A stretch of 62,390 nt of DNA from Nitriliruptoraceae bacterium (GTDB taxonomy: Bacteria; Actinomycetota; Nitriliruptoria; Nitriliruptorales; Nitriliruptoraceae). The notes below the pieces were generated by a model that made no database searches, was not told the origin of the DNA, and saw nothing but the letters and a program-made list of their open reading frames with translations. Numbering within the stretch: position 1 is the first letter of the stretch; each line of letters opens with the position of its first letter. Position numbers and translations under genes: made by a program. The stretch lies in contig JAGYKW010000008.1 of assembly GCA_018401275.1 (NCBI GenBank), positions 1 through 62,390 of the forward strand, read 5' to 3'. Below are positions 1 to 62,390 of the stretch, piece by piece.

Positions 1-1
1 C

Positions 2-40
2 GTCCCCGGCGTGCACGGCGTGCGCCTCGCGGTCCGGTAG
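2..40 (+). CDS. C-terminal end of a gene entering from the left (partial)
   Basis: Frame 2 is open from the window edge and ends with TAG at 38-40, giving a 12-residue tail (VPGVHGVRLAVR). It would converge on the PfkB gene, whose stop is at 55-57. So little is visible that the family cannot be named, and a chance open frame is possible. Confidence 0.3.
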   Translation, partial: VPGVHGVRLAVR

Positions 41-54
41 CTGCTCGACGGCGA

Positions 55-1005
55 TCAGGCCGCGTCCGCCAGCTCCGAGCGCCGCGGCGGGTCCGCGCCG
101 TGGCGCATGCACGTGAGCGCCGCCACGCGGGCGGCGAAGGCGAGCGCGTCGCGCAGCGTCACGTCGTCCGCTGTGGCGAGGGCCCGGCGTTCCAGCAGCG
201 AACGCTCGTCGAGCGCGGCGAGCAGTCCCGCCGTGAACGCATCGCCCGCACCGACGGTGTCGACGACGTCGACGTCCAGCCCGGTGACCGTCAGCATCCG
301 CCCGTCGCTGCGCATGGCGGTCGCGCCCTGCGCGCCCTGCGTCACGACGACGATCTCCGGACCGGACCTGGCCCAGTCGCCGGCGACCGCCAGCGGGTCG
401 CGGTCGGGATGCAGCGCCTCGAGGTCCGCGTCGCTGACCTTCACGAGGTCGACGGCGCCGACGGCCGCGGCGATCGCTGCCCGCTCGGCCACGAGGTCAC
501 CGATGACGGCCGGCCGGACGTTCGGATCGAGGCTGACCAGCGGCCGCGCCGGGGCTGCAGCCACCAGACGCGCGAGGAGCGTGCCGGTGCCGGGGGCGGT
601 GAGCGTGACCGCCCCGAGCGAGACGTGCAGCGCCGCAGCGGCGGACGCCGGCACCTGCTCGACCGCTCGCGCGACGTCGTCGTCCGTCATGCCGGTCGCA
701 CTCGTGCCCTCGAGGACGAACTCGTAGGAGGCGTGTCCGCCCGCGTCGAGGTGGACCGTCGCGAGGGTCGTCGGACGCGTCGTGCGTGCCGCCGGCAGCA
801 CCGTCACGCCGGCGTCCTCGAGGCGCGCCGCGAGCAGGGCGCCGAACCCGTCGTCGGAGATGGCACCGAGGAACCCGGTGGGGACACCGAGGCGACCCAG
901 TCCGACCGCGACGTTGAACGGTGAGCCTCCGGGGAGCGCTCGCTCGCTCCCGTCGGCCTCGCGGACGAGGTCGACCAGCGCCTCTCCGGCGACGACCACG
1001 TGCAT
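55..1005 (-). CDS. PfkB-family sugar kinase (fructokinase-like)
   Basis: A cytoplasmic ribokinase/PfkB-type kinase of 316 aa, the usual length for the family. It starts at ATG (1003-1005) behind a strong GAGGAGG. The N-terminal GEALVD strand, the substrate-lid motif GGSPFN (26-31) and the anion-hole/catalytic motif DTVGAGDAF (249-257, catalytic base Asp255) are intact. It is transcribed divergently from the GH31 operon, so it probably phosphorylates a ketose or related sugar from the same locus. It is less like sulfofructose kinase than the second PfkB gene at 5658: it lacks the DVRW motif. Fructokinase is the best general name; the true substrate cannot be read from sequence. Confidence 0.88.
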   Translation of the reverse strand: MHVVVAGEALVDLVREADGSERALPGGSPFNVAVGLGRLGVPTGFLGAISDDGFGALLAARLEDAGVTVLPAARTTRPTTLATVHLDAGGHASYEFVLEGTSATGMTDDDVARAVEQVPASAAAALHVSLGAVTLTAPGTGTLLARLVAAAPARPLVSLDPNVRPAVIGDLVAERAAIAAAVGAVDLVKVSDADLEALHPDRDPLAVAGDWARSGPEIVVVTQGAQGATAMRSDGRMLTVTGLDVDVVDTVGAGDAFTAGLLAALDERSLLERRALATADDVTLRDALAFAARVAALTCMRHGADPPRRSELADAA

Positions 1006-1133
1006 CCCGGCCTCCTCGTCCCGGCCGGCCTCGGACGGGGAGCGCCCGACGCTACTGTCCGCGGGTGGCGCGGGAGCGGGGCCCGTGCGGCGTGGTCGCC
1101 CTTCGACCCGCCGTCGACCGGAGGAGGACCTCG
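1006..1133. promoter_or_regulatory. Divergent promoter region, PfkB kinase / GH31 operon
   Basis: These 128 bases separate two divergent starts. TACTGT at 1053-1058 fits the TANNNT -10 pattern and is the best candidate for the rightward operon. GAGGAGG at 1121-1127 is its ribosome binding site. I found no convincing operator palindrome and no regulator gene next to it. Confidence 0.45.
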
Positions 1134-3413
1134 GTGCAGGGTCATCATGAGGGTGTCGCGTGGGTCCGCGGCGCGGAGCCGCTGAGCGCCTTCGACGTCG
1201 TCTCCACCGGTCCTCGTCGGGTCATCGTCCGTGTCCTCGGTGGCCGGCTCGCCATCTCCGTGCACCGACCCGGCACGTTCCGTGTCCGCTGGCTGCTCGA
1301 CGACCCGCAGCCCGACTACGGGATCCTCACCGAGGACGGCGACCGGCCGGATGACGGGGCCCAGGACGCGTCCGACGTCGACCTCGAGCAGGGGACCGAC
1401 GACGGTGGCGTGTGGCTGCGCGTGCGCAGCGGGACGGTCGCGCTCGTGCTGCGAGGGAAGCCGCTGCGCCTGGAGCTCGAGCGGGACGGCCGCGTCCTCC
1501 TCGGCCCGGCGCGCGACCGCTCCATCGACGGTGACCTGCGCTTCCCGGCGGTCGCACGCAAGGACGGCGGCTGGCTGCTGTCCTTCGAGCTGCCCACCGG
1601 CGAGCGGGTCCATGGCCTCGGGGAGAAGTGGGCCGGCCTCGACCGGCGCGGGCAGCGGATCCGCAGCTGGAACGAGGACGCCACCAACCTCAGCGCCGAG
1701 CTGTCCTACAAGAACACGCCGTTCGCGTGGAGCCCGACGGGCTGGTGGTGGTTCCTCCACACGCCCTCACCGGTCACGCACGGGGTCGGCTACCCGAACT
1801 GGTCGCACCGCACGCTGCTCGTGCACCTCGAGGACCGCGAGCTCGACCTGTTCATCGGTGCGCACGACGGACCCGAGGACGCCATCGCGCGCTACACCGA
1901 CCTGACGGGACGGGCGAGCCTGCCGCCGGTGTGGAGCTACGGCGTGTGGATGTCACGCGCCTACTACGCGACCGCCGAGGACGCCATCGGTGTCGTGGAG
2001 AAGCTGCGCGAGCGTCGCATCCCCTCCGAGGTCCTGCTGCTCGACGGCCGCGCGTGGCACGAGTGGGGCAACCGCTTCGACTTCACGTGGGATCCGGCGC
2101 GCTACCCCGACCCGGCCGCGTTCGTCGGGCGCCTGACCGAGCTCGGGTTCCGCACCAACCTGTGGGAGTACTCCTATCTCTCGGTGCGCAACCCGCTGTT
2201 CAACGAGCTCGAGGAGCGTGGGTACTTCCTGCGCAATCCGGACGGATCGACCTACATCCACCGCTGGTTCCCGTGGCCGTTCGAGGAGCACTACCCGTGG
2301 CTGCCGCCCAGCGGCATCATCGACTTCACCAACCCTGAGGCGTACGCCTGGTTCCGCGACCAGCACCGGCCGCTCATCGAGCTCGGGGTCGCGGTCATGA
2401 AGACCGACTACGGCGAGGCCGTCCCGTCGCACGTCGTCGCGTACAACGGCGACAGCGGGCAGCGGCTGCACAACGTGTACACGCTGCTCTACAACCGGTG
2501 CGTGTTCGAGGCGTTCGACCGCTACGGCGACGGCGCGCCGATGGTGTGGGGACGCTCCGGCTGGGCCGGCGTGCAGCGCTCGCCGGTGCAGTGGGGCGGT
2601 GACCCCGGCTGCGACTGGGAGGGGCTCGCCGCATCGATCCGCGGTGGCCTGTCCTGGGGAATGAGCGGAGGACCGTTCTACAGCCACGACATCGGCGGCT
2701 TCGCACGCGGCCAGGTGCCACCGGAGCTCTACATCCGGTGGGCGCAGGCCGGCATCCACTGCTCGCACACGCGCTTCCACGGCATCGGCGAGCGTGAGCC
2801 GTGGGCCTACGGGGACGAGGCCGAGACGATCGTGCGCCGCTGGACCGAGTGGCGCATGCGGCTCATCCCGTACCTGCAGGCCTGTGCGCTCGAGGCGTCG
2901 CGGACCGGGCTGCCCGTCATGCGGGCCATGCCGCTCGCGTTCCCCGACGAACCCGACACGTGGCAGCAGGACACCCAGTACCTGCTCGGCCCGTCGCTGC
3001 TCGTCGCACCGGTCGTGCGCGAGGGCGGTCGCGTGCGCATCACGCTGCCGCGCGGCCGTTGGTTCGAGCTCGCGACGGGGGAGTGGCTCGAGGGTGGGCG
3101 CTCCATCGAACGTGACGTGCCGCTCGACACGATCCCGCTGTTCGGCCGCGAGGGTCACCTGCTCCCGCTCGGACCGGTCGTGCAGCACACCGGCGAACTG
3201 CCGGCGCCCCTCACCGTCGACGAGGTCGTCGCGTTCGGCACGCCGAGCGTCGGCATCGAGCTGCCCGTCGTCGGCGCGGACGGCCGGCTGACGGGTGCGA
3301 TCGCACTGACGCCGACACCGGTCGTGACGCCGACCGGCAGTACGCCCATGGTCAGCGGGCTCGCGGACCTGACCCTTCCGGGGGGCGCCGCACCGACGCT
3401 CACCGTGCACTGA
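1134..3413 (+). CDS. GH31 alpha-glycosidase, YicI-like with Gly-Arg in the C6 pocket (candidate sulfoquinovosidase)
   Basis: A glycoside hydrolase family 31 enzyme of 759 aa that should release a sugar from an alpha-glycoside. The start is GTG 1134, set six bases after GAGGAGG; the open frame upstream is only read-through. The nucleophile is Asp425 in KTDYGE and the acid/base is Asp490 in WGGD, followed by GGPFYSHDIGGF. The overall pattern, including SHTRFHG and PWAYGDE, is that of the YicI alpha-xylosidase group. Where YicI has Cys307-Phe308, which shape the C5/C6 pocket, this protein has Gly305-Arg306 (LLLDGRAW). Loss of bulk plus a positive charge suggests an anionic C6 group such as the sulfonate of sulfoquinovose; this is inference. 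It heads the operon, 32 bases before the next gene. Plain alpha-glucosidase or alpha-xylosidase remains possible. Confidence 0.88.
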   Translation: MQGHHEGVAWVRGAEPLSAFDVVSTGPRRVIVRVLGGRLAISVHRPGTFRVRWLLDDPQPDYGILTEDGDRPDDGAQDASDVDLEQGTDDGGVWLRVRSGTVALVLRGKPLRLELERDGRVLLGPARDRSIDGDLRFPAVARKDGGWLLSFELPTGERVHGLGEKWAGLDRRGQRIRSWNEDATNLSAELSYKNTPFAWSPTGWWWFLHTPSPVTHGVGYPNWSHRTLLVHLEDRELDLFIGAHDGPEDAIARYTDLTGRASLPPVWSYGVWMSRAYYATAEDAIGVVEKLRERRIPSEVLLLDGRAWHEWGNRFDFTWDPARYPDPAAFVGRLTELGFRTNLWEYSYLSVRNPLFNELEERGYFLRNPDGSTYIHRWFPWPFEEHYPWLPPSGIIDFTNPEAYAWFRDQHRPLIELGVAVMKTDYGEAVPSHVVAYNGDSGQRLHNVYTLLYNRCVFEAFDRYGDGAPMVWGRSGWAGVQRSPVQWGGDPGCDWEGLAASIRGGLSWGMSGGPFYSHDIGGFARGQVPPELYIRWAQAGIHCSHTRFHGIGEREPWAYGDEAETIVRRWTEWRMRLIPYLQACALEASRTGLPVMRAMPLAFPDEPDTWQQDTQYLLGPSLLVAPVVREGGRVRITLPRGRWFELATGEWLEGGRSIERDVPLDTIPLFGREGHLLPLGPVVQHTGELPAPLTVDEVVAFGTPSVGIELPVVGADGRLTGAIALTPTPVVTPTGSTPMVSGLADLTLPGGAAPTLTVH

Positions 3414-3445
3414 CCGACCCACCATCGACTGCAGAGGATCCGATC

Positions 3446-4735
3446 ATGCGCATGCCCGCGAGCGGCCGACCGCCGCACCTCATCGATGAGCACCCGACGT
3501 TCGTCACCCACCTCGAGTGCGGGCTGACCGGCGAGGTCCTGCCCGCCGACACCGTCCAGGGGCTGTCGAGCATCGGTCGTCCGCTGCTCGTGCGCTACGA
3601 CCTCGAGGCGGCGGCCGAGGCGGCGGACCGCGCGACGGTGGAGGCGCGTCACGACGACTGGTGGAAGTACCGCGAGATCCTCCCGGTCCGCCGCAGCGCG
3701 AACATCGTCTCGCTCGCCGAGACGTTCACCCCGCTCGTCGCGATCCCGCGTACCGCGGCCCGGCTCGGCGCGTCGTGGGCGCTCGTGAAGGACGAGGGCC
3801 GACTCCCCACCGGCTCGTTCAAGGCGCGCGGCCTGGCGATGGCCGTCGCGATGGCGAAGGAGCTCGGCCTCTCGCGCCTTGCGATGCCGACGAACGGCAA
3901 CGCGGGAGCGGCGATGGCCGCCTACGCCTCGCGTGCCGGCATGGAGACGTTCATCTTCTGTCCCGCGGACACGCCCGAGGTGAACGTCCGTGAGATCGCG
4001 ATGCAGGGTGCGCACGTGTGGCGCGTCGACGGCTACATCGATGACTGTGGCCGCATCGTCGGTGAGGGCAAGGAGCACATGGGCTGGTTCGACGTGTCGA
4101 CCCTCAAGGAGCCGTACCGCATCGAGGGCAAGAAGACGATGGGCATCGAGCTGCTCGAGCAGCTCGGCTGGGAGGTCCCCGACGTCATCGTCTACCCGAC
4201 GGGCGGGGGCACCGGGCTGATCGGCATGTGGAAGGCGTTCGACGAGCTCGAGGCGATGGGGTGGATCGGTCCGGAGCGCCCTCGCATGGTCGCGGTGCAG
4301 GCGACCGGCTGCGCACCCATCGTCAAGGCGTTCGAGGAGGGCGAGCGGCACGCGACCCGCTGGGAGGGTGCGCACACGATCGCGAGCGGCATCCGGGTCC
4401 CCGCCGCCGTGGGCGACTTCCTCATCCTCGATGCCATCCGAGCCTCGGGCGGGACGGCGATCGCTGTCGAGGATGAGCACATCGAGCGCTGCTCGGCCGA
4501 GGTCGCGAGCCGCGACGGGCTGCTCATGGCACCCGAGGGGGCGGCGACCGTCGCTGCCTGGGAGGTCGGCCTCGAGCGGGGCGACATCTCGCGCGACGAC
4601 CGCGTGGTGCTGTTCAACTGCGGGAACGGCCTCAAGTACCCGATGCCGCCCGCGGACCGTGTGCTCGACGTGCCGGTCGACTGGGCCCGCATGGCGGCCG
4701 AGGCGTCCGCGGACACGGCCGAGCATCACGCATGA
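3446..4735 (+). CDS. Threonine-synthase-fold PLP enzyme (role in operon uncertain)
   Basis: A 429-aa fold-type II PLP enzyme that would normally be called threonine synthase. The PLP-binding lysine is Lys126 in GSFKARG, the Asn loop is TNGNAGAA, and the phosphate cup is the GGGTG loop near residue 253. The N-terminus keeps one Cys (LECGLTGEV) of the usual start. No hom or thrB lies nearby; instead it sits between a GH31 enzyme and an SlcC-like dehydrogenase and overlaps the latter by ATGA. Cysteate synthase of methanogens is a known threonine synthase relative, so a beta-replacement or elimination at cysteate (sulfite release) is an attractive alternative. This is context-based inference; a housekeeping ThrC is not excluded. 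Confidence 0.85.
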   Translation: MRMPASGRPPHLIDEHPTFVTHLECGLTGEVLPADTVQGLSSIGRPLLVRYDLEAAAEAADRATVEARHDDWWKYREILPVRRSANIVSLAETFTPLVAIPRTAARLGASWALVKDEGRLPTGSFKARGLAMAVAMAKELGLSRLAMPTNGNAGAAMAAYASRAGMETFIFCPADTPEVNVREIAMQGAHVWRVDGYIDDCGRIVGEGKEHMGWFDVSTLKEPYRIEGKKTMGIELLEQLGWEVPDVIVYPTGGGTGLIGMWKAFDELEAMGWIGPERPRMVAVQATGCAPIVKAFEEGERHATRWEGAHTIASGIRVPAAVGDFLILDAIRASGGTAIAVEDEHIERCSAEVASRDGLLMAPEGAATVAAWEVGLERGDISRDDRVVLFNCGNGLKYPMPPADRVLDVPVDWARMAAEASADTAEHHA

Positions 4736-5661
4736 GTGCCCGTCCACGGGTCGTCGTCAGCGAGTTCATCGCCCCCGAGGGCCTCGCGCGCCTCGGGAGC
4801 GCCGTCGACCTCGTCGCTGACGCCACGCTGGTGACCGACCGCGACCGGCTGCTGGTGGCCGTCGCTGATGCTGACGGACTGATCGTTCGGGACCGCACAC
4901 AGGTCGACGTCGAGCTGCTCGATGCGGCCCCGAGGCTGCGCACCGTCGGGCGCCTGGGCGTCGGGACCGACAACCTCGACCTCGAGGCGATGCAGGCACG
5001 CGGCGTGCAGGTGCACCTCGCGACCGGCGCGAACGCCATCTCCGTCGCCGAGCACGTCATCGGTGCACTGCTGTTCCTCTCGCGCCCGTCGTTCACCGCG
5101 TCCGAGAGGGTGATCGCCGGCGAGTGGCCGCGCACCGAGCTGATCGGCCGTGAGCTCGCCGGGCGTCGCCTCGGGCTGCTGGGCTTCGGAGCGACCGCGC
5201 GCGCCGTCGCGCAGCGTGCTGCCGCGCTCGGCATGGAGATCCTCGCGTCCGATCCGATGGTGACCGATCCCGGCCCGGGGGTCACCCTCCTCGGGTCCGA
5301 CGACCTGTTCGCGGCGTCCGACGCGCTGAGCGTGCATGCGCCGCTGCTGCCGTCGACCCGAGGACTGGTCGGGACGGCTGCGCTCGGTCGCATGCCGGAG
5401 GGCGCGCTGCTCGTCGACACGTCTCGCGGAGGCGTCGTCGACCATGACGCGGTGGTCGCGGCGCTGCGCAGCGGACGGCTCGCTGGCGCGGCGCTGGACG
5501 TGCACGCGGTCGAGCCGGTGGATGCTGCGGCGGGAGCGCGGTATTCGGGAGTCCCAGGACTCCTGCTCACCCCGCACCTCGCCGGAGTCACCCACGAGTC
5601 GAACGTGCGCATCTCTCGGGTCATCGCGGATGCGGTCATCGCCGAGCTGACCTCGGCGTGA
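4732..5661 (+). CDS. D-2-hydroxyacid dehydrogenase, (S)-sulfolactate dehydrogenase-like
   Basis: An NAD(P)-dependent 2-hydroxyacid dehydrogenase of the SerA family, 309 aa. It has the catalytic set Arg232 (TSRGG), Glu261 (AVEP) and His282 (TPHLAG), and a Rossmann loop LGFGATAR in which the usual third glycine is alanine. The start VVVSEF, the stretch LIVRDRTQV, VGRLGVGTDN and the ending TPHLAGVTHESN match my recollection of SlcC, which interconverts (S)-sulfolactate and 3-sulfopyruvate. It overlaps the PLP gene (ATGA) and the kinase gene (GTGA). In a sulfoglycolysis operon it could carry the C3 sulfonate onward. Other 2-hydroxyacids cannot be ruled out. Confidence 0.88.
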   Translation: MSARPRVVVSEFIAPEGLARLGSAVDLVADATLVTDRDRLLVAVADADGLIVRDRTQVDVELLDAAPRLRTVGRLGVGTDNLDLEAMQARGVQVHLATGANAISVAEHVIGALLFLSRPSFTASERVIAGEWPRTELIGRELAGRRLGLLGFGATARAVAQRAAALGMEILASDPMVTDPGPGVTLLGSDDLFAASDALSVHAPLLPSTRGLVGTAALGRMPEGALLVDTSRGGVVDHDAVVAALRSGRLAGAALDVHAVEPVDAAAGARYSGVPGLLLTPHLAGVTHESNVRISRVIADAVIAELTSA

Positions 5662-6671
5662 TCGACGCCGACCGGACGGACGCTCCTCGCCCCACGCTGC
5701 TGTGCGTCGGGATCGCGGTGGTCGACGTCGTCGCCCACGCGAACGGTGCGCTCGTCCCCGGCGTGAAGCAGTTCGCCGACCGGATCGTGACCACCTATGG
5801 CGGGCCGGCGACGACCGCGGCGGCCGCAGCCGCGCGACTCGGGGTCGACGTCGCGCTCGTCGCGGCCGTCGGTGACGACGAGCGAGGTGATGCCCTGCGT
5901 ACCGCGCTCGGACGGCACGGGGTCGGCACCGACCTGTTGCTCACGCGTCCAGGAGTGGGGACCGCGACGTCGCTGGTCGTCGTCACACCCGACGGCGAGC
6001 GGACCATCGTGAACGCCACCGGGGCAGCGCTGCGCGCGCCGCTCGACCCCGAGGAGGCCGCCGCGATGATGGAGCGCGCGGGGCGGGCCGACGCGGTGCT
6101 CGTCGACGTCCGTTGGCCCGCGGCCGCCGCGCTCGCGCTCGCCGCCGCAGCGCGGGCCGCCGTCCCCGGCGTGCTCGACCTCGACCGCACCGAGGCGCAG
6201 GACGCGGACCGGGTGCGCGGGCTCGCGCGTGCAGCGAGCCACGTCATCGCCTCACGCGATGCGCTCGACGATCTGCTCGTCGCTGCGGGGGAGCGGCCCG
6301 TCGGTGACGCTCCCGAGGCCGCGCTCGACGCGCTCGCGCAGCTCTCCGGCGGCGGCATGCTCGCGGTCACGCTCGGTCAGGACGGTGTCGCGTGGCGTGA
6401 CGTCGATGGCAGCGCGGGCATCGCCGTGCCACCGCGGGTCGTGGCGGTCGAGACGCTCGGCGCGGGCGACGTGTGGCACGGGGCGTTCGCGGCCGCGCTC
6501 GCTCGGCGTGAGCCGGTCGCCGACGCGGTCGAGCATGCGAACGCGGCCGCCGCGCTGCGCGTGTCGCGGACGGGCGGCTGGGACGCGCTCGCGGACCTCG
6601 CCGAGGTCGAGGGCCTCATGCGCGACACTGCCCGCGACACTGCCCGCGACACGGATGGAGGCACGGTATGA
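5658..6671 (+). CDS. PfkB kinase, sulfofructose kinase-like (YihV-like)
   Basis: A 337-aa PfkB kinase starting at GTG 5658, which overlaps the previous stop. Motifs are GGPATTAA (48-55), DVRW (150-153), LDLD (171-174) and TLGAGDVWHG (264-273, catalytic Asp269). E. coli YihV reads GGGPAATAA, DVRW, LDGD and TTGAGDVFHG at the same places. Lys37, Asn119 and Arg152 fall where, from memory, YihV has Lys27, Asn109 and Arg138, the residues holding the sulfonate of sulfofructose. This is the strongest single sign of sulfosugar use. Predicted reaction: sulfofructose plus ATP to sulfofructose-1-phosphate. The C-terminus carries an in-frame 12-bp repeat (RDTA units). Confidence 0.88.
   Translation: MIDADRTDAPRPTLLCVGIAVVDVVAHANGALVPGVKQFADRIVTTYGGPATTAAAAAARLGVDVALVAAVGDDERGDALRTALGRHGVGTDLLLTRPGVGTATSLVVVTPDGERTIVNATGAALRAPLDPEEAAAMMERAGRADAVLVDVRWPAAAALALAAAARAAVPGVLDLDRTEAQDADRVRGLARAASHVIASRDALDDLLVAAGERPVGDAPEAALDALAQLSGGGMLAVTLGQDGVAWRDVDGSAGIAVPPRVVAVETLGAGDVWHGAFAAALARREPVADAVEHANAAAALRVSRTGGWDALADLAEVEGLMRDTARDTARDTDGGTV
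6621..6652. repeat. 12-bp tandem repeat in kinase 3' end
   Basis: The unit CGCGACACTGCC occurs twice perfectly and once in part, encoding R-D-T-A units in the disordered kinase tail. Confidence 0.85.
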
Positions 6672-7756
6672 GCCAGGCGAAGTCGGGGACGGGACGCAGC
6701 GCCGGGACGCGCTGGCGCCTGCGACGGCTCGCGGACGCGACCGGGCGCTTCGCGATGCTCGCCGTCGACCAGCGCCCACCCATCGAGCAGGTCGTGCGTG
6801 CCGCTCGCGGAGAGGACGCCCACCGTCGTGAGGACGTGTCCGCGATCAAGCGGCTGCTCATCGAGGAGCTCGGCGACCTCTCGACCGCCGTGCTCGCCGA
6901 CCCGCTGATCGCCTACCCCGACGCCGTCGACGCGCTGCCGTCCGACCGGGGCCTGATCGTCACGCTCGAGCACGCCGTGTACGACGAGGGCCCGGGCGGA
7001 CGCCGCTCGGAGGCCATCCCGGACTGGACCGTCGAGAAGATCGCACGCATGGGTGGCGACGGCGTGAAGGTGCTCGCCTGGTACCGACCGGACGCGTCGC
7101 CCGAGGTGCGCGAGCATCAGGAGCGCTTCGTCGCCGAGGTCGGTGAGGCCTGCCGCCGACACGACCTGCCGTTCGTGTTCGAGCTGCTCGTCTACCCCTT
7201 CGCTGCGGGCGAGGGCACCGGCGACTCGTACGCGGAGGACTCCGGCAAGCGCGCCGAGGCCGTCATCGAGTCCGTGGAGCGTTTCGCCGCACCGGAGTTC
7301 CATGTCGACCTGTTCAAGCTCGAGTCGCCCGTCCCCGCCGCCGAGCTGCCGGACCCGGACGGTCCGGGCGCGGACGTCGTGCAGGCCCACTTCGACGCGC
7401 TCGACCGTGCTGCCGGCCGTCCGTGGGTCATGCTCAGTGCCGGTGCGACGAAGGACGCCTTCCGTCACGTGCTGAGCTACGCGTACCGCGCCGGCGCGAG
7501 TGGCTTCCTCGCCGGCCGTGCGATCTGGTGGGACGCGGTGCAGCACTTCCCCGACGTCGAGGCCTGCCGCCGTGCGCTGCAGGCTGACGGTCGTCCCTAC
7601 CTCTCCGACCTGGTCGCGAAGACCGCTGCCGAGGCGCGACCGTGGACGGAGCATCCCGGCGCTGGTCCCGATCCGCTCGTGCCCGAGCTCGCTGGCCCGG
7701 ACTTCGCCCGTGACTATCCCGGCCGTCCCGACACTGCCCAGGAGATGACCGCATGA
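6668..7756 (+). CDS. Class I aldolase, sulfofructose-1-phosphate aldolase-like (YihT/LacD family)
   Basis: A 362-aa Schiff-base aldolase. The family motifs are FAMLAVDQR (28-36), the catalytic lysine Lys217 in DLFKLESP, and PWVMLSAGA followed by GASGFLAGRAIWW (252-261 and 276-288). These line up closely with E. coli YihT (FAMLAVDQR, LYKVE, PWVILSSG, GASGFLAGRAVW). It is longer than YihT (about 290 aa) because of insertions around 100-120 and 175-195 and a C-terminal extension. Predicted reaction: cleavage of sulfofructose-1-phosphate to DHAP and sulfolactaldehyde. Tagatose-1,6-bisphosphate aldolase is the alternative, but the YihV-like kinase upstream (ATGA overlap) favours the sulfosugar. 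Confidence 0.88.
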   Translation: MSQAKSGTGRSAGTRWRLRRLADATGRFAMLAVDQRPPIEQVVRAARGEDAHRREDVSAIKRLLIEELGDLSTAVLADPLIAYPDAVDALPSDRGLIVTLEHAVYDEGPGGRRSEAIPDWTVEKIARMGGDGVKVLAWYRPDASPEVREHQERFVAEVGEACRRHDLPFVFELLVYPFAAGEGTGDSYAEDSGKRAEAVIESVERFAAPEFHVDLFKLESPVPAAELPDPDGPGADVVQAHFDALDRAAGRPWVMLSAGATKDAFRHVLSYAYRAGASGFLAGRAIWWDAVQHFPDVEACRRALQADGRPYLSDLVAKTAAEARPWTEHPGAGPDPLVPELAGPDFARDYPGRPDTAQEMTA

Positions 7757-9159
7757 CCCCTCGCCTCGGACTCATCGCGCTCGGACGTTCGACCTTCGAC
7801 CTCGAGGTCGCCGCGTCGACGGCGCGCGCCGTCCGTGCCGCGCTCGCCGCGCTCCCCGACGTCGACGTGTTCGACACCGGAGGTGTCGCCGTCGAGACGC
7901 CTGACGTCGTGGCGGCCGGCGCGGCCCTCGCGGCCGTCGCAGCGGGTGACGGCTTCGACGCGGTCATCGTGCTGCAGGCGACGTTCACCGACTCGACGCT
8001 GCCCGCGGCTGCGGTCGCAGGTCTGCCCGTCGACCTCCCGATCGTGCTGTGGGGTGCGCCCGAGCCACGGACCGGTGGGCGGCTCACGATGAACGCGCTG
8101 TGTGGCATCAACCTCGCCGCGTACCGGCTGCGTGCTGACGGCCGGGACGTGCGCGCCCTCTACCTCGACCCGGCTGCGCCCGATGCGGTGCGACGTCTCG
8201 CGGCGGCCATCGCGGCGCCGGCCCCACGTCCTGCGCCGCGCTCGCTCCCCACGCCCAGCGCTGACGACCGTGTCCGTGCCGACGTGGTGCGCGCACGGCT
8301 GTCAGGCATGACGGTCGGACGCGTCGGCCATCATCCGGACGGCTTCGATCCGTGCGCCGCCGGCGTCGAGGATCTCGCGACGCTCGGCACCACGCTCGAC
8401 CACGTGGAGCTCGACGCGATGTTCGACGGCGCACGCGCCGCGACCGAGGACGAGCTCGTCCCACTGCGTGCGATCGTCGCCGCCCGAGGGGCGGACGCCG
8501 TCGATGGGGCCGGTGTCGATGCGACGCTGCGGCTGCACGTCGCGCTGCGACGCCTGGTCGAGCAGCGCGGCTGGTCCGCGGTCGCGACGCGCTGCTGGCC
8601 GGAGTGCTTCACCGAGATGGATGCGGCGGCGTGCGCCGCGCAGGGCATGCTCGCCGAGTCGGGGACACCGGCGACGTGCGAGGCGGACGTGCTCGGAGCG
8701 GTGACCGCGGTCGCGCTCGAGGCCGCATCGGGTCAGCGGGCCTTCGTCGCCGACCTCGTCGATGCCGCGGCGGACGGCACGGTCGCGTTCTGGCACTGCG
8801 GTCAGGCCGCTCCTGACCTCGCCCACCCGGACGAACCGGTCGCGAGCACCGTCCACCCCAACCGTCGACGGCCGCTGCTCCACGAGTTCCGGCTCCGTCC
8901 GGGCCGCATCACGATCGCGCGCCTGGGGCATTCGGACGGCGGGCTGCGGCTCGCGCTCGGATCGGGCGAGATCCTCGATGAACCACGCCCCTTCGCCGGG
9001 ACCGCTGCGGTCGTGCGGCCCGACACCCCGGCGCACGAGATGGTCGCCACGGTGCTCGCGGAGGGCCTCGATCACCATTACGGCCTCGTGCACGGTGACG
9101 TGCGCGGGGTGATGGTCGCGTTCGCCGAGGCGCTGGACATCCCTGTCGTCGCACTCTGA
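7753..9159 (+). CDS. L-fucose-isomerase-like aldose-ketose isomerase (candidate sulfoquinovose isomerase)
   Basis: A 468-aa protein of the L-fucose/L-arabinose isomerase superfamily. The N-terminal half has the Rossmann-like substrate domains (FDAVIVLQATF, then MNALCGIN near 113-120). The C-terminal half has CWPE (281-284) and the likely Mn-binding set Glu310 (CEAD), Asp334 (VADLVD) and His348 (FWHCG). It is the last gene of the ATGA-coupled operon. A sulfo-EMP variant using a fucose-isomerase-type sulfoquinovose isomerase is, as I recall, known from Arthrobacter, and its partners are a kinase and an aldolase of the types found here. Predicted reaction: sulfoquinovose to sulfofructose. Substrate identity is inference. 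Confidence 0.82.
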   Translation: MTPRLGLIALGRSTFDLEVAASTARAVRAALAALPDVDVFDTGGVAVETPDVVAAGAALAAVAAGDGFDAVIVLQATFTDSTLPAAAVAGLPVDLPIVLWGAPEPRTGGRLTMNALCGINLAAYRLRADGRDVRALYLDPAAPDAVRRLAAAIAAPAPRPAPRSLPTPSADDRVRADVVRARLSGMTVGRVGHHPDGFDPCAAGVEDLATLGTTLDHVELDAMFDGARAATEDELVPLRAIVAARGADAVDGAGVDATLRLHVALRRLVEQRGWSAVATRCWPECFTEMDAAACAAQGMLAESGTPATCEADVLGAVTAVALEAASGQRAFVADLVDAAADGTVAFWHCGQAAPDLAHPDEPVASTVHPNRRRPLLHEFRLRPGRITIARLGHSDGGLRLALGSGEILDEPRPFAGTAAVVRPDTPAHEMVATVLAEGLDHHYGLVHGDVRGVMVAFAEALDIPVVAL

Positions 9160-9195
9160 GCCCTTCCGACCCTCGCAGCACGACGACCCCTGTAG

Positions 9196-9201
9196 TACGC
9201 T
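9196..9201 (+). promoter_or_regulatory. Candidate -10 box for the sugar ABC importer
   Basis: TACGCT fits TANNNT and lies about 150 bases before the binding-protein start, implying a long structured leader. No clear -35 is visible. Confidence 0.4.
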
Positions 9202-9285
9202 CACGGGAGCATCGACCGGGCCGGGGGGTCCTGGGATCCCCTTCTGTCATGGGCATCGCTCCGCGGCGTCCACGGTCCGTCGAGT

Positions 9286-9322
9286 GGGGCATCAGCCCCG
9301 ACCCATCGGATCCTCCGATGGG
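9286..9322 (+). other. Two consecutive hairpins in the binding-protein leader
   Basis: GGGGC/GCCCC (9286-9299) is followed by a perfect 9-bp inverted repeat, CCCATCGGA/TCCGATGGG (9302-9310 and 9314-9322, three-base loop), 26 bases before the ATG. The second could also act on DNA as an operator. Confidence 0.5.
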
Positions 9323-9348
9323 GCACGCGAAACAGGAGAGGACTACGG

Positions 9349-10755
9349 ATGAAGAGGACCAAGCTGCGCTTCGCAGCGCCCCTCGCCGCTCTCGGTCTGG
9401 TCATCGCCGCATGCGCGGGCGACGCCGACGAGCCGGCCGCCAGCCCGGCCCCAGCCCCGGCCCCGGCGGCAGAGGCGAACCCCTGGGACGACATCCCGGA
9501 GGAAGACATCCTCGGACGCGCGCTCGCTGGCGCCTATGAGGGCCGCTCGGTGAGCGTCTTCGGCTCCGAGCGTTCCGAGGTGGAGGCAGGCGCGTTCAAC
9601 GACACCCTCGCGCTCTTCCGCGAGGCGACCGGCATCAACGCCGTCTACACCGGCTCGGCCGACTTCGAGCCGCAGCTCAACGTCATGATCCAGGGCAACA
9701 ACCCGCCGGACATGGCGCTCATCCCCCAGCCGGGTGGCGTGCGTGGCTTCGCCGCAGCCGGGTCGGTCCTCGCCGTCCCCGCCGCGATCGTGGAGCGCAC
9801 CAACGCGCAGTTCCCGGCGGGCACCAACGACCCGTACGTGGTGGACGGCAGCACCTACGCCCTCCGCTACAAGACGGACCTCAAGTCCATCCTCTGGTAC
9901 AACAACGCGATCTTCGCTGACAACGGCTACGAGATCCCGGACAGCTGGGACGCGCTCAAGGCACTGTCGGCCACGATGATCGCTGACGGCATCACGCCGT
10001 GGTGCGTCGGCATCGAGTCGGGTGGCGCCACGGGTTGGCCGTTCACCGACTGGATGGAGGAGATGGTCCTCCGTCTCGTCGACGAGAACGTCTACGACCA
10101 GTGGACCGCTGGCGACGTGACCTTCTCCGACCCGCGCATCGTCGAGGTCGCTGAGGAGATCCTGTCGGTCTGGAACACGCCGGGCATGGTCTACGCCTCG
10201 GGTGGCACCATCGCTGCGACGCCGTTCGGCGCCAACGCGGAGCCGCTCGTCAACGGACAGTGCGCGATGCACCGTCAGGCGCAGTTCTTCGCCTCGTTCT
10301 TCGACTCCGCGGGGGGCACCATCGGCCCCGACGGTGACGTCGGCGTGGCGTACTTCCCTGCCGGTGGCGACGGTCGCTCCCCGGTGCTGACCGCCGGGAA
10401 CTCGGTCGCCGCGTTCCGTGACGCTCCTGAGGTCTGGGCGCTCATGACGTGGCTGACCGACGCCGAGGGCCAGGAGGCACGCCAGCGTGCCCAGGCCACT
10501 CGTGCGGCGGCCGCAAGTGGCCCGGGTGCGGCATCCGGGTTCATGTCCTCCAACGCGAACCTGGACCCGTCGGTCTTCAACCCGGTCGAGCGGACCTGGT
10601 ACGAGACCCTGGCGAGCGCCTCGCCGGCACGTTTCGACGCATCGGACCTCATGGTCCCTGCGCGCAACCGCGCGTTCTGGGACGAGGGCACGGCTGCGGT
10701 GAACGGGGACAAGTCCGTGGCGGACGCCTTCGCGGCGATCGACGCGGCGTCCTGA
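9349..10755 (+). CDS. Sugar ABC transporter substrate-binding lipoprotein (AglE-like)
   Basis: A 468-aa extracellular solute-binding protein of the SBP_bac_8/MalE type. The signal peptide ends in a lipobox with lipidated Cys22 (VIAAC), followed by an Ala-Pro linker (33-41). The stretches TPWCVGIESG, ATGWPFTDW and CAMHRQAQF are those of the rhizobial alpha-glucoside binder AglE. It precedes two permeases and an ATPase, so it feeds an importer whose likely cargo is the alpha-glycoside cut by the GH31 enzyme; if the locus is for sulfoquinovose, that would be sulfoquinovosyl glycerol. GGAGAGGA before the ATG is a good ribosome binding site. Confidence 0.9.
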   Translation: MKRTKLRFAAPLAALGLVIAACAGDADEPAASPAPAPAPAAEANPWDDIPEEDILGRALAGAYEGRSVSVFGSERSEVEAGAFNDTLALFREATGINAVYTGSADFEPQLNVMIQGNNPPDMALIPQPGGVRGFAAAGSVLAVPAAIVERTNAQFPAGTNDPYVVDGSTYALRYKTDLKSILWYNNAIFADNGYEIPDSWDALKALSATMIADGITPWCVGIESGGATGWPFTDWMEEMVLRLVDENVYDQWTAGDVTFSDPRIVEVAEEILSVWNTPGMVYASGGTIAATPFGANAEPLVNGQCAMHRQAQFFASFFDSAGGTIGPDGDVGVAYFPAGGDGRSPVLTAGNSVAAFRDAPEVWALMTWLTDAEGQEARQRAQATRAAAASGPGAASGFMSSNANLDPSVFNPVERTWYETLASASPARFDASDLMVPARNRAFWDEGTAAVNGDKSVADAFAAIDAAS

Positions 10756-10781
10756 TCGGGACCCGAGCAGGTTGATGGACC

Positions 10782-10814
10782 GAGGTGCCGGCGCCCACAG
10801 GGCGCCGGCACCTC
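10782..10814 (+). terminator. 14-bp GC-rich hairpin after the binding-protein gene
   Basis: GAGGTGCCGGCGCC (10782-10795) pairs perfectly with 10801-10814 around a five-base loop. There is no U-run, so it may partly terminate or protect the 3' end of the binding-protein message, as is common between binder and permease genes. Confidence 0.65.
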
Positions 10815-10863
10815 GCCGTTCGGGCCTCCCCAGGCGGGGTGTGCCTGCACAGCGGGGGTGCGT

Positions 10864-10869
10864 TAGCCT
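10864..10869 (+). promoter_or_regulatory. Candidate -10 box before the permease genes
   Basis: TAGCCT fits TANNNT and lies 75 bases upstream of the first permease, after the hairpin, so the permease genes may have their own promoter. Confidence 0.35.
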
Positions 10870-10938
10870 CGAACTCCGGTCGAGGAGTAGGGGGGACCGA
10901 GGCTGCGGTCCGGAAGGCATCCAGGGGAGAGGGAGACC

Positions 10939-13362
10939 ATGACGGCCACGATGGTCGAACGCGAGACGATCAGCGACATCGATCCGGGTGGGCCTGCTGG
11001 GGCCGCGCGGAGGACTCTCATGCTCGGTGGCGGACTCTTCGCGGTCTTCCTCGTGGCTTCCTTCTTCAACGGCGCGTCCGACCCTGAGATCGGTGCGGTC
11101 ACGCAGACCCTCCAGCGGATCCTGGCTGCCCTGATCGGGGCCGGCGGCATCCTCGGTGCGCTGCGTGCCTTCCGCAGCCCGGAGACCGTGATGTCGCGGC
11201 GCGTCGGGCGCCTCGCTCTCGGACTGGCTGCGACCGGCCTCGTCTGGTGGCTCTACCTCGAGCGCGACGGGGTCAGGGGGGCGGTGCACAGCGTCGTCCT
11301 CGCCCTCGTGCTCAGCAGCGTCATCTTCGTCATCGCGAACCGCTGGCTCGACCAGTCACTGCGGAGCTGGGCACGCTTCACCGGCATCTCCGGTGCGGCC
11401 CTCGGGCTGCTGCTCGGGGTGCTCCTCGTCGCGAACGACGCGATGGGACTGTTCCTCGGAACGGTCGGCTCTCGGGCCGATCGCAGCCTCTGGCTCATCC
11501 CCGTCGTGGCGCTCGTCGGAGGCGTCTTCGGGACGGTCTTCGGAGCGTCCGAGGGACGCATGCGCCTGATCGTCGGGGTCGCGGGGGGTGCCGGGACCGG
11601 CGTCCTCATCGGGGCGTTCCTGCGGACCGGTTCACTCCCGTCGCTCGAGCTCGTCCCGCTCCTCGCGGCCACGGCAGGGTTCGCCGTGTTCGGTGGGGTG
11701 CTGGCGCAGGTGCGTGGTCGGGACCTCGCCCGTGGGGCGGTGCTCGGCGGCGCCTTCGGATGGCTCCTCGGCGCCTTCGGGTTCCCAGAGCTCGGGGGCG
11801 GCACGGTCCTCGAGGCGATGCTCGGGGCGGGGGTGCTCGGCGCGCTCGTCGGGCTGCGGATGGGACTCTCCCCGACACGCGACATGGGGGACCGCCTGCG
11901 TCTCGAGGGACGCATCCGGACCATCATCTTCCTCGCGCCCGCGCTCACCTTCCTCTCGGCGGCGCTGGTCGTCCCGACGATGCGGACGATCTACATCTCG
12001 TTCCTCGAGCGCGGGTCGGACGGCTTCGTCGGCCTCGACAACTTCCGTTTCATCTTCGGGCAGCCCTCCTTCTACAACGTGAGCGCCTGGCGGAGCATCT
12101 TCGGTTCCATCGAGTTCCTCGCCTTCGCCTTCGCGCTCACGCTCGGCCTCGGCCTCGCGATCCGCCAACGGAGGGACATCGACGGTCTCGTCCCGCCACG
12201 TCTTGTCGTGGCCACCGGAACGGGTCTCGTGCTCCTGCTCGGGAGCATCGCGGACCGCAACGGACTCCTCGACGCGCTCCCGGTCGCCGCCTGGCCCCTC
12301 GTCTCGATCGCCGCGATCCTCGCGATCGTCGTCGCGGTCGCCGACTACCTCCGCCGTAATCCCGGGAACTCCGGCCTGAGCGGTCCCGGTGGTGGTGCTC
12401 TCGGGATCGCAGCGCTCATGTTCATGTTCGCGGTGTTCGTGCAGCTCCGAGGGACCCTCTTCAATAACCTCTGGTGGGTCGTCCTCGTGACGTCGACGGC
12501 TGCCGGACTCGGGCTGGCCATCGCGGCGCTCGCGGACCGGGCCCGTGCTGAGTCGGCTGCGAAGTCGATCATCTTCATGCCGATGGCACTGAGCTTCGTC
12601 GGGGCCGGCATCATCTGGCGCTTCATGTACCTCGCCCGTCCGCAGCAGGATCCGCAGACGGGTGTCCTCAACGCCCTGTGGGTCGGCCTCGGGAACCTGG
12701 CGGTCTCCGATCGCGCGGGGACGGCGGCCCTCATCATCCTCGCCGTCGCAGCACTCCTCGCGCTGTTCGCCCTGCTCGCCTTCCAGCAGCGTTCTCTCGG
12801 AACGGGATGGTTCGCCGGCCTACTCGCGCTCTGGGCCGCCTGGCTCGGATCGCGGTTCCTCGCGGGCGACGGCGTCGCCGGGGTCCAGGTCGTGGACGGG
12901 GAACCGGTGACCTCGGCGCTGCTGTTCATCTCCGGGACGCAGCAGTTCGGCGCGTACAACAACGTGTTCATCATGCTGCCGTTCGTCTGGGTGTACACCG
13001 GCTTCGCCATGGTCATCTTCTCCGCGGCGATCAAGGGCGTCCCCTCGGACCTGCTCGAGGCGGGTCGGGTCGACGGAGCGACGGAGGCGCAGGCCTTCTG
13101 GCGCATCGTGCTCCCGCAGATCCGCCCCACCATCGGTGTCGTCGTCACGACCATCATCGTCGTGGTCATGAAGGTGTTCGACATCGTCAAGGTCATGACG
13201 AACGGGAACTTCGGCACGCAGGTGCTCGCGAACGAGATGTGGAACCGGGCCTTCATCGACGGGAACTTCGGCGTCGGGTCGGCGGTCGCGACGATCCTGT
13301 TCCTGTCGGTCCTCCCGGTCATGTACGTCAACATCCGACGGATGCAGAAGGAGGCCGCATGA
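10939..13362 (+). CDS. MalF/AglF-type ABC permease with a very long extra membrane region
   Basis: An 807-aa inner-membrane permease, well over twice the usual length (about 300-500 aa). The typical MalF-type start (GRIRTIIFLAPALTF) appears only near residue 325. The first 310 residues are a glycine-rich membrane block of roughly eight to ten helices with no function I recognise, and further helices are inserted around 410-480 and 590-640. The C-terminal permease domain is complete: the EAA loop is LLEAGRVDGATEAQAFWRI near 703-721, contacting the ATPase. The stop overlaps the next start (ATGA). The frame is continuous and the EAA loop is intact, so this is not an annotation artefact. Confidence 0.88.
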   Translation: MTATMVERETISDIDPGGPAGAARRTLMLGGGLFAVFLVASFFNGASDPEIGAVTQTLQRILAALIGAGGILGALRAFRSPETVMSRRVGRLALGLAATGLVWWLYLERDGVRGAVHSVVLALVLSSVIFVIANRWLDQSLRSWARFTGISGAALGLLLGVLLVANDAMGLFLGTVGSRADRSLWLIPVVALVGGVFGTVFGASEGRMRLIVGVAGGAGTGVLIGAFLRTGSLPSLELVPLLAATAGFAVFGGVLAQVRGRDLARGAVLGGAFGWLLGAFGFPELGGGTVLEAMLGAGVLGALVGLRMGLSPTRDMGDRLRLEGRIRTIIFLAPALTFLSAALVVPTMRTIYISFLERGSDGFVGLDNFRFIFGQPSFYNVSAWRSIFGSIEFLAFAFALTLGLGLAIRQRRDIDGLVPPRLVVATGTGLVLLLGSIADRNGLLDALPVAAWPLVSIAAILAIVVAVADYLRRNPGNSGLSGPGGGALGIAALMFMFAVFVQLRGTLFNNLWWVVLVTSTAAGLGLAIAALADRARAESAAKSIIFMPMALSFVGAGIIWRFMYLARPQQDPQTGVLNALWVGLGNLAVSDRAGTAALIILAVAALLALFALLAFQQRSLGTGWFAGLLALWAAWLGSRFLAGDGVAGVQVVDGEPVTSALLFISGTQQFGAYNNVFIMLPFVWVYTGFAMVIFSAAIKGVPSDLLEAGRVDGATEAQAFWRIVLPQIRPTIGVVVTTIIVVVMKVFDIVKVMTNGNFGTQVLANEMWNRAFIDGNFGVGSAVATILFLSVLPVMYVNIRRMQKEAA

Positions 13363-14300
13363 GCGCCCTGCGTGTCCCATCGGGCGGCGTGGGCGCTGCC
13401 GTCTACCGCGTCATCCGGACGATCCCGACCGGCGCGCTGTGGATCATCGTCGCCATCTGGGCCCTCCCGACCGTCGGGCTGTTCGCGAACTCCTTCCGAG
13501 GGGCCTCGGAGCAGCGGACCACGCCGTGGTGGCTCATGCTGCGCGACGCGGAGCTGACGCTCGACAACTACGCGACGGTGCTCGGGACCGACGTGCAGGG
13601 CGGTCTCGTCCAGGGCGTCATCAACTCGTTCGCGATCGCGCTGCCGGCGACGGTCATCCCGATCGCGATGGCCGCCTTCGCGGCGTACGCCTTCGCATGG
13701 ATGGACTTCCGCGGCCGTGAGTGGCTGTTCATCGGGACCGTCTCCCTGCTGGCCGTCCCGCTGCAGACGGCGCTGATCCCACTGCTCCAGCTCTACAACG
13801 GGGGGGCGAACCAGACGCTGCCGTTCATCGACAAGACGATCGCCGTGTTCCCGGACCTCTCCCTCACGGGCACGACCACGGCGGTGTGGTTGACGCACGC
13901 CGGGTTCGCGATGCCGCTCGCGATCTTCCTGCTCCACAACTTCATCAGTGGCCTACCCAAGGACATCTTCGAGTCCGCCCGCATCGACGGCGCTGACCAC
14001 TTCCAGATCTTCGTGCGGCTCGTCCTCCCGCTGTCGATCCCGGTCCTTGCCGCGTTCGCGATCTTCCAGTTCCTCTGGACCTGGAACGACTACCTGATCG
14101 CGCTGACGATGATCGGGCCGTTCGCGCCGGACAAGATGCCTGCGACGGTGATCATCGCAGCGATCGCCGGGGACTTCGGGCGCTACGAGCACCTGCTGAC
14201 CGCAGGAGCGTTCGTGCAGGCGTTCTTCCCCATCATCGTGTTCTTCGCACTCCAGCGCTACTTCGTCCGCGGCATCCTTGCCGGCTCCGTGAAGGGCTGA
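13359..14300 (+). CDS. MalG/AglG-type ABC permease
   Basis: A 313-aa inner-membrane permease of normal length with about six helices. The start is ATG 13359, overlapping the previous stop; the longer open frame upstream lies inside the first permease. The EAA loop SARIDGADHFQIFVRLVLP, then a WTWNDYL motif, marks the MalG type. It pairs with the extended MalF-type permease to form the channel of the sugar importer. Confidence 0.92.
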   Translation: MSALRVPSGGVGAAVYRVIRTIPTGALWIIVAIWALPTVGLFANSFRGASEQRTTPWWLMLRDAELTLDNYATVLGTDVQGGLVQGVINSFAIALPATVIPIAMAAFAAYAFAWMDFRGREWLFIGTVSLLAVPLQTALIPLLQLYNGGANQTLPFIDKTIAVFPDLSLTGTTTAVWLTHAGFAMPLAIFLLHNFISGLPKDIFESARIDGADHFQIFVRLVLPLSIPVLAAFAIFQFLWTWNDYLIALTMIGPFAPDKMPATVIIAAIAGDFGRYEHLLTAGAFVQAFFPIIVFFALQRYFVRGILAGSVKG

Positions 14301-14360
14301 GCATGCCCGCCGCGTCGACCATCACCCGAACTGGAACCCCGACCTCTTCAGGAGGGCACC

Positions 14361-15557
14361 ATGGCTGAGATCGTCTTCGACAAGGTCAACAAGATCTATC
14401 CCGACGGGACCCAGGCGATCTTCGATCTGTCGTTCGAGGTCGCGGACAACGAGTTCGTGATCCTCGTCGGACCGTCGGGCTGCGGGAAGTCGACCGCGCT
14501 GCGCATGGTCGCCGGCCTCGAGGAGATCACGAGCGGTGAGCTGCGCATCGGTGACCGGGTCGTGAACGACCTTTCGCCCAAGGAGCGCGACATCGCGATG
14601 GTCTTCCAGTCGTACGCGCTGTACCCGCACATGAGCGTCGCCGACAATATGGGGTTCGCCCTGAAGCTCGCGAAGGTGTCGAAGGAGGAGATCGACCGAC
14701 GCGTCAACGAGGCCGCGGAGATGCTCGGCCTGAAGGAGTACCTGCACCGCAAGCCGAAGGCGCTCTCCGGCGGGCAGCGGCAGCGCGTCGCCATGGGTCG
14801 TGCGATCGTCCGCTCGCCCCAGGCCTATCTGATGGATGAGCCGCTCTCCAACCTCGACGCGAAGCTGCGCGTCCAGATGCGCGGTGAGATCGCCGCGCTC
14901 CAGGACCGGCTCCAGGTCACGACGCTCTACGTCACCCACGACCAGGTCGAGGCGATGACCATGGGCGACCGGGTCGCGGTGCTCAAGCTCGGGTGGTTGC
15001 AGCAGGTCGCTTCGCCGACCGATCTCTACGAGCGGCCCGACAACCTGTTCGTCGCTGGCTTCATCGGCTCCCCGGCGATGAACCTCTCCGAGACGACGGT
15101 GCGCGAGCAGGACGGACGGGTCGTCATCGACCTCCAGGAGGGCTCGACCCTCACGGTCGACCCGGCGACGCTCGAGCGCTACCCGCGCGTGAAGGAGCGC
15201 ATCGGTGGACGCGTCGCCGTGGGCATCCGGCCGGAGCACTTCGTCCCGGTCCCCGATGTCGCCGAGGACCGCGTCCTGCGCGGCATCGACGTCGGGCTCG
15301 TCGAGGCGCTCGGTGCTGAGTCGCTCGTGCACGTGCGCACCCGCACGACCGCGGTCGTGTCCGACGACATGCGTGCGGCGATCGACGACGAGGACGCGTT
15401 CGAGGACCTCAAGCGCCAGGCTGCACAGGGCGGGCAGAGCTTCGTGATGCGCTTCGCGCCCGACGCGGCGCCACGCCTGGGGGACCGGATCGACGTCGGC
15501 GTGCTCACCGACAAGATCCACTTCTTCGACATCGAGACGGGCCGCGCACTGCGTTGA
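14361..15557 (+). CDS. Sugar ABC transporter ATPase (MsiK/UgpC/AglK type)
   Basis: A 398-aa ATPase of the carbohydrate importer class. Walker A is GPSGCGKST (37-45), the Q-loop VFQSYALYPH follows near 81-90, the signature LSGGQ is 135-139 and Walker B ends in MDEP (158-161). The C-terminal TOBE/regulatory region from about residue 240 includes GIRPEHF. It lies 60 bases after the second permease behind AGGAGGG, so it belongs to this transporter. In actinobacteria such ATPases can serve several importers; being in the operon suggests a dedicated one here. Confidence 0.93.
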   Translation: MAEIVFDKVNKIYPDGTQAIFDLSFEVADNEFVILVGPSGCGKSTALRMVAGLEEITSGELRIGDRVVNDLSPKERDIAMVFQSYALYPHMSVADNMGFALKLAKVSKEEIDRRVNEAAEMLGLKEYLHRKPKALSGGQRQRVAMGRAIVRSPQAYLMDEPLSNLDAKLRVQMRGEIAALQDRLQVTTLYVTHDQVEAMTMGDRVAVLKLGWLQQVASPTDLYERPDNLFVAGFIGSPAMNLSETTVREQDGRVVIDLQEGSTLTVDPATLERYPRVKERIGGRVAVGIRPEHFVPVPDVAEDRVLRGIDVGLVEALGAESLVHVRTRTTAVVSDDMRAAIDDEDAFEDLKRQAAQGGQSFVMRFAPDAAPRLGDRIDVGVLTDKIHFFDIETGRALR

Positions 15558-15572
15558 CCCGCACTGGCCTGT

Positions 15573-15605
15573 GGACCGGCAGCGACCTCGTTCAGCGGCC
15601 GGTCC
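15573..15605. terminator. Possible bidirectional terminator between ATPase and GH1 genes
   Basis: GGACCGGC (15573-15580) and GCCGGTCC (15598-15605) can pair across a 17-base loop in the short convergent gap. The loop is long and there is no U-run, so the call is weak. Confidence 0.35.
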
Positions 15606-16992
15606 GCTCCGCCTCGAGCGCCTCGAGCGCCTCGAGCGGTTCGGGCAGCCGGCGCTCGGCGATCGCGTCACGCAACCACCAGCCGCTGTCCTTGACCACG
15701 CGGCGCTGCGTGGCGTGGTCGACCCACACGATCCCGAAGCGCTGTGCGAACCCCTGCGTCCACTCGAGGTTGTCGAGCAGGCTCCAGGTCAGATGGCCTT
15801 CGATCGGCACGCCGGCCGCGCGCGCGTCCAGCGCAGCAGCGAGGTGACCGTGGAGGTAGGCGATCCTCCGGGCGTCGCGCACCCGACCGTCCGGACCCGG
15901 TGCGTCCGAGAAACTCGCACCGTTCTCGGTGATCATCACGCTGGCGGGTGCATAGTCACGCATCAGGCGCAGCAGGAAGTCGTGGAGCACGTCGGGCTGG
16001 ATGGCCCAGCCCATCTCGGTGTGACCCCTCGGCGGGTTCGGACCAGGGAGCACCTCGGGCGTCTCGTCCTCCTCGCTGCCCGCGCGCATCCGGATACCCG
16101 TGTAGTAGTTGAGGCCCAGCACGTCGAGCGGCTGCGCGATCAGCTCCAGGTCGCCCTCGAGCACTGGGCCATCGCCATCGGGACGCGCGTCGAAGCGTCC
16201 CTGCTCGCTGTAGGTCGCGACCATGTCCTCCGGGTAGCCGAGCCCGAACAGCGGGTCGAGGAACCAACGGTTGCGGAAGCCGTCGAAGTGACGCGTCGCC
16301 TCGACGTCCGGCTCGCGGTCCGTCGCAGGGACCGCCGGACGGCAGTCGACCGCGATCGCGATGCGTGCCGCAGGGGCGCGCGAGCGGATCGCTTGCGCCG
16401 CCGCGCCATGGCTGACCAGCAGGTGGTGAGCGACCGTCAGCGCTTCGGTCATGTCGGTCCCGCCGGGCGCGAACACCCCATCGCGGTGGCCGAGCATCGA
16501 GGCGACCCACGGCTCGTTGTGCGTGATCCAGTTCACCACGCGGTCGCCGAGCGTGTCGGCCATGAGTGACGCGTAGTCGGTGAACCGGCCGACCGTCGCG
16601 CGTGAGCGCCAGCCTCCGACGTCCTCGAGGTGCTGCGGGAGGTCCCAGTGGTACAGCGTCAGCCACGGGGTGATGCCGCGTTCGAGCAGCCCGTCGACGA
16701 GTCGGTCGTAGAAGCCGAGCCCGCGCGGATCAGGACGGCCCTGGCCCTCCGGCAGCACCCGTGCCCAGGCGACGGAGAACCGGTATGCCTCGAGGCCGAG
16801 CTCCGCCATCAGGTCGAGGTCCTGCTCGACACGGTCGACGTGGTCGCAGGCATGGCGACCGTCGTCGGGGAGACCCCGCTGCGCGATGAAGCGGTCCCAG
16901 ATCGTCTCGCCACGGCGGTCGGCAGCACCCTCGATCTGGAAGGCGGAGGTCGCCGCACCGAGCACGAACCCGGTCGGGAGTGGACGGCTCAT
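15592..16992 (-). CDS. GH1 beta-glucosidase
   Basis: A 466-aa family 1 glycoside hydrolase, full length. The acid/base is Glu160 in THNEPW (most members read TLNEPW or TFNEP) and the nucleophile is Glu356 in ITENG. The sugar-binding parts FQIEGA, YRFSVAW and NLEW near 416 are present. No signal peptide is seen, so it acts on imported beta-glucosides in the cytoplasm. It converges on the transporter ATPase with a 34-base gap. The tail LEALEALEAER comes from a perfect 9-bp triplication. Confidence 0.92.
   Translation of the reverse strand: MSRPLPTGFVLGAATSAFQIEGAADRRGETIWDRFIAQRGLPDDGRHACDHVDRVEQDLDLMAELGLEAYRFSVAWARVLPEGQGRPDPRGLGFYDRLVDGLLERGITPWLTLYHWDLPQHLEDVGGWRSRATVGRFTDYASLMADTLGDRVVNWITHNEPWVASMLGHRDGVFAPGGTDMTEALTVAHHLLVSHGAAAQAIRSRAPAARIAIAVDCRPAVPATDREPDVEATRHFDGFRNRWFLDPLFGLGYPEDMVATYSEQGRFDARPDGDGPVLEGDLELIAQPLDVLGLNYYTGIRMRAGSEEDETPEVLPGPNPPRGHTEMGWAIQPDVLHDFLLRLMRDYAPASVMITENGASFSDAPGPDGRVRDARRIAYLHGHLAAALDARAAGVPIEGHLTWSLLDNLEWTQGFAQRFGIVWVDHATQRRVVKDSGWWLRDAIAERRLPEPLEALEALEAERTGR
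15611..15637. repeat. 9-bp tandem triplication in GH1 3' end
   Basis: GCCTCGAGC is repeated three times perfectly and encodes the Leu-Glu-Ala repeats at the C-terminus of the GH1 protein. Confidence 0.9.
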
Positions 16993-17026
16993 CGGTCGTC
17001 CTCTCCTGTCGGATGCGCAGCCTCCG

Positions 17027-17036
17027 ACGCTAGCCT
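17027..17036. promoter_or_regulatory. Overlapping divergent -10 boxes, GH1 and DUF4032 genes
   Basis: ACGCTAGCCT contains TAGCCT on the plus strand (17031-17036) and TAGCGT on the minus strand (17027-17032). Both fit TANNNT, so the two divergent promoters would share bases and compete. Confidence 0.45.
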
Positions 17037-17105
17037 TCCGGGCTGCGCTCCGTCCTCCGTTCCTGCCGTGTCCTGCTCTCCCCGTCCTGCGTCAGAGGCC
17101 ACGAC

Positions 17106-18332
17106 GTGCGCCTGCAGCTGACCGCTCGAACCGGTCATCCGGACTTCCTCGATCTCCCGTGGGACGTCCCGCTCGCGGACTGGACGAGCGAGCGCCTCGT
17201 CGAGATGCCCCTCGGCATCCACCGGCACGTCGTCCGGACCGTCCGCTACCAGGACCGGCTCTACCACCTGAAGGAGCTGCCGCGCCGCTACGCGCTGCGG
17301 GAGTGGAGGTTCCTCAGACACCTCCGGGAGGAAGGCGTCCCGGTCGTCGACGTCGTCGGCATCGTGACGCTGCGTGACGATGCCGACGGGAGCCGACTCG
17401 ACGCGTGCCTCATCACGCAGCACCTCGAGTTCTCCGTCCCGTACCGGCTGCTGTTCCTGCGCCGCGAGCACCATGCGCTGCGCGACCCGCTGATCGATGC
17501 GATGGCTCAGCTGCTGGTCCGCCTGCATCTCAACGGCTTCTTCTGGGGGGACTGCTCGTTGTCGAACACGCTGTTCCGGCGCGATGCGGGCAGCCTGGCC
17601 GCCTACCTCGTCGACACCGAGACCGGCGAGCTCCACGATGAGCTGTCGACCGGGCAGCGCACCACGGACGTCGAGCTCGCCGCGGAGAAGACTGCGGGGG
17701 AGCTGCTCGACCTGCAGGCGGCAGGCGTGCTCGGCGACGCCATCGACCCGGCCGACTTCGCGGTCGATCTCCAGGAGCGGTATGCGCGGCTGTGGACGGA
17801 GCTCACGCATGACGAGGTGTTCGCGACCGATGAGCGTCACCGCATCCATGACCGGCTGCGCCGCATCAACGAGATCGGCTACGACGTGCAGGAGCTCGAG
17901 CTCGTGCGTGAGGACGGCGGTCTGACACGCCTGCACCTGCGCACCTCGGTGCTCGAGCCCGGCCGCTACCAGCGACTGCTGCGTGAGCTGACCGCGCTCG
18001 AGGCGCAGGACCTGCAGGCACGGGTGCTGCTCAACGACATCCGCAACTTCGGCGCCTGGCTCGCCGACAGCGAGGGCGTGTCGCTCGACGAGACGGTCGT
18101 CGCGCGACGCTGGCTCGAACGGTCCTTCGAGCCGACCGTCGCGCTCGTCCCCCGGGAGCTGCGCGGCCGTCGTCAGGCACCCCAGGTGTTCGTCGAGGTG
18201 CTCGAGCACTGGCAGCGCTGGTCGGCCGAGCAGGGCGTGGACCTCGACCTGTTCGAGGCTGCACGGCGCTACGTCTCCGACATCCTCCCGAGCACCGATG
18301 AGGAGCAACTCGTCGGAACGACCGACGCCTAG
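17106..18332 (+). CDS. DUF4032 protein with kinase-like (LPS-kinase type) domain
   Basis: A 408-aa cytoplasmic protein of an actinobacterial type combining a kinase-like N-terminal half with a DUF4032 C-terminal half. Lys56 (YHLKELP), Asp149 and Asn154 (GDCSLSN) and Asp170 (LVDTE) sit where ATP-binding Lys, catalytic Asp/Asn and metal Asp occur in lipopolysaccharide-kinase-like folds. The start is GTG 17106. Its stop overlaps the stop of the convergent hydrolase by four bases. The substrate is unknown. Confidence 0.8.
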   Translation: MRLQLTARTGHPDFLDLPWDVPLADWTSERLVEMPLGIHRHVVRTVRYQDRLYHLKELPRRYALREWRFLRHLREEGVPVVDVVGIVTLRDDADGSRLDACLITQHLEFSVPYRLLFLRREHHALRDPLIDAMAQLLVRLHLNGFFWGDCSLSNTLFRRDAGSLAAYLVDTETGELHDELSTGQRTTDVELAAEKTAGELLDLQAAGVLGDAIDPADFAVDLQERYARLWTELTHDEVFATDERHRIHDRLRRINEIGYDVQELELVREDGGLTRLHLRTSVLEPGRYQRLLRELTALEAQDLQARVLLNDIRNFGAWLADSEGVSLDETVVARRWLERSFEPTVALVPRELRGRRQAPQVFVEVLEHWQRWSAEQGVDLDLFEAARRYVSDILPSTDEEQLVGTTDA

Positions 18333-19333
18333 CCGAGCACCTCGGCGAGGAACGGCCGCACGATCGCGGCCAGCTCGTCCGGTCGTTCCTGGTGCGGGAC
18401 GTGACCGCAGTCGGGGAGCAGCGCGAAGCGCCCACCCGGAACCGTCGCGGCCACCCACCGACCCCAGCGCGGCGCGATCGTGCGGTCCTGCGCGCCGGTG
18501 ACGACGAGCGTCGGGACGGCGATGCTGCGCAGCACCGGGCGCAGGTCCGGCGGCGGCTCCGCGGTCATGACCTCCCACAGGCCGCGCGACCAGCCCTCGA
18601 CGCGGGTCAGGTCGCGGTAGGGCGCGAGGTCCTCGTCGCGCGCTCGGGACGGATCGTGCCAGGCGCGGGTGCTGCGCTCGCGGGTGATGTCGCCGATGAA
18701 CCGCTCGACGACGCGGGGCCCGAGCCGTCGCAGCGGCGCGGTCCGCAGCAGGGGGCGGACCTGCGGTGGTGCGCCGACGTCGCCGGTGATCGCGGGTGCG
18801 AGCAGGACGAGCGCGCGCACCCGCTCCGGAGCCTGCGCGTACATCTCGAGCACGTTCGAACCGCCGGCGGATGCGCCGACGAGCACGACCTCGTCCGCAC
18901 CGATCGCGTCGAGCAGCGACCAACCGAGGCGTGCTGCCGCGGTGCGCGTGTACGGGTTGTGCTCGAGCGAACCGCGCACCGGGCGCTCGGTCAGCCCGAA
19001 GCCCGGACGGTCCCACGTCACGATCCGGTGACGATCGGCGAGCAGCGGCGCGAAGCGGTCCCACACCGGGGTCGAACCGTAGAAGTGGTGTGACAGCAGC
19101 AGCGTCGGTGCATCGTCGTCCGTGCCCTGCGTGCGACCACCGGACGGACCGATGATCTCGTGGTGGAGCTCGATGCCGTCGACCGTGAGGAACCTGCTCC
19201 CCGGTCGGGCGAGGGCCCGCCGCGGGAGACGATCCGCCGAGGTCGTCTCCGGGAGCAGCATCGGTGCCCCGAGAAGTCCACCGACGAGCGTCGCGAGGCC
19301 GAACGCGCTGCGGCGGACGGCCCGTCCACTCAT
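18329..19333 (-). CDS. Alpha/beta hydrolase with N-terminal membrane or signal segment
   Basis: A 334-aa alpha/beta hydrolase. The triad is Ser155 (GASAGG elbow), Asp283 (GAQDR) and His311 (CGHVPH). Residues 10-27 form a hydrophobic stretch after RAVRR, so it is probably membrane-anchored or exported. The start chosen, ATG at 19333, has GGAGG at a seven-base distance; the open frame further upstream is arginine-rich read-through. It could be an esterase, lipase or epoxide hydrolase. Confidence 0.85.
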   Translation of the reverse strand: MSGRAVRRSAFGLATLVGGLLGAPMLLPETTSADRLPRRALARPGSRFLTVDGIELHHEIIGPSGGRTQGTDDDAPTLLLSHHFYGSTPVWDRFAPLLADRHRIVTWDRPGFGLTERPVRGSLEHNPYTRTAAARLGWSLLDAIGADEVVLVGASAGGSNVLEMYAQAPERVRALVLLAPAITGDVGAPPQVRPLLRTAPLRRLGPRVVERFIGDITRERSTRAWHDPSRARDEDLAPYRDLTRVEGWSRGLWEVMTAEPPPDLRPVLRSIAVPTLVVTGAQDRTIAPRWGRWVAATVPGGRFALLPDCGHVPHQERPDELAAIVRPFLAEVLG

Positions 19334-19416
19334 GCCGCACCTCCGCGTCCGCCGTCGCGGCCGGCAGCACCGGCCGATGCGCCGGCCCAGCCGCCGGACG
19401 CGATGAGCGCGCTCGG

Positions 19417-19422
19417 TAGGCT
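19417..19422 (+). promoter_or_regulatory. -10 box for leaderless metG
   Basis: TAGGCT is followed by exactly six bases and then the metG ATG, and no ribosome binding site precedes that ATG. This is the layout of a leaderless actinobacterial transcript. Confidence 0.6.
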
Positions 19423-19428
19423 GCCCCC

Positions 19429-21186
19429 ATGAGCGGACGTGATCAGGCTGGTCCGAACGACGACCGGGCCGAGCGCCCGGAGCGCCGACATGTCCTCGTG
19501 GCCGTCGCATGGCCCTACGCCAACGGCTCGCTGCATCTCGGTCACCTCGCCGGCGCCTACCTCCCGGCCGACATCTTCGCCCGGTACCACCGCATCGCCG
19601 GGAACCGCGTGCTCATGGTCTCCGGATCGGACGGTCACGGTACGCCCATCACGGTACGTGCCGAGCAGGAGTCAACCACGCCGCGCGCGATCGTGGAACG
19701 CTTCCATCCCGAGTTCCTGCGCTACTGGGACGAGCTCGGCATCTCGTTCGACCTCTTCACGACGACGCTCACCGAGAACCATGCGGCGACCACGCAGGAG
19801 GTCCTGCGCGGTCTGCACGAGAACGGTCTGCTCGAGGCACGCACGACGCTGCAGCCGTTCGATCCGGTCGCGCTGCGCTTCCTCCCTGACCGCTACGTCG
19901 AGGGGACCTGTCCGCGCTGCGGTTCCGACGGCGCGCGGGGGGACCAGTGCGACGCGTGCGGCGCGACGCTCGATCCCATCGACCTCGTCGACCCGCGCTC
20001 GAAGCTCACCGGGGCGACGCCCGAGCAGCGGGAGACCGAGCACTTCTTCTTCCTGCTGCCCAAGCTCGAGGAGCGCATGATCGCCTGGCTCGAGTCGCGT
20101 CAGGGCTGGCGCCCGCACGTCATCAACTGGGCGCTCGGGTTCGTGCGCGAGGGCTTCCATGACCGCGCCATCACGCGCGACATCGACTGGGGCGTCGCGC
20201 TGCCCGATGACGTGACGCTCACAGGCGCCGAGGGCAAGCGCATCTACGTGTGGTTCGACGCGGTCATCGGCTACCTGTCCGCATCACGCGAATGGGCACA
20301 GCGCAGCGGCGACCCGGAGGCGTGGCGCGCCTGGTGGGAGGATCCTGCTGCGGAGTCGTACTACTTCATCGGGAAGGACAACGTCCCGTTCCACGCCGTG
20401 TTCTGGCCGGCGCAGCTGATGGGGTCGGGCACGTTCAACCTGCCGACGAACGTGCCGGCGAACCAGTACGTGACGTTCAAGGGCGCGAAGGCGTCGAAGT
20501 CGCGCGGCGTCGGACGCTCGCTGCTCGACTACCTCGAGGTCTACCAGCCGGACGCGCTGCGTTACGCGGTCGCCGCGCACCTCCCGGAGCAGGCGGACGT
20601 CGACCTGACCGAGGAGGACATGGTCCGACGCATCAACGACGAGCTGTCCGCCGCCTGGGGCAACCTCGTCAACCGCGTGTTCGCGATGACCGCGAAGAAC
20701 TTCGACGGCATCGTCCCCGATCCCGGTGAGCTCGCAGACGTCGACCGTGCGCTGCTCGCGACGATCGATGCGGTGCTCGTCGACGGGGCTGCGGCGCTCG
20801 AGGCCGTCGAGCTGCGTCGCGCCCTGCGCCTGGCGCTCTCGGGCGCGCAGGAGGTGAACGCCTACCTCAACGAGCTCGAGCCGTGGCGCACCGCGAAGAC
20901 GGATCGTGCCCGCACGGCCACCACGCTGAACACGGCGCTGCAGGCGATCTCCGGACTCGTCGTCGCCTTCGCGCCGTTCACGCCGTTCTCGTCCGCGACG
21001 ATCCATGGCTGGCTCGGGCTGGGCGGCACGCTCGAGGACGGCGGGTGGCGACGACCGGACGTGCCGGTGGGTTCGCGGCTCGGGGACGCGGTGCCCCTGT
21101 TCGCCCGCGTCGAGCTGGCCGAGCCTGAGACCCAGGCCGCGGACGTGGCGTCGGAGGCCCTGACGTCGGACAGCGCCGAAGGCTGA
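19429..21186 (+). CDS. metG: Methionyl-tRNA synthetase
   Basis: A 585-aa class I aminoacyl-tRNA synthetase charging tRNA-Met. It has HLGH (36-39) as the HIGH motif, a zinc knuckle CPRC...CDAC near 163-181, WFDAVIGYLSA in the core, and KASKS (354-358) as the KMSKS motif. The anticodon-binding domain follows; there is no C-terminal tRNA-binding (EMAP) domain, so it is the short form. The transcript is probably leaderless. It converges on galE. Confidence 0.96.
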   Translation: MSGRDQAGPNDDRAERPERRHVLVAVAWPYANGSLHLGHLAGAYLPADIFARYHRIAGNRVLMVSGSDGHGTPITVRAEQESTTPRAIVERFHPEFLRYWDELGISFDLFTTTLTENHAATTQEVLRGLHENGLLEARTTLQPFDPVALRFLPDRYVEGTCPRCGSDGARGDQCDACGATLDPIDLVDPRSKLTGATPEQRETEHFFFLLPKLEERMIAWLESRQGWRPHVINWALGFVREGFHDRAITRDIDWGVALPDDVTLTGAEGKRIYVWFDAVIGYLSASREWAQRSGDPEAWRAWWEDPAAESYYFIGKDNVPFHAVFWPAQLMGSGTFNLPTNVPANQYVTFKGAKASKSRGVGRSLLDYLEVYQPDALRYAVAAHLPEQADVDLTEEDMVRRINDELSAAWGNLVNRVFAMTAKNFDGIVPDPGELADVDRALLATIDAVLVDGAAALEAVELRRALRLALSGAQEVNAYLNELEPWRTAKTDRARTATTLNTALQAISGLVVAFAPFTPFSSATIHGWLGLGGTLEDGGWRRPDVPVGSRLGDAVPLFARVELAEPETQAADVASEALTSDSAEG

Positions 21187-21195
21187 TCGCGCTGC

Positions 21196-21210
21196 CCGGC
21201 CCCGGGCCGG
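21196..21210. terminator. Small GC palindrome between metG and galE
   Basis: CCGGCCC and GGGCCGG flank one base in the 41-base convergent gap. It could help end both transcripts; there is no U-run. Confidence 0.3.
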
Positions 21211-21227
21211 TCAGCACGGAGCGAGCG

Positions 21228-22253
21228 TCATGGAGCGGGAGGGCCGTACGCCTGCAGGTGCTGCCACGCATCGTCGACGATCGTCGCGAGTGCGGGACGC
21301 TTCGGCTCCCAGCCGAGCACCGTCCGGGCCCGCTCGGCCGACGCGATCAGGACCGCGGGGTCGCCAGCGCGGCGCGGCTCGTCGACGGCCGGCACGACGA
21401 GGCCGGTGACGTCCTGCGCGGTGGTGATGACCTCGCGCACGCTGAACCCCGCACCGTTCGCGAGGTTGGCCACGATGCGCCCATCACCCGTCCCTACGTC
21501 CGCGTCGCCATCGCGTGACGACGGCGAGTCGCTGTCGAGCGCCGCGAGCGCGAGCACGTGCGCCTCCGCGAGGTCCGCGACGTGGATGTAGTCGCGCACC
21601 GCGGTCCCGTCCGGTGTCGGATAGTCGATCCCGAACACGCGGACATGCTCACGACGACCCGACGCGGCCATCAGGACGAGCGGGATGAGATGCGTCTGGT
21701 GGTCGTCGTAGCGCTCGCCGTGACGGCCTGTCGCGCCGGCCGCGTTGAAGTAGCGCAGCGACGCGCTGCGCAGCCCGTGCAGACGGCGGTACCAGGCGAG
21801 CATGCGCTCCGTCATCAGCTTCGACTCGCCGTACGGGTTCGTCGGCGTGTTCGCGTGCGATTCCTCGATGGGGACGGTCGTCGGCTCGCCGTACGTCGCT
21901 GCGGTCGAGGAGAACACGAAGCGCCCGACGTCGTGACGCATGAGGACGTCGAGCAGCCGTGCCGTCCCCGCCGTGTTCATCGCGAAGTACGCCTCCGGGC
22001 GCTGCATCGAGTCACCGACCTCGATCAACGCCGCGAAGTGCAGGCACGCGTCGAAGCGGCCCGCGGCGACGATCGGCTCGATCGCTCCCGCGTCGGTCAC
22101 GTCGGCCTGCACGAAGCGGACCCCGTCGGGGACCACATCTCGGCGTCCACGCGAGAGATCGTCGACGGCCGTGACCTCGTGTCCGGCATCGCGCAGTGCG
22201 GCCGCTGTCATCGATCCGATGAACCCTGCACCACCCGTCACCATCACGCGCAT
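21228..22253 (-). CDS. galE: UDP-glucose 4-epimerase
   Basis: A 341-aa NAD-dependent short-chain epimerase interconverting UDP-glucose and UDP-galactose for cell-surface glycans. TGGAGFIG opens the NAD fold. The catalytic pair is Tyr141 and Lys145 (NPYGESK), with the serines of SST near 116. An aspartate/serine-rich insertion (SDSPSSRDGDADVG) near 245-258 is unusual. GTG at 22256 is an alternative start that overlaps the preceding stop; ATG at 22253 gives the normal family N-terminus. It is the last of three co-oriented genes. Confidence 0.92.
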   Translation of the reverse strand: MRVMVTGGAGFIGSMTAAALRDAGHEVTAVDDLSRGRRDVVPDGVRFVQADVTDAGAIEPIVAAGRFDACLHFAALIEVGDSMQRPEAYFAMNTAGTARLLDVLMRHDVGRFVFSSTAATYGEPTTVPIEESHANTPTNPYGESKLMTERMLAWYRRLHGLRSASLRYFNAAGATGRHGERYDDHQTHLIPLVLMAASGRREHVRVFGIDYPTPDGTAVRDYIHVADLAEAHVLALAALDSDSPSSRDGDADVGTGDGRIVANLANGAGFSVREVITTAQDVTGLVVPAVDEPRRAGDPAVLIASAERARTVLGWEPKRPALATIVDDAWQHLQAYGPPAP

Positions 22254-22495
22254 CACGTCATGTCCCTCTCACCCGTGCCCGCTCGCTGCATCCGCTCCGC
22301 CCGCTGGAGTTCGACGCGGAGATCGTCGAGCCGCTCCTCCGCACTGCGCCGGGTGCCGCCCGCGTGGTGCGGTGGGATGTCCACCATCAGCCGCTCGAGG
22401 TCGGCGATCTGCGTGCGGAGTCGGGCGACGGCCACAGCCGCAGCGGCGCGGCCGCCCTCGCTCGCTGCCGGGCCCGACGCGGCGACGTCGGTCAC
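22253..22495 (-). CDS. Small coiled-coil protein of unknown function
   Basis: An 80-aa alanine- and arginine-rich protein with heptad-like hydrophobic spacing in two segments (VARLRTQIADLERLM and AEERLDDLRVELQRAERM), so probably an antiparallel or dimeric coiled coil. It overlaps the upstream membrane-protein gene by ATGA and abuts galE. I do not recognise a family. Confidence 0.65.
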   Translation of the reverse strand: MTDVAASGPAASEGGRAAAAVAVARLRTQIADLERLMVDIPPHHAGGTRRSAEERLDDLRVELQRAERMQRAGTGERDMT

Positions 22496-22863
22496 GAGAG
22501 CAGGGTCCGGACGTCACCGACGACGACGATGACGAGCAGCACGACTGCGAGGACGATGAACGCGGTGTACGGCCAGCGGTGCCGGTAGTCCGCCATCCAG
22601 ACGCGGCGCAGGCTCGAGATCGCCATGCCGATCGCGACGATCGAGAGTGCGAGCGAGAGCGGGGTCCCGAGGACGCCGAGCCACGCCACGACGGGAGCAC
22701 CGAATGGGATGATGATGTACGTGATGGTGCAGCGGACGCCGGCGATCAGCATCGAGCCCTTGAGGTCGAACAGCGCTCGAGGGGAGGCATCCCCGATGAG
22801 GAGCAACTGGCGGACGACGCGGTCGACCGGGGACCGCTCCGTCGGGGTCCGCGTGCTGCCCAT
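22492..22863 (-). CDS. Small membrane protein of unknown function
   Basis: A 123-aa protein with about three hydrophobic helices (GVRCTITYIIIPFGAPVVAW, LSLALSIVAIGMAI and a C-terminal AFIVLAVVLLVIVVVG). The start chosen is ATG 22863 (MGSTRTP), with GGTGGGTGA just upstream; the longer frame is polar read-through. It is probably co-transcribed with the small coiled-coil gene and galE. Family not recognised. Confidence 0.65.
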   Translation of the reverse strand: MGSTRTPTERSPVDRVVRQLLLIGDASPRALFDLKGSMLIAGVRCTITYIIIPFGAPVVAWLGVLGTPLSLALSIVAIGMAISSLRRVWMADYRHRWPYTAFIVLAVVLLVIVVVGDVRTLLS

Positions 22864-23006
22864 GTCACCCACCTGATCGACCCCGGCGGCCACGTGCTGC
22901 GGCCACGTGCTGAGGGAGTCGAAGGTATCCCCGCGAGTACCATCCTCCCGGTCAGAGCCTCGCTCCGTAGGACCTTCCGATCTCACCCTCGACCGCCCCG
23001 CACGGT

Positions 23007-24326
23007 GTGGGGCCGACGGAGTCGCACGTGCGGCCGTACCTCGAGCTGCTCCGGCGTCCCGGTGCGATCAGCATCACCGTCGCGCACGGTCTGGGGCGCT
23101 TCACCCCCGGCATGATCCTGCTCGCGCTCATCCTCGCACTGCGTGAGGGCGGGTACGCCTACGCGGTGGTCGGGCTCGTCACCGGCGCGCATCAGCTGGG
23201 TGTGGCGATCAGCTCGCCGATCCAGGGACGGCTCGCCGACGTCCTCGGTCATCGTCGCGTCCTGCTGCCCGACGGTGTCATCTACTTCGCTGGGACGGCG
23301 ACCCTCGCGCTGGGGGTCCAGCGCAGCTGGGCCGTCACAGGGCTGGTGCTGGCGGCGTTCGGGACCGGGCTGTTCTCACCGCCGATGACCGCCTGTGCGC
23401 GCGCCGCGTTCGGTGCGATGTTCACCGGTCGCGAACGGGAGCAGGCCTTCATCGTCACCGCATCCAACATCGAGATCGGCTTCCTGCTCGGCCCGCTGAT
23501 GGCCGTCGCCATCGCCACGACCCTCGGGGGGCGCTTCGCCGTGATCGCCGCCGGCGCTGGTGTGCTCCTCGGCGCGATCGTGTACGCAGCCGGCCCTCGC
23601 ATCGAGGCGACGTCGGCGAGGGTGCCGGCCGAGGGTGCATCACGTTGGTCGGGTGGAGCGTTCGGTGCGCTGCGCTCGCGCGGGCTGCGGGCGATGGTCG
23701 TCGTCTACCTCGGTATCGCGATGACCTTCGGCCTGTTCGACATCTTCGCCGCGTCGGTCTCAGAGGCCGCAGGCCGGCCCGGGTTCGCCGGCACGCTGAT
23801 CTCGCTCATCGCTGCGGCCAGCCTCGTCAGCGGGCTGCTGTACGGCGCGCGCGTGTGGCTCGGGACACTCCGGGCTCGCATGCTCCGCATCGTGCTGCTC
23901 TTCATCGGTGTGCAGGTGCTGCTCGCCGCGTCGGCGGGCGACCTTCGGATGCTGGCCGGCGCGGTGCTCGTGGCGGGCGCAGTCGTCGGTCCGATGAACG
24001 TGTGCGGGTTCCAGCTCATCGATGACGTATCGCCACCCCGAGAGCGTGCGGAGGCGCAGTCGTGGACGCAGGCCTCGATCTATCTCGGGAGCGCGATGGG
24101 AGGAGCGATCGGTGGGCTCATCGTGGACGTCGCCGGACCGCGGGTGGTCGCGCTGGTCGCGGCGCTCGCGGCGCTGATGTCCGTCAGCATCCTGTGGGGC
24201 TCGCCGTCATTGCGCGCAGGCGCGCAGCACAGTGCGGCGGTCGCGCTCGTCACCCAGGAAGCAGGGTCAGGAGCCATCCGACCGTGGCGCCGACGGGCAC
24301 GAGTGCGATCGGGCCGAGCCGTGTGA
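23007..24326 (+). CDS. MFS transporter
   Basis: A 439-aa major facilitator protein with about 12 helices. The start is GTG 23007; GTG 23028 is also possible and gives VRPYLELL. The loop between helices 2 and 3 reads GRLADVLGHRRVL, the usual MFS motif A region. The substrate is unknown; drug or metabolite efflux is the default guess. The final 77 bases overlap the 3' end of the convergent chromate transporter gene, giving this protein a basic tail (RPWRRRARVRSGRAV) that may be an extension past an older stop. Confidence 0.85.
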   Translation: MGPTESHVRPYLELLRRPGAISITVAHGLGRFTPGMILLALILALREGGYAYAVVGLVTGAHQLGVAISSPIQGRLADVLGHRRVLLPDGVIYFAGTATLALGVQRSWAVTGLVLAAFGTGLFSPPMTACARAAFGAMFTGREREQAFIVTASNIEIGFLLGPLMAVAIATTLGGRFAVIAAGAGVLLGAIVYAAGPRIEATSARVPAEGASRWSGGAFGALRSRGLRAMVVVYLGIAMTFGLFDIFAASVSEAAGRPGFAGTLISLIAAASLVSGLLYGARVWLGTLRARMLRIVLLFIGVQVLLAASAGDLRMLAGAVLVAGAVVGPMNVCGFQLIDDVSPPRERAEAQSWTQASIYLGSAMGGAIGGLIVDVAGPRVVALVAALAALMSVSILWGSPSLRAGAQHSAAVALVTQEAGSGAIRPWRRRARVRSGRAV

Positions 24327-25473
24327 AGCGCAGGAGCGCCAGCGCACCGAGAGCGATGAGAGCGCTGGCGACATCGACGATGACGCGCGCCGCGATGGTG
24401 AGCGCGACCGCCAGCATCACCCCGACGACCGCGGCGCCCAGGCCCCGCAGCACGTGCTTGGCGACCCGTGAGCGGGACAGGCGCGGCATGATCCGCCCGA
24501 GCAGCATCGCGAGCGGGAAGGACGGCAGGAAGATCGCGACGGTCGCGACGATCGCTCCAGGACCCCCGGCCAGCAGGTAGCCGAGCGCGGTCGACACGGT
24601 GAACAGCGGTCCCGGCGTCATCTCGCCGATGACGATCGCCTCCAGCAGCTGCGCGGTGCTCAGGAGCCCCAGTCGCTCGACGAGGCTCGACTGCAGGTAG
24701 GCGACCAGCAGGTAGCCGCTGCCGAACAGCGTGACGCCGAAGCGCAGGAACCACCACCACAGCAACCACAGCCGTTCGGCGTCGCTGCCGCCCGGACGGG
24801 CCGATGCCGCGAGCGTCCACGGCGCGAGCGACACGAGGAGCAGCGCGAGCGTCCCGCTCGAGGCCGCACCGTTCCGGAGGCCGCGCAGTCCTGCGCGCAG
24901 GCGTCGCCATGACCGGTACGTGAGCCAGCCGAGCAGCGCCCCGACCGCGATGACGATCAGCTCGTCCACCCCGAGCAGGGACGCGCCGAGCGCGGCGACG
25001 AGGATGACGCGCGTGCGTGCATCGTCGGCGGCCTTCGGGGCCAGCGTGACGATGGCCATCGCGATGATCGCGAGCACGACCGGCTGGATGCCGGCGAACG
25101 CCGCGTCCACGAGGGCCAGGTCACGGAAGCGGACCCACGCCCAGGACAGCGCGAGCGTGACGAGCGCGGCCGGTGCGATGAACGCCCCACCGGCCGCGAG
25201 CACCCCGCGATCGCCCTTCTGGACGTAGCCGACGTGCATCGTCATCTGGGTGGAGTTCGGTCCGGGCAGCAGGTTCGTCGCCGCCATCAGATCGAGGAAG
25301 TGCTGACGGTCGACCCACCGCCGCCGCTCGACGACCTCGCGGTCCATCATCGCGATGTGTGCGACGGGGCCCCCGAACGCGACCACACCGAGCTTCGCGA
25401 ACAGGCCGATGAGCTGCGGCCAGCTCGCGCCCTCCGCGGCGTACTGCGGCTGGTGGGGCAGTGGCGCGCTCAT
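24250..25473 (-). CDS. chrA: Chromate transporter (CHR family)
   Basis: A 407-aa membrane protein with the two CHR domains of ChrA. The N-terminal repeat has FGGPVAHIAMM and PGPNSTQ; the C-terminal repeat has FGSGYLLVAY and PGPLFT. ChrA proteins export chromate, and many relatives have unknown natural substrates. It starts at ATG 25473, overlapping the stop of the flavoprotein gene (ATGA), so the two are co-expressed. Confidence 0.92.
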   Translation of the reverse strand: MSAPLPHQPQYAAEGASWPQLIGLFAKLGVVAFGGPVAHIAMMDREVVERRRWVDRQHFLDLMAATNLLPGPNSTQMTMHVGYVQKGDRGVLAAGGAFIAPAALVTLALSWAWVRFRDLALVDAAFAGIQPVVLAIIAMAIVTLAPKAADDARTRVILVAALGASLLGVDELIVIAVGALLGWLTYRSWRRLRAGLRGLRNGAASSGTLALLLVSLAPWTLAASARPGGSDAERLWLLWWWFLRFGVTLFGSGYLLVAYLQSSLVERLGLLSTAQLLEAIVIGEMTPGPLFTVSTALGYLLAGGPGAIVATVAIFLPSFPLAMLLGRIMPRLSRSRVAKHVLRGLGAAVVGVMLAVALTIAARVIVDVASALIALGALALLRFTRLGPIALVPVGATVGWLLTLLPG

Positions 25474-26870
25474 CGGGCGTTCGGGCCGGCATCCTTACCG
25501 GCATCTCGGCCTGCGTTCCCGGCGGCGCTGCGGGCCGCGGTCAGGACCGGGTCCCACACCGGGGAGAACGGCGGCGCGTAGGCGAGGTCCATCTGCACGA
25601 GGTCCTCGACCTGCATCCGGTTCCACAGCGCCGTCGCGAGCACGTCGATGCGTTTGCCCGCACCGAGGCCTCCGACGATCTGCCCGCCGAGCAGCCGGCC
25701 GCTCCCCGACTCGATCACGAGCAGCACCGTCATCTCGCTGCTCTGCGGGTAGTAGTGGGCGCGCGTGCCGGCGGTGATGCTCGAGACCTCGACGCTCAGT
25801 CCGGCCGCCTCCGCCTCGCGGACGCCCAGGCCGGTGCGGGCGATCTCGAGGTCGTGGATCTTCGTGACGGCCGTGCCGAGCACGCCAGGGAAGCGGCCCT
25901 CACCACCGCCGAGGTTGAGTCCGGCGATGCGGCCCTGCTTGTTCGCGATCGTGCCGAGCGCGAACGACACCGGGAGCTGCGACACGCGGTGCAGCGTCTC
26001 GGCGCAGTCACCTGCGGCCCACACGCCGTCCACGGGGGTCCGCTGGTGGTCGTCGGTGACGATGCCACCGCTCGGCCCGACCGGGATGCCAGCGGCTGCG
26101 GCGAGCTCGCTGCGGGGGCGCACACCGGTCCCGATGATGACGAGGTCGGTCGCGATCTCGCCACCGGGGGTGGTCACCGCGCGGACCCAGCCGTCGGCTC
26201 CGGCCTCGATGCCGCTCAGCGGGGTCTCGAGGCGCAGGTCGATGCCCATCGTCCGGATCGCGTCGGCGATCAGCGCGCCCAGCTCAGGTTCGAGCGTGGT
26301 CATCGGTTGCGGCGCGAGGTCGATGAGCGTGACGTCGAGGCCCTGCAGCTGCATCGCCTCAGCCATCTCCAGGCCGATGTAGCCACCGCCGACGACGACC
26401 GCATGGCGTGGGGAACGCTGGGCCATCGCGTCGAGGATGCGCTGCCCGTCGCCGAGCGTCTGCACGCCGAACACGCCGGGCGTGTCGAGGCCGTCGACGG
26501 GTGGACGCACCTGCTGCGCACCGGTCGCGATGAGCAGGTCGTCGTAGCTGAGGGTGAGCTCGGCGCCGCTCGTCAGATCGCGCACGGAGACGGTCCGTGC
26601 GTCCGTGTCGATCGCCGTCGCCTCGTGGTGGAGCCGGACGTCGATCTGCTGCTTGTCGCGGAAGACCTCGGCGCGTCGCGCGACCAGGTCGCTGCGGTGC
26701 GGGACGAGGCCGGCCACCCAGTAGGGGATGCCGCATGCGGCGTAGGACGTCGTGTCACCACGCTCGAGGACGGTGATCGCGAGCTCGTCCACGCCGAGCA
26801 GCCGTCGTGCCTGCGAAGCGGCGGACATCCCCGCGGCATCACCACCGATGACGACCAGGTCCCGGACCAT
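25470..26870 (-). CDS. CoA-disulfide reductase/NADH oxidase-like flavoprotein
   Basis: A 466-aa FAD- and NAD(P)H-binding disulfide oxidoreductase. The FAD loop is GGDAAGMSAA (9-18), the single redox cysteine is Cys46 in SYAACGIPY, the NAD loop is VVVGGGYIGLE near 157-167, and AAGDC near 283 closes the FAD site. The YAPPFSPVWDP ending is typical of CoA-disulfide reductases. The natural disulfide could be CoA, mycothiol or a persulfide. Coupling with chrA suggests a redox or metal stress role, possibly chromate reduction. The Ala/Asp/Gly-rich tail after residue 447 is low-complexity. Confidence 0.88.
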   Translation of the reverse strand: MVRDLVVIGGDAAGMSAASQARRLLGVDELAITVLERGDTTSYAACGIPYWVAGLVPHRSDLVARRAEVFRDKQQIDVRLHHEATAIDTDARTVSVRDLTSGAELTLSYDDLLIATGAQQVRPPVDGLDTPGVFGVQTLGDGQRILDAMAQRSPRHAVVVGGGYIGLEMAEAMQLQGLDVTLIDLAPQPMTTLEPELGALIADAIRTMGIDLRLETPLSGIEAGADGWVRAVTTPGGEIATDLVIIGTGVRPRSELAAAAGIPVGPSGGIVTDDHQRTPVDGVWAAGDCAETLHRVSQLPVSFALGTIANKQGRIAGLNLGGGEGRFPGVLGTAVTKIHDLEIARTGLGVREAEAAGLSVEVSSITAGTRAHYYPQSSEMTVLLVIESGSGRLLGGQIVGGLGAGKRIDVLATALWNRMQVEDLVQMDLAYAPPFSPVWDPVLTAARSAAGNAGRDAGKDAGPNAR

Positions 26871-26963
26871 CTCACGCCCTCGCCGGAGGCTCGGGCGCCC
26901 CCTCAGGGGACGAGCATGCCCGATGCGACCGGCGGGTGCGGAAGGAGGACGCCTGACGACGGC

Positions 26964-28499
26964 TCAGGCGGTCCTGCGACCGCCACCGCTCGCGCGACCG
27001 GAGGTCGCACCGCGGGCTCCGCCGCGCCCGGACGCCCCGGCGGAGCGACCACCGCCGGCGCGGGACGGGCTGCGCACGCCGCTGCTGCGGCCACTGTGGC
27101 CCCGGTTCGGGCCGTTGCGCTGACCGTTGCGCTGACCCTTGCCGCCGCCGCCGTTCGTCGACTCGAAGCGCTGCGCGACGTCGGGCGTGGTCTTCGCGGT
27201 GAGCTGGGCCAGGTCGATCTCGTGCAGCCCCTCGGGCAGGTCCAGCGAGCGCTGGATCACGGCCGTGTCCTTGTGCTGCGACGGGTCGACGAATGACACG
27301 ACGAGTCCCGTGGCGCCGGCACGACCGGTGCGACCCGAGCGGTGCTGGTAGTCCTTGTCGGATCCTGCGAGGTCGTAGTGCAGCACGACCGCGACGGCGT
27401 CGACGTGGATCCCGCGCGCGGCGACGTCGGTCGCGACGAGCGTCGTGACCTCGCCGGAGCGGAAGCTCTCGAGCGCCCGCTCGCGCTGGCTCTGCGTGCG
27501 GTTGCCGTGGATCGCGACCGCATCGATGCCGTCCTGCTTGAGCTGCTTCACCAGGCGGTCCGCACCGTGCTTCGTACGGGTGAACACGATGGCAGGGTCG
27601 ACAGTGCGCAGCACGTCATTGGTGAGGCGACGACGAGCATCACGGTCCGCGCTCCAGAACAGGTGGCGGACGTCCTTGGCGGCCGAAGGCTCCTCGGCGA
27701 GCGTGTGACGGATCGGGTCGGTCTGGTAGCGACGGATCAGCGTGTCGACGTCACCATCGAGCGTCGCGGAGAACAGCAGCGTCTGCCGTGCGTCGGAGGT
27801 GCGGTCGAGCAGGCGCACGACCTCGGGGAGGAAGCCCATGTCCGCCATGCGGTCGGCCTCGTCGAGGACGACGACGTCGACGGCGGAGAGGTCCGCAGCG
27901 CGACGCTCGACGAGGTCGGCGAGACGGCCCGGGGTGGCGACGAGCACGTCCACGCCGCGGCGCAGGGCGTTCAGGTCACGGCCGATGCTGGTCCCGCCGT
28001 ACACGGTCGCGACGCGCAGGTTGCGGGCGCGAGCGAGGGGGAGGATGGTCTCGGCGACCTGGCCGGCGAGTTCACGCGTCGGCAGGAGGATGAGGGCACG
28101 CGGACGACCGTCCTGTCCGCGCTTGGTCCGCAGCGCGATCGGGATCGCGAACGCGAGCGTCTTGCCCGAACCGGTCGGCGCCTTGACGCAGAGGTCCGCG
28201 CCGCCGATGGAGTCGGCGAGGGTGAGCGACTGCACGGCGAACGGTGACGGCCGGTCCATCGCGATGAGCGCGCGGAGGATGTCGTCGGGCACGCCGAGCG
28301 CCGTGAAGGCGCCGTCGCTCACCACCGGCGTGGTGGGTGCGGCCGGCGACGTGGCGCGGGAGGCGTCACGGTCGGTGTCGCGCGGACGTCGGTCGTTGCG
28401 GGGCGCATCGCTGCGATTCGCGGTCGCGCCGTTGCGGGCCGCGTCCTGGCGCTTGCGCGGGTCACGGGCACGACGATTCGAGGTGGTGGATGAAGGCAT
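26964..28499 (-). CDS. DEAD-box RNA helicase with Gly/Arg-rich tail
   Basis: A 511-aa ATP-dependent RNA helicase. It has motif I APTGSGKT, motif II DEAD (VVLDEADRM), SAT (LFSATLD) and motif VI HRSGRTGRAG. An arginine-rich N-terminal extension of about 60 aa and an RGG-like C-terminal tail (from about 435) likely bind RNA. The ATG at 28499 has AGGAG seven bases ahead; the frame upstream is leader. A candidate -10 implies a leader of about 160 bases with a hairpin beside the ribosome binding site, as might suit cold-responsive control. Ribosome assembly or mRNA decay are the usual roles. Confidence 0.92.
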   Translation of the reverse strand: MPSSTTSNRRARDPRKRQDAARNGATANRSDAPRNDRRPRDTDRDASRATSPAAPTTPVVSDGAFTALGVPDDILRALIAMDRPSPFAVQSLTLADSIGGADLCVKAPTGSGKTLAFAIPIALRTKRGQDGRPRALILLPTRELAGQVAETILPLARARNLRVATVYGGTSIGRDLNALRRGVDVLVATPGRLADLVERRAADLSAVDVVVLDEADRMADMGFLPEVVRLLDRTSDARQTLLFSATLDGDVDTLIRRYQTDPIRHTLAEEPSAAKDVRHLFWSADRDARRRLTNDVLRTVDPAIVFTRTKHGADRLVKQLKQDGIDAVAIHGNRTQSQRERALESFRSGEVTTLVATDVAARGIHVDAVAVVLHYDLAGSDKDYQHRSGRTGRAGATGLVVSFVDPSQHKDTAVIQRSLDLPEGLHEIDLAQLTAKTTPDVAQRFESTNGGGGKGQRNGQRNGPNRGHSGRSSGVRSPSRAGGGRSAGASGRGGARGATSGRASGGGRRTA

Positions 28500-28510
28500 T
28501 GCACGCTCCT

Positions 28511-28528
28511 GCCCGCGTAGCAGCGGGC
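28511..28528 (-). promoter_or_regulatory. Hairpin next to the helicase ribosome binding site
   Basis: On the mRNA, GCCCGC and GCGGGC pair across a six-base loop immediately 5' of the AGGAGC ribosome binding site (28505-28510). It could tune translation. The rest of the 221-base gap holds only a candidate minus-strand -10 (TACCCT, 28668-28673). Confidence 0.4.
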
Positions 28529-28720
28529 GTCGGTCGCGGGGGTGAACACGCGACTGACCAGCGGGAGCCGGAGAGGGGGGCCGCGGATCACCGGAGGGCC
28601 GTGGTACGGCCGGAGTGGTGGGGTGCCGCGGGCGTGTCCCGAGTCGTCTGTTGACGACGATGGCAGAAGGGTAGCGACCCCGCGTCCATCCGCGCACCTG
28701 TCCGGACAGGTGCCCACCAC

Positions 28721-29146
28721 TCAGTCCTCGGGTGGCCTCCTGAGGCCCTTCAGCGTGGAACGGGCGCGCTTCTCGTCGGCTCGTCGGAGGGCGGAGGCGC
28801 GCGTCGGTCGGGTCGCGCGCCTCGGTCGGGGCGGCGTGATGGCCTCGGCGACGATCGCACGGAGCCGAGCGAGCACCGCCTCCCGATTGCGATGCTGGGA
28901 GCGGTGCTCGGAGCCGTGCAGGATGAGCACGCCATCGTCGGTCAGTCGTGATGCGAGCCGTTCCAGCAGCAGCGCACGCTGCGTGTCGTCGAGCACCTGC
29001 GACGCGGCGATGTCCCAGCGCAGCTCCACGCGGGACGAGGTCGTGTTCACGCCCTGCCCACCGGGGCCGCTCGACCTGCTCGCGCGCAGCTGCAGCTCGT
29101 CGCCCGGGATGACGAGCCCCGCCGACACCGGCACGTCATCGATCAC
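28721..29146 (-). CDS. arfB: Peptidyl-tRNA hydrolase ArfB (YaeJ/ICT1 family)
   Basis: A 141-aa stalled-ribosome rescue factor. The catalytic GGQ is 29-31 in SGPGGQGVN, and the basic C-terminal tail (RPRRATRPTRASALRRADEKR) is the part that enters the empty mRNA channel. Length and layout are normal. Its ATG overlaps the stop of the XdhC-MocA gene. Confidence 0.93.
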   Translation of the reverse strand: MIDDVPVSAGLVIPGDELQLRASRSSGPGGQGVNTTSSRVELRWDIAASQVLDDTQRALLLERLASRLTDDGVLILHGSEHRSQHRNREAVLARLRAIVAEAITPPRPRRATRPTRASALRRADEKRARSTLKGLRRPPED

Positions 29147-30930
29147 CGTGCCGTCCGATGGGCCGGGGCCGCTCGCGACAGGTCGTGCGGGACATCGACA
29201 TCGACCGGCGCTGGGCCCGCGATCACGACCTCCACCACCTCGAGGTCGTCGAGCATGCTGCGCGCTCCCTCATCCGACCCGATGTCCTTGGCCGCGGGGC
29301 GCAGGTGCGCGCCGATCCGTGACCAGTCCGTCCGGGGCAGGACGACCGGATGGCCGGGACCGTCGTCGTAGCGGGCGCGAGCCGGACGGCCGGTGCGGCG
29401 CCAGGCTTCGAGGACCGCATCGATCGTGCTCGCGCCGATGCCCGGCTGATCGGCGAGGAGCACGACGCAGGCGCCGGGGAGCTCGTCGTCCGAACGCTCG
29501 TCGCCGGGCAGCCGGCCGAGGGCATCGAGACCAGCGGCGACCGACGAGGCGATGCCCGATGCGGCTGCGGAGTTGACGACGAGTCGAACGTCAGGATCGG
29601 CCGCGATGATCGCCGCGCGGAGCGCCTCCGACCCGGGAGGCAGGACGACGACCAGCGGGTCGAGCCCGGCATGCCGGGCACCGTCGATCGCGTGCGCGAC
29701 GAGTGGCCGTCCGGACACGTCGGCGAGGAGCTTCGGTCCCGTCCCGCCCTCGGCGCTGAATCGGCGGCCGGACCCGGCGGCGAGGATGAGTCCGGCCACG
29801 TTGGGGGGAGCGTCGGTCGACACGGTCCGTTCGGGATGGATCGGACCTGACGTCGTGCGCAGTGGCAGGCCGGTGGCGTTGTTGCGGACCATCACGAGCT
29901 CCGCAGCGATCGCGATCGCGGTCTCCTGCGGTGAACGGCCGCCGAGGGCGAGCCCGATCGGAGAGTGCAGCCGCTCGAGCTCGTCATCGGTCGCGCCGGC
30001 GGCGCGCAGACGGTCGAGCCGATCCTCGTGAGTCTTGCGCGAACCCATCACCCCGATGTATCCGGCTGGACCGTGCAGCGCCTCGAGGAGCGCGGGCACG
30101 TCGAACTTCGGGTCATGCGTGAGCACACAGATCGCGCTGCGTGCATCGAGCACGGTGCTGGCGAGGTAACGATGCGGCCAGTCGACGACGATCTCATCCG
30201 CGTCGGGGAAGCGGTCGCGGGTCGCGAAGGCGGCGCGGGCATCGCAGATGGTCACGTGGTAGCCGAGGAATCGGCCGACGGTCGCGACCGCGGCGGCGTA
30301 GTCGATCGCACCCAGCACCACCAGCCGAGGGCGGTCGGCGAAGGACTCGAAGAGCACGGTCACCCCGTCCTCGAGTCGTTGGCCGTGGGCGCCGAGCCGC
30401 CGGAGGCTGACCCCGCCGACGCCGAGGGTCGCTCGGCCCTCGAGGGTCAGCACGTGGCCGAGTTGGGTCGACGCGAGGTCCCCGTGCACCGCATCAGCGG
30501 TGACGACGAGCGAGGAGCCCACGAGACCAGGGTCAGCCTCCGACTCGACGACGGTGAGCAGCGCGACGGGTCGGTCCATTGAGAGCGCTGCGGCGAGCGG
30601 CTCGATGGCCAGCGTCCCTGGCTCGATCCGACGGACGAGCACCTCGACCTCGCCGCCGCAGGTCAGCCCGACGGTGAACGCCTCGTCATCGGAGTAGCCG
30701 AAGCGCATGCGCCGGGTCCCACCCTCCGCGAGGACCTCCTGGCAGAGCCCCACGACGGCCGGCTCGACGCAGCCGCCCGACACGTTCCCAGCGATCCGTC
30801 CATCCGGATGCACGGCGAGCACGGCCCCCGCCGGGCGTGGTGCGGAGCGGGACGTGTCGATGACCGTCGCGAGCGCGAACGGTCGCCCCTCCTGCTGCCA
30901 TCCCAGCAGGGTCGCCATCTCATCACGCAC
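29143..30930 (-). CDS. XdhC-MocA fusion (molybdenum cofactor processing)
   Basis: A 595-aa two-part protein. Residues 1-345 are XdhC/CoxF-like, with GNVSGGCVE near 48-56 and a Rossmann part VVLGAIDYAA plus GVMGSRKTHEDR. Residues 375-595 are a MobA-like nucleotidyltransferase (LILAAGSGRRF, then LLADQPG) as in molybdopterin cytidylyltransferase MocA. Together they would modify Mo-cofactor and hand it to a molybdenum hydroxylase, but no such enzyme lies in this window. The start chosen is GTG 30930, with GGAGG five bases before it; GTG 30936 overlaps the ribosome binding site. Confidence 0.88.
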   Translation of the reverse strand: MRDEMATLLGWQQEGRPFALATVIDTSRSAPRPAGAVLAVHPDGRIAGNVSGGCVEPAVVGLCQEVLAEGGTRRMRFGYSDDEAFTVGLTCGGEVEVLVRRIEPGTLAIEPLAAALSMDRPVALLTVVESEADPGLVGSSLVVTADAVHGDLASTQLGHVLTLEGRATLGVGGVSLRRLGAHGQRLEDGVTVLFESFADRPRLVVLGAIDYAAAVATVGRFLGYHVTICDARAAFATRDRFPDADEIVVDWPHRYLASTVLDARSAICVLTHDPKFDVPALLEALHGPAGYIGVMGSRKTHEDRLDRLRAAGATDDELERLHSPIGLALGGRSPQETAIAIAAELVMVRNNATGLPLRTTSGPIHPERTVSTDAPPNVAGLILAAGSGRRFSAEGGTGPKLLADVSGRPLVAHAIDGARHAGLDPLVVVLPPGSEALRAAIIAADPDVRLVVNSAAASGIASSVAAGLDALGRLPGDERSDDELPGACVVLLADQPGIGASTIDAVLEAWRRTGRPARARYDDGPGHPVVLPRTDWSRIGAHLRPAAKDIGSDEGARSMLDDLEVVEVVIAGPAPVDVDVPHDLSRAAPAHRTAR

Positions 30931-30960
30931 GAGCACCTCCTGCGGCGCCGGACGCCTGCC

Positions 30961-31026
30961 ACGCTACTTGCGGCGGAGGCAGCCCGGTTCGGGTCTGGTC
31001 CGGGTCGGCCAGGGCGCCCGTACGCT
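30961..31026. promoter_or_regulatory. Divergent -10 boxes, XdhC-MocA and flavin reductase genes
   Basis: TAGCGT on the minus strand (30961-30966) and TACGCT on the plus strand (31021-31026) both fit TANNNT and lie at suitable distances from their genes. Confidence 0.45.
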
Positions 31027-31049
31027 CCCGAGCGGAGAAGGACGACCCT

Positions 31050-31652
31050 GTGCCCGAGCCCGACCTGAGCAGCCTGACGACCGTCGCGCCGGACGTCTTC
31101 AAGTCCGCGTTCCGGCATCATGCATCGGGAGTCGCGGTCGTCACCGCCGATGCGGGCGACGGCCCGCTCGCACTCACGGCCAGCTCGGTCACGTCGGTCA
31201 GCGCGGCGCCTGCGATCCTGCTGTTCTCGGTGTCATCGACGACTGCGACCGGTCGCGCGATCGCCCGCGCGAGTTCCGCCGTCGTCCACCTGCTCGACGC
31301 CGACGACCACGCTCTCGCCCTCCGGTGTGCTGATCCGATGGCGGACCGCTTCGCTGACCGGCGGACGTGGGATCGCCTGGCGGGCGGCGAGCCGGCGTTC
31401 CTCGGCCCGCGCGTGCTGCTGCGCGGCGAGGTCGTGCAGCGACTCGTGTTCGGCGAGGCCGTCGTGATGCTGCTCGCCGTCCTCGAGGTCATCGATCGTG
31501 GTCCGCGGACACCGGGTGCTACGGCCCGCGACGCGGACGGGGACGTCGCTCGGCCCCTCGTCTATCACGACCGGCGATGGCATGCGCTCGGTCAACACTC
31601 TCAGCTCGACATCGGCAGCGATGACTCACCCAAGACCGGGGACACCGGCTGA
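31050..31652 (+). CDS. Flavin reductase-like FMN-binding protein
   Basis: A 200-aa protein of the flavin-reductase-like split-barrel family: ASGVAVVTA near 25-33, LTASSVTSVSAAP near 44-56, and a histidine late in the chain (YHDRRWHALG). Such proteins reduce FMN with NAD(P)H, often for a monooxygenase, though none is adjacent. The start is GTG 31050 behind GGAGAAGGA. The next gene, a fumarylacetoacetase relative, follows after 17 bases, suggesting aromatic or hydroxyacid breakdown. Confidence 0.85.
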   Translation: MPEPDLSSLTTVAPDVFKSAFRHHASGVAVVTADAGDGPLALTASSVTSVSAAPAILLFSVSSTTATGRAIARASSAVVHLLDADDHALALRCADPMADRFADRRTWDRLAGGEPAFLGPRVLLRGEVVQRLVFGEAVVMLLAVLEVIDRGPRTPGATARDADGDVARPLVYHDRRWHALGQHSQLDIGSDDSPKTGDTG

Positions 31653-31669
31653 CCGAAGGAGGGATCCAC

Positions 31670-32530
31670 GTGCGTATCGCGAACCTTCTCGTCGGTGGCA
31701 TCGAGACGCCGTCCGTGCTGGACCCCGCGCGTGGCTGGGTACCGCTGTCGGGTCTCAGCACCGGGCTGTCCGAGGATGTCGCCGGCCTGATCGCGACCGG
31801 GCTCGGCGAAGCGGTCCGCGACCGGTTGCTGACCGCGGCCGCCGACGCATCCGATGCCGGCATCGTCCTGGCCGACGCGGCCGTGTTCACGGCTCCGTTC
31901 CGCAGGCCCCGCATGGTCTGGGGCATCGGACTGAACTACCTCGACCACGCACGTGACCTCGACGCGCCCCATCCGACCGAGCCGGCCTCGTTCATCAAGG
32001 GTGACCACACGATCATCGGCCCTGGTGAAGAGATCCTGCTGCCCCCGCAGAGCCTGCGCGTCACCGCCGAGGCGGAGCTCGGGATCATCATCGGTCGTGA
32101 GGCGTGGGAGGTCGACGAGGCCGATGCGCTCGATCACATCGCCGCCGTCGTCTGCATCCTCGACCAGACCGCCGAGGACATCCTGCAGCGCAACCCGCGC
32201 TTCCTCACGCGGTCGAAGAACTTCCGGACGTTCCTCTCGCTCGGGGGCGAGGTCGTCACGACCGACGAGGTCCGCTCGCCACAGACCGGGCTGAACCATC
32301 TGACGGTCGGGACCTGGCGCAACGGTGCGCTGCACCGCGAGAACGTCGTCGACGACATGGCGTTCGACCCGGCCGCGCTCGTCGCGTTCCACAGCCGCGT
32401 CTTCCCGCTGCAGCCCGGTGACGTCATCCTGACGGGTACGCCCGGTGCGGTCGTCGTCGAGGACGGTGACGTCGCGGAGTGCCGCATCGACGGGGTCGGC
32501 ACGCTCGTCAACCCGGTGCGGCGTCTGTGA
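31670..32530 (+). CDS. Fumarylacetoacetate hydrolase family protein
   Basis: A 286-aa metal-dependent hydrolase or decarboxylase. The conserved GIGLNYLDHA near 85-94, SFIKGDHTIIGPG, the acidic metal ligands in AEAELGIIIGREA and the ending GDVILTGTPG are all present. It starts at GTG 31670 after AAGGAGG. Family members act on acylpyruvates or 2-hydroxyhepta-dienedioates; the exact substrate is unknown. Confidence 0.88.
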   Translation: MRIANLLVGGIETPSVLDPARGWVPLSGLSTGLSEDVAGLIATGLGEAVRDRLLTAAADASDAGIVLADAAVFTAPFRRPRMVWGIGLNYLDHARDLDAPHPTEPASFIKGDHTIIGPGEEILLPPQSLRVTAEAELGIIIGREAWEVDEADALDHIAAVVCILDQTAEDILQRNPRFLTRSKNFRTFLSLGGEVVTTDEVRSPQTGLNHLTVGTWRNGALHRENVVDDMAFDPAALVAFHSRVFPLQPGDVILTGTPGAVVVEDGDVAECRIDGVGTLVNPVRRL

Positions 32531-32588
32531 GGCTGAGCCGTCCGGGACGCGGCGCGGGACCCCTGCGGTGACCTCCGAGCAGGGCTGA

Positions 32589-34874
<2,286 letters not shown>

Positions 34875-34888
34875 ACCGGATCTGACGT

Positions 34889-34918
34889 CGAGGACCCTGC
34901 CTCCGGGCGGGGTCCTCG
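34889..34918. terminator. katG terminator hairpin
   Basis: Thirteen bases (34889-34901) pair with 34906-34918 with only one G-U pair, around a four-base TCCG loop. It lies between convergent genes and could serve both strands. Confidence 0.8.
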
Positions 34919-34921
34919 CGT

Positions 34922-34955
34922 TCAGGGCCCCGCGACCGTCAGGGCCCCGCGACCG
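34922..34955. repeat. 17-bp tandem duplication
   Basis: TCAGGGCCCCGCGACCG occurs twice head to tail, ending exactly at the stop of the convergent ABC-2 gene, which itself begins with the same TCAGG. Confidence 0.9.
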
Positions 34956-35801
34956 TCAGGACAGCGTGCGTCGCGCGAAGCCGCGCAGCGCATAGGCGAG
35001 CAGCACCGCCGTGTAGCCGTAGAGGACGGACACGATCACCCACGGCGCCATCGTCGGGACCTCGGGGGTCAGTACGGCGCGCAGCCCCTCGCTGACGTAG
35101 ACGAGCGGGTTGAGGAGCACGAGCGTCTGCAGCCACGGAATCGCGTCGAGTGCGGCCCATGGGTAGTAGACGGCGCCGAGGAACGTCAGCGGCAGGATCA
35201 CGACGGAGAACATCAGCCCGATCTGACGCGGCTCGACGGTGACCCCGAGCGCCAGCCCGATCGCTCCTGACAGCAGCGCGGCGCCGGGGATGACGAGGAG
35301 CGCGAGCAGTGGGTCCGCGATCGTGAGGCGGACCGGCGTGTCGGGGACGAGGAGGAGGATGGGCAGCACCACCAGTCCGGCGACGATCGCCTGCGTGGCG
35401 GCGAAGAGCACCTTCTCGATGGCGACGACGTTGACGTGGACCGGGGCCATGATGCGGTCCTCGATCTCGCGCGTTCCGCCGAGCTCGGTCGAGAGCGGCA
35501 GCGCGATGGCGGTGATGCCCTGGAACAGCACGGCGATCGCGACGAGTCCTGGCACCAGCACGGTCGCGAAGCCTGCATCGCCCGCCGTGCCGGCGCCGAT
35601 CGTCTGACCGATGCGCGGGAAGACGAACGCGAACACGAAGATGAACAGCAGCGGCTGCATGAGCGTGCGGGTGAGGAACTCGGCCCAGTCCCGGCGCAGT
35701 ACCCGGAGGTCACGCAGTGCCAGGCCATGGAGGACGCGCCCGACGTGCGGGGGCTGAGCGAGGTCGGCCGCCCCTGACGCTGTGCGCAGCGTGTCACTCA
35801 C
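34956..35801 (-). CDS. ABC-2 type exporter permease
   Basis: A 281-aa membrane protein with about six helices of the ABC-2/DrrB type: an N-terminal cytoplasmic start (RDLRVLRRDWAEF), FIFVFAFVFPRIG near the first helix and FLGAVYYPWAAL near 208-219. It overlaps the ATPase gene by eight bases. Together they form an exporter for a drug, lipid or polysaccharide; the cargo is unknown. Confidence 0.9.
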   Translation of the reverse strand: MSDTLRTASGAADLAQPPHVGRVLHGLALRDLRVLRRDWAEFLTRTLMQPLLFIFVFAFVFPRIGQTIGAGTAGDAGFATVLVPGLVAIAVLFQGITAIALPLSTELGGTREIEDRIMAPVHVNVVAIEKVLFAATQAIVAGLVVLPILLLVPDTPVRLTIADPLLALLVIPGAALLSGAIGLALGVTVEPRQIGLMFSVVILPLTFLGAVYYPWAALDAIPWLQTLVLLNPLVYVSEGLRAVLTPEVPTMAPWVIVSVLYGYTAVLLAYALRGFARRTLS

Positions 35802-36771
35802 GCAGGTCCCTCCCCGTCAGGGCGATGAACACGCTCTCGAGCGTCGTGTCGCTCACGCTCAGGTCGCGCAACGTCGCATGCGGTGCGATCGCGGCGACGA
35901 GGGCACCGACGATGCCGTTCCCGCTCGCGGCAGCGATGCGGAGCCCTGTCCCGTCATGGCTGCCGTCGCGGGCCGCGGGGGAGTCCTCGACGAGGGTGAC
36001 ACCAGGAACGCCGGTCAGCGCCGAGCGCACGACCGCATCCGCGGGGGTCGCGAGACGGAGGTCGATCACGACTCCAGCGCCGTGCTCGAGCTTGAGCGCC
36101 TGCGGCGCGTCGATGACGAGGATGCGTCCATGGTCGATGATGGCGACGCGGTCGCACAGGGCATCCGCCTCCTCCATGTAGTGCGTGCTGAGCAGCACGG
36201 TCATGCCGTCATCGCGCAGCTCGTCGACGAGCTCCCACAGGGCGATGCGGCTCTGCGGGTCGAGGCCCGCCGTCGGTTCGTCGAGCAGGAGCAGCGAGGG
36301 ACGGTGTGCGACGGCGCGCGCGATCTGGAGCCGCTGGGCCATCCCGCCGGAGATCGTCTGCGGCATCGCATCGCGCCGGTCGGCGAGTCGGAAGCGGTCG
36401 AGCAGCTCGTCGGAACGCGCGTGCGACTCACCCGCGCCCATGCCGAAGTAGCGGCAGTGGTAGTAGAGGTTCTCCCGCAGGGTCAGCGAGCGGTCGAGCG
36501 TGTTCATCTGCTGCACGACCCCGAGCGTGGCCTTGACCCGGGCAGGGTCACGGACCGCATCGTTCCCGAAGACCCACACCTCGCCCTCGCTGGGGCGCAC
36601 GCGGGTGGTGATGATGCCGATGGTCGTCGACTTCCCGGCACCGTTGGGTCCGAGGAGCCCGAGGATCTCGCCGTGTCCGACCTCGAGATCGATACCGGCG
36701 ACCGCGGTGATGGGCGGCTCGCCCGGGAACCGCTTCACGACACCGGAGAGCGAGAGGGGAGGTGGGAGCAT
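35794..36771 (-). CDS. ABC-2 exporter ATPase (DrrA/NodI-like)
   Basis: A 325-aa ATPase. Walker A is GPNGAGKST (41-49), the signature is ISGGMAQRL and Walker B is LLLLDEPTAGLD. A C-terminal regulatory region of about 80 aa follows, as in DrrA. The gene is probably leaderless: a -10 box lies six bases before its ATG. No regulator gene is adjacent, so control is not visible. Confidence 0.92.
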   Translation of the reverse strand: MLPPPLSLSGVVKRFPGEPPITAVAGIDLEVGHGEILGLLGPNGAGKSTTIGIITTRVRPSEGEVWVFGNDAVRDPARVKATLGVVQQMNTLDRSLTLRENLYYHCRYFGMGAGESHARSDELLDRFRLADRRDAMPQTISGGMAQRLQIARAVAHRPSLLLLDEPTAGLDPQSRIALWELVDELRDDGMTVLLSTHYMEEADALCDRVAIIDHGRILVIDAPQALKLEHGAGVVIDLRLATPADAVVRSALTGVPGVTLVEDSPAARDGSHDGTGLRIAAASGNGIVGALVAAIAPHATLRDLSVSDTTLESVFIALTGRDLRE

Positions 36772-36777
36772 GGCTCG

Positions 36778-36783
36778 AGGCTA
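36778..36783 (-). promoter_or_regulatory. -10 box for a leaderless ABC exporter transcript
   Basis: TAGCCT on the minus strand is followed by six bases and then ATG (36771), with no ribosome binding site between: the same layout as metG. The rest of the 260-base divergent gap (36784-37031) holds only TACGCT at 36985-36990 and GAGGAGG at 37003-37009, serving sbtA. Confidence 0.6.
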
Positions 36784-37031
36784 GCGGTGCATGCTGAGCC
36801 CTACCCTGACGGGCAGGACACGACCGGGGCGTCCGCCCACCGTCGACGATCCGGAGGTCGTGCCGGTGGTCCCGTCCGCGGACAGCAGCATGCCGAGCCG
36901 TCCGCCACGGTCCCCTCGGACGGCTTCACCGGGTCGTCAGGCGCCGCGCTCCCGTGGACGGACCGATCCTGTTCCGCCTGCGCCTACGCTGCTGCGGCCT
37001 GTGAGGAGGTCGGACCCTGGACGGCACGCTC

Positions 37032-37982
37032 GTGCTCGACAGTCTGCTCAGCGCACCCGTCCTCGCGTTCGTCCTCGCGGTCGCGGCGGGCCTTGCCCGC
37101 TTCGAGGTGCGACTTCCCGAGGCGCTGCCACCGGTCCTCGCGACGTTCCTGCTGTTCGCCATCGGGCTGAAGGGTGGCCGCAGCCTGTCCGAGGTCGCGC
37201 CGACCGAGCTCGCCGGCCCGCTGCTCGCGGCGCTGGTCATCGGTGTGGTGACCCCCATCGTCGCGTTCGCCCTGATGCGCGCGATCGTCCGACTCGGCCG
37301 GATCGACGCCGCAGGTGTCGCAGCCCACTACGGGTCGGTGTCCGCCGTCACGTTCATCGTCGCACTCACCGTCGTCGAGGCCCAGGGCATCCCCGCTGAG
37401 GGGTTGCTCGCCGGACTGCTCGCGGTGCTCGAGGTCGTCGGCATCGTCGTCGGACTCGCGCTCGCGTCACGAGGTCGGGTGGGTGAGCGCGGATCCTCGT
37501 GGACGAGCGCGCTGTCAGAGATCGTCCGGGGACGCAGCATCACGATGCTGCTGCTCGGTGTCGCCGTCGGCCTGCTCGCCGGTGACGCAAGGCTCGTCCC
37601 CGTCGACCCACTGTTCGTCGGGCTGTTCCAGGGCGCGCTCGTGCTGTTCCTGCTCGAGATGGGTGCGATCGCAGCCGAGCGACTGCGGGATGTCGCTCGG
37701 CTCGGTCCGCGTCTGATCGTGGCGGCGATCGTGGTCCCGATCGTGAACGGTGCGGTCGGCACGCTGCTCGGTGCACTCGCCGGCCTGTCGACCGGTGGGG
37801 TCGCCGTGCTCGCGACGCTCGCCGCCAGCGCGTCCTACATCGCAGCGCCGGCGGCCGTACGGATCGCGCTGCCGGAGGCGGACCCGGCGCTGTCGATCAC
37901 CGCGTCGCTCGGGATCACCTTCCCGTTCAACATCACGGTCGGGATCCCACTCTTCGTGTGGTTCGCGACACTGGTGACCTGA
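37032..37982 (+). CDS. sbtA: SbtA-type sodium/bicarbonate symporter
   Basis: A 316-aa membrane protein with two inverted five-helix halves, the DUF897/SbtA fold. AHYGSVSAVTF near 98-108 and the C-terminal SASYIAAPAAVRIALPEAD, then GITFPFNITVG, are family hallmarks. It takes up bicarbonate with sodium in cyanobacteria. Its PII-like partner lies 38 bases downstream. The start is uncertain: GAGGAGG (37003-37009) fits a CTG at 37017 better than GTG 37032, adding five residues. Confidence 0.9.
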   Translation: MLDSLLSAPVLAFVLAVAAGLARFEVRLPEALPPVLATFLLFAIGLKGGRSLSEVAPTELAGPLLAALVIGVVTPIVAFALMRAIVRLGRIDAAGVAAHYGSVSAVTFIVALTVVEAQGIPAEGLLAGLLAVLEVVGIVVGLALASRGRVGERGSSWTSALSEIVRGRSITMLLLGVAVGLLAGDARLVPVDPLFVGLFQGALVLFLLEMGAIAAERLRDVARLGPRLIVAAIVVPIVNGAVGTLLGALAGLSTGGVAVLATLAASASYIAAPAAVRIALPEADPALSITASLGITFPFNITVGIPLFVWFATLVT

Positions 37983-38020
37983 GACCGGCCCGGTCGTGGG
38001 GGAGAGAAAGAGGAGTGCAC

Positions 38021-38320
38021 GTGGAGACCACCGAGCGACAGATCGTGACCGTGATCGCAGAGGCCGCGGTCGAGTCACGGCTCGTTGCGGATGTGAAGCG
38101 GCTCGGCGCGAAGGGCTACTCCGTGGGGCACGTCCGCGGGGAGGGCACGACCGGACAGCACCTGCAGGACCTCAACGGTCCCAGCGTGCGGCTCGAGACG
38201 ATCGTGAGCGTCGAGGTCGCGGAGGCGATCCTCGCGCACCTCGCCGCTGAGTACTTCGGGCGTTTCGCGGTGGTCGCCTGGGTGACACCGTCCCGTGTCC
38301 TGCGCCCAGAACGCTTCTAG
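38021..38320 (+). CDS. sbtB: SbtB, PII-like regulator of SbtA
   Basis: A 99-aa ferredoxin-like PII relative. ARQ-like start TERQIVTVIAEAAVE, LGAKGYSVGHVRG for the T-loop base and a late LAAEYFGRFAVVAWV strand match SbtB. The chain ends in RPERF without the Cys-containing redox loop of some cyanobacterial forms. It starts at GTG 38021, five bases after AGGAG. SbtB binds adenine nucleotides (cAMP, c-di-AMP, ADP/ATP) and gates SbtA; linkage here supports the same pairing. Confidence 0.87.
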   Translation: METTERQIVTVIAEAAVESRLVADVKRLGAKGYSVGHVRGEGTTGQHLQDLNGPSVRLETIVSVEVAEAILAHLAAEYFGRFAVVAWVTPSRVLRPERF

Positions 38321-38328
38321 GAGGCACC

Positions 38329-39603
38329 GTGCAGATCGGTCTTCAGCTCGTCCTCATCCTCGGGCTGCTGGGCATCAACGCGCTGCTGGCGGGCAGCGAG
38401 ATCGCGCTGATCTCGCTGCGTGAGTCCCAGATCGTGCGACTCGAGGAGCGAGGGGCACGAGGTCGGGCGGTCGCCCGGCTCGCGCGTGACCCGAACCGTT
38501 TCCTCGCGACGATCCAGATCGGGATCACGCTGTCGGGGTTCCTCGCGAGCGCGACGGCCGCGGTCTCGCTCGCCGAGCCGTTGGTCCCGCTCCTCGCCCC
38601 GCTCGGTGCCGCTGCTCGTCCTGTCGCAGTCGTGCTCATCACTGCCGTGCTGACGTTCGTCACGCTCGTGTTCGGTGAGCTCGCACCGAAGCGCATCGCG
38701 ATGCAGCGCGCGGAGGGCTGGGCGCTCGCGAGCGGCGGCATCATCCTCGCGCTCGCGCGCGTCTCCCGCCCGCTCGTCCTGCTGCTCGGCATCTCGACCG
38801 ACATGGTCGTGCGGATCACCGGAGCCGATCCGACGCAGGGACGTGACGCGCTCACGCAGGAGGAGGTCCGCGACATGATCGCGACCGGTGGGCTGTACAC
38901 GCCGGATCAGCGGCGCATCATCACGGGCGCGCTCGAGGCGACCGACCGGATCCTGCGGGAGGTCCTGCGTCCTCGCAGCGAGGTGCTCGCACTGCCCGAC
39001 GCAATCACAGCAGCGGAGGGGATCGCCCGGCTCGTCGCTGCCGGTCACAGTCGGGCACCCGTGTTCCGCGACGGGATCGACGACGCGGACCGTGTCATCG
39101 GCATCATGGACCTCGTCGACGCGGAGGGGACCGTCGGTGAGCACGCTCGGCCGATCCTCGCCCTTCCTGAGCCGCTCGGGCTGATCGATGCGCTGCGTCG
39201 GATGCAGTCGGGCCGAGCCTCGCTCGCACTCGTCATCGATGAGTACGGCGGGGTCGCCGGCATCGTCACGGTCGAGGACCTGATCGAGGAGCTCGTCGGG
39301 GAGATCCATGACGAGTACGACCGTGACGTCCGTGACGTGGTGCGCAACTCCGATGGGTCGGTCACCGTCACCGGACGATTCCCGCTGCACGACCTCGAGG
39401 ATCTGCACATCGAGCTGGACGTCGACGCATCCGATGCGGTGACCGTCGCGGGGCTCGTGAGCGAGGTGCTCGGAAGGCTCCCCGAGGTCGGCGACGAGGT
39501 GGAGGTGTCCGGCCATCGGCTTCGGGTCGAGGCGGCCGACGCGCGCACCGTGCGGCAGGTCACGATCTCGCGCAGGACCGACGGGGGTGGCGTGCAAGCA
39601 TGA
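38329..39603 (+). CDS. CNNM/CorC-family transporter (DUF21-CBS-CorC)
   Basis: A 424-aa protein: a DUF21 membrane domain (residues 1-185, with GSEIALISL and GELAPKRIA), two CBS domains (about 205-325, including LVIDEYGG and IVTVEDLIEE) and a C-terminal CorC_HlyC domain. The family exports magnesium or cobalt, and CBS domains bind ATP-Mg. It starts at GTG 38329 behind TAGGAGG, eight bases after sbtB, so it is probably co-transcribed with the bicarbonate module. Confidence 0.92.
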   Translation: MQIGLQLVLILGLLGINALLAGSEIALISLRESQIVRLEERGARGRAVARLARDPNRFLATIQIGITLSGFLASATAAVSLAEPLVPLLAPLGAAARPVAVVLITAVLTFVTLVFGELAPKRIAMQRAEGWALASGGIILALARVSRPLVLLLGISTDMVVRITGADPTQGRDALTQEEVRDMIATGGLYTPDQRRIITGALEATDRILREVLRPRSEVLALPDAITAAEGIARLVAAGHSRAPVFRDGIDDADRVIGIMDLVDAEGTVGEHARPILALPEPLGLIDALRRMQSGRASLALVIDEYGGVAGIVTVEDLIEELVGEIHDEYDRDVRDVVRNSDGSVTVTGRFPLHDLEDLHIELDVDASDAVTVAGLVSEVLGRLPEVGDEVEVSGHRLRVEAADARTVRQVTISRRTDGGGVQA

Positions 39604-40667
39604 GCCGAGCCGCGATGAGCGAGGACGAAGCCGCTCAGCAGGCGGCGGTGTCACGAGACGCCTGGACGCAGCCCGGTCCGCAGACCGTCGTCGCGGGTGT
39701 GCACCGCATCCCGCTCCCGCTGCCGATGGATGGTCTGCGCGCCGTGAACGTCTACGTCATCGAGGACGGGGACGGGCTCGTGCTCATCGACGGGGGCTGG
39801 GCGATCGACGTCTCGCGTGAACTGCTCGAGCGCTCCCTCGCGACGCTCGGGCATGACCTGCGCGACATCCGTCGCATCCTCGTCACGCACGTGCACCGCG
39901 ACCACTACACGCAGGCGGTGGCGATCCGGCGCGCCGTCGGCGCGCAGGTCGCGCTCGGGGTCGGCGAGCAGGACTCGATGCGTGAGCTGATGACGGGTCG
40001 TTCCGGGATGCTCGCGAGCCAGCCGGCACGGTTACGAAGGCTCGGAGCGGGTTCCATCGCTGATGAGCTCGCCGCGGTCCCCGTCGACCTCGCGGACACG
40101 CTCGCGTACTACGAGGACCCGGACGTGTGGCTCGAGCCTGGTCGTGTCGAGCTCGACACGTTCGCGCTCGACGCCGTGCACACACCCGGCCACACGCGTG
40201 GGCATCTCGTGTTCCATGCGGCCGACCGCGGGCTGCTGTTCGCCGGTGACCATGTGCTCCCACACATCACGCCGTCGATCGGCTTCGAGCCCGACCGTCC
40301 ACCGTTCCCGTTGCGCGACTACCTCGCGTCGCTCGAGCGCGTGCTGGCGCTGCCCGATGCGATGCTGCTGCCGGCGCACGGACCGTCCGGAGGGAGCACC
40401 CATGCGCGGGCGCACGAGCTGATCGCGCACCACGAGCAGCGCTTGACCGACACGCTCGCTGCGCTCGTCTCCGGTGCCGGGCTGGCACCAGAGGTGGCGC
40501 GCATCCTGCGCTGGACGCGACGCGGTCGCAGCTTCACCGAGCTCGGCCTGTTCGACCAGATGCTCGCCGTGCTCGAGACCGCGGCCCACCTCGACGTCCT
40601 GGTGCTGCGTGGTGATGCGGCGCGTGACGATGCGAGCGGGACGGTCACCTACGCGGCCCTCGCCTAG
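39600..40667 (+). CDS. Metallo-beta-lactamase-fold hydrolase
   Basis: A 355-aa MBL-fold enzyme with the dinuclear zinc motif His97-Val-His99-Arg-Asp101-His102 (THVHRDH), a third-strand histidine in TPGHTRGH, Asp in FAGDHVLP and a final histidine in LPAHGPSGG. The C-terminal winged-helix-like part resembles LACTB2-type proteins. The substrate could be a thioester, lactone or RNA. It overlaps the CNNM gene by ATGA and converges on ndh 22 bases away. Confidence 0.88.
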   Translation: MSRAAMSEDEAAQQAAVSRDAWTQPGPQTVVAGVHRIPLPLPMDGLRAVNVYVIEDGDGLVLIDGGWAIDVSRELLERSLATLGHDLRDIRRILVTHVHRDHYTQAVAIRRAVGAQVALGVGEQDSMRELMTGRSGMLASQPARLRRLGAGSIADELAAVPVDLADTLAYYEDPDVWLEPGRVELDTFALDAVHTPGHTRGHLVFHAADRGLLFAGDHVLPHITPSIGFEPDRPPFPLRDYLASLERVLALPDAMLLPAHGPSGGSTHARAHELIAHHEQRLTDTLAALVSGAGLAPEVARILRWTRRGRSFTELGLFDQMLAVLETAAHLDVLVLRGDAARDDASGTVTYAALA

Positions 40668-40689
40668 GCAGCGCCCGAAGGCTTGCCCT

Positions 40690-42075
40690 TCAGGCCGCCC
40701 AGCTCCGGGTCACGGGCCCACGCGATGTCTCCGCGGTGGTGGCCTCGCGCTGGTCGAGGATGAGGCGCGCCGAGTGGTCATGGCGCAGGTAGTTCCAGAT
40801 CCAGCTCAGCAGGACCGACACGCGGTTACGGAAGCCTGCGAGCATGAGCAGGTGCAGCACCAGCCAGGCCAACCACGCGATGGTGCCGCGCATGCGCAGA
40901 CCACCGGGCAGCTCCGCGACGGCGGACGCGCGCCCGATCGTGGCCATCGATCCCTTGTCGCGGTAGCGGAACGCCGGCGTGGTCCTGCCCTTCGCTGCAT
41001 CGGCGAGGACCTGCGCGACGTGCCCGGCATGCTGGATCGCGACCGGTGCGACCTGGGGGAGCAGCTGTCCGTCGGCCCCTTCCGAGGCGGCGATGTCGCC
41101 GACGGCGAACACGTCGTCGATCCCGACGACCCGCAGATGCTCGTCGACCGGGATGCGCCGACCGCGGCCGAGCGTGACACCGAGCAGCGTGGCGATCGGT
41201 GACGCGCCGACGCCCGCGGCCCAGATGACGAGGCGTGCCGGGATCGTCTCGCCGTCGGTGAGGGTGACATGGTCGGCCGTGACGCTGGCGATGCCGACCT
41301 CGAGCCGGACGTCCACGCCACGCTCCTGCAGCCCGTCGAGGGCGGCGCGGCTCGAGCGCGCGGAGAACCCGCCCAGCAGGGCATCGCGTGCTTCGACCAG
41401 CACGATCCTCACCCGGTCGATGTCGAGCGAAGGATGATCGCGCCGGACGACGAGGTCGACGAGCTCCGCCAGCGCGCCGGCGAGCTCGACCCCGGTCGGA
41501 CCGCCCCCGGCGATCACGAAGCTCAGCGTCCCGTCCTCGTCGGCGGGCCCGTCGGCGAGGGCCCTGGAGGCCTCCTCGAAACGGCGCAGCACCTGGTTGC
41601 GCAGCATCGTCGCCTCGGCGAGCGACTTCAGTCCGAACGCGTGCTCGGCGACACCCGGCACACCGAAGTCCTCCGTGATCGCTCCGGCCGCGATGACGAG
41701 GTGGTCGTAGCTGAGTCGCGCGCCGTCGGCGAGGGTGACCACGTGTCCGACCGTGTCGACACCGGTGACCTCGCCGAGTCGGATCTCGACGTCCTGGTGG
41801 CGCAGGATGGCGCGCAGCGAGATGCCCACGTCCTGCGTCTGCAGTCCCGCGGTCGCGACCTGGTAGAGGAGCGGCTGGAAGGTGTGGTGGTTGCGACGGT
41901 CGATGAGCGTCACGCGGACGTCCAGTCGGCCGCGACGGCGCGCCTTGGCGAGCCTGCGCACCAGCGCGAGACCGGCGAAGCCGCCTCCGACGATGATCAC
42001 GTGGGCCGGGGACGCTCCGCCTCCGCCTCCACCTTCGCCGACGGGAGGCGTGGTGATGGTCGTATCCGCGCTCAC
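40690..42075 (-). CDS. ndh: Type II NADH dehydrogenase
   Basis: A 461-aa FAD-dependent NADH:quinone oxidoreductase at the inner membrane. It has two dinucleotide folds: VIIVGGGFAGL near 18-28 and FVIAGGGPTGVE near 169-180. FQPLLYQVATA near the flavin, AGDIAA near 315 and a hydrophobic C-terminal stretch (IAWLAWLVLHLLMLAGF) for membrane contact are also present. The start is GTG 42075, overlapping the stop of the DoxX-like gene (GTGA); the longer frame upstream is spurious. It provides non-pumping electron entry alongside complex I, whose genes start at the right edge. Confidence 0.93.
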   Translation of the reverse strand: MSADTTITTPPVGEGGGGGGASPAHVIIVGGGFAGLALVRRLAKARRRGRLDVRVTLIDRRNHHTFQPLLYQVATAGLQTQDVGISLRAILRHQDVEIRLGEVTGVDTVGHVVTLADGARLSYDHLVIAAGAITEDFGVPGVAEHAFGLKSLAEATMLRNQVLRRFEEASRALADGPADEDGTLSFVIAGGGPTGVELAGALAELVDLVVRRDHPSLDIDRVRIVLVEARDALLGGFSARSSRAALDGLQERGVDVRLEVGIASVTADHVTLTDGETIPARLVIWAAGVGASPIATLLGVTLGRGRRIPVDEHLRVVGIDDVFAVGDIAASEGADGQLLPQVAPVAIQHAGHVAQVLADAAKGRTTPAFRYRDKGSMATIGRASAVAELPGGLRMRGTIAWLAWLVLHLLMLAGFRNRVSVLLSWIWNYLRHDHSARLILDQREATTAETSRGPVTRSWAA

Positions 42076-42449
42076 GCGGTCAGCAGCACGATGGCCGCGC
42101 TCATGGCCAACATCAGCGTCGCCGGCAGGGCCTTGATGGCGGGGTCGCTGACCTTCACGTGCATGACGATCGCACCGACCATCAGGGCCGCGATGACACC
42201 GCCGGCGATCGTGACGGGCAGCGCCGAGACCCACACGCCGAGGATGAGGATGATGGCCGAGGTGATCTTGAGCGCTCCGACGATGAAGAACGCGGCGCTC
42301 GGCAGGCCGTAGACCGCGAACTCGTCGCGCAGCGATGTGGCGCCGCCGCCGCGGTACTCGGTCGCCGACTTCGGGCGCACGAGCCACACGTTGAGCAGCC
42401 CGAGCCCGACGACGAGCTGCAGGGCCGCAGTGAGGGAGAACCATTCCAT
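42072..42449 (-). CDS. DoxX-like small membrane protein
   Basis: A 125-aa protein with four hydrophobic helices of the DoxX-like type. The ATG at 42449 (MEWFSLTAAL) is chosen because upstream residues are polar read-through. KITSAIILILG and VKVSDPAIKALPA match the layout of the divergent neighbour at 42554, so they look like paralogues. It is coupled to ndh, suggesting a quinone or redox membrane role, which is inference. Confidence 0.75.
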   Translation of the reverse strand: MEWFSLTAALQLVVGLGLLNVWLVRPKSATEYRGGGATSLRDEFAVYGLPSAAFFIVGALKITSAIILILGVWVSALPVTIAGGVIAALMVGAIVMHVKVSDPAIKALPATLMLAMSAAIVLLTA

Positions 42450-42553
42450 GGGATGTCCGCTTCGAACGATGTGTCCCGGCGCCCTGCCGATAGCCTCGAC
42501 GCTACCGCATGGGGCGTTCGAGGCCATGGGAGAACGGGCCTGGAGCTCATCTG

Positions 42554-42889
42554 ATGGCGTACGCCTCCACGACCGCGGTCCTCGTCTCCGCGGCACTCTT
42601 CCTCGTCTACGGACTCCTCTGCCTGTTCTCCAACGGCATGCAGGAGGAGTTCTCTCGCTACGGGCTCAGCCGGTTCCGCCGGCTGACCGGAGCGCTCGAG
42701 GTGCTCGGAGGCGCGGGTCTGCTCGTCGGACTGCTCGTGCCGACGATCATGCTCGTCGCGTCGGGCGGACTGGCGCTGCTGATGCTGCTCGGCGTCATCG
42801 CCAGGATCCGTGTGAGCGATCCCCTGCTCGAGATGCTGCCGGCGATCGTCCTGCTCGTGATGAACGTGTTCATCCTCGTCACCACGTGA
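42554..42889 (+). CDS. DoxX-like small membrane protein, divergent paralogue
   Basis: A 111-aa four-helix membrane protein. RYGLSRFRRLTGALEVLGGAG and RIRVSDPLLEMLPA mirror GLPSAAFFIVGALKITSA and HVKVSDPAIKALPA in the neighbour, giving a divergent paralogous pair. The start is ATG 42554, eight bases after GGAG. Function unknown. Confidence 0.75.
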   Translation: MAYASTTAVLVSAALFLVYGLLCLFSNGMQEEFSRYGLSRFRRLTGALEVLGGAGLLVGLLVPTIMLVASGGLALLMLLGVIARIRVSDPLLEMLPAIVLLVMNVFILVTT

Positions 42890-43059
42890 CTCGCCACGGT
42901 CCGGACAGAGCCGCACCCCACGGCACTGTCCGGTGGGGACCGATACCTTCCTTCCCCTCGCAAGGACCCAGCGCTCACGGCCAGCGGTCCTGCGTCCGTC
43001 CAGGCCACAGGCCGTCCAGTCCGTTCAGTCCGTAGGCCGTTCAGACCACAGGGGCCGGT

Positions 43060-44682
43060 GTGACGTTCACCCCCGACCGCGGCAGCGACCCTGCTCGAGG
43101 ACCGCTGTCCGTCGTCTCGGACGCCCCGTCGGGCTCGGTGATGAGGGGTCCGATCATGGCTGACGGCACCGCATCGGCGGTACGGATCGTCGCGGGGAGG
43201 CTGCGCCCGGCGGTCGCGGACGAGCTCCTCACGTTCGTCTCGGCCGGCGGCGCGGTCCTGATCGCCCCTGAGCCGGGCGACGAGGTCGCAGCAGCGTTCG
43301 CCGGGCTGCGCGTCACCAGCGACCTCCCGCGCGGGGAGTGGTTCGTCACGCTCGTCGATCGGCCCGAGGTGGCGCGGCTGGACCGTGAGGTCCCGGTGAC
43401 CACGCGCCTGCGCACCTTCGAGGTCGCTGGGCCCGACACCGCCGTCGTCGCGACGACCAGCGTCCGCTTCCAGCATGTCCCGACGATGGCGGTACGGACG
43501 CACGGCGCTGGTCGGATCGTGTCGAGCGGCGTCGCCGACCTCGACGCGCTGCAGGCGCATGCGACGCTCGGCCGGTTCGTCGCACGGCTGCTGCGGCCCG
43601 CGTTCGTGGCGCAGACCCGGACGCTCGGGGTCGGCATCGTCGGCTACGGCCCGTTCGGTGGGATGGGCTACATGCACGGGCTCGCGTCCACCGAGACGGA
43701 CGGGTTGCGCTTCGTCGCAGCGGCGGACAGCTCGCCCGATCGCATCGCGGCCGCGCGCCTCGACTTCCCCGACATCGGCGCGCACGACTCCGCGGCGTCG
43801 CTCGCTGCGGACGAGGCCGTCGACGTGGCGGTCATCGCGACACCACCGAAGTTCCATGCGGAGCTCGCGCTCGAGCTGCTGCGCGCGGGCAAGCATGTGG
43901 TCATCGAGAAGCCGATGTGCCTGCAGCGCGACGATGCGGACCTCATCATCGCCACCGCGCTCGAGCATGGCCGCAGCGTCACCGTGCACCAGAGCAGAAG
44001 GTGGGACACGGACTTCCTCGCGGTGCGTCGACTCGTGGAGACCGGCGCGATCGGTGACGTGTTCAACATCGAGACGTTCGTCGGTGGCTTCGAGCACCCC
44101 TGCCGGGCATGGCACTCGGAGGAGTCGATCTCCGGCGGTGCGGTCTACGACTGGGGCTCGCATCACGTCGACTGGATCACGCTGCTGCACGGCGGCGCGC
44201 CGAGCCGCGTGCTGTGCACGACGCACAGCCGGGTCTGGCGCGACACCACGAACGTCGACCAGCTGTCGCTGTGGATGCAGTGGGACGACGGGCGTGAGGC
44301 GACGTTCCGGCAGAGCGACGTCTGCGCGATCCGTCGGCCGAAGTTCCACATCCAGGGCACCGCGGGCACCCTCGAGGGCCACTACCGACCGCTGCGGACC
44401 GAGACGGTCGTCGTGGGCCGCGGGTACGTGGAGCACACCTCGCACCACGCGGAGGTCCCCGTCGATCTGCGGGTGGTCCGCTACGACGGCGAGCACGGCA
44501 CCGTCGAGTCGACCGTGCGCCCCGCGCCGCATCCGGGGTGGGGCTTCCACCGCAACCTCGCCGACCATCTGCTGCTCGGTGAGCAGCTGGCCGTGCGACC
44601 CGAGGAGTCGCGCGACGTCGTCGCCGTGCTCGAGGCCGCGCAACGCTCCGGTGCCGAGGGCGGCACCCTCATCGAGCTCTGA
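43060..44682 (+). CDS. Gfo/Idh/MocA oxidoreductase fused to a ThuA-like N-terminal part
   Basis: A 540-aa protein. Residues 190-540 are a Gfo/Idh/MocA-type NAD(P) oxidoreductase (VGIVGYGPFGGMGYMHG, then the catalytic EKP in VIEKPM near 287-292 and an open-sheet C-terminal domain with GGAVYDWGSHHVDW). Residues 40-180 resemble part of a ThuA/GATase-like trehalose-utilisation domain (FVSAGGAVLIAPEP and FQHVPTMAVRTHGAGRIV). The start is GTG 43060 or ATG 43156. It overlaps a second Gfo/Idh gene (TGATG). The sugar substrate is unknown. The 170 bases upstream hold only degenerate GGCCGTTCAG-like repeats. Confidence 0.8.
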   Translation: MTFTPDRGSDPARGPLSVVSDAPSGSVMRGPIMADGTASAVRIVAGRLRPAVADELLTFVSAGGAVLIAPEPGDEVAAAFAGLRVTSDLPRGEWFVTLVDRPEVARLDREVPVTTRLRTFEVAGPDTAVVATTSVRFQHVPTMAVRTHGAGRIVSSGVADLDALQAHATLGRFVARLLRPAFVAQTRTLGVGIVGYGPFGGMGYMHGLASTETDGLRFVAAADSSPDRIAAARLDFPDIGAHDSAASLAADEAVDVAVIATPPKFHAELALELLRAGKHVVIEKPMCLQRDDADLIIATALEHGRSVTVHQSRRWDTDFLAVRRLVETGAIGDVFNIETFVGGFEHPCRAWHSEESISGGAVYDWGSHHVDWITLLHGGAPSRVLCTTHSRVWRDTTNVDQLSLWMQWDDGREATFRQSDVCAIRRPKFHIQGTAGTLEGHYRPLRTETVVVGRGYVEHTSHHAEVPVDLRVVRYDGEHGTVESTVRPAPHPGWGFHRNLADHLLLGEQLAVRPEESRDVVAVLEAAQRSGAEGGTLIEL

Positions 44683-45662
44683 TGTCGATCGCGGACGGCC
44701 GCGCATCGGTCGGGTTCGGTGTCATCGGTGCCGGATCGATGGTCGCTGAGCTCGCCGTGCTGCCGGCCCTCGACGTCAGCGATCGAGCTCATCTCGTGGG
44801 GATGTGCTCGCTCGGCGGTTCCTCGTCAGGCCGCTGGGACGACCGCGCGCTCCCGAGCTACGACGACGTCATCGAGCATCCCGACGTCGAGGTCGTCTAC
44901 GTCCCGCTGCCCAACGCGATGCACGGCGAGTGGGTCGCTCGGGCGGCCGCTGCGGGCAAGCACGTGCTGTGCGAGAAGCCGCTCGCCCGCGACGCTGCTG
45001 AGGCGCGAGCGATGGCGGAGACGTGCGAGCAGGCGGGAGTGATGCTCGCCGAGGCGTGGATGACCCCGTTCGATCCGCGGTGGCGGGCGACCTTCGGTCT
45101 GGTCGACGACGGGCTCATCGGTGACGTCACGCGCATCGAGGCGCGGTTCACCTTCACGATCGGTGCGGACCGTGCCGACAACTACCGGTGGTCCTCCGCA
45201 CTCGGGGGAGGGGCGCTGCTCGACGTCGGCATCTACTGCCTCGGCGGTCCGGTGCGGCTGTGGGGGTCCGACCCGCAGACCATCGACGCCACCCGGGTCG
45301 CGGCGCCGTCGGGCGTCGACGCCCGCAGCGATGCCCGGCTGACCTGGCCGGGTGGACGCACCGCACTCATCACCTGCTCGTTCGTCGACGCCGAGCAGCA
45401 GCTGCTGCGCGTGATCGGTGAGCGGGGGACGCTGCAGCTCGATGACGTCGCGCACACGGGCGGCGTCGCGGCCACGGCGATCCGACACACCGCGGTGGAC
45501 GGCACCGAGCGCATCATCACCGTCGAGGGCGGTGATCCGTACCGCGCGATGATCGACGCGTTCGCCGCGTCGGTGCGAGGGGATGCGGTCTGGCCCCGTC
45601 CGGTCGAGGACAGCGCACGGATGCTCGCCCTGCTCGACCGGATCCGTCAGGCCGCCGCATGA
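44682..45662 (+). CDS. Gfo/Idh/MocA family oxidoreductase
   Basis: A 326-aa NAD(P)-dependent oxidoreductase of standard layout: FGVIGAGSM near 10-18, the catalytic Lys of CEKPLARD near 97-104, and WSSALGGGALLDVGIYCL in the C-terminal domain, as in sugar or cyclitol dehydrogenases. It is translationally coupled on both sides, so it works with the fused Gfo/Idh enzyme and the hydrolase. Substrate unknown. Confidence 0.9.
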   Translation: MSIADGRASVGFGVIGAGSMVAELAVLPALDVSDRAHLVGMCSLGGSSSGRWDDRALPSYDDVIEHPDVEVVYVPLPNAMHGEWVARAAAAGKHVLCEKPLARDAAEARAMAETCEQAGVMLAEAWMTPFDPRWRATFGLVDDGLIGDVTRIEARFTFTIGADRADNYRWSSALGGGALLDVGIYCLGGPVRLWGSDPQTIDATRVAAPSGVDARSDARLTWPGGRTALITCSFVDAEQQLLRVIGERGTLQLDDVAHTGGVAATAIRHTAVDGTERIITVEGGDPYRAMIDAFAASVRGDAVWPRPVEDSARMLALLDRIRQAAA

Positions 45663-46642
45663 CGGGCGCGGAGAAGATTGGGCCGCGGCCGGTGCGGCAT
45701 GCACTGCCCTCGGGCGTCGAGCTGCACGCGCTGCACTGGGACCCGCCGTCACGCGCCACGCCGCTGCTGCGACCGTGGCTGCTCGTCCATGGTCTCGCGT
45801 CCAACGCGCGCCTGTGGGACGGGGTCGCGTGGCGTCTCGCGCAGCAGGGGCATCCGGTCGTGGCCGTCGATCAACGCGGGCACGGTCACTCGTCCAAGCC
45901 GGACGACGGCTTCGACATGGGCACCGTCGCCGATGACCTGCGGCTGCTCATCGAGGACCTCGGTTGGTCCCAGCCGATGGTCGCCGGCCAGTCGTGGGGC
46001 GGCAACGTCGTGCTCGAGCTGGCGCACCGTCATCCGCTCGCCGTCTCGGGCATCGCGTGCATCGATGGCGGCCTGATCGAGCTCCGGCAGCGCTTCCCCG
46101 ACTGGGAGGACGCCCGGACGGTGATGGCGCCTCCTCGCCTGCTCGGCACACCCATCGAGCACGTCCGCGCCTGGCTCGAGCAGAGCGCGTCGGACTGGCC
46201 GGAGGAGGGGCGGCTCGGGCAGCTGGCCAACTTCGAGGTCCGCAGCGACGGCACCATCGCGCCATGGCTGACCTTCGAGCGCCACATCAAGGTCCTGCGC
46301 GGACTGTGGGAGCACTCGCCTTCCGTGATCTGCTCGGCGATCACCGCACCGGTGCTGCTGGTGACCGCGGACACGGGGAACGCGGACTGGTCCGCCTCGA
46401 AGGCCGCTGCCGTCGAGGCGGCGCTGGCCGTCCTGCCGCAGAGTCGAGCGGAGTGGTTCCATGGCGCGCATCACGACGTCCATGCCCAGCACCCCGAGGC
46501 CGTGGCGCTGCTGCTGCACCGAGCGGTGACCGAGCCCGACTTCTTCCGGTCCGATGGCGGGTCCGATGTCCGGTCCGATGTCCGGTCCGATGTCCGGTCC
46601 GATGGCGGGTCCGATGACGCGACGCGAAGGCCTCCGACGTGA
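45659..46642 (+). CDS. Alpha/beta hydrolase
   Basis: A 327-aa alpha/beta hydrolase. VHGLASNARLW near 43-53 gives the oxyanion region, GQSWGGN the Ser elbow near 110-116, and AHHDVHAQHP near 275 the histidine. The last 30 residues are RSDV/GGSD repeats from a 12-bp minisatellite and are probably not part of the fold. It overlaps its neighbours by ATGA and GTGA. Substrate unknown. Confidence 0.88.
   Translation: MTGAEKIGPRPVRHALPSGVELHALHWDPPSRATPLLRPWLLVHGLASNARLWDGVAWRLAQQGHPVVAVDQRGHGHSSKPDDGFDMGTVADDLRLLIEDLGWSQPMVAGQSWGGNVVLELAHRHPLAVSGIACIDGGLIELRQRFPDWEDARTVMAPPRLLGTPIEHVRAWLEQSASDWPEEGRLGQLANFEVRSDGTIAPWLTFERHIKVLRGLWEHSPSVICSAITAPVLLVTADTGNADWSASKAAAVEAALAVLPQSRAEWFHGAHHDVHAQHPEAVALLLHRAVTEPDFFRSDGGSDVRSDVRSDVRSDGGSDDATRRPPT
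46548..46619. repeat. 12-bp tandem repeat, six copies, in hydrolase 3' end
   Basis: GGTCCGATGNNN occurs six times at exact 12-base steps from 46548, where NNN is TCC or GCG in the first five copies. It encodes the RSDV/GGSD tail. Confidence 0.92.
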
Positions 46643-47961
46643 CCACGCTCCCACGACTGCTCGTCATCATGGGGTCCGGTGAGACGGCGCCGACCATGAA
46701 GGCGGTCCACCGCGCCGTGTTCGATCGGATCGCTGCGGTCACCGGCGGGAAGGTCGATGCGGTCCTCATCGACACCCCGTTCGGCTTCCAGGAGAACGCG
46801 CCGACGCTCGCGGCCAAGACGGTCGAGTACTTCATGGACACGGCCGAGCGTCACGTCGAGATCGCAGGACTCGGGCGCACCGACACGGGTGACGTCGTCG
46901 CCGTCGAGACCGCGATCGCGCGCATCCGCGCCGCCGACTGGGTCTTCGCCGGCCCCGGGAGTCCCACGTTCGCGTTGGAGCAATGGCGCGGCACCGTCCT
47001 GCCCGACACGCTCGCGGACAAGCTGCGCCCCGGTGGTCCGGGCGGGGCCGTCGTCTTCTCCTCGGCCGCTGCGCTGACGCTCGGGCGCGCGACGATCCCG
47101 GTGTACGAGATCTACAAGGCCGGTCATGACCCGTTCTGGCTCGACGGGCTCGACCTGCTCACGCCGCTCGGACTGCCGGTCGCCGTCATCCCGCACTACG
47201 ACAACAAGGATGGGGGGAACCACGACACGAGCAAGTGCTTCCTCGGCGAGCGTCGTCTGCGCATCATGGAGGCCGAGCTGCCCGACGACGTGTTCGTCCT
47301 CGGGGTCGACGAGCACACGGGCGTGATCATCGACCTCGACGCGGAGACCGCTGAGGTCGTGGGCAGGGGCGGGGTGACGCTGCGCAGCGATGGCGCGTCG
47401 GTCCGCATCGAGGCCGGCACGACCGTGGCGCTCGAGGTCCTGCGTTCGGGCGGCGGGGATCATGCAGCACCGATCGTCGCGGACGCGACGGGTGGAGGTG
47501 GTGCGGCCGCGGAGCTCGCCGTCGCATCGAGCGGCGTGAGCGACGAGGTGCCGTCGCTGCGAGCGGTGACGGCCCGTCTGGAGGAGGCCTTCGATGTCGC
47601 GCTCGGTGCGCGCGACGCCGACGCGGCCGTCGCCGCGCTGCTGACCCTCGAGGCGGCGATCGTCGAGTGGTCCCGCGACACGCTGCAGGGCGACGACCTC
47701 GACCGGGCCCGTGCCGCGCTGCGCGCGATGATCGTGCGCCTGGGTGCGGTCGCGACGGACGGGGTGCGCGACATGCGTGACGTGCTCGGGCCGGTCGTCG
47801 AGGCGGCCCTGGCCGCGCGTGTCACCGCGCGCGCGGACAAGGCGTTCGGCGTGTCCGACGCGATCCGCGACAACCTGACCGCCGCCGGCATCGAGGTCCG
47901 CGACACGCCCGAGGGCGTCGAGTGGTTGGTGCTGGACCCGTCGGACGACGGGAGCCGCTGA
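46639..47961 (+). CDS. Peptidase S51-like protein fused to a CysRS-type C-terminal domain
   Basis: A 440-aa protein. Residues 1-235 form a class I GATase/peptidase S51-like fold (LLVIMGSGETAPTM, FAGPGSPTFALEQW, VVFSSAAALTLG), as in cyanophycinase relatives; the usual Ser-Ala-Gly elbow reads SSAA. After a linker (about 255-300), residues 303-435 match the C-terminal helical domain of cysteinyl-tRNA synthetase: a helix with AVAALLTLEAAIVEW, then RADKAFGVSDAIRDNL, GIEVRDTPEGVEWLV. No synthetase catalytic domain is present. The start is GTG 46639, overlapping the hydrolase stop. Function unknown; the tail may bind tRNA. Confidence 0.82.
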   Translation: MTTLPRLLVIMGSGETAPTMKAVHRAVFDRIAAVTGGKVDAVLIDTPFGFQENAPTLAAKTVEYFMDTAERHVEIAGLGRTDTGDVVAVETAIARIRAADWVFAGPGSPTFALEQWRGTVLPDTLADKLRPGGPGGAVVFSSAAALTLGRATIPVYEIYKAGHDPFWLDGLDLLTPLGLPVAVIPHYDNKDGGNHDTSKCFLGERRLRIMEAELPDDVFVLGVDEHTGVIIDLDAETAEVVGRGGVTLRSDGASVRIEAGTTVALEVLRSGGGDHAAPIVADATGGGGAAAELAVASSGVSDEVPSLRAVTARLEEAFDVALGARDADAAVAALLTLEAAIVEWSRDTLQGDDLDRARAALRAMIVRLGAVATDGVRDMRDVLGPVVEAALAARVTARADKAFGVSDAIRDNLTAAGIEVRDTPEGVEWLVLDPSDDGSR

Positions 47962-48092
47962 GGACGTCGGGTGGCGACCGTTCGGACGGACGCGAGCCGT
48001 TCGTCCGCTGTTCATCTCCTCGTCGCTGAGGATGCGTGGCTCGGCTCGGGCGGGGCCTTACATTCGCCGCGTGTCCCCATCCGAGCTCACGC

Positions 48093-48123
48093 GACGCCGC
48101 CCCGGTCCTTCCGGGGCGGCGTC
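48093..48123 (+). terminator. Strong GC hairpin terminator
   Basis: GACGCCGCCCCGG (48093-48105) pairs perfectly with 48111-48123 around a five-base TCCTT loop and is followed by GTTGCTT. It ends the transcript from 46639 or, if transcription starts at TACATT (48059-48064), could act as an attenuator for phoH. The 239-base gap (47962-48200) holds nothing else I can name. Confidence 0.75.
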
Positions 48124-48200
48124 GTTGCTTCCCGGCAGCCCTAGTCCTTCGGCGATCGCCGTCGCGCGGACGATCCGTGCTCTCCCGACATGAGGTGACC

Positions 48201-49631
48201 ATGACACCCGACGCCACCGCAGTGCTCACGAGCGACCGGACCTCGAAGGACCGGACCGCGACGAATGGTGACCGGGCACGCGTCGAGCCGGTCGCGGGCG
48301 TCGTGGTGCTCGACACGTGTGTGCTGCTGGCCGATCCGCATGCGCTCGAACGCTTCCGGGGCGCGGATGTCGTCGTGCCGCTGGTCGTCATCGAGGAGCT
48401 CGATCGCAAGAAGAGCGACCCGGACGACATCGGGCGCAACGCACGCGTCGCGCTGCGCCGGATCGAGGAGCTTCGGGTGAGCTCGGGAGGTGGGCTCCGC
48501 GACGCGTGGCCCGTCCCCGGTGGCGGCAGCGTGCGCGTCGAGGCCAACATGGTCGACGTCGAACTGCCGGGCTACCTCGCGCGCGAGAAGCCCGACCATC
48601 GCATCCTCGCGGTCGCGCTCGGGCTGGGTGCGACGCTCGTCACGAAGGACGCGGCCCTGCGCATCAAGGGCAGCCAGCTCGGCGTCGCCGTCGACGACTA
48701 CCGCGGGGACACCGCGCGCGTCGAGGAGCACCACTCGGGCGTCGTCGAGCTGCGCGTCCCGAGCGACGTCGTCGACGAGCTGCACCGCGAGCGCCGTGTC
48801 CTGCTCGAGCCGGAGCTCGGTGTCGCGGAGGACGGGGGGCCGCTGTGGCACAACGCCTGCCTGGTCCTCCGTGGCCCGGGGTCCGGATCAGCCCTGGGGC
48901 GCGTCGTGGGTCTCGAGGACGACGGGTCCGTGCTCGTGAGGCGTGTCGGCACGCCACGGGACGTGTTCGGTGTCGAGCCGCGCGACGTCCGGCAGACGTT
49001 CGCGCTCGATCTGCTCCTCGATCCTGCGGTCCCGTGCGTGTCGTTGATGGGCCTCGCAGGGACGGGGAAGACGTTCCTCGCGCTCGCCGCCGGGCTCGAG
49101 CTCACGACGGTCGGGCGCGTCCATCGACGCATGTCCGTCTACCGGCCGCTGGTCGCCGTCGGGCGCAACGAGGTCGGCTACCTGCCCGGGGACCTCGAGG
49201 AGAAGCTCGCTCCGTGGATGGCGGCCGTGCACGACAACCTCTATGCGTTGCTGCGGCGGGGCGACGGGTCGTCGCCGCGGGAGCAGCGTTCGGTGCAGCA
49301 GGCGATCAGGGAACTGATGGACCGTGGACAGCTCGATCTGGGTGCGATCACCTACCTGCGGGGCCGCTCCATCACCGACGAGTTCGTCATCGTCGATGAG
49401 GCGCAGAACATCGAGCTGTCCGCGCTGAAGGTCGTGCTGACCCGAATAGGCGAGGGGTCGAAGCTCGTGTTCTGCGGTGACCTCGGTCAGGTCGACAATC
49501 CGTACATCTCGCCGTTCGGCGGGATGGCAGCGCTCATCGACAAGCTGCGAGGCTCGCCGCTCTTCGGGCACGTGACGCTCAACAAGGGCGTGCGCTCACC
49601 TCTTGCAGAGCAGGCCGCCACCCTGTTCTGA
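48201..49631 (+). CDS. PIN-PhoH protein (PhoH2-like RNA helicase/RNase)
   Basis: A 476-aa protein. An N-terminal PIN RNase domain (about 30-180) has acidic residues in VVLDTCVLLADP, VIEELDRKK and LVTKDAALR. It is joined to a C-terminal PhoH ATPase (about 260-476) with Walker A GLAGTGKT, FVIVDEAQN and FCGDLGQVDNPY. The mycobacterial homologue PhoH2 unwinds and cuts RNA. ATG 48201 has GAGGTGA just before it; the longer frame upstream crosses the terminator. It is monocistronic here. Confidence 0.9.
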   Translation: MTPDATAVLTSDRTSKDRTATNGDRARVEPVAGVVVLDTCVLLADPHALERFRGADVVVPLVVIEELDRKKSDPDDIGRNARVALRRIEELRVSSGGGLRDAWPVPGGGSVRVEANMVDVELPGYLAREKPDHRILAVALGLGATLVTKDAALRIKGSQLGVAVDDYRGDTARVEEHHSGVVELRVPSDVVDELHRERRVLLEPELGVAEDGGPLWHNACLVLRGPGSGSALGRVVGLEDDGSVLVRRVGTPRDVFGVEPRDVRQTFALDLLLDPAVPCVSLMGLAGTGKTFLALAAGLELTTVGRVHRRMSVYRPLVAVGRNEVGYLPGDLEEKLAPWMAAVHDNLYALLRRGDGSSPREQRSVQQAIRELMDRGQLDLGAITYLRGRSITDEFVIVDEAQNIELSALKVVLTRIGEGSKLVFCGDLGQVDNPYISPFGGMAALIDKLRGSPLFGHVTLNKGVRSPLAEQAATLF

Positions 49632-49777
49632 CGCCCCACGCGCCGTCGCCATCGCACGATGCTCTGCGAACGTTCACCCGGGCGTCGGTCCGACGTCATG
49701 GGAATGCCACCGATGTGGTTTCCACTGCGTCCATCGCGTCGTCGGTATCCGGCCGGCATGCGATGACGGAGGTTCAC

Positions 49778-50578
49778 GTGGCTGACGGGCCGCTCCTCGA
49801 GCTCCGACCGGCGATGTCGACGGACCTGCCCGACATCGCCCGCATCTTCTCCGCGACCGTGCTGCTGGGTGCGCCGCTCGTCATCCGTGGCGCTGCGATG
49901 ACGCGCTATCGCGCGCTCTGTCTCGACTGGTATGCGACCGCAGCGGACGACGGTGGCGGCATCGTCGCGCTCGAGGACGGCGTGGTCCGCGGCTACCTCC
50001 TTCACTGCCTCGACCAGGACGCGTTCATGCGCTGGCAGCGCGGCGCGGCGGTCCGATGGGTCTCCGGAGAGATCCTTGCCGCGCTGTGCGGACGCCGGAC
50101 CTTCTCCGAGCTGCGGTTCCTCGGCCTGCGACTCCTCGACGGCCTCCGCTCGCTGCGCACCGTGTCCGAACCGCCGTACCCCGCGCATGCCCACTTCAAC
50201 CTCGACCCCGAGGTCCGCGGCCGCTCGACCGGCCACCGGCTCGCGGCCGCGATGGATGAGCTCGTCGCCGCGCGCGGACTCGACGGGTGGTTCGGCGAGA
50301 TGAACCTGCCCGAGGGCTTCCCGACGGACGCACTGGAACGGGCCGGCGCCGTGCTCGGACACCGGCAGCGCAACGCCACCCTGAGCGCGCTCACGGGCAT
50401 GACGGTGTGGCGCACGACGGTCATGCGGCCGCTCGCCGAGCGGACGGACGCGTTCCTCGTGCGGGCTGAGGTGACCGAGGCCAAGGATGGCGCCAAGGAC
50501 GGCGCCAAGGACGGCGTCAGGGATGGCGTCACGCAGGAGCACCCGGAGCCGGCGCGCATCCCCGAGGTGGTCGGCTGA
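49778..50578 (+). CDS. GNAT-like acetyltransferase
   Basis: A 266-aa protein with a GNAT-like fold: LELRPAMSTDLPDIARIF at the start and HFNLDPEVRGRSTGHRLAAA near 147-166, the acetyl-CoA loop region. GTG 49778 is chosen because GGAGG sits five bases before it; ATG 49763 is the alternative. The C-terminus carries AKDG repeats from a 12-bp unit. It is the first of ten coupled genes (49778-58795) that look like a glycolipid pathway. The acceptor is unknown. The 146 bases upstream hold no clear promoter. Confidence 0.75.
   Translation: MADGPLLELRPAMSTDLPDIARIFSATVLLGAPLVIRGAAMTRYRALCLDWYATAADDGGGIVALEDGVVRGYLLHCLDQDAFMRWQRGAAVRWVSGEILAALCGRRTFSELRFLGLRLLDGLRSLRTVSEPPYPAHAHFNLDPEVRGRSTGHRLAAAMDELVAARGLDGWFGEMNLPEGFPTDALERAGAVLGHRQRNATLSALTGMTVWRTTVMRPLAERTDAFLVRAEVTEAKDGAKDGAKDGVRDGVTQEHPEPARIPEVVG
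50480..50527. repeat. 12-bp tandem repeat, four copies, in acetyltransferase 3' end
   Basis: GCCAAGGACGGC-like units start at 50480, 50492, 50504 and 50516 and encode AKDG/VRDG repeats. Confidence 0.88.
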
Positions 50579-51723
50579 TGCACGTCCTCATCGCGACCGA
50601 GTCGTTCCTGCCCAGCGTGAACGGGGTCGCACGCAGCGTCGCGACCATCAGTCGCGAGCTCATCGCGCGCGGTCACCGCGTCACGATCGTCGCGCCGGCA
50701 CCCGGGCCGGATGAGTATGACGGCGCCGAGGTCATCCGGCTGCGCTCGATGCGGGTCCCCGGCTTCCGCACGTTCCCGCTCGGGCTCGCCGGCTCGGGCC
50801 TGACGGAGCGGATCGCTGCGCTCGCCCCTGACGTGATCCACCTCGCCTCACCGTTCGTGGTCGGAGCGGCCGCGGGCCAGGTGGCGCGCACGCTCCGCAT
50901 CCCCATCGTCGCCGTCTACCAGACCGACGTCGCCGGGTTCGCGTCGCAGTATCGGCTCGGTCCGCTCGGTCGCATGGCCTGGTCCCGGTTGCGCACCATC
51001 CACTCGCTCGCCGACGTGACGCTCGCTCCGTCCTCCGCTGCGATGGAGGACCTCGCCCGTCATGGTGTGGAGCGTCTCGCGCTCTGGCCACGCGGCGTCG
51101 ACGTCGATGCGTTCTCGCCGCACCATCGTGCCCGTCCTCCTCACGCGGCGGGTCGCACCCTCAGGATCGGCTACGTGGGTCGACTCGCCCGCGAGAAGCA
51201 GCTGCATCTGCTCGCGGGGCTCGACCGCCTCGATGGCGCGGAGCTCGTCATCGTCGGGGACGGACCGACCCGCAGGGAGCTCGAGCGGCGTCTGCCAGGG
51301 GCGACGTTCACCGGCGTGCTGCAGGGTGCGGCCCTCTCGCGCGCCTACGCGGACCTCGACGTGTTCGTCCACCCCGGACTCCACGAGACGTTCTGCCAGG
51401 CCGTGCAGGAAGCCCTCGCTGCCGGCGTCCCGGTCGTCGCACCAGGTTCGGGCGGTCCGCTCGACCTGGTGACGAACGGCGTCAACGGACTGCTCGTCGA
51501 CCCGGCCCGCGAGGGGCTGGGTGCACGCCTGCGCGCCGCCGCCGCAGGCCTCGTCACCGACCACGAGCTGCGATCACGCCTCGCCGACGCAGCCCGCCCG
51601 AGCGTGCGACATCGCACCTGGTACGCGGTGCTCGACGAGCTGGAACTGCACTACGCCGAGGTCACCGGGCGCCGACCGGTCGTCGCCGGGCGAGTCCGCC
51701 ATGTCGCTGGAGGTCGCGCCTGA
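50578..51723 (+). CDS. GT4 glycosyltransferase, MgtA-like alpha-mannosyltransferase
   Basis: A 381-aa GT-B glycosyltransferase of family 4. The acceptor-side start is LIATESFLPSVNGVARSV, and the donor-side motif is HPGLHETFCQAVQEALAAG, with the two spaced glutamates of GT4. The likely acidic-lipid contact YQTDVAGFASQY near 116-127 is typical of actinobacterial MgtA/GDP-mannose-dependent enzymes that mannosylate a glycolipid. It overlaps the acetyltransferase stop (TGATG). The donor is inferred. Confidence 0.88.
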   Translation: MHVLIATESFLPSVNGVARSVATISRELIARGHRVTIVAPAPGPDEYDGAEVIRLRSMRVPGFRTFPLGLAGSGLTERIAALAPDVIHLASPFVVGAAAGQVARTLRIPIVAVYQTDVAGFASQYRLGPLGRMAWSRLRTIHSLADVTLAPSSAAMEDLARHGVERLALWPRGVDVDAFSPHHRARPPHAAGRTLRIGYVGRLAREKQLHLLAGLDRLDGAELVIVGDGPTRRELERRLPGATFTGVLQGAALSRAYADLDVFVHPGLHETFCQAVQEALAAGVPVVAPGSGGPLDLVTNGVNGLLVDPAREGLGARLRAAAAGLVTDHELRSRLADAARPSVRHRTWYAVLDELELHYAEVTGRRPVVAGRVRHVAGGRA

Positions 51724-52985
51724 TGCGCATCGTGAGGATCGCGAACTTCGTCACGCCGGTCTCCGGCGGCGTGCGGACCGCACTCGCCCATCTCGCTCGC
51801 GAGTACCGCGTGCGCGGCATCGACCCCGTGCTCGTCATCCCAGGACCCGCGGATGCACGGCACGACGGCCCCGACGGCACCATCATCACGCTCGCGTCGC
51901 CGCGCCTGCCGGGGACGACCTACCACATGCTCGTCGACCGCAGCCGCCTCAAGCATGCCGTGCGCAGGCTCGAGCCGGACGCCGTCGAGGTCCATGACCG
52001 CTTCACGCTGCCGTGGGTCGCGACCTGGCTGCGCCGCCACCGCGTCCCCGTCCTCCTCATGGTCCACGAGCGGCTCCGCACACCACTGCGCGCGTTCGCG
52101 CATCTGCCCGATCACGCGGCGGACCGGGCGGAGGCGATCGCGAACCGTCGCCTCGTCGAGGAGGTCGGAGCGGTGGTGGTCGCGAGCCGCAGCGTCGCGC
52201 GGACGTTCCCATCCGGAGGGGCGATGGTCGTCCCGCTCGGGGTCGACCGGACCCTGTTCCCCCCGCGTTCCATCCGCAGCGACGATGGCACGCTCCGTCT
52301 CGCGCTCGTCGGTCGGCTCTCACCGGAGAAGGCGCCGCTCCTCGCGGTCGACACCGCGACCCTGCTCGTCGGGCGCGGTCACGACGTACATCTCGACGTG
52401 GTCGGCACCGGCCCGCTCGCGCGACGCGCTGCGCGTCGAGCTCCCTGGTACCGGTCGACGTTCCACGGGCACGTCGCGCAGGACGAGGTCGCACGCATCG
52501 TGCGTGACGCGGACGTCCTCCTCGCCCCGTGCCCCACCGAGGCGTTCGGTCTCGCTGCACTCGAGGCGCTCGCGTCCGGCGTGCCCGTCGTCGCACATCG
52601 TGACGGCGCCGTGCCGGAGCTGCTCGATCTCACCGGGGACGATCCGGCGACCGGCGCGTCCGCGCCCGGCTCGGACTTCGACCCACGTCGTCGGTCGCCG
52701 CACGTCGGCGCGGCCGGCGCAGTTGCCGACGGGTTCGCCCGCGACTTCGTCGGCGCCGTCGAGGCGCTCCTCGAGGTCCCCGAACCGCGACGGCGTGAGG
52801 CCGCGATCGGACGCGCGGCGCTGCATACGTGGCGTGCGACCGCGGATGGGCTGCTCGCGGCGCTCGGGATCCCCGCACCCGCACCCGCGCCCGCACCCGC
52901 CCCTGCTCGCACCGCGCCTGCGCAGAGCGACGCGGAGACCCCCCGGGCCCTCGACCACGCTGCCACCCCGTCGTCGGTCCGCTGA
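51723..52985 (+). CDS. GT4 glycosyltransferase
   Basis: A 420-aa GT-B family 4 glycosyltransferase: FVTPVSGGVRTALAHLA at the N-terminus and PTEAFGLAALEALASGVPVV near 264-283 with the donor-binding glutamates. The middle VGRLSPEKAPLLAVDT is a GT4 hallmark. The last 40 residues are a PAPAPAPAP-type low-complexity tail from a 6-bp repeat (52875-52902). Likely it adds the next sugar after the MgtA-like enzyme. TGATG overlaps both sides. Confidence 0.87.
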   Translation: MRIVRIANFVTPVSGGVRTALAHLAREYRVRGIDPVLVIPGPADARHDGPDGTIITLASPRLPGTTYHMLVDRSRLKHAVRRLEPDAVEVHDRFTLPWVATWLRRHRVPVLLMVHERLRTPLRAFAHLPDHAADRAEAIANRRLVEEVGAVVVASRSVARTFPSGGAMVVPLGVDRTLFPPRSIRSDDGTLRLALVGRLSPEKAPLLAVDTATLLVGRGHDVHLDVVGTGPLARRAARRAPWYRSTFHGHVAQDEVARIVRDADVLLAPCPTEAFGLAALEALASGVPVVAHRDGAVPELLDLTGDDPATGASAPGSDFDPRRRSPHVGAAGAVADGFARDFVGAVEALLEVPEPRRREAAIGRAALHTWRATADGLLAALGIPAPAPAPAPAPARTAPAQSDAETPRALDHAATPSSVR

Positions 52986-53818
52986 TGGGCGCGGGTCGCG
53001 TGGTCGCTCCGACGCGCCATGCGCTGCTGCGTCGTGTGGCCCGGTCCGCACCACGTCCGCCGGAGCGCCTGCTCCCGGCGATGCTCGAGATCGCCGCGTC
53101 CCTCTCCTCCTCGGGTCCGTCGCTGCTGCCGCCCGCGGCGCGCCGCGTCCTCGTCCTCGTCCCGCACCCTGACGACGAGGCGATCGGTGCCGGCGGCCTG
53201 ATGGCGCTGCTCGCCGCTCGCGGTGCGCGCGTCGATGCGCTGCTCGCCACCGACGGTGAGGCGACGATCGGGTCCGCGCTCCCGCCCGAGGAGATCGCGC
53301 GTCGTCGTCGTTCGGAGTTCACGGCGTCGGTCGCGCTCCTCGGCGCGCACGTCGCCGCGACGCTCGGGCTCGCGGATGGTGCGCTCGCGCAGCATCGCGA
53401 CGAGCTCGTCGAGCATGTCCACGCAGCGATCGGCAGGGCCCGACCCGACCTGGTGCTCGCGCCGTGGCCGCTCGACGGACACCCCGATCACCGTGCGGTC
53501 GCGGAGGTCGCGGCCGAGGCGCTGCTGCTCGACGGCTGGTCCTCGGGCGGGGGAGCGTCACCGGCGCTGTGGACCTACGAGGTCCACACCCCGATCCACG
53601 CGCCGACGCACATCGTCGACGTCACCGACCACCTCGAGCAGAAGCGCGCCGCGCTCGAGGTGCACCTGACGGCCGCTGGCGCGTTCGACCTCACCGCATG
53701 CCTCGGCCTCGCACGCTGGCGCTCGCTCGCCACGCGCGCGGGACGAGGGGCGGCGGAGGCGTACCTCGAGATCGATCCGGCGACGCTGCTGCGTCTTTCA
53801 GGGGAGGTCGCACCGTGA
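52985..53818 (+). CDS. PIG-L family (GlcNAc) deacetylase
   Basis: A 277-aa zinc-dependent deacetylase of the LmbE/PIG-L family. The metal site is the PHPDDEAIGAG motif near 61-71, with a second histidine in DGHPDHRAV. It starts at ATG 52985 overlapping the GT4 stop. Relatives include MshB of mycothiol synthesis, but the setting between glycosyltransferases and lipid enzymes suggests removal of an acetyl group from a GlcNAc-containing glycolipid, which is inference. Confidence 0.9.
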   Translation: MGAGRVVAPTRHALLRRVARSAPRPPERLLPAMLEIAASLSSSGPSLLPPAARRVLVLVPHPDDEAIGAGGLMALLAARGARVDALLATDGEATIGSALPPEEIARRRRSEFTASVALLGAHVAATLGLADGALAQHRDELVEHVHAAIGRARPDLVLAPWPLDGHPDHRAVAEVAAEALLLDGWSSGGGASPALWTYEVHTPIHAPTHIVDVTDHLEQKRAALEVHLTAAGAFDLTACLGLARWRSLATRAGRGAAEAYLEIDPATLLRLSGEVAP

Positions 53819-54621
53819 GCGTGCCCCGGGTGCTGCTCTCCAACGCACCGTTCCATCATCGGCGGCTCGAGGACGCGTTCGCCGTCGCCGCCGAGGCCGG
53901 CTTCGACGGCGTCGAGCTGATGGTCACGGGCGACCCGGTCACGCAGGACGCTGCCGCCGTCGCGGCGATCGCCGCGGCCCATCGACTCCCGGTGCCCGTC
54001 GTCCACGGTCCGTTCCTCCTCCTCACGCGGCGTGTGCTCGGCACGGACCCGCTCGAGAAGGCCGCACGCACCTGCGTGATGGCGGCAGCGCTGGGTGCGG
54101 ACCTCGTCATCGTGCACCCGCCCTTCCGCTGGCAGCACGAGTTCCGCACGTGGCTGCGGACGGACGCCGATCGGGTCGGTGCTGCGCACGGGCTGCGCAT
54201 CGCGGTGGAGAACCTCTACCCCGTGCCGCTGGGTCCCGCGACGCCGCGGCTGCACACGGCGACGCATCCGGAGCATCTCACGGCGCACCGGCACGTGGTG
54301 CTCGACACCAGCCACCTCGCTGTGACCGGGATCGATCTGGGCCGCGCATGGGACGTCGTCGGCGAGCAGACCGTCCACCTGCACGTCTCGGACCACGACG
54401 GCGGCTGGGGTGACCGGCACCTGCTGATCGGTGAGGGCCATCTGCCGCTCGCGCCGCTGCTCGGCCGTGTGAGTCGCGACGTCGTCGCGCCCTCCATCAC
54501 GCTCGAGCTCCACCTGCGGCGCGATCAGCTCGACGACCGTGCTGCACTGGTGCGGACGCTGCGCGAGCAGCGGGAGCGCTGCCTCGACATGATCGGTCGT
54601 CCGCTCGCCGCGGCGGCATGA
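53815..54621 (+). CDS. Xylose-isomerase-like TIM barrel protein (AP endonuclease 2 family)
   Basis: A 268-aa sugar-phosphate isomerase/epimerase-type barrel. FDGVELMVTGD near 27-37, VIVHPP near 100-105, RIAVENLYP near 130-138, VLDTSHLAVTG near 161-171 and HLHVSDH near 190-196 carry the usual metal ligands (Glu, Asp, His). It starts at GTG 53815 after GGGGAGG, overlapping the deacetylase stop. The real reaction could be an isomerisation or a DNA/sugar-phosphate hydrolysis; the operon suggests a sugar step. Confidence 0.82.
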   Translation: MSVPRVLLSNAPFHHRRLEDAFAVAAEAGFDGVELMVTGDPVTQDAAAVAAIAAAHRLPVPVVHGPFLLLTRRVLGTDPLEKAARTCVMAAALGADLVIVHPPFRWQHEFRTWLRTDADRVGAAHGLRIAVENLYPVPLGPATPRLHTATHPEHLTAHRHVVLDTSHLAVTGIDLGRAWDVVGEQTVHLHVSDHDGGWGDRHLLIGEGHLPLAPLLGRVSRDVVAPSITLELHLRRDQLDDRAALVRTLREQRERCLDMIGRPLAAAA

Positions 54622-55361
54622 CCATGCACCGCGCGGACCGGGGTCCGGGTCGAGTCGCGACCGGCGTCATCAGCGTCCCGCTCGCGCACCGCGGGCTCGC
54701 CAGTACCGGGAGTCCGATCCCGGCCGCCGAGAACACGCTCGAGGCGTTCTCGCGCAGCGCGGCCGCCGGCTACGGCTGCGAGCTCGACGTGCGGCTCGCC
54801 GCGGACGGTGTCCCTGTCGTCGTGCACGACGCCGCCATCGTCGCGTCCGACGGGTCGCGGACCCGCATCGACCGCATGACGGTCGAGGAGCTCGAGCGCC
54901 TCGGCGTTCCGACGCTGCGCGCAGTGCTCCAGACGCTCAGCGACCGGCCGGTCATCGTCGAGCTCAAGCAGCCGCGTGTGCGCGTGGGCAGGCTCGAGTC
55001 CGCGGTGCTCGCCGTGCTCGATGCTGACGCTCGCGGCAGAGCCGACCTCGCGGTCGCGTCGTTCAACCCGTGGACGCTCGCCTGGTTCGCGCGCAACGCC
55101 CCCGACCTGCTGCGCGCATTGACCGTCGGACGGGTCGCGACGCGGACGGTGCTGTCGGCCGCGGTCGTCCGCTGGGTGCGTCCCGACGTCCTGTCCGTCT
55201 CGGTCGACATCGTCGGACGGCGCAGGGTCCGCACCCTCCGGCGGCGACGCCCGGTGCTGTGCTGGACGGTGCGCGACGCGCAGGACCTCGGGCGCGTGCG
55301 GCCGCTCGTGGACAACGTCATCTTCGAGGGCACGCTCGACCAGCGTGTGGTCGCGGCATGA
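54618..55361 (+). CDS. Glycerophosphodiester phosphodiesterase family protein
   Basis: A 247-aa GDPD-type barrel. AHRGLAS near 23-29, ENTLEAF near 39-45, ELDVRLAADGVPVVVHD near 55-71 and VIVELKQPR near 113-121 supply the catalytic His pair and metal acids. It would cut glycerophosphodiesters to glycerol-3-phosphate. No signal peptide is clear. Overlaps at both ends (ATGA) place it inside the lipid operon. Confidence 0.9.
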   Translation: MTMHRADRGPGRVATGVISVPLAHRGLASTGSPIPAAENTLEAFSRSAAAGYGCELDVRLAADGVPVVVHDAAIVASDGSRTRIDRMTVEELERLGVPTLRAVLQTLSDRPVIVELKQPRVRVGRLESAVLAVLDADARGRADLAVASFNPWTLAWFARNAPDLLRALTVGRVATRTVLSAAVVRWVRPDVLSVSVDIVGRRRVRTLRRRRPVLCWTVRDAQDLGRVRPLVDNVIFEGTLDQRVVAA

Positions 55362-56008
55362 TCGGGCCGCGCCTGCTCGCGGACGGGACCGTCGCGCTCC
55401 TGCGAGCGCTCGGGGTGCGTCTCCACGTCCACGGCACGCCGCATCTGCCGGCCGAAGGGTCCTTCATCGTCGCGAGCAACCACGTGAGCTACGTCGACTT
55501 CGCCGCGATCCAGGCGGCGCGCCCGCGAGGTCGTGCACCGCTGTGGTTCCTCGCCCGCTGGGACCTGCTCCCGCCTCGGATCGCTCACCCCGTGATGCGA
55601 CGACTCGGCCTCGTGCCCGTCGACGAGCGTCGCCGTCCCGGTCGAGCCTTCCCCGAAGCGCTCCACGTGCTCGCCTCCGGTGGCGCCGTCGGCGTCCACC
55701 CGGAGGGCCGAGTGCGTCCCGGCATCGTTCCTGCAGCGGGGCGCAGTGGCGCGGTCCGGCTCGCCGCGGCCTCCGGTGCACCGCTCCTGCCCTGCAGCGT
55801 GTGGGGGACGCAGCGCATCCTCACGCGTGGCCGGAAGCTCCCCGATCTGCGCCGTCCGATCGATGTCCACGTCCGCTTCGGTCCGGCGCTGGTGCTCGAT
55901 GGTTCGGCCGCTGTCGCGACGCGCCGTCTGATGGAGCGGATCGCGACACTCACAGCGATCACGTGTGACGACACCGAGGGTGTGCGGCCGCGTGAGCTCG
56001 CGGCATGA
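55358..56008 (+). CDS. 1-acylglycerol-3-phosphate acyltransferase-like (PlsC)
   Basis: A 216-aa membrane-associated acyltransferase. The catalytic NHVSYVD (HX4D) is near 41-47, the acceptor FLAR near 68, and HPEGRVRPG near 113-121 supplies the EGT-like motif. It starts at ATG 55358 overlapping the GDPD stop. It would acylate lysophosphatidate or, given the neighbours, a sugar or glycolipid hydroxyl. Confidence 0.9.
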   Translation: MIGPRLLADGTVALLRALGVRLHVHGTPHLPAEGSFIVASNHVSYVDFAAIQAARPRGRAPLWFLARWDLLPPRIAHPVMRRLGLVPVDERRRPGRAFPEALHVLASGGAVGVHPEGRVRPGIVPAAGRSGAVRLAAASGAPLLPCSVWGTQRILTRGRKLPDLRRPIDVHVRFGPALVLDGSAAVATRRLMERIATLTAITCDDTEGVRPRELAA

Positions 56009-57279
56009 GAGTGCTCCGCGTCCGTGACGGTGGGGACGCCGACGTACCCGGGACCCGTCGGCTCATCGGAGTCCTCGCGCTCACCGAGACGGTCTCGTTC
56101 GGCGTGCTCCTCTACGCGTTCAGCGTCCTCATCCTCCCGATGGAGCGTGAGCTGGGGACGACGCGCGGTGCACTGTCCTCCGCGCTCGCAGCAGCGGCGA
56201 TCGCACGGGCGCTCACCGCTCCGTTGATCGGGGGCTGGATCGACCGGAGAGGAGTGCGGTGGCTGATGACTGTCGGCTCGGTCGCCGGCGTCGGGCTCGT
56301 CTGGGCATGGTCGGAGGTCCGTACGGTCTCCGAACTGGTGCTGGTCTTCGTCGGCATCGGGGTCGTCGGCGCGATGGTGTTCTATGAGCCGGCGTTCGCG
56401 GCGATCGCACGTGCCCTCGATGGGCGTGCGCAGGCGCGTGCGACCCTCGCCGTCACCGTGGCCGCAGGCTTCGCCTCGACGATCTTCTTCCCCGCGACCG
56501 CGATCCTGGAGCAGACGTATGGGTGGCGGGGCGCGCTCAGAGCGCTCGCTCTGGCGCTGCTCATCCTCACGGTGGTCCCCAACGTCCTGCTTCTGCGCGA
56601 TCGTCGGGGGCGCGTCGACGCTGACATCACAGCCGGCACCGGTCGCTCCGGCGGCGCCTCGACCTCGGCGCCACCATCATCGATGGGGCTCGCCGGAGCA
56701 CTCGCCTCGCGCGACTTCCGACTCCTCGCGCTCGTGCTCATCGGCGGCGGGCTGCCGATCGCGATGTTCGCATCGCACCTTCCCGCGTTGATCGAGGAGC
56801 GGGGAGAGACCGCCATCCTCGCCTCGACCATCGCAGGTGGTCTCGGGGTCCTCTCGGTCGCTGGTCGCATCCTGCTGACCTCCGGGCTGCGCTTCGCACC
56901 GCTCCCGCGGCTCCTGATGGGAGTCTTCCTCGTCCAGGCCACCGGCACCGTCCTGCTGCTGTTCGGTGGACCCGGGCGAGGTGTGCTGCTCGGGTTCATC
57001 GTCCTGTTCGGCATCGGCTACGGGACGCTGAGCATCGCCGCGCCGCTGCTCATCTCGCAACGGTTCGGTCGACGCTCCTTCGGTGCGATCGCAGGATCGC
57101 TGGAGGCACTCACAGGCCTCCTCGGTGCTGCGGCACCCCTGACCGCCGGCCTCCTGCGCGATGCGGCCGGCGACTACCGGCCGGTGATGGCGCTCGCCCT
57201 CACCTCGAGTCTGCTCGCGAGCCTCGCGAGCAGGCGGCTTGCGACGACGCGATCCGACACCGCCACGAGGAGCAGCTGA
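56005..57279 (+). CDS. MFS transporter
   Basis: A 424-aa major facilitator protein with about 12 helices. LIGGWIDRRGVRWLM near 74-88 is motif A, and PPSSMGLAG marks the long central loop. In this operon it may move a glycolipid precursor, or fill the place of a flippase; this is inference. ATGA and TGATG overlaps join it to PlsC and the HAD gene. Confidence 0.88.
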   Translation: MRVLRVRDGGDADVPGTRRLIGVLALTETVSFGVLLYAFSVLILPMERELGTTRGALSSALAAAAIARALTAPLIGGWIDRRGVRWLMTVGSVAGVGLVWAWSEVRTVSELVLVFVGIGVVGAMVFYEPAFAAIARALDGRAQARATLAVTVAAGFASTIFFPATAILEQTYGWRGALRALALALLILTVVPNVLLLRDRRGRVDADITAGTGRSGGASTSAPPSSMGLAGALASRDFRLLALVLIGGGLPIAMFASHLPALIEERGETAILASTIAGGLGVLSVAGRILLTSGLRFAPLPRLLMGVFLVQATGTVLLLFGGPGRGVLLGFIVLFGIGYGTLSIAAPLLISQRFGRRSFGAIAGSLEALTGLLGAAAPLTAGLLRDAAGDYRPVMALALTSSLLASLASRRLATTRSDTATRSS

Positions 57280-58055
57280 TGCCGATCTCGATCGACCGGC
57301 CCGAGGCCGTCCTGTTCGACAAGGATGGGACGATCCTTCCCTTCGCGCCGTTCTGGACGACATGGACGGCCACCTTCCGGACTGCGCTGGCCGCATCCGA
57401 TGCTGGCGCGACCGGCGAGCTCGACGGCCCGACGCGGGGGAACGGCGGGCTGCTCGACTGGCCGGCGAACACGCGCACCGCATCCCATGGGGCGTCGCTC
57501 GACGTCGCGACGATGGCAACGCTGCAGGAGCGGGTCGTCGCACTGCTCGTCGCCGAGGGCAGCGCGCCCGACGATGCGCTGCGGATCACGCTCGACGCGA
57601 TGGTGCACGCCGATGTCGCAGCCGGCGCCTTGCCTGTCACAGCGCACGAAGGCTTCACTGCACTCGTGCGGGCGCTTGTGCGTGATGGGTCGCAGACGGC
57701 GGTCGTGACCGGCGACGACGAGGAGCGCGCGATCCGCCATGTGGCGGCGCTCGGACTGGGCGCCGAGATCCGCGTCGTGGTCGGCGGCGACAGGGGTCTT
57801 CCTGGGAAGCCTGACCCTTCGACCCTGCTCGCGGCCTGCGCCGGACTCGGGACCGCGCCCGAGGTCTGCGTCTACATCGGGGACAGCCTGGTCGACGTCC
57901 GTGCTGCACGCGCCGCGGGCTTCGGCGCGGCCCTCGTCTACGTGCCGCTCGATGCGGTCGAGCTGCCGGCCTGGAGCCATGAGGCGGACGACATCGTGCG
58001 CTGCTTCCGTGAGCTCGAGGAGGCGTGGTGCGGGCACACGGGGCGGTCCGCGTGA
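57279..58055 (+). CDS. HAD-family phosphatase
   Basis: A 258-aa HAD hydrolase. Motif I is FDKDGTI near 13-19, motif II TGDD near 146-149, the lysine is in GKPDP near 171-175 and motif IV is IGDSLVDVRAA near 194-204. The cap is inserted after motif I. It overlaps the MFS gene and the next, related HAD gene. Likely a phosphoglycolate- or sugar-phosphatase-type enzyme. Confidence 0.9.
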   Translation: MPISIDRPEAVLFDKDGTILPFAPFWTTWTATFRTALAASDAGATGELDGPTRGNGGLLDWPANTRTASHGASLDVATMATLQERVVALLVAEGSAPDDALRITLDAMVHADVAAGALPVTAHEGFTALVRALVRDGSQTAVVTGDDEERAIRHVAALGLGAEIRVVVGGDRGLPGKPDPSTLLAACAGLGTAPEVCVYIGDSLVDVRAARAAGFGAALVYVPLDAVELPAWSHEADDIVRCFRELEEAWCGHTGRSA

Positions 58056-58795
58056 CCGCTGCACCTCGCGTGAGGGGGCTGCTGCTCGACAAGGACGGCC
58101 CGATCGTTCCACTGCACCCGACCTGGTCCGCGTGGGCGGGGCGAGTGCTTGACAGCCTTGAGGGCCAGGCCCCCCGTGCGTCACTCGCGCAGGTGCTTGA
58201 CGTCGATGTCGCGACCGGCCGCCTCGAGCCGGACGGTCTGCTCGCCGTCGGGACCGTGGCCGCGGTCGAGGCGGCGCTCGTGAGCGTCGTCTTCGCGCAT
58301 GGTGGAGCGTCGGCTGCGGGTGCCCGCGGGAAGGTCCGTTCCGCACTTCGGTCGGCCGATCGGCGCATGACGGGGGTGCCGCTCGTCGCAGCCGATGGTG
58401 TTCGGGATCTTCTCCTGCACTGTCGGACCTGTGCGATCCCCGTCGCGGTGGTGACGAACGACACCCGGGCGAGTACCCAGGTGCAGCTCGAGACGCTCGG
58501 CCTCGCCGACCTTGTGACCGTGACCGTGTGCGGGGACGATGGGCACGACCCGAAGCCCTCCGGCGAGATGCTCCGAGCCGCCTGTGCTGCGCTCGGGATC
58601 GAGCCGGCCGATGCACTCATGGTCGGTGACACGCTGGTGGACCGTCTCGCCGCGGAGGACGCCGACACCCCGTTCGTCGTCGTCCGGGAGCCCCGACCGT
58701 CGTGGTCCTCCCGGCCGGTGTCCGTCGTCCGCAGCGTCGACGAGCTCATCCCCCTGCTCGCTCCGAAGGGGGCTGGAGGGGCATCACCGGCCTGA
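58052..58795 (+). CDS. HAD-family phosphatase, tandem paralogue
   Basis: A 247-aa HAD hydrolase related to the preceding gene: motif I LLDKDGPIVPLHPTW near 11-25, TNDTRAST near 138-145, DPKPSG near 167-172 and VGDTLVDRLAA near 189-199. GTG 58052, overlapping the previous stop, is chosen; an in-frame GTG 58025 inside the first HAD gene is the alternative. It ends the ten-gene run. Confidence 0.88.
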   Translation: MTAAPRVRGLLLDKDGPIVPLHPTWSAWAGRVLDSLEGQAPRASLAQVLDVDVATGRLEPDGLLAVGTVAAVEAALVSVVFAHGGASAAGARGKVRSALRSADRRMTGVPLVAADGVRDLLLHCRTCAIPVAVVTNDTRASTQVQLETLGLADLVTVTVCGDDGHDPKPSGEMLRAACAALGIEPADALMVGDTLVDRLAAEDADTPFVVVREPRPSWSSRPVSVVRSVDELIPLLAPKGAGGASPA

Positions 58796-58802
58796 TCCGT
58801 TC

Positions 58803-58809
58803 GTTCACC
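58803..58809 (+). promoter_or_regulatory. Possible PhoP half-site before the phosphonate importer
   Basis: GTTCACC matches the actinobacterial PHO-box repeat unit, but the neighbouring 11-base repeats are poor. It lies in the 162-base gap before phnD. Confidence 0.2.
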
Positions 58810-58957
58810 ATCCATTAAGGCGCCGCCGCGAGATTTCACACGGGCGATGGTGAGCGGCCACGCTCTCGTTCCGATGACGCCACGTGCACGAGGTCAGATG
58901 CGTATGCGTCCGAAGGCGACGCGCCGTTCCCGGCTCGCACCCGATCAGGAGACCCTG

Positions 58958-59998
58958 ATGTCGTTCGTTCTCGAAACCACGCGTCGCGCGGGCCGTGTCC
59001 GCCGCCTCGCCCTCACTGCCGCCGTCGCACTCGTCGTCGCGGCCTGCGGCTCCTCCGACGACTCGTCGGCGCCCGCCGCTGCTCCCGCCCCGGCTCCAAG
59101 CACCGGGGGGACCACCGCACCCGCGACGCCCGACCCACGTGCCGACTGGCCCGCGGTCATCCGGTTCGCGGCCGTCCCGGCCGAGCAGGATGCGCAGCTC
59201 ACCGAGAGCTACCGCGTCACGACCGAGATCCTCGCCGACGAGCTCGGGCTGGAGGTCGAGTTCTTCCAGGCGGCCGACTACGCCGGTGTCATCGAGGCGC
59301 TCATCGCCAACCGTGTCGAGCTCGCCCAGTTCGGTCCGTTCTCCTACGTCCTCGCGCTTGCTCGTGGCGCGGAGGCGACCGCGGTCGGCGTGATGACCGG
59401 ATCACCGGAGGAGGAGCCGGGCTACCAGTCGTACCTCGTCGCTCGTGCCGACAACACTGAGATCAACACCATTCAGGACATCAAGGGCAAGAACGTCTGC
59501 CTCGTCGACCCGGCGTCCACGTCGGGCTATCTGGTGCCCTTCGCGCTCATGCTCGACGAGGGCATCAACCCCGAGGAGGACATCAACATCATCCTCGCCG
59601 GCGGCCACGACACCTCTGTGATCGAGGTCGCTGCGGGCACGTGTGACGCGGGCTTCGCCTTCGACGACATGGTCGACAGCCTGCTGATCGAGCGTGGCGA
59701 GATCGAGGCGGGCGAGATGAAGATCGTCCAGAAGTCCTTCATCATCGCAGGCTCGCCGATGGCGATGCGCACCGAGCTGCCGGCATCGCTCCAGGAGGCC
59801 ATCACCGACGTCATCCAGAACAAGGTCAACGTCGACTGGGCCGTCGACAACGGCTACTGCGCTGCTGTCGACGACTGCTCGCTGTCCGACGAGGCGATCT
59901 GGGGCTACGCGGCGCGGGACGACTCCTTCTACGACGGGATCCGCACGCTCTGCGGGCAGCTGGGCACCGCGGTCCGCGCCTGCGAGGGGATCTCCTGA
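58958..59998 (+). CDS. phnD: Phosphonate/phosphite ABC transporter binding lipoprotein
   Basis: A 346-aa PhnD-type solute binder. The signal peptide ends in a lipobox (VVAAC), followed by an Ala/Pro/Ser linker. RFAAVPAEQDAQLTESYR and the tail with ELPASLQEAITDVI are typical of the PhnD/PtxB group. ATG 58958 has AGGAG seven bases before it; the longer frame upstream is read-through. Cargo may be phosphonate, phosphite or phosphate; organosulfonate is less likely. TGATG joins it to phnC. Confidence 0.92.
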   Translation: MSFVLETTRRAGRVRRLALTAAVALVVAACGSSDDSSAPAAAPAPAPSTGGTTAPATPDPRADWPAVIRFAAVPAEQDAQLTESYRVTTEILADELGLEVEFFQAADYAGVIEALIANRVELAQFGPFSYVLALARGAEATAVGVMTGSPEEEPGYQSYLVARADNTEINTIQDIKGKNVCLVDPASTSGYLVPFALMLDEGINPEEDINIILAGGHDTSVIEVAAGTCDAGFAFDDMVDSLLIERGEIEAGEMKIVQKSFIIAGSPMAMRTELPASLQEAITDVIQNKVNVDWAVDNGYCAAVDDCSLSDEAIWGYAARDDSFYDGIRTLCGQLGTAVRACEGIS

Positions 59999-60885
59999 TG
60001 TCGGCGGCGCCTGACGACGCGTCGGCGCCGACCTCGAACGGTCAGGCTCCGGCCCGGGACGACGCGACGTCGTCCCGGGACCGGACGCCGGCCGTACGGG
60101 TCGTCGGGCTCCGGAAGGAGTTCGGCTCGACGGTCGCCCTCGATGACGTCACGCTCGACGTGCGCACCGGCGAGCTCACCGTCATCATCGGGCTCTCGGG
60201 CTCGGGGAAGTCGACGTTGCTCCGGCACCTGAACGGGCTCCATCGTCCGACCGCGGGATCCGTCGAGGTGCTCGGTCGTGATGTCGTCGCCCTGAAGGGC
60301 AAGGAGCTCCGCGAGCTTCGCCGCGATGTCGGCTTCGTCTTCCAGCAGTTCAACATCGTCGGTCGGCTGACCGCGATGGAGAACGTCCTCTCGGGTGCGC
60401 TCGGGCGACTGCGCGGACCGCGGTTCGGCGTCCGCGCGTATCCGAAGCAGCTCCGACGCGAGGCGCTCGAGCTGCTCGACCGGGTCGGGATCGGTGACCG
60501 TGCCTTCCAGCGCACCGACACGCTCTCCGGCGGGCAGCAGCAGCGCTGCGCGATCGCACGCACGATCATGCAGCGTCCCCGCATCGTGCTCGCTGACGAA
60601 CCTGTCGCCTCGCTCGACCCTGAGATCTCGGGGCAGGTGATGGAGGTGCTCATGCGGATCTGCACGGAGGAGGGGCTCACCGTCCTGTGCAGCCTGCACC
60701 AGGTCGACCTCGCACTCGGCTGGGCGGACCGTCTGGTCGGGCTGCGTGATGGCCAGCTCGTGCTCGACAAGCCGGCTGCAGGGCTCTCGACAGAGGAGGT
60801 CATGGCGGTCTACCAGCGTCTCGATCCGACGGGCGAGAAGGCGGCCGAGTATCGCGAGCCGATGCCCGCCGGGGCGGTCCGCTGA
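59998..60885 (+). CDS. phnC: Phosphonate ABC transporter ATPase
   Basis: A 295-aa ATPase of the PhnC class: Walker [10 protein letters not shown] near 65-73, LSGGQQQR near 177-184 and Walker [12 protein letters not shown] near 199-209, with [14 protein letters not shown] typical of phosphonate importers. An extra 30-residue polar N-terminus precedes the ATPase fold. It lies between phnD and phnE. Confidence 0.93.
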
Positions 60886-60886
60886 G

Positions 60887-61990
60887 GTGACCAGCGTCGA
60901 CGTCGAGCGACCCTCCGACGGATCGGACGTCGACACGTCGCCGTCCCGGACGCAGGAGCGCCTGAGCCCGCCGTGGCCGTGGCAGCGGTGGGTGATGACC
61001 GGCCTGTTCGTCCTGTTCGCGTTCGTTGCGTATCGGAGCTTCGGCCGGACGAACTTCGCGCCGTCGACAGTGCTTGACGGCGTGGATGGCATGCGGAACC
61101 TGATCGACCGGATGCTCCCGATCAACTTCTCGGAGATCGATCTCGTCATCCGACTGTCGATCGAGACGGTGTTCATCGCCGTCATCGGCACCGCGTTCGC
61201 CGTCCTGCTGTCCCTGCCGCTCTCGTTCCTCGCTGCGCGCAACACGGCGCCGAACGGGGTCATCATGGGCGTCGCGCGCGGCGTGATCGTCGCGAGTCGC
61301 GCGATCCCCGACCTCGTCTTCGCGCTGATCTTCGTGCGCGCGATCGGTATCGGTGGGGTCGGAGGCGTCACCGCGGGGATCCTGGCGATCGGCGCGCACG
61401 CGATCGGGATGATCGGGAAGCTCTATGCCGACGCGATCGAGAACATCGAGGAGGGCGCTCGAGAGGCGGTGCTGTCGACCGGGGCGACCCGGCTCCAGAC
61501 GCTGTCCACCGGCGTGCTGCCGCAGGTCACGCCGTCGTTCATCGGCGTCGCGCTCTACCGGTTCGACATCAACTTCCGGTCGTCGACCATCCTCGGCTAC
61601 GTCGGTGCCGGCGGTATCGGCTCACTGCTCCGCGAGTACCTGAGCGCCCTCCGCTATGACCTCGCGCTCGGGATCACGCTGGTGATCGTCGTGCTCGTCC
61701 TCGCGGTGGAGTTCCTGTCCGCGGCCATCTTCAGCATCGGGCTCGTCGGTGTCATGCTGCGCCGCAACCTCATCGTGCTGTTCATGTCCGTCGAGCTCAT
61801 GCTCAACGCGGTCAACCTGACGCTCGTCGCTGCCTCGCGCATGTGGGGCGATGCGGACGGGCAGGTCTTCGCGTTCTTCATCATCGTGGTGGCGGCGGCC
61901 GAGGTCGTCGTCGGTCTGGCCATCCTCGTGAACCTCTTCTTCCGCCGCGGCACCGTCGACGTCGACGTGCCGTCCCTCCTGAGGTCCTGA
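60887..61990 (+). CDS. PhnE permease joined in frame to most of NuoK (fusion or assembly chimera)
   Basis: A single open frame of 367 aa from GTG 60887. Residues 30-275 are a PhnE phosphonate permease with EAA-type [20 protein letters not shown]. At residues 276-280 (about 61712-61726, EFLSAAIF) it changes to complex I subunit Nuo[36 protein letters not shown] and a final VDVDVPSLL. NuoK lacks its own start and first-helix beginning, and PhnE lacks its last few residues. nuoL follows directly. Both proteins commonly have a short LSA-like stretch here, so a microhomology join is possible. Real fusions of these families are not known to me; misassembly is quite likely. Confidence 0.8.
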
Positions 61991-61991
61991 C

Positions 61992-62390
61992 GTGGTGCTC
62001 GCTGCCGCAGGCGACGTGATCGCCAACGAGATCGTGTCCACGGCCACCGGTGCCATCGGCCTGGCCTGGCTCATCCCCGTCATCCCCGCGCTCGGTTTCC
62101 TCCTCGTGCTCATCGCCCAGCGCTGGCTCGGTGCACGCGCCGCCTACCTCGGAATCACTGCCGCAGGGCTCGCGCTGCTGCTCTCGGTGCTCGTCGCCCT
62201 CGAGGTGCGTGCGACACCCGCGACGCACGTGCGACCGATGCCGAGCTGGATCGAGGTCGGCACGCTGAGTGTCGGGTTCGACCTCCTGATCGACCAGCTG
62301 ACCGTCGTCATGCTGCTCGTCGTCACGGGCGTCGGCTTCCTCGTGCACGTCTACTCGGTCGGGTACATGCTCGGCGATCAGCGCTTCGCA
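61992..62390 (+). CDS. nuoL: NADH-quinone oxidoreductase subunit L (partial, runs off the right edge)
   Basis: The frame is open from GTG 61992, one base after the preceding stop, to the window end (133 codons). The N-terminal membrane start [17 protein letters not shown], then [18 protein letters not shown] and [16 protein letters not shown], are those of the NuoL/Mrp antiporter-like subunit. It supports the NuoK reading of the sequence just before it and marks the beginning of a complex I segment. Confidence 0.9.

Follow-up and report, generated by a model that had tools for sequence, protein, structure and literature searches.

The window that we analyzed, a 62,390-nucleotide stretch of DNA from a Nitriliruptoraceae bacterium, encodes a GH31 glycoside hydrolase (1134..3413, forward strand; 759 amino acids) that is very probably a retaining exo-α-sulfoquinovosidase (SQase) from the YicI-like side of the family. 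We predict this activity because the clade that it belongs to is restricted to sulfosugar clusters, which encode any of three pathway modules and lack YihQ. SQases carry out the entry step in the breakdown of sulfoquinovose (SQ), a sulfur-containing sugar found in the membranes of plants and algae; roughly ten billion tons of it are made each year (PMC10755693). The activity is known and the variant is new: the clade most likely defines an uncharacterized second lineage of GH31 SQases. Judging by titles, terms, and abstracts in the open literature, a YicI-type SQase does not seem to have been proposed, and an earlier mention is possible. In PMC10599462, the category "GH31 SQase (PF01055)" is counted in the vicinity of SLA dehydrogenases, in Chloroflexi among others, and may silently take in such proteins. 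Current models score the clade's enzymes as α-xylosidases or generic α-glucosidases, and Pfam lumps them as "GH31", so surveys that are based on YihQ can easily overlook Chloroflexota, Nitriliruptoria, and Deinococcota that break down SQ.

The GH31 protein and its operon

The GH31 reading frame begins with GTG at 1134, which is also the start in the congeners (MQ(G/A)HHEG). The domain order is Gal_mutarotas_2, Glyco_hydro_31 barrel, and C-terminal domain (PF13802, PF01055, and PF21365), and the PF01055 score of 278.6 bits indicates that the GH31 catalytic domain is present. A preliminary description of this DNA had called the protein YicI-like rather than YihQ-like, and this held up. The protein scored 478.6 bits on the NCBIfam model for YicI (NF007940) vs. 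220.5 bits on the model for YihQ (NF007746). Both scores are below the curated cut-offs (606 and 553, respectively), so the protein is a member of neither family. In a sequence search of the PDB, YicI chains were the closest (E of about 1e-114 to 1e-116). The AlphaFold2 model had a mean pLDDT of 91.6 and a pTM of 0.93, and in the structure comparison against the PDB, YicI was the best neighbor (Z = 44.9, rmsd 2.4, 692 aligned residues), vs. Z = 36.6-37.7 for the classical SQases.

The alignment also identifies the predicted catalytic residues, both encoded on the forward strand. The nucleophile is D425 (2406..2408; D416 in YicI and D405 in YihQ) and the acid/base is D490 (2601..2603; D482 in YicI and D472 in YihQ). 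Residues of the YicI site that align and are kept include D304, W344, K423, D425, R474, W487, D490, and H549.

The gene for GH31 is the first of an operon on the forward strand. It is followed by a threonine-synthase-like PLP enzyme (3446..4735) from the PRK08197 family (626 bits, cut-off 303). The housekeeping ThrC, which is a stronger match, is on contig C23 of the same genome, so the copy in the operon is a specialized paralog. Next are a D-2-hydroxyacid dehydrogenase (4732..5661; PF02826/PF00389), which is a candidate (S)-sulfolactate dehydrogenase (SlcC-like), and a PfkB-family kinase (5658..6671), which is a candidate sulfofructose kinase and is 33% identical to YihV from E. coli. The class I aldolase (6668..7756) is of the LacD/YihT type (PRK12858, 316.6 bits, cut-off 184; 28% identical to YihT) and is a candidate sulfofructose-1-phosphate aldolase. 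The candidate sulfoquinovose isomerase (7753..9159) is a fucose-isomerase-family protein that resembles SqvD/SftI; its sole NCBIfam match is sulfoquinovose isomerase (NF048012, E = 5e-67), at 226.5 bits, below the cut-off of 700. The operon ends with a sugar ABC importer: a substrate-binding protein (9349..10755; conserved in the congeners), permeases of the MalF type (10939..13362) and the MalG type (13359..14300), and an ATPase of the MalK/UgpC type (14361..15557). Outside the operon, a divergent PfkB-family sugar kinase (55..1005, reverse strand; PF00294) adjoins GH31, in the congeners as well, and the importer genes are followed, on the other strand, by one for a GH1 β-glucosidase (15592-16992). 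No RNA families were found in the window.

These genes suggest the following scheme. The ABC transporter would import a sulfoquinovoside, such as sulfoquinovosyl glycerol. By analogy with other GH31 enzymes, GH31 would act by retaining double displacement: D490 would protonate the leaving group while D425 forms the glycosyl-enzyme, which would then be cleaved by water. Free SQ would pass to the SqvD-like isomerase, the PfkB kinase, and the LacD/YihT-type aldolase. The PLP enzyme and the SlcC-like dehydrogenase may, we infer, handle sulfopyruvate or cysteate. This pair (3446-5661 in the window) also occurs in another SQ-type cluster, L048 (5365-6300 and 12934-14202), which has molybdopterin and NrfD-type genes that resemble the sulfite-oxidizing SoeABC as well. 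The pair could possibly be a new route for freeing sulfite from a C3 sulfonate.

Several observations count against an SQase. The family-level matches of both the isomerase and GH31 are all below the curated cut-offs. The two congeners (L043 and L044) lack the aldolase gene, both in the operon and elsewhere in their genomes. There is no SLA dehydrogenase in the window's operon, and the best ALDH homologs elsewhere in its genome and those of the two congeners are just 36-37% identical. Also, one member of the clade has a substitution in the loop that is discussed below.

Sulfosugar genes across the clade

By scanning genome contigs, and with one match on a plasmid, we obtained 26 proteins with the motif D-G-R/Q-A-W. 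The hosts are Nitriliruptoraceae (with orthologs in the two congeneric genomes that are 88% and 81% identical and have the same motif), many Anaerolineae and other Chloroflexota, Rhodospirillales, Parvularcula, and Deinococcus peraridilitoris. The clade spans four bacterial phyla. It was monophyletic in every tree (SH-aLRT of 100). Most of the loci are on contigs of metagenome-assembled genomes; D. peraridilitoris is a cultured member.

Within the flanks that we examined, an SqvD-like isomerase is near GH31 in 19 of the 24 clade loci from the genome scan, vs. 4 of 56 other YicI-like loci (P = 2 · 10−10, Fisher exact test), and those 4 belong to a neighboring sulfo-associated group. For four of the clade loci (L052, L059, L060, and L070), the contig ends too near to GH31 to judge, while in the flanks of L064, the gene seems to be absent. 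The clade's loci encode three types of pathways. For sulfo-TAL, 12 of the 24 loci have an SqvA-like transaldolase; for example, in L054 it lies directly downstream of GH31 (12188-12850), with SuyA- and SuyB-like genes behind it. For sulfo-TK, 4 loci (L061, L065, L069, and L077) have a split transketolase that is similar to SqwGH. For sulfo-EMP, the LacD-type aldolase is found in L072, the window, and D. peraridilitoris, whose cluster on pDEIPE01 (DEIPE_RS19145-RS19190 in strain DSM 19664) comprises a transporter, the isomerase, PfkB, the aldolase, a GH31 (WP_015231244.1) with DGRAW, and a dehydrogenase of the succinate-semialdehyde type. SuyAB is present in 9 clade loci and a TauE-like exporter in 5. 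The pathways and families behind these modules (SqvD, SqvA, SqwGH, and SuyAB) are described in PMC9594981. All three modules have in common sulfofructose made from SQ, so the glycosidase that they share is best read as an SQ-releasing enzyme. None of the 24 loci has a YihQ-type SQase, and a search of the window's genome gave none either.

In 52 other YicI-like loci, we found no SqvD, transaldolase, or transketolase above threshold. Together with the isomerase, kinase, and aldolase in the window's own operon, this supports the preliminary description, which had proposed a sulfoquinovosidase on the YicI-like side. It also bears on whether GH31 could be an ordinary α-xylosidase or α-glucosidase that merely travels with sulfosugar genes. 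The sequence and the fold are YicI-like, and YicI-like enzymes are mostly α-xylosidases or α-glucosidases, but the Cys-Phe pair that defines the xylosidases is gone in all members of the clade, the operon has no xylose or maltose genes, and the tie to three alternative sulfosugar modules, without YihQ, is clade-wide. This clade-wide context led us to reject a plain α-xylosidase or α-glucosidase as the best reading, and we consider it very improbable.

Another alternative is that GH31 acts on some other α-glycoside that is anionic or sulfonated at C6. For example, it might be an α-sulfofucosidase, acting on 6-deoxy-6-sulfogalactose. The gene context is firmer for a sulfosugar than for the gluco configuration. 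There is no known sulfofucosidase, and the classical SQases do not cleave pNP-α-sulfofucoside (PMC12421959). But the modules in question belong to SQ pathways, and the sole known pathway for sulfofucose is of the Entner-Doudoroff type and uses other enzymes (PMC12421959). Also, the site residues of gluco-active GH31 enzymes are conserved (D304, W344, D425, R474, W487, D490, and H549). We consider such a substrate very unlikely. More broadly, gene context settles the class of substrate better than the residues do.

Two clusters link the window's SQase candidate to other SQases. L049 encodes a YihQ-type SQase, which scores 832 bits on NF007746, along with an SqvD-like isomerase, PFK, and ComC-like and SuyB-like genes. 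Its isomerase scores higher than the window's on NF048012 (494.5 vs. 226.5 bits), and is also below the cut-off; its 2-hydroxyacid dehydrogenase is 43% identical to the window's. L048 has homologs of the window's transporter, dehydrogenase, aldolase (50% identical), and isomerase, as well as a ThrC-like protein, a kinase that is 43% identical to YihV and 37% identical to the window's kinase, and, as a possible GH188 SQase, a Gfo/Idh/MocA protein. (The window's aldolase is 50-55% identical to those beside SqvD in L048 and L072.) One cluster backbone with differing candidate SQases is how non-orthologous replacement is expected to look, and GH31 and GH188 SQases are complementary in the same manner (PMC10755693).

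These clusters also contain other recurrent genes. In six Anaerolineae clusters (L054, at 15661-16944, L053, L056, L059, L067, and L082), a LarA-type nickel-pincer racemase lies beside SuyAB. It belongs to the malate racemase LarAH5 family, above the cut-off, and is a candidate sulfolactate racemase that would replace the SlcC/ComC pair. In Anaerolineae sulfosugar clusters without an SLA dehydrogenase, there is an aldehyde:ferredoxin oxidoreductase (L054 18212-20227, L065 7447-9324, and eight further clade loci); it is a candidate for the tungsten-dependent oxidation of sulfolactaldehyde or sulfoacetaldehyde. Finally, SQ clusters from Chloroflexota and Deinococcus repeatedly include an M24 protein that resembles aminopeptidase P (L054 16948-18060, L057 13401-14678, and L130 5246-6307).

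The Gly-Arg-Ala loop

The clade's motif is D304-G305-R306-A307-W308 (2043..2057, forward strand), where YicI has D306-C307-F308-W309. The preliminary description had reported that residues 305-306 were Gly-Arg in place of the Cys-Phe of YicI. The residues are as described (Gly305 is GGC at 2046-2048 and Arg306 is CGC at 2049-2051), but this is not a plain swap of two residues. D304, G305, A307, and W308 align with D306, C307, F308, and W309 of E. coli YicI, and Arg306 lies opposite a gap, so Gly-Arg-Ala stands for Cys-Phe, or three residues for two. In the alignment, the remaining YicI-like proteins all have a gap here.

Across the 26 homologs, G305 and A307 are invariant and R306 is conserved in 25; the exception is L077, a sulfo-TK locus, with Gln. 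A mutation that arose by chance, or that is specific to the genus, can be rejected given that Arg306 is found in 25 of 26 homologs from four phyla. The same loop contains a second clade-specific arginine, R314 (2073..2075, forward strand), which is present in all 26 and lies beside the position of YihQ's W304. Outside of the clade, this position is W, S, L, or Y. Another arginine, R275, is present in 25 of the 26 and is shared with the neighboring sulfo-associated group.

In YicI, Cys307, Phe308, and Phe277 close the C6 side of the active site, and in YihQ, Arg301, Trp304, and Tyr508 hold the sulfonate. Gly-Arg-Ala and Arg314 would open the −1 site on its C6 side and may offer the sulfonate one or two arginines. 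Arg306 is a plausible ligand, judging from the alignment. This role is weakened by the Gln in L077 and by the sulfo-associated neighbors, which lack R306 and carry Arg at the Phe277 position. The enzyme might be an SQase in which R306 merely shapes the loop and the ligand is R314 (or R275). The invariance of R314 and its place next to the W304 column of YihQ suggest this, as do the replacement of R306 in L077 and the sharing of R275 with the neighboring group, but R306 occupies the site of Cys307 and Phe308 and is nearly invariant itself. We rate this version of the SQase as only slightly short of an even chance. R306 is favored by its position and R314 by its invariance, and both may act.

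The neighboring group is a second set of YicI-like GH31 proteins in sulfosugar clusters, from Actinomycetota (L046, at 6044-8407, and L047, at 11336-13657; Streptomyces-type) and Ktedonobacteria (L098, L102, L105, and L109). The L046 cluster has an aldolase that is 50% identical to YihT, an SSADH-type dehydrogenase, and TauE; the others have SqvD and SuyAB. This group lacks both R306 and R314, and all six proteins have Arg at the position of YicI's Phe277. The two groups were sisters in one tree (SH-aLRT of 85), had no support as sisters in another (17), and were separate in a third. The logic of a positive charge at a site where YicI shuts out C6 may apply to both groups, at different positions. 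More tentatively, GH31 SQases may have arisen at least twice, and the YicI-like branch might account for two more origins: arginines in the β3 loop (R306 and R314) in Chloroflexota, Deinococcota, Nitriliruptoria, and Alphaproteobacteria, and Arg at the Phe277 site in Streptomyces and Ktedonobacteria. We lean somewhat against this scenario. If it is true, then two different sulfonate pockets were each built into an α-xylosidase-like frame.

The preliminary description had also suggested that the enzyme evolved independently of YihQ. Our trees favor this: the Gly-Arg clade grouped with YicI-like proteins, apart from nine YihQs, with α-glucosidases in between. But a common origin with YihQ was not rejected. 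Constraining the clade to join YihQ made the log likelihood worse by 13.5-15.6 (AU test, P = 0.26 and 0.20). These tree sets included α-glucosidases and more YihQs than the first set, in which YihQ was the only outgroup, its placement failed, and the AU test gave P = 0.64.

Comparison with known systems

Relative to E. coli YicI, an α-xylosidase and the best neighbor by both sequence and structure (31-33% identity), the window's GH31 has the same pair of catalytic Asp residues and the same order of domains. It differs in having Gly-Arg-Ala for Cys307-Phe308, Arg314 for Trp315, an extended segment at 375-392, and different genes around it.

With the classical SQases (YihQ, SftG, AtSQase, and BmSQase), GH31 shares its family, its fold, and the step that we propose for it, namely entry into SQ catabolism. 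Known SQases have a kcat/KM on pNP-SQ near 1e5 per M per s (PMC11968277). In contrast, Gln288, Trp304, and Tyr508 of YihQ correspond to Asp304, Phe315, and Phe523, and the seven-residue loop insertion that bears YihQ's Arg301 is missing, with Gly312 as the aligned residue. We rejected a canonical YihQ given these pocket residues and the score on the YihQ model. Arg314 could be a functional equivalent of YihQ's sulfonate-binding residues. The two kinds of enzymes would offer a clean comparison of how one (β/α)8 site can be remodeled to recognize a C6 sulfonate.

The NAD+-dependent SQases of family GH188 (SqgA) likewise fill the SQase slot in clusters without YihQ (PMC10755693). Unlike the window's GH31, they have an unrelated fold and an oxidoreductive mechanism.
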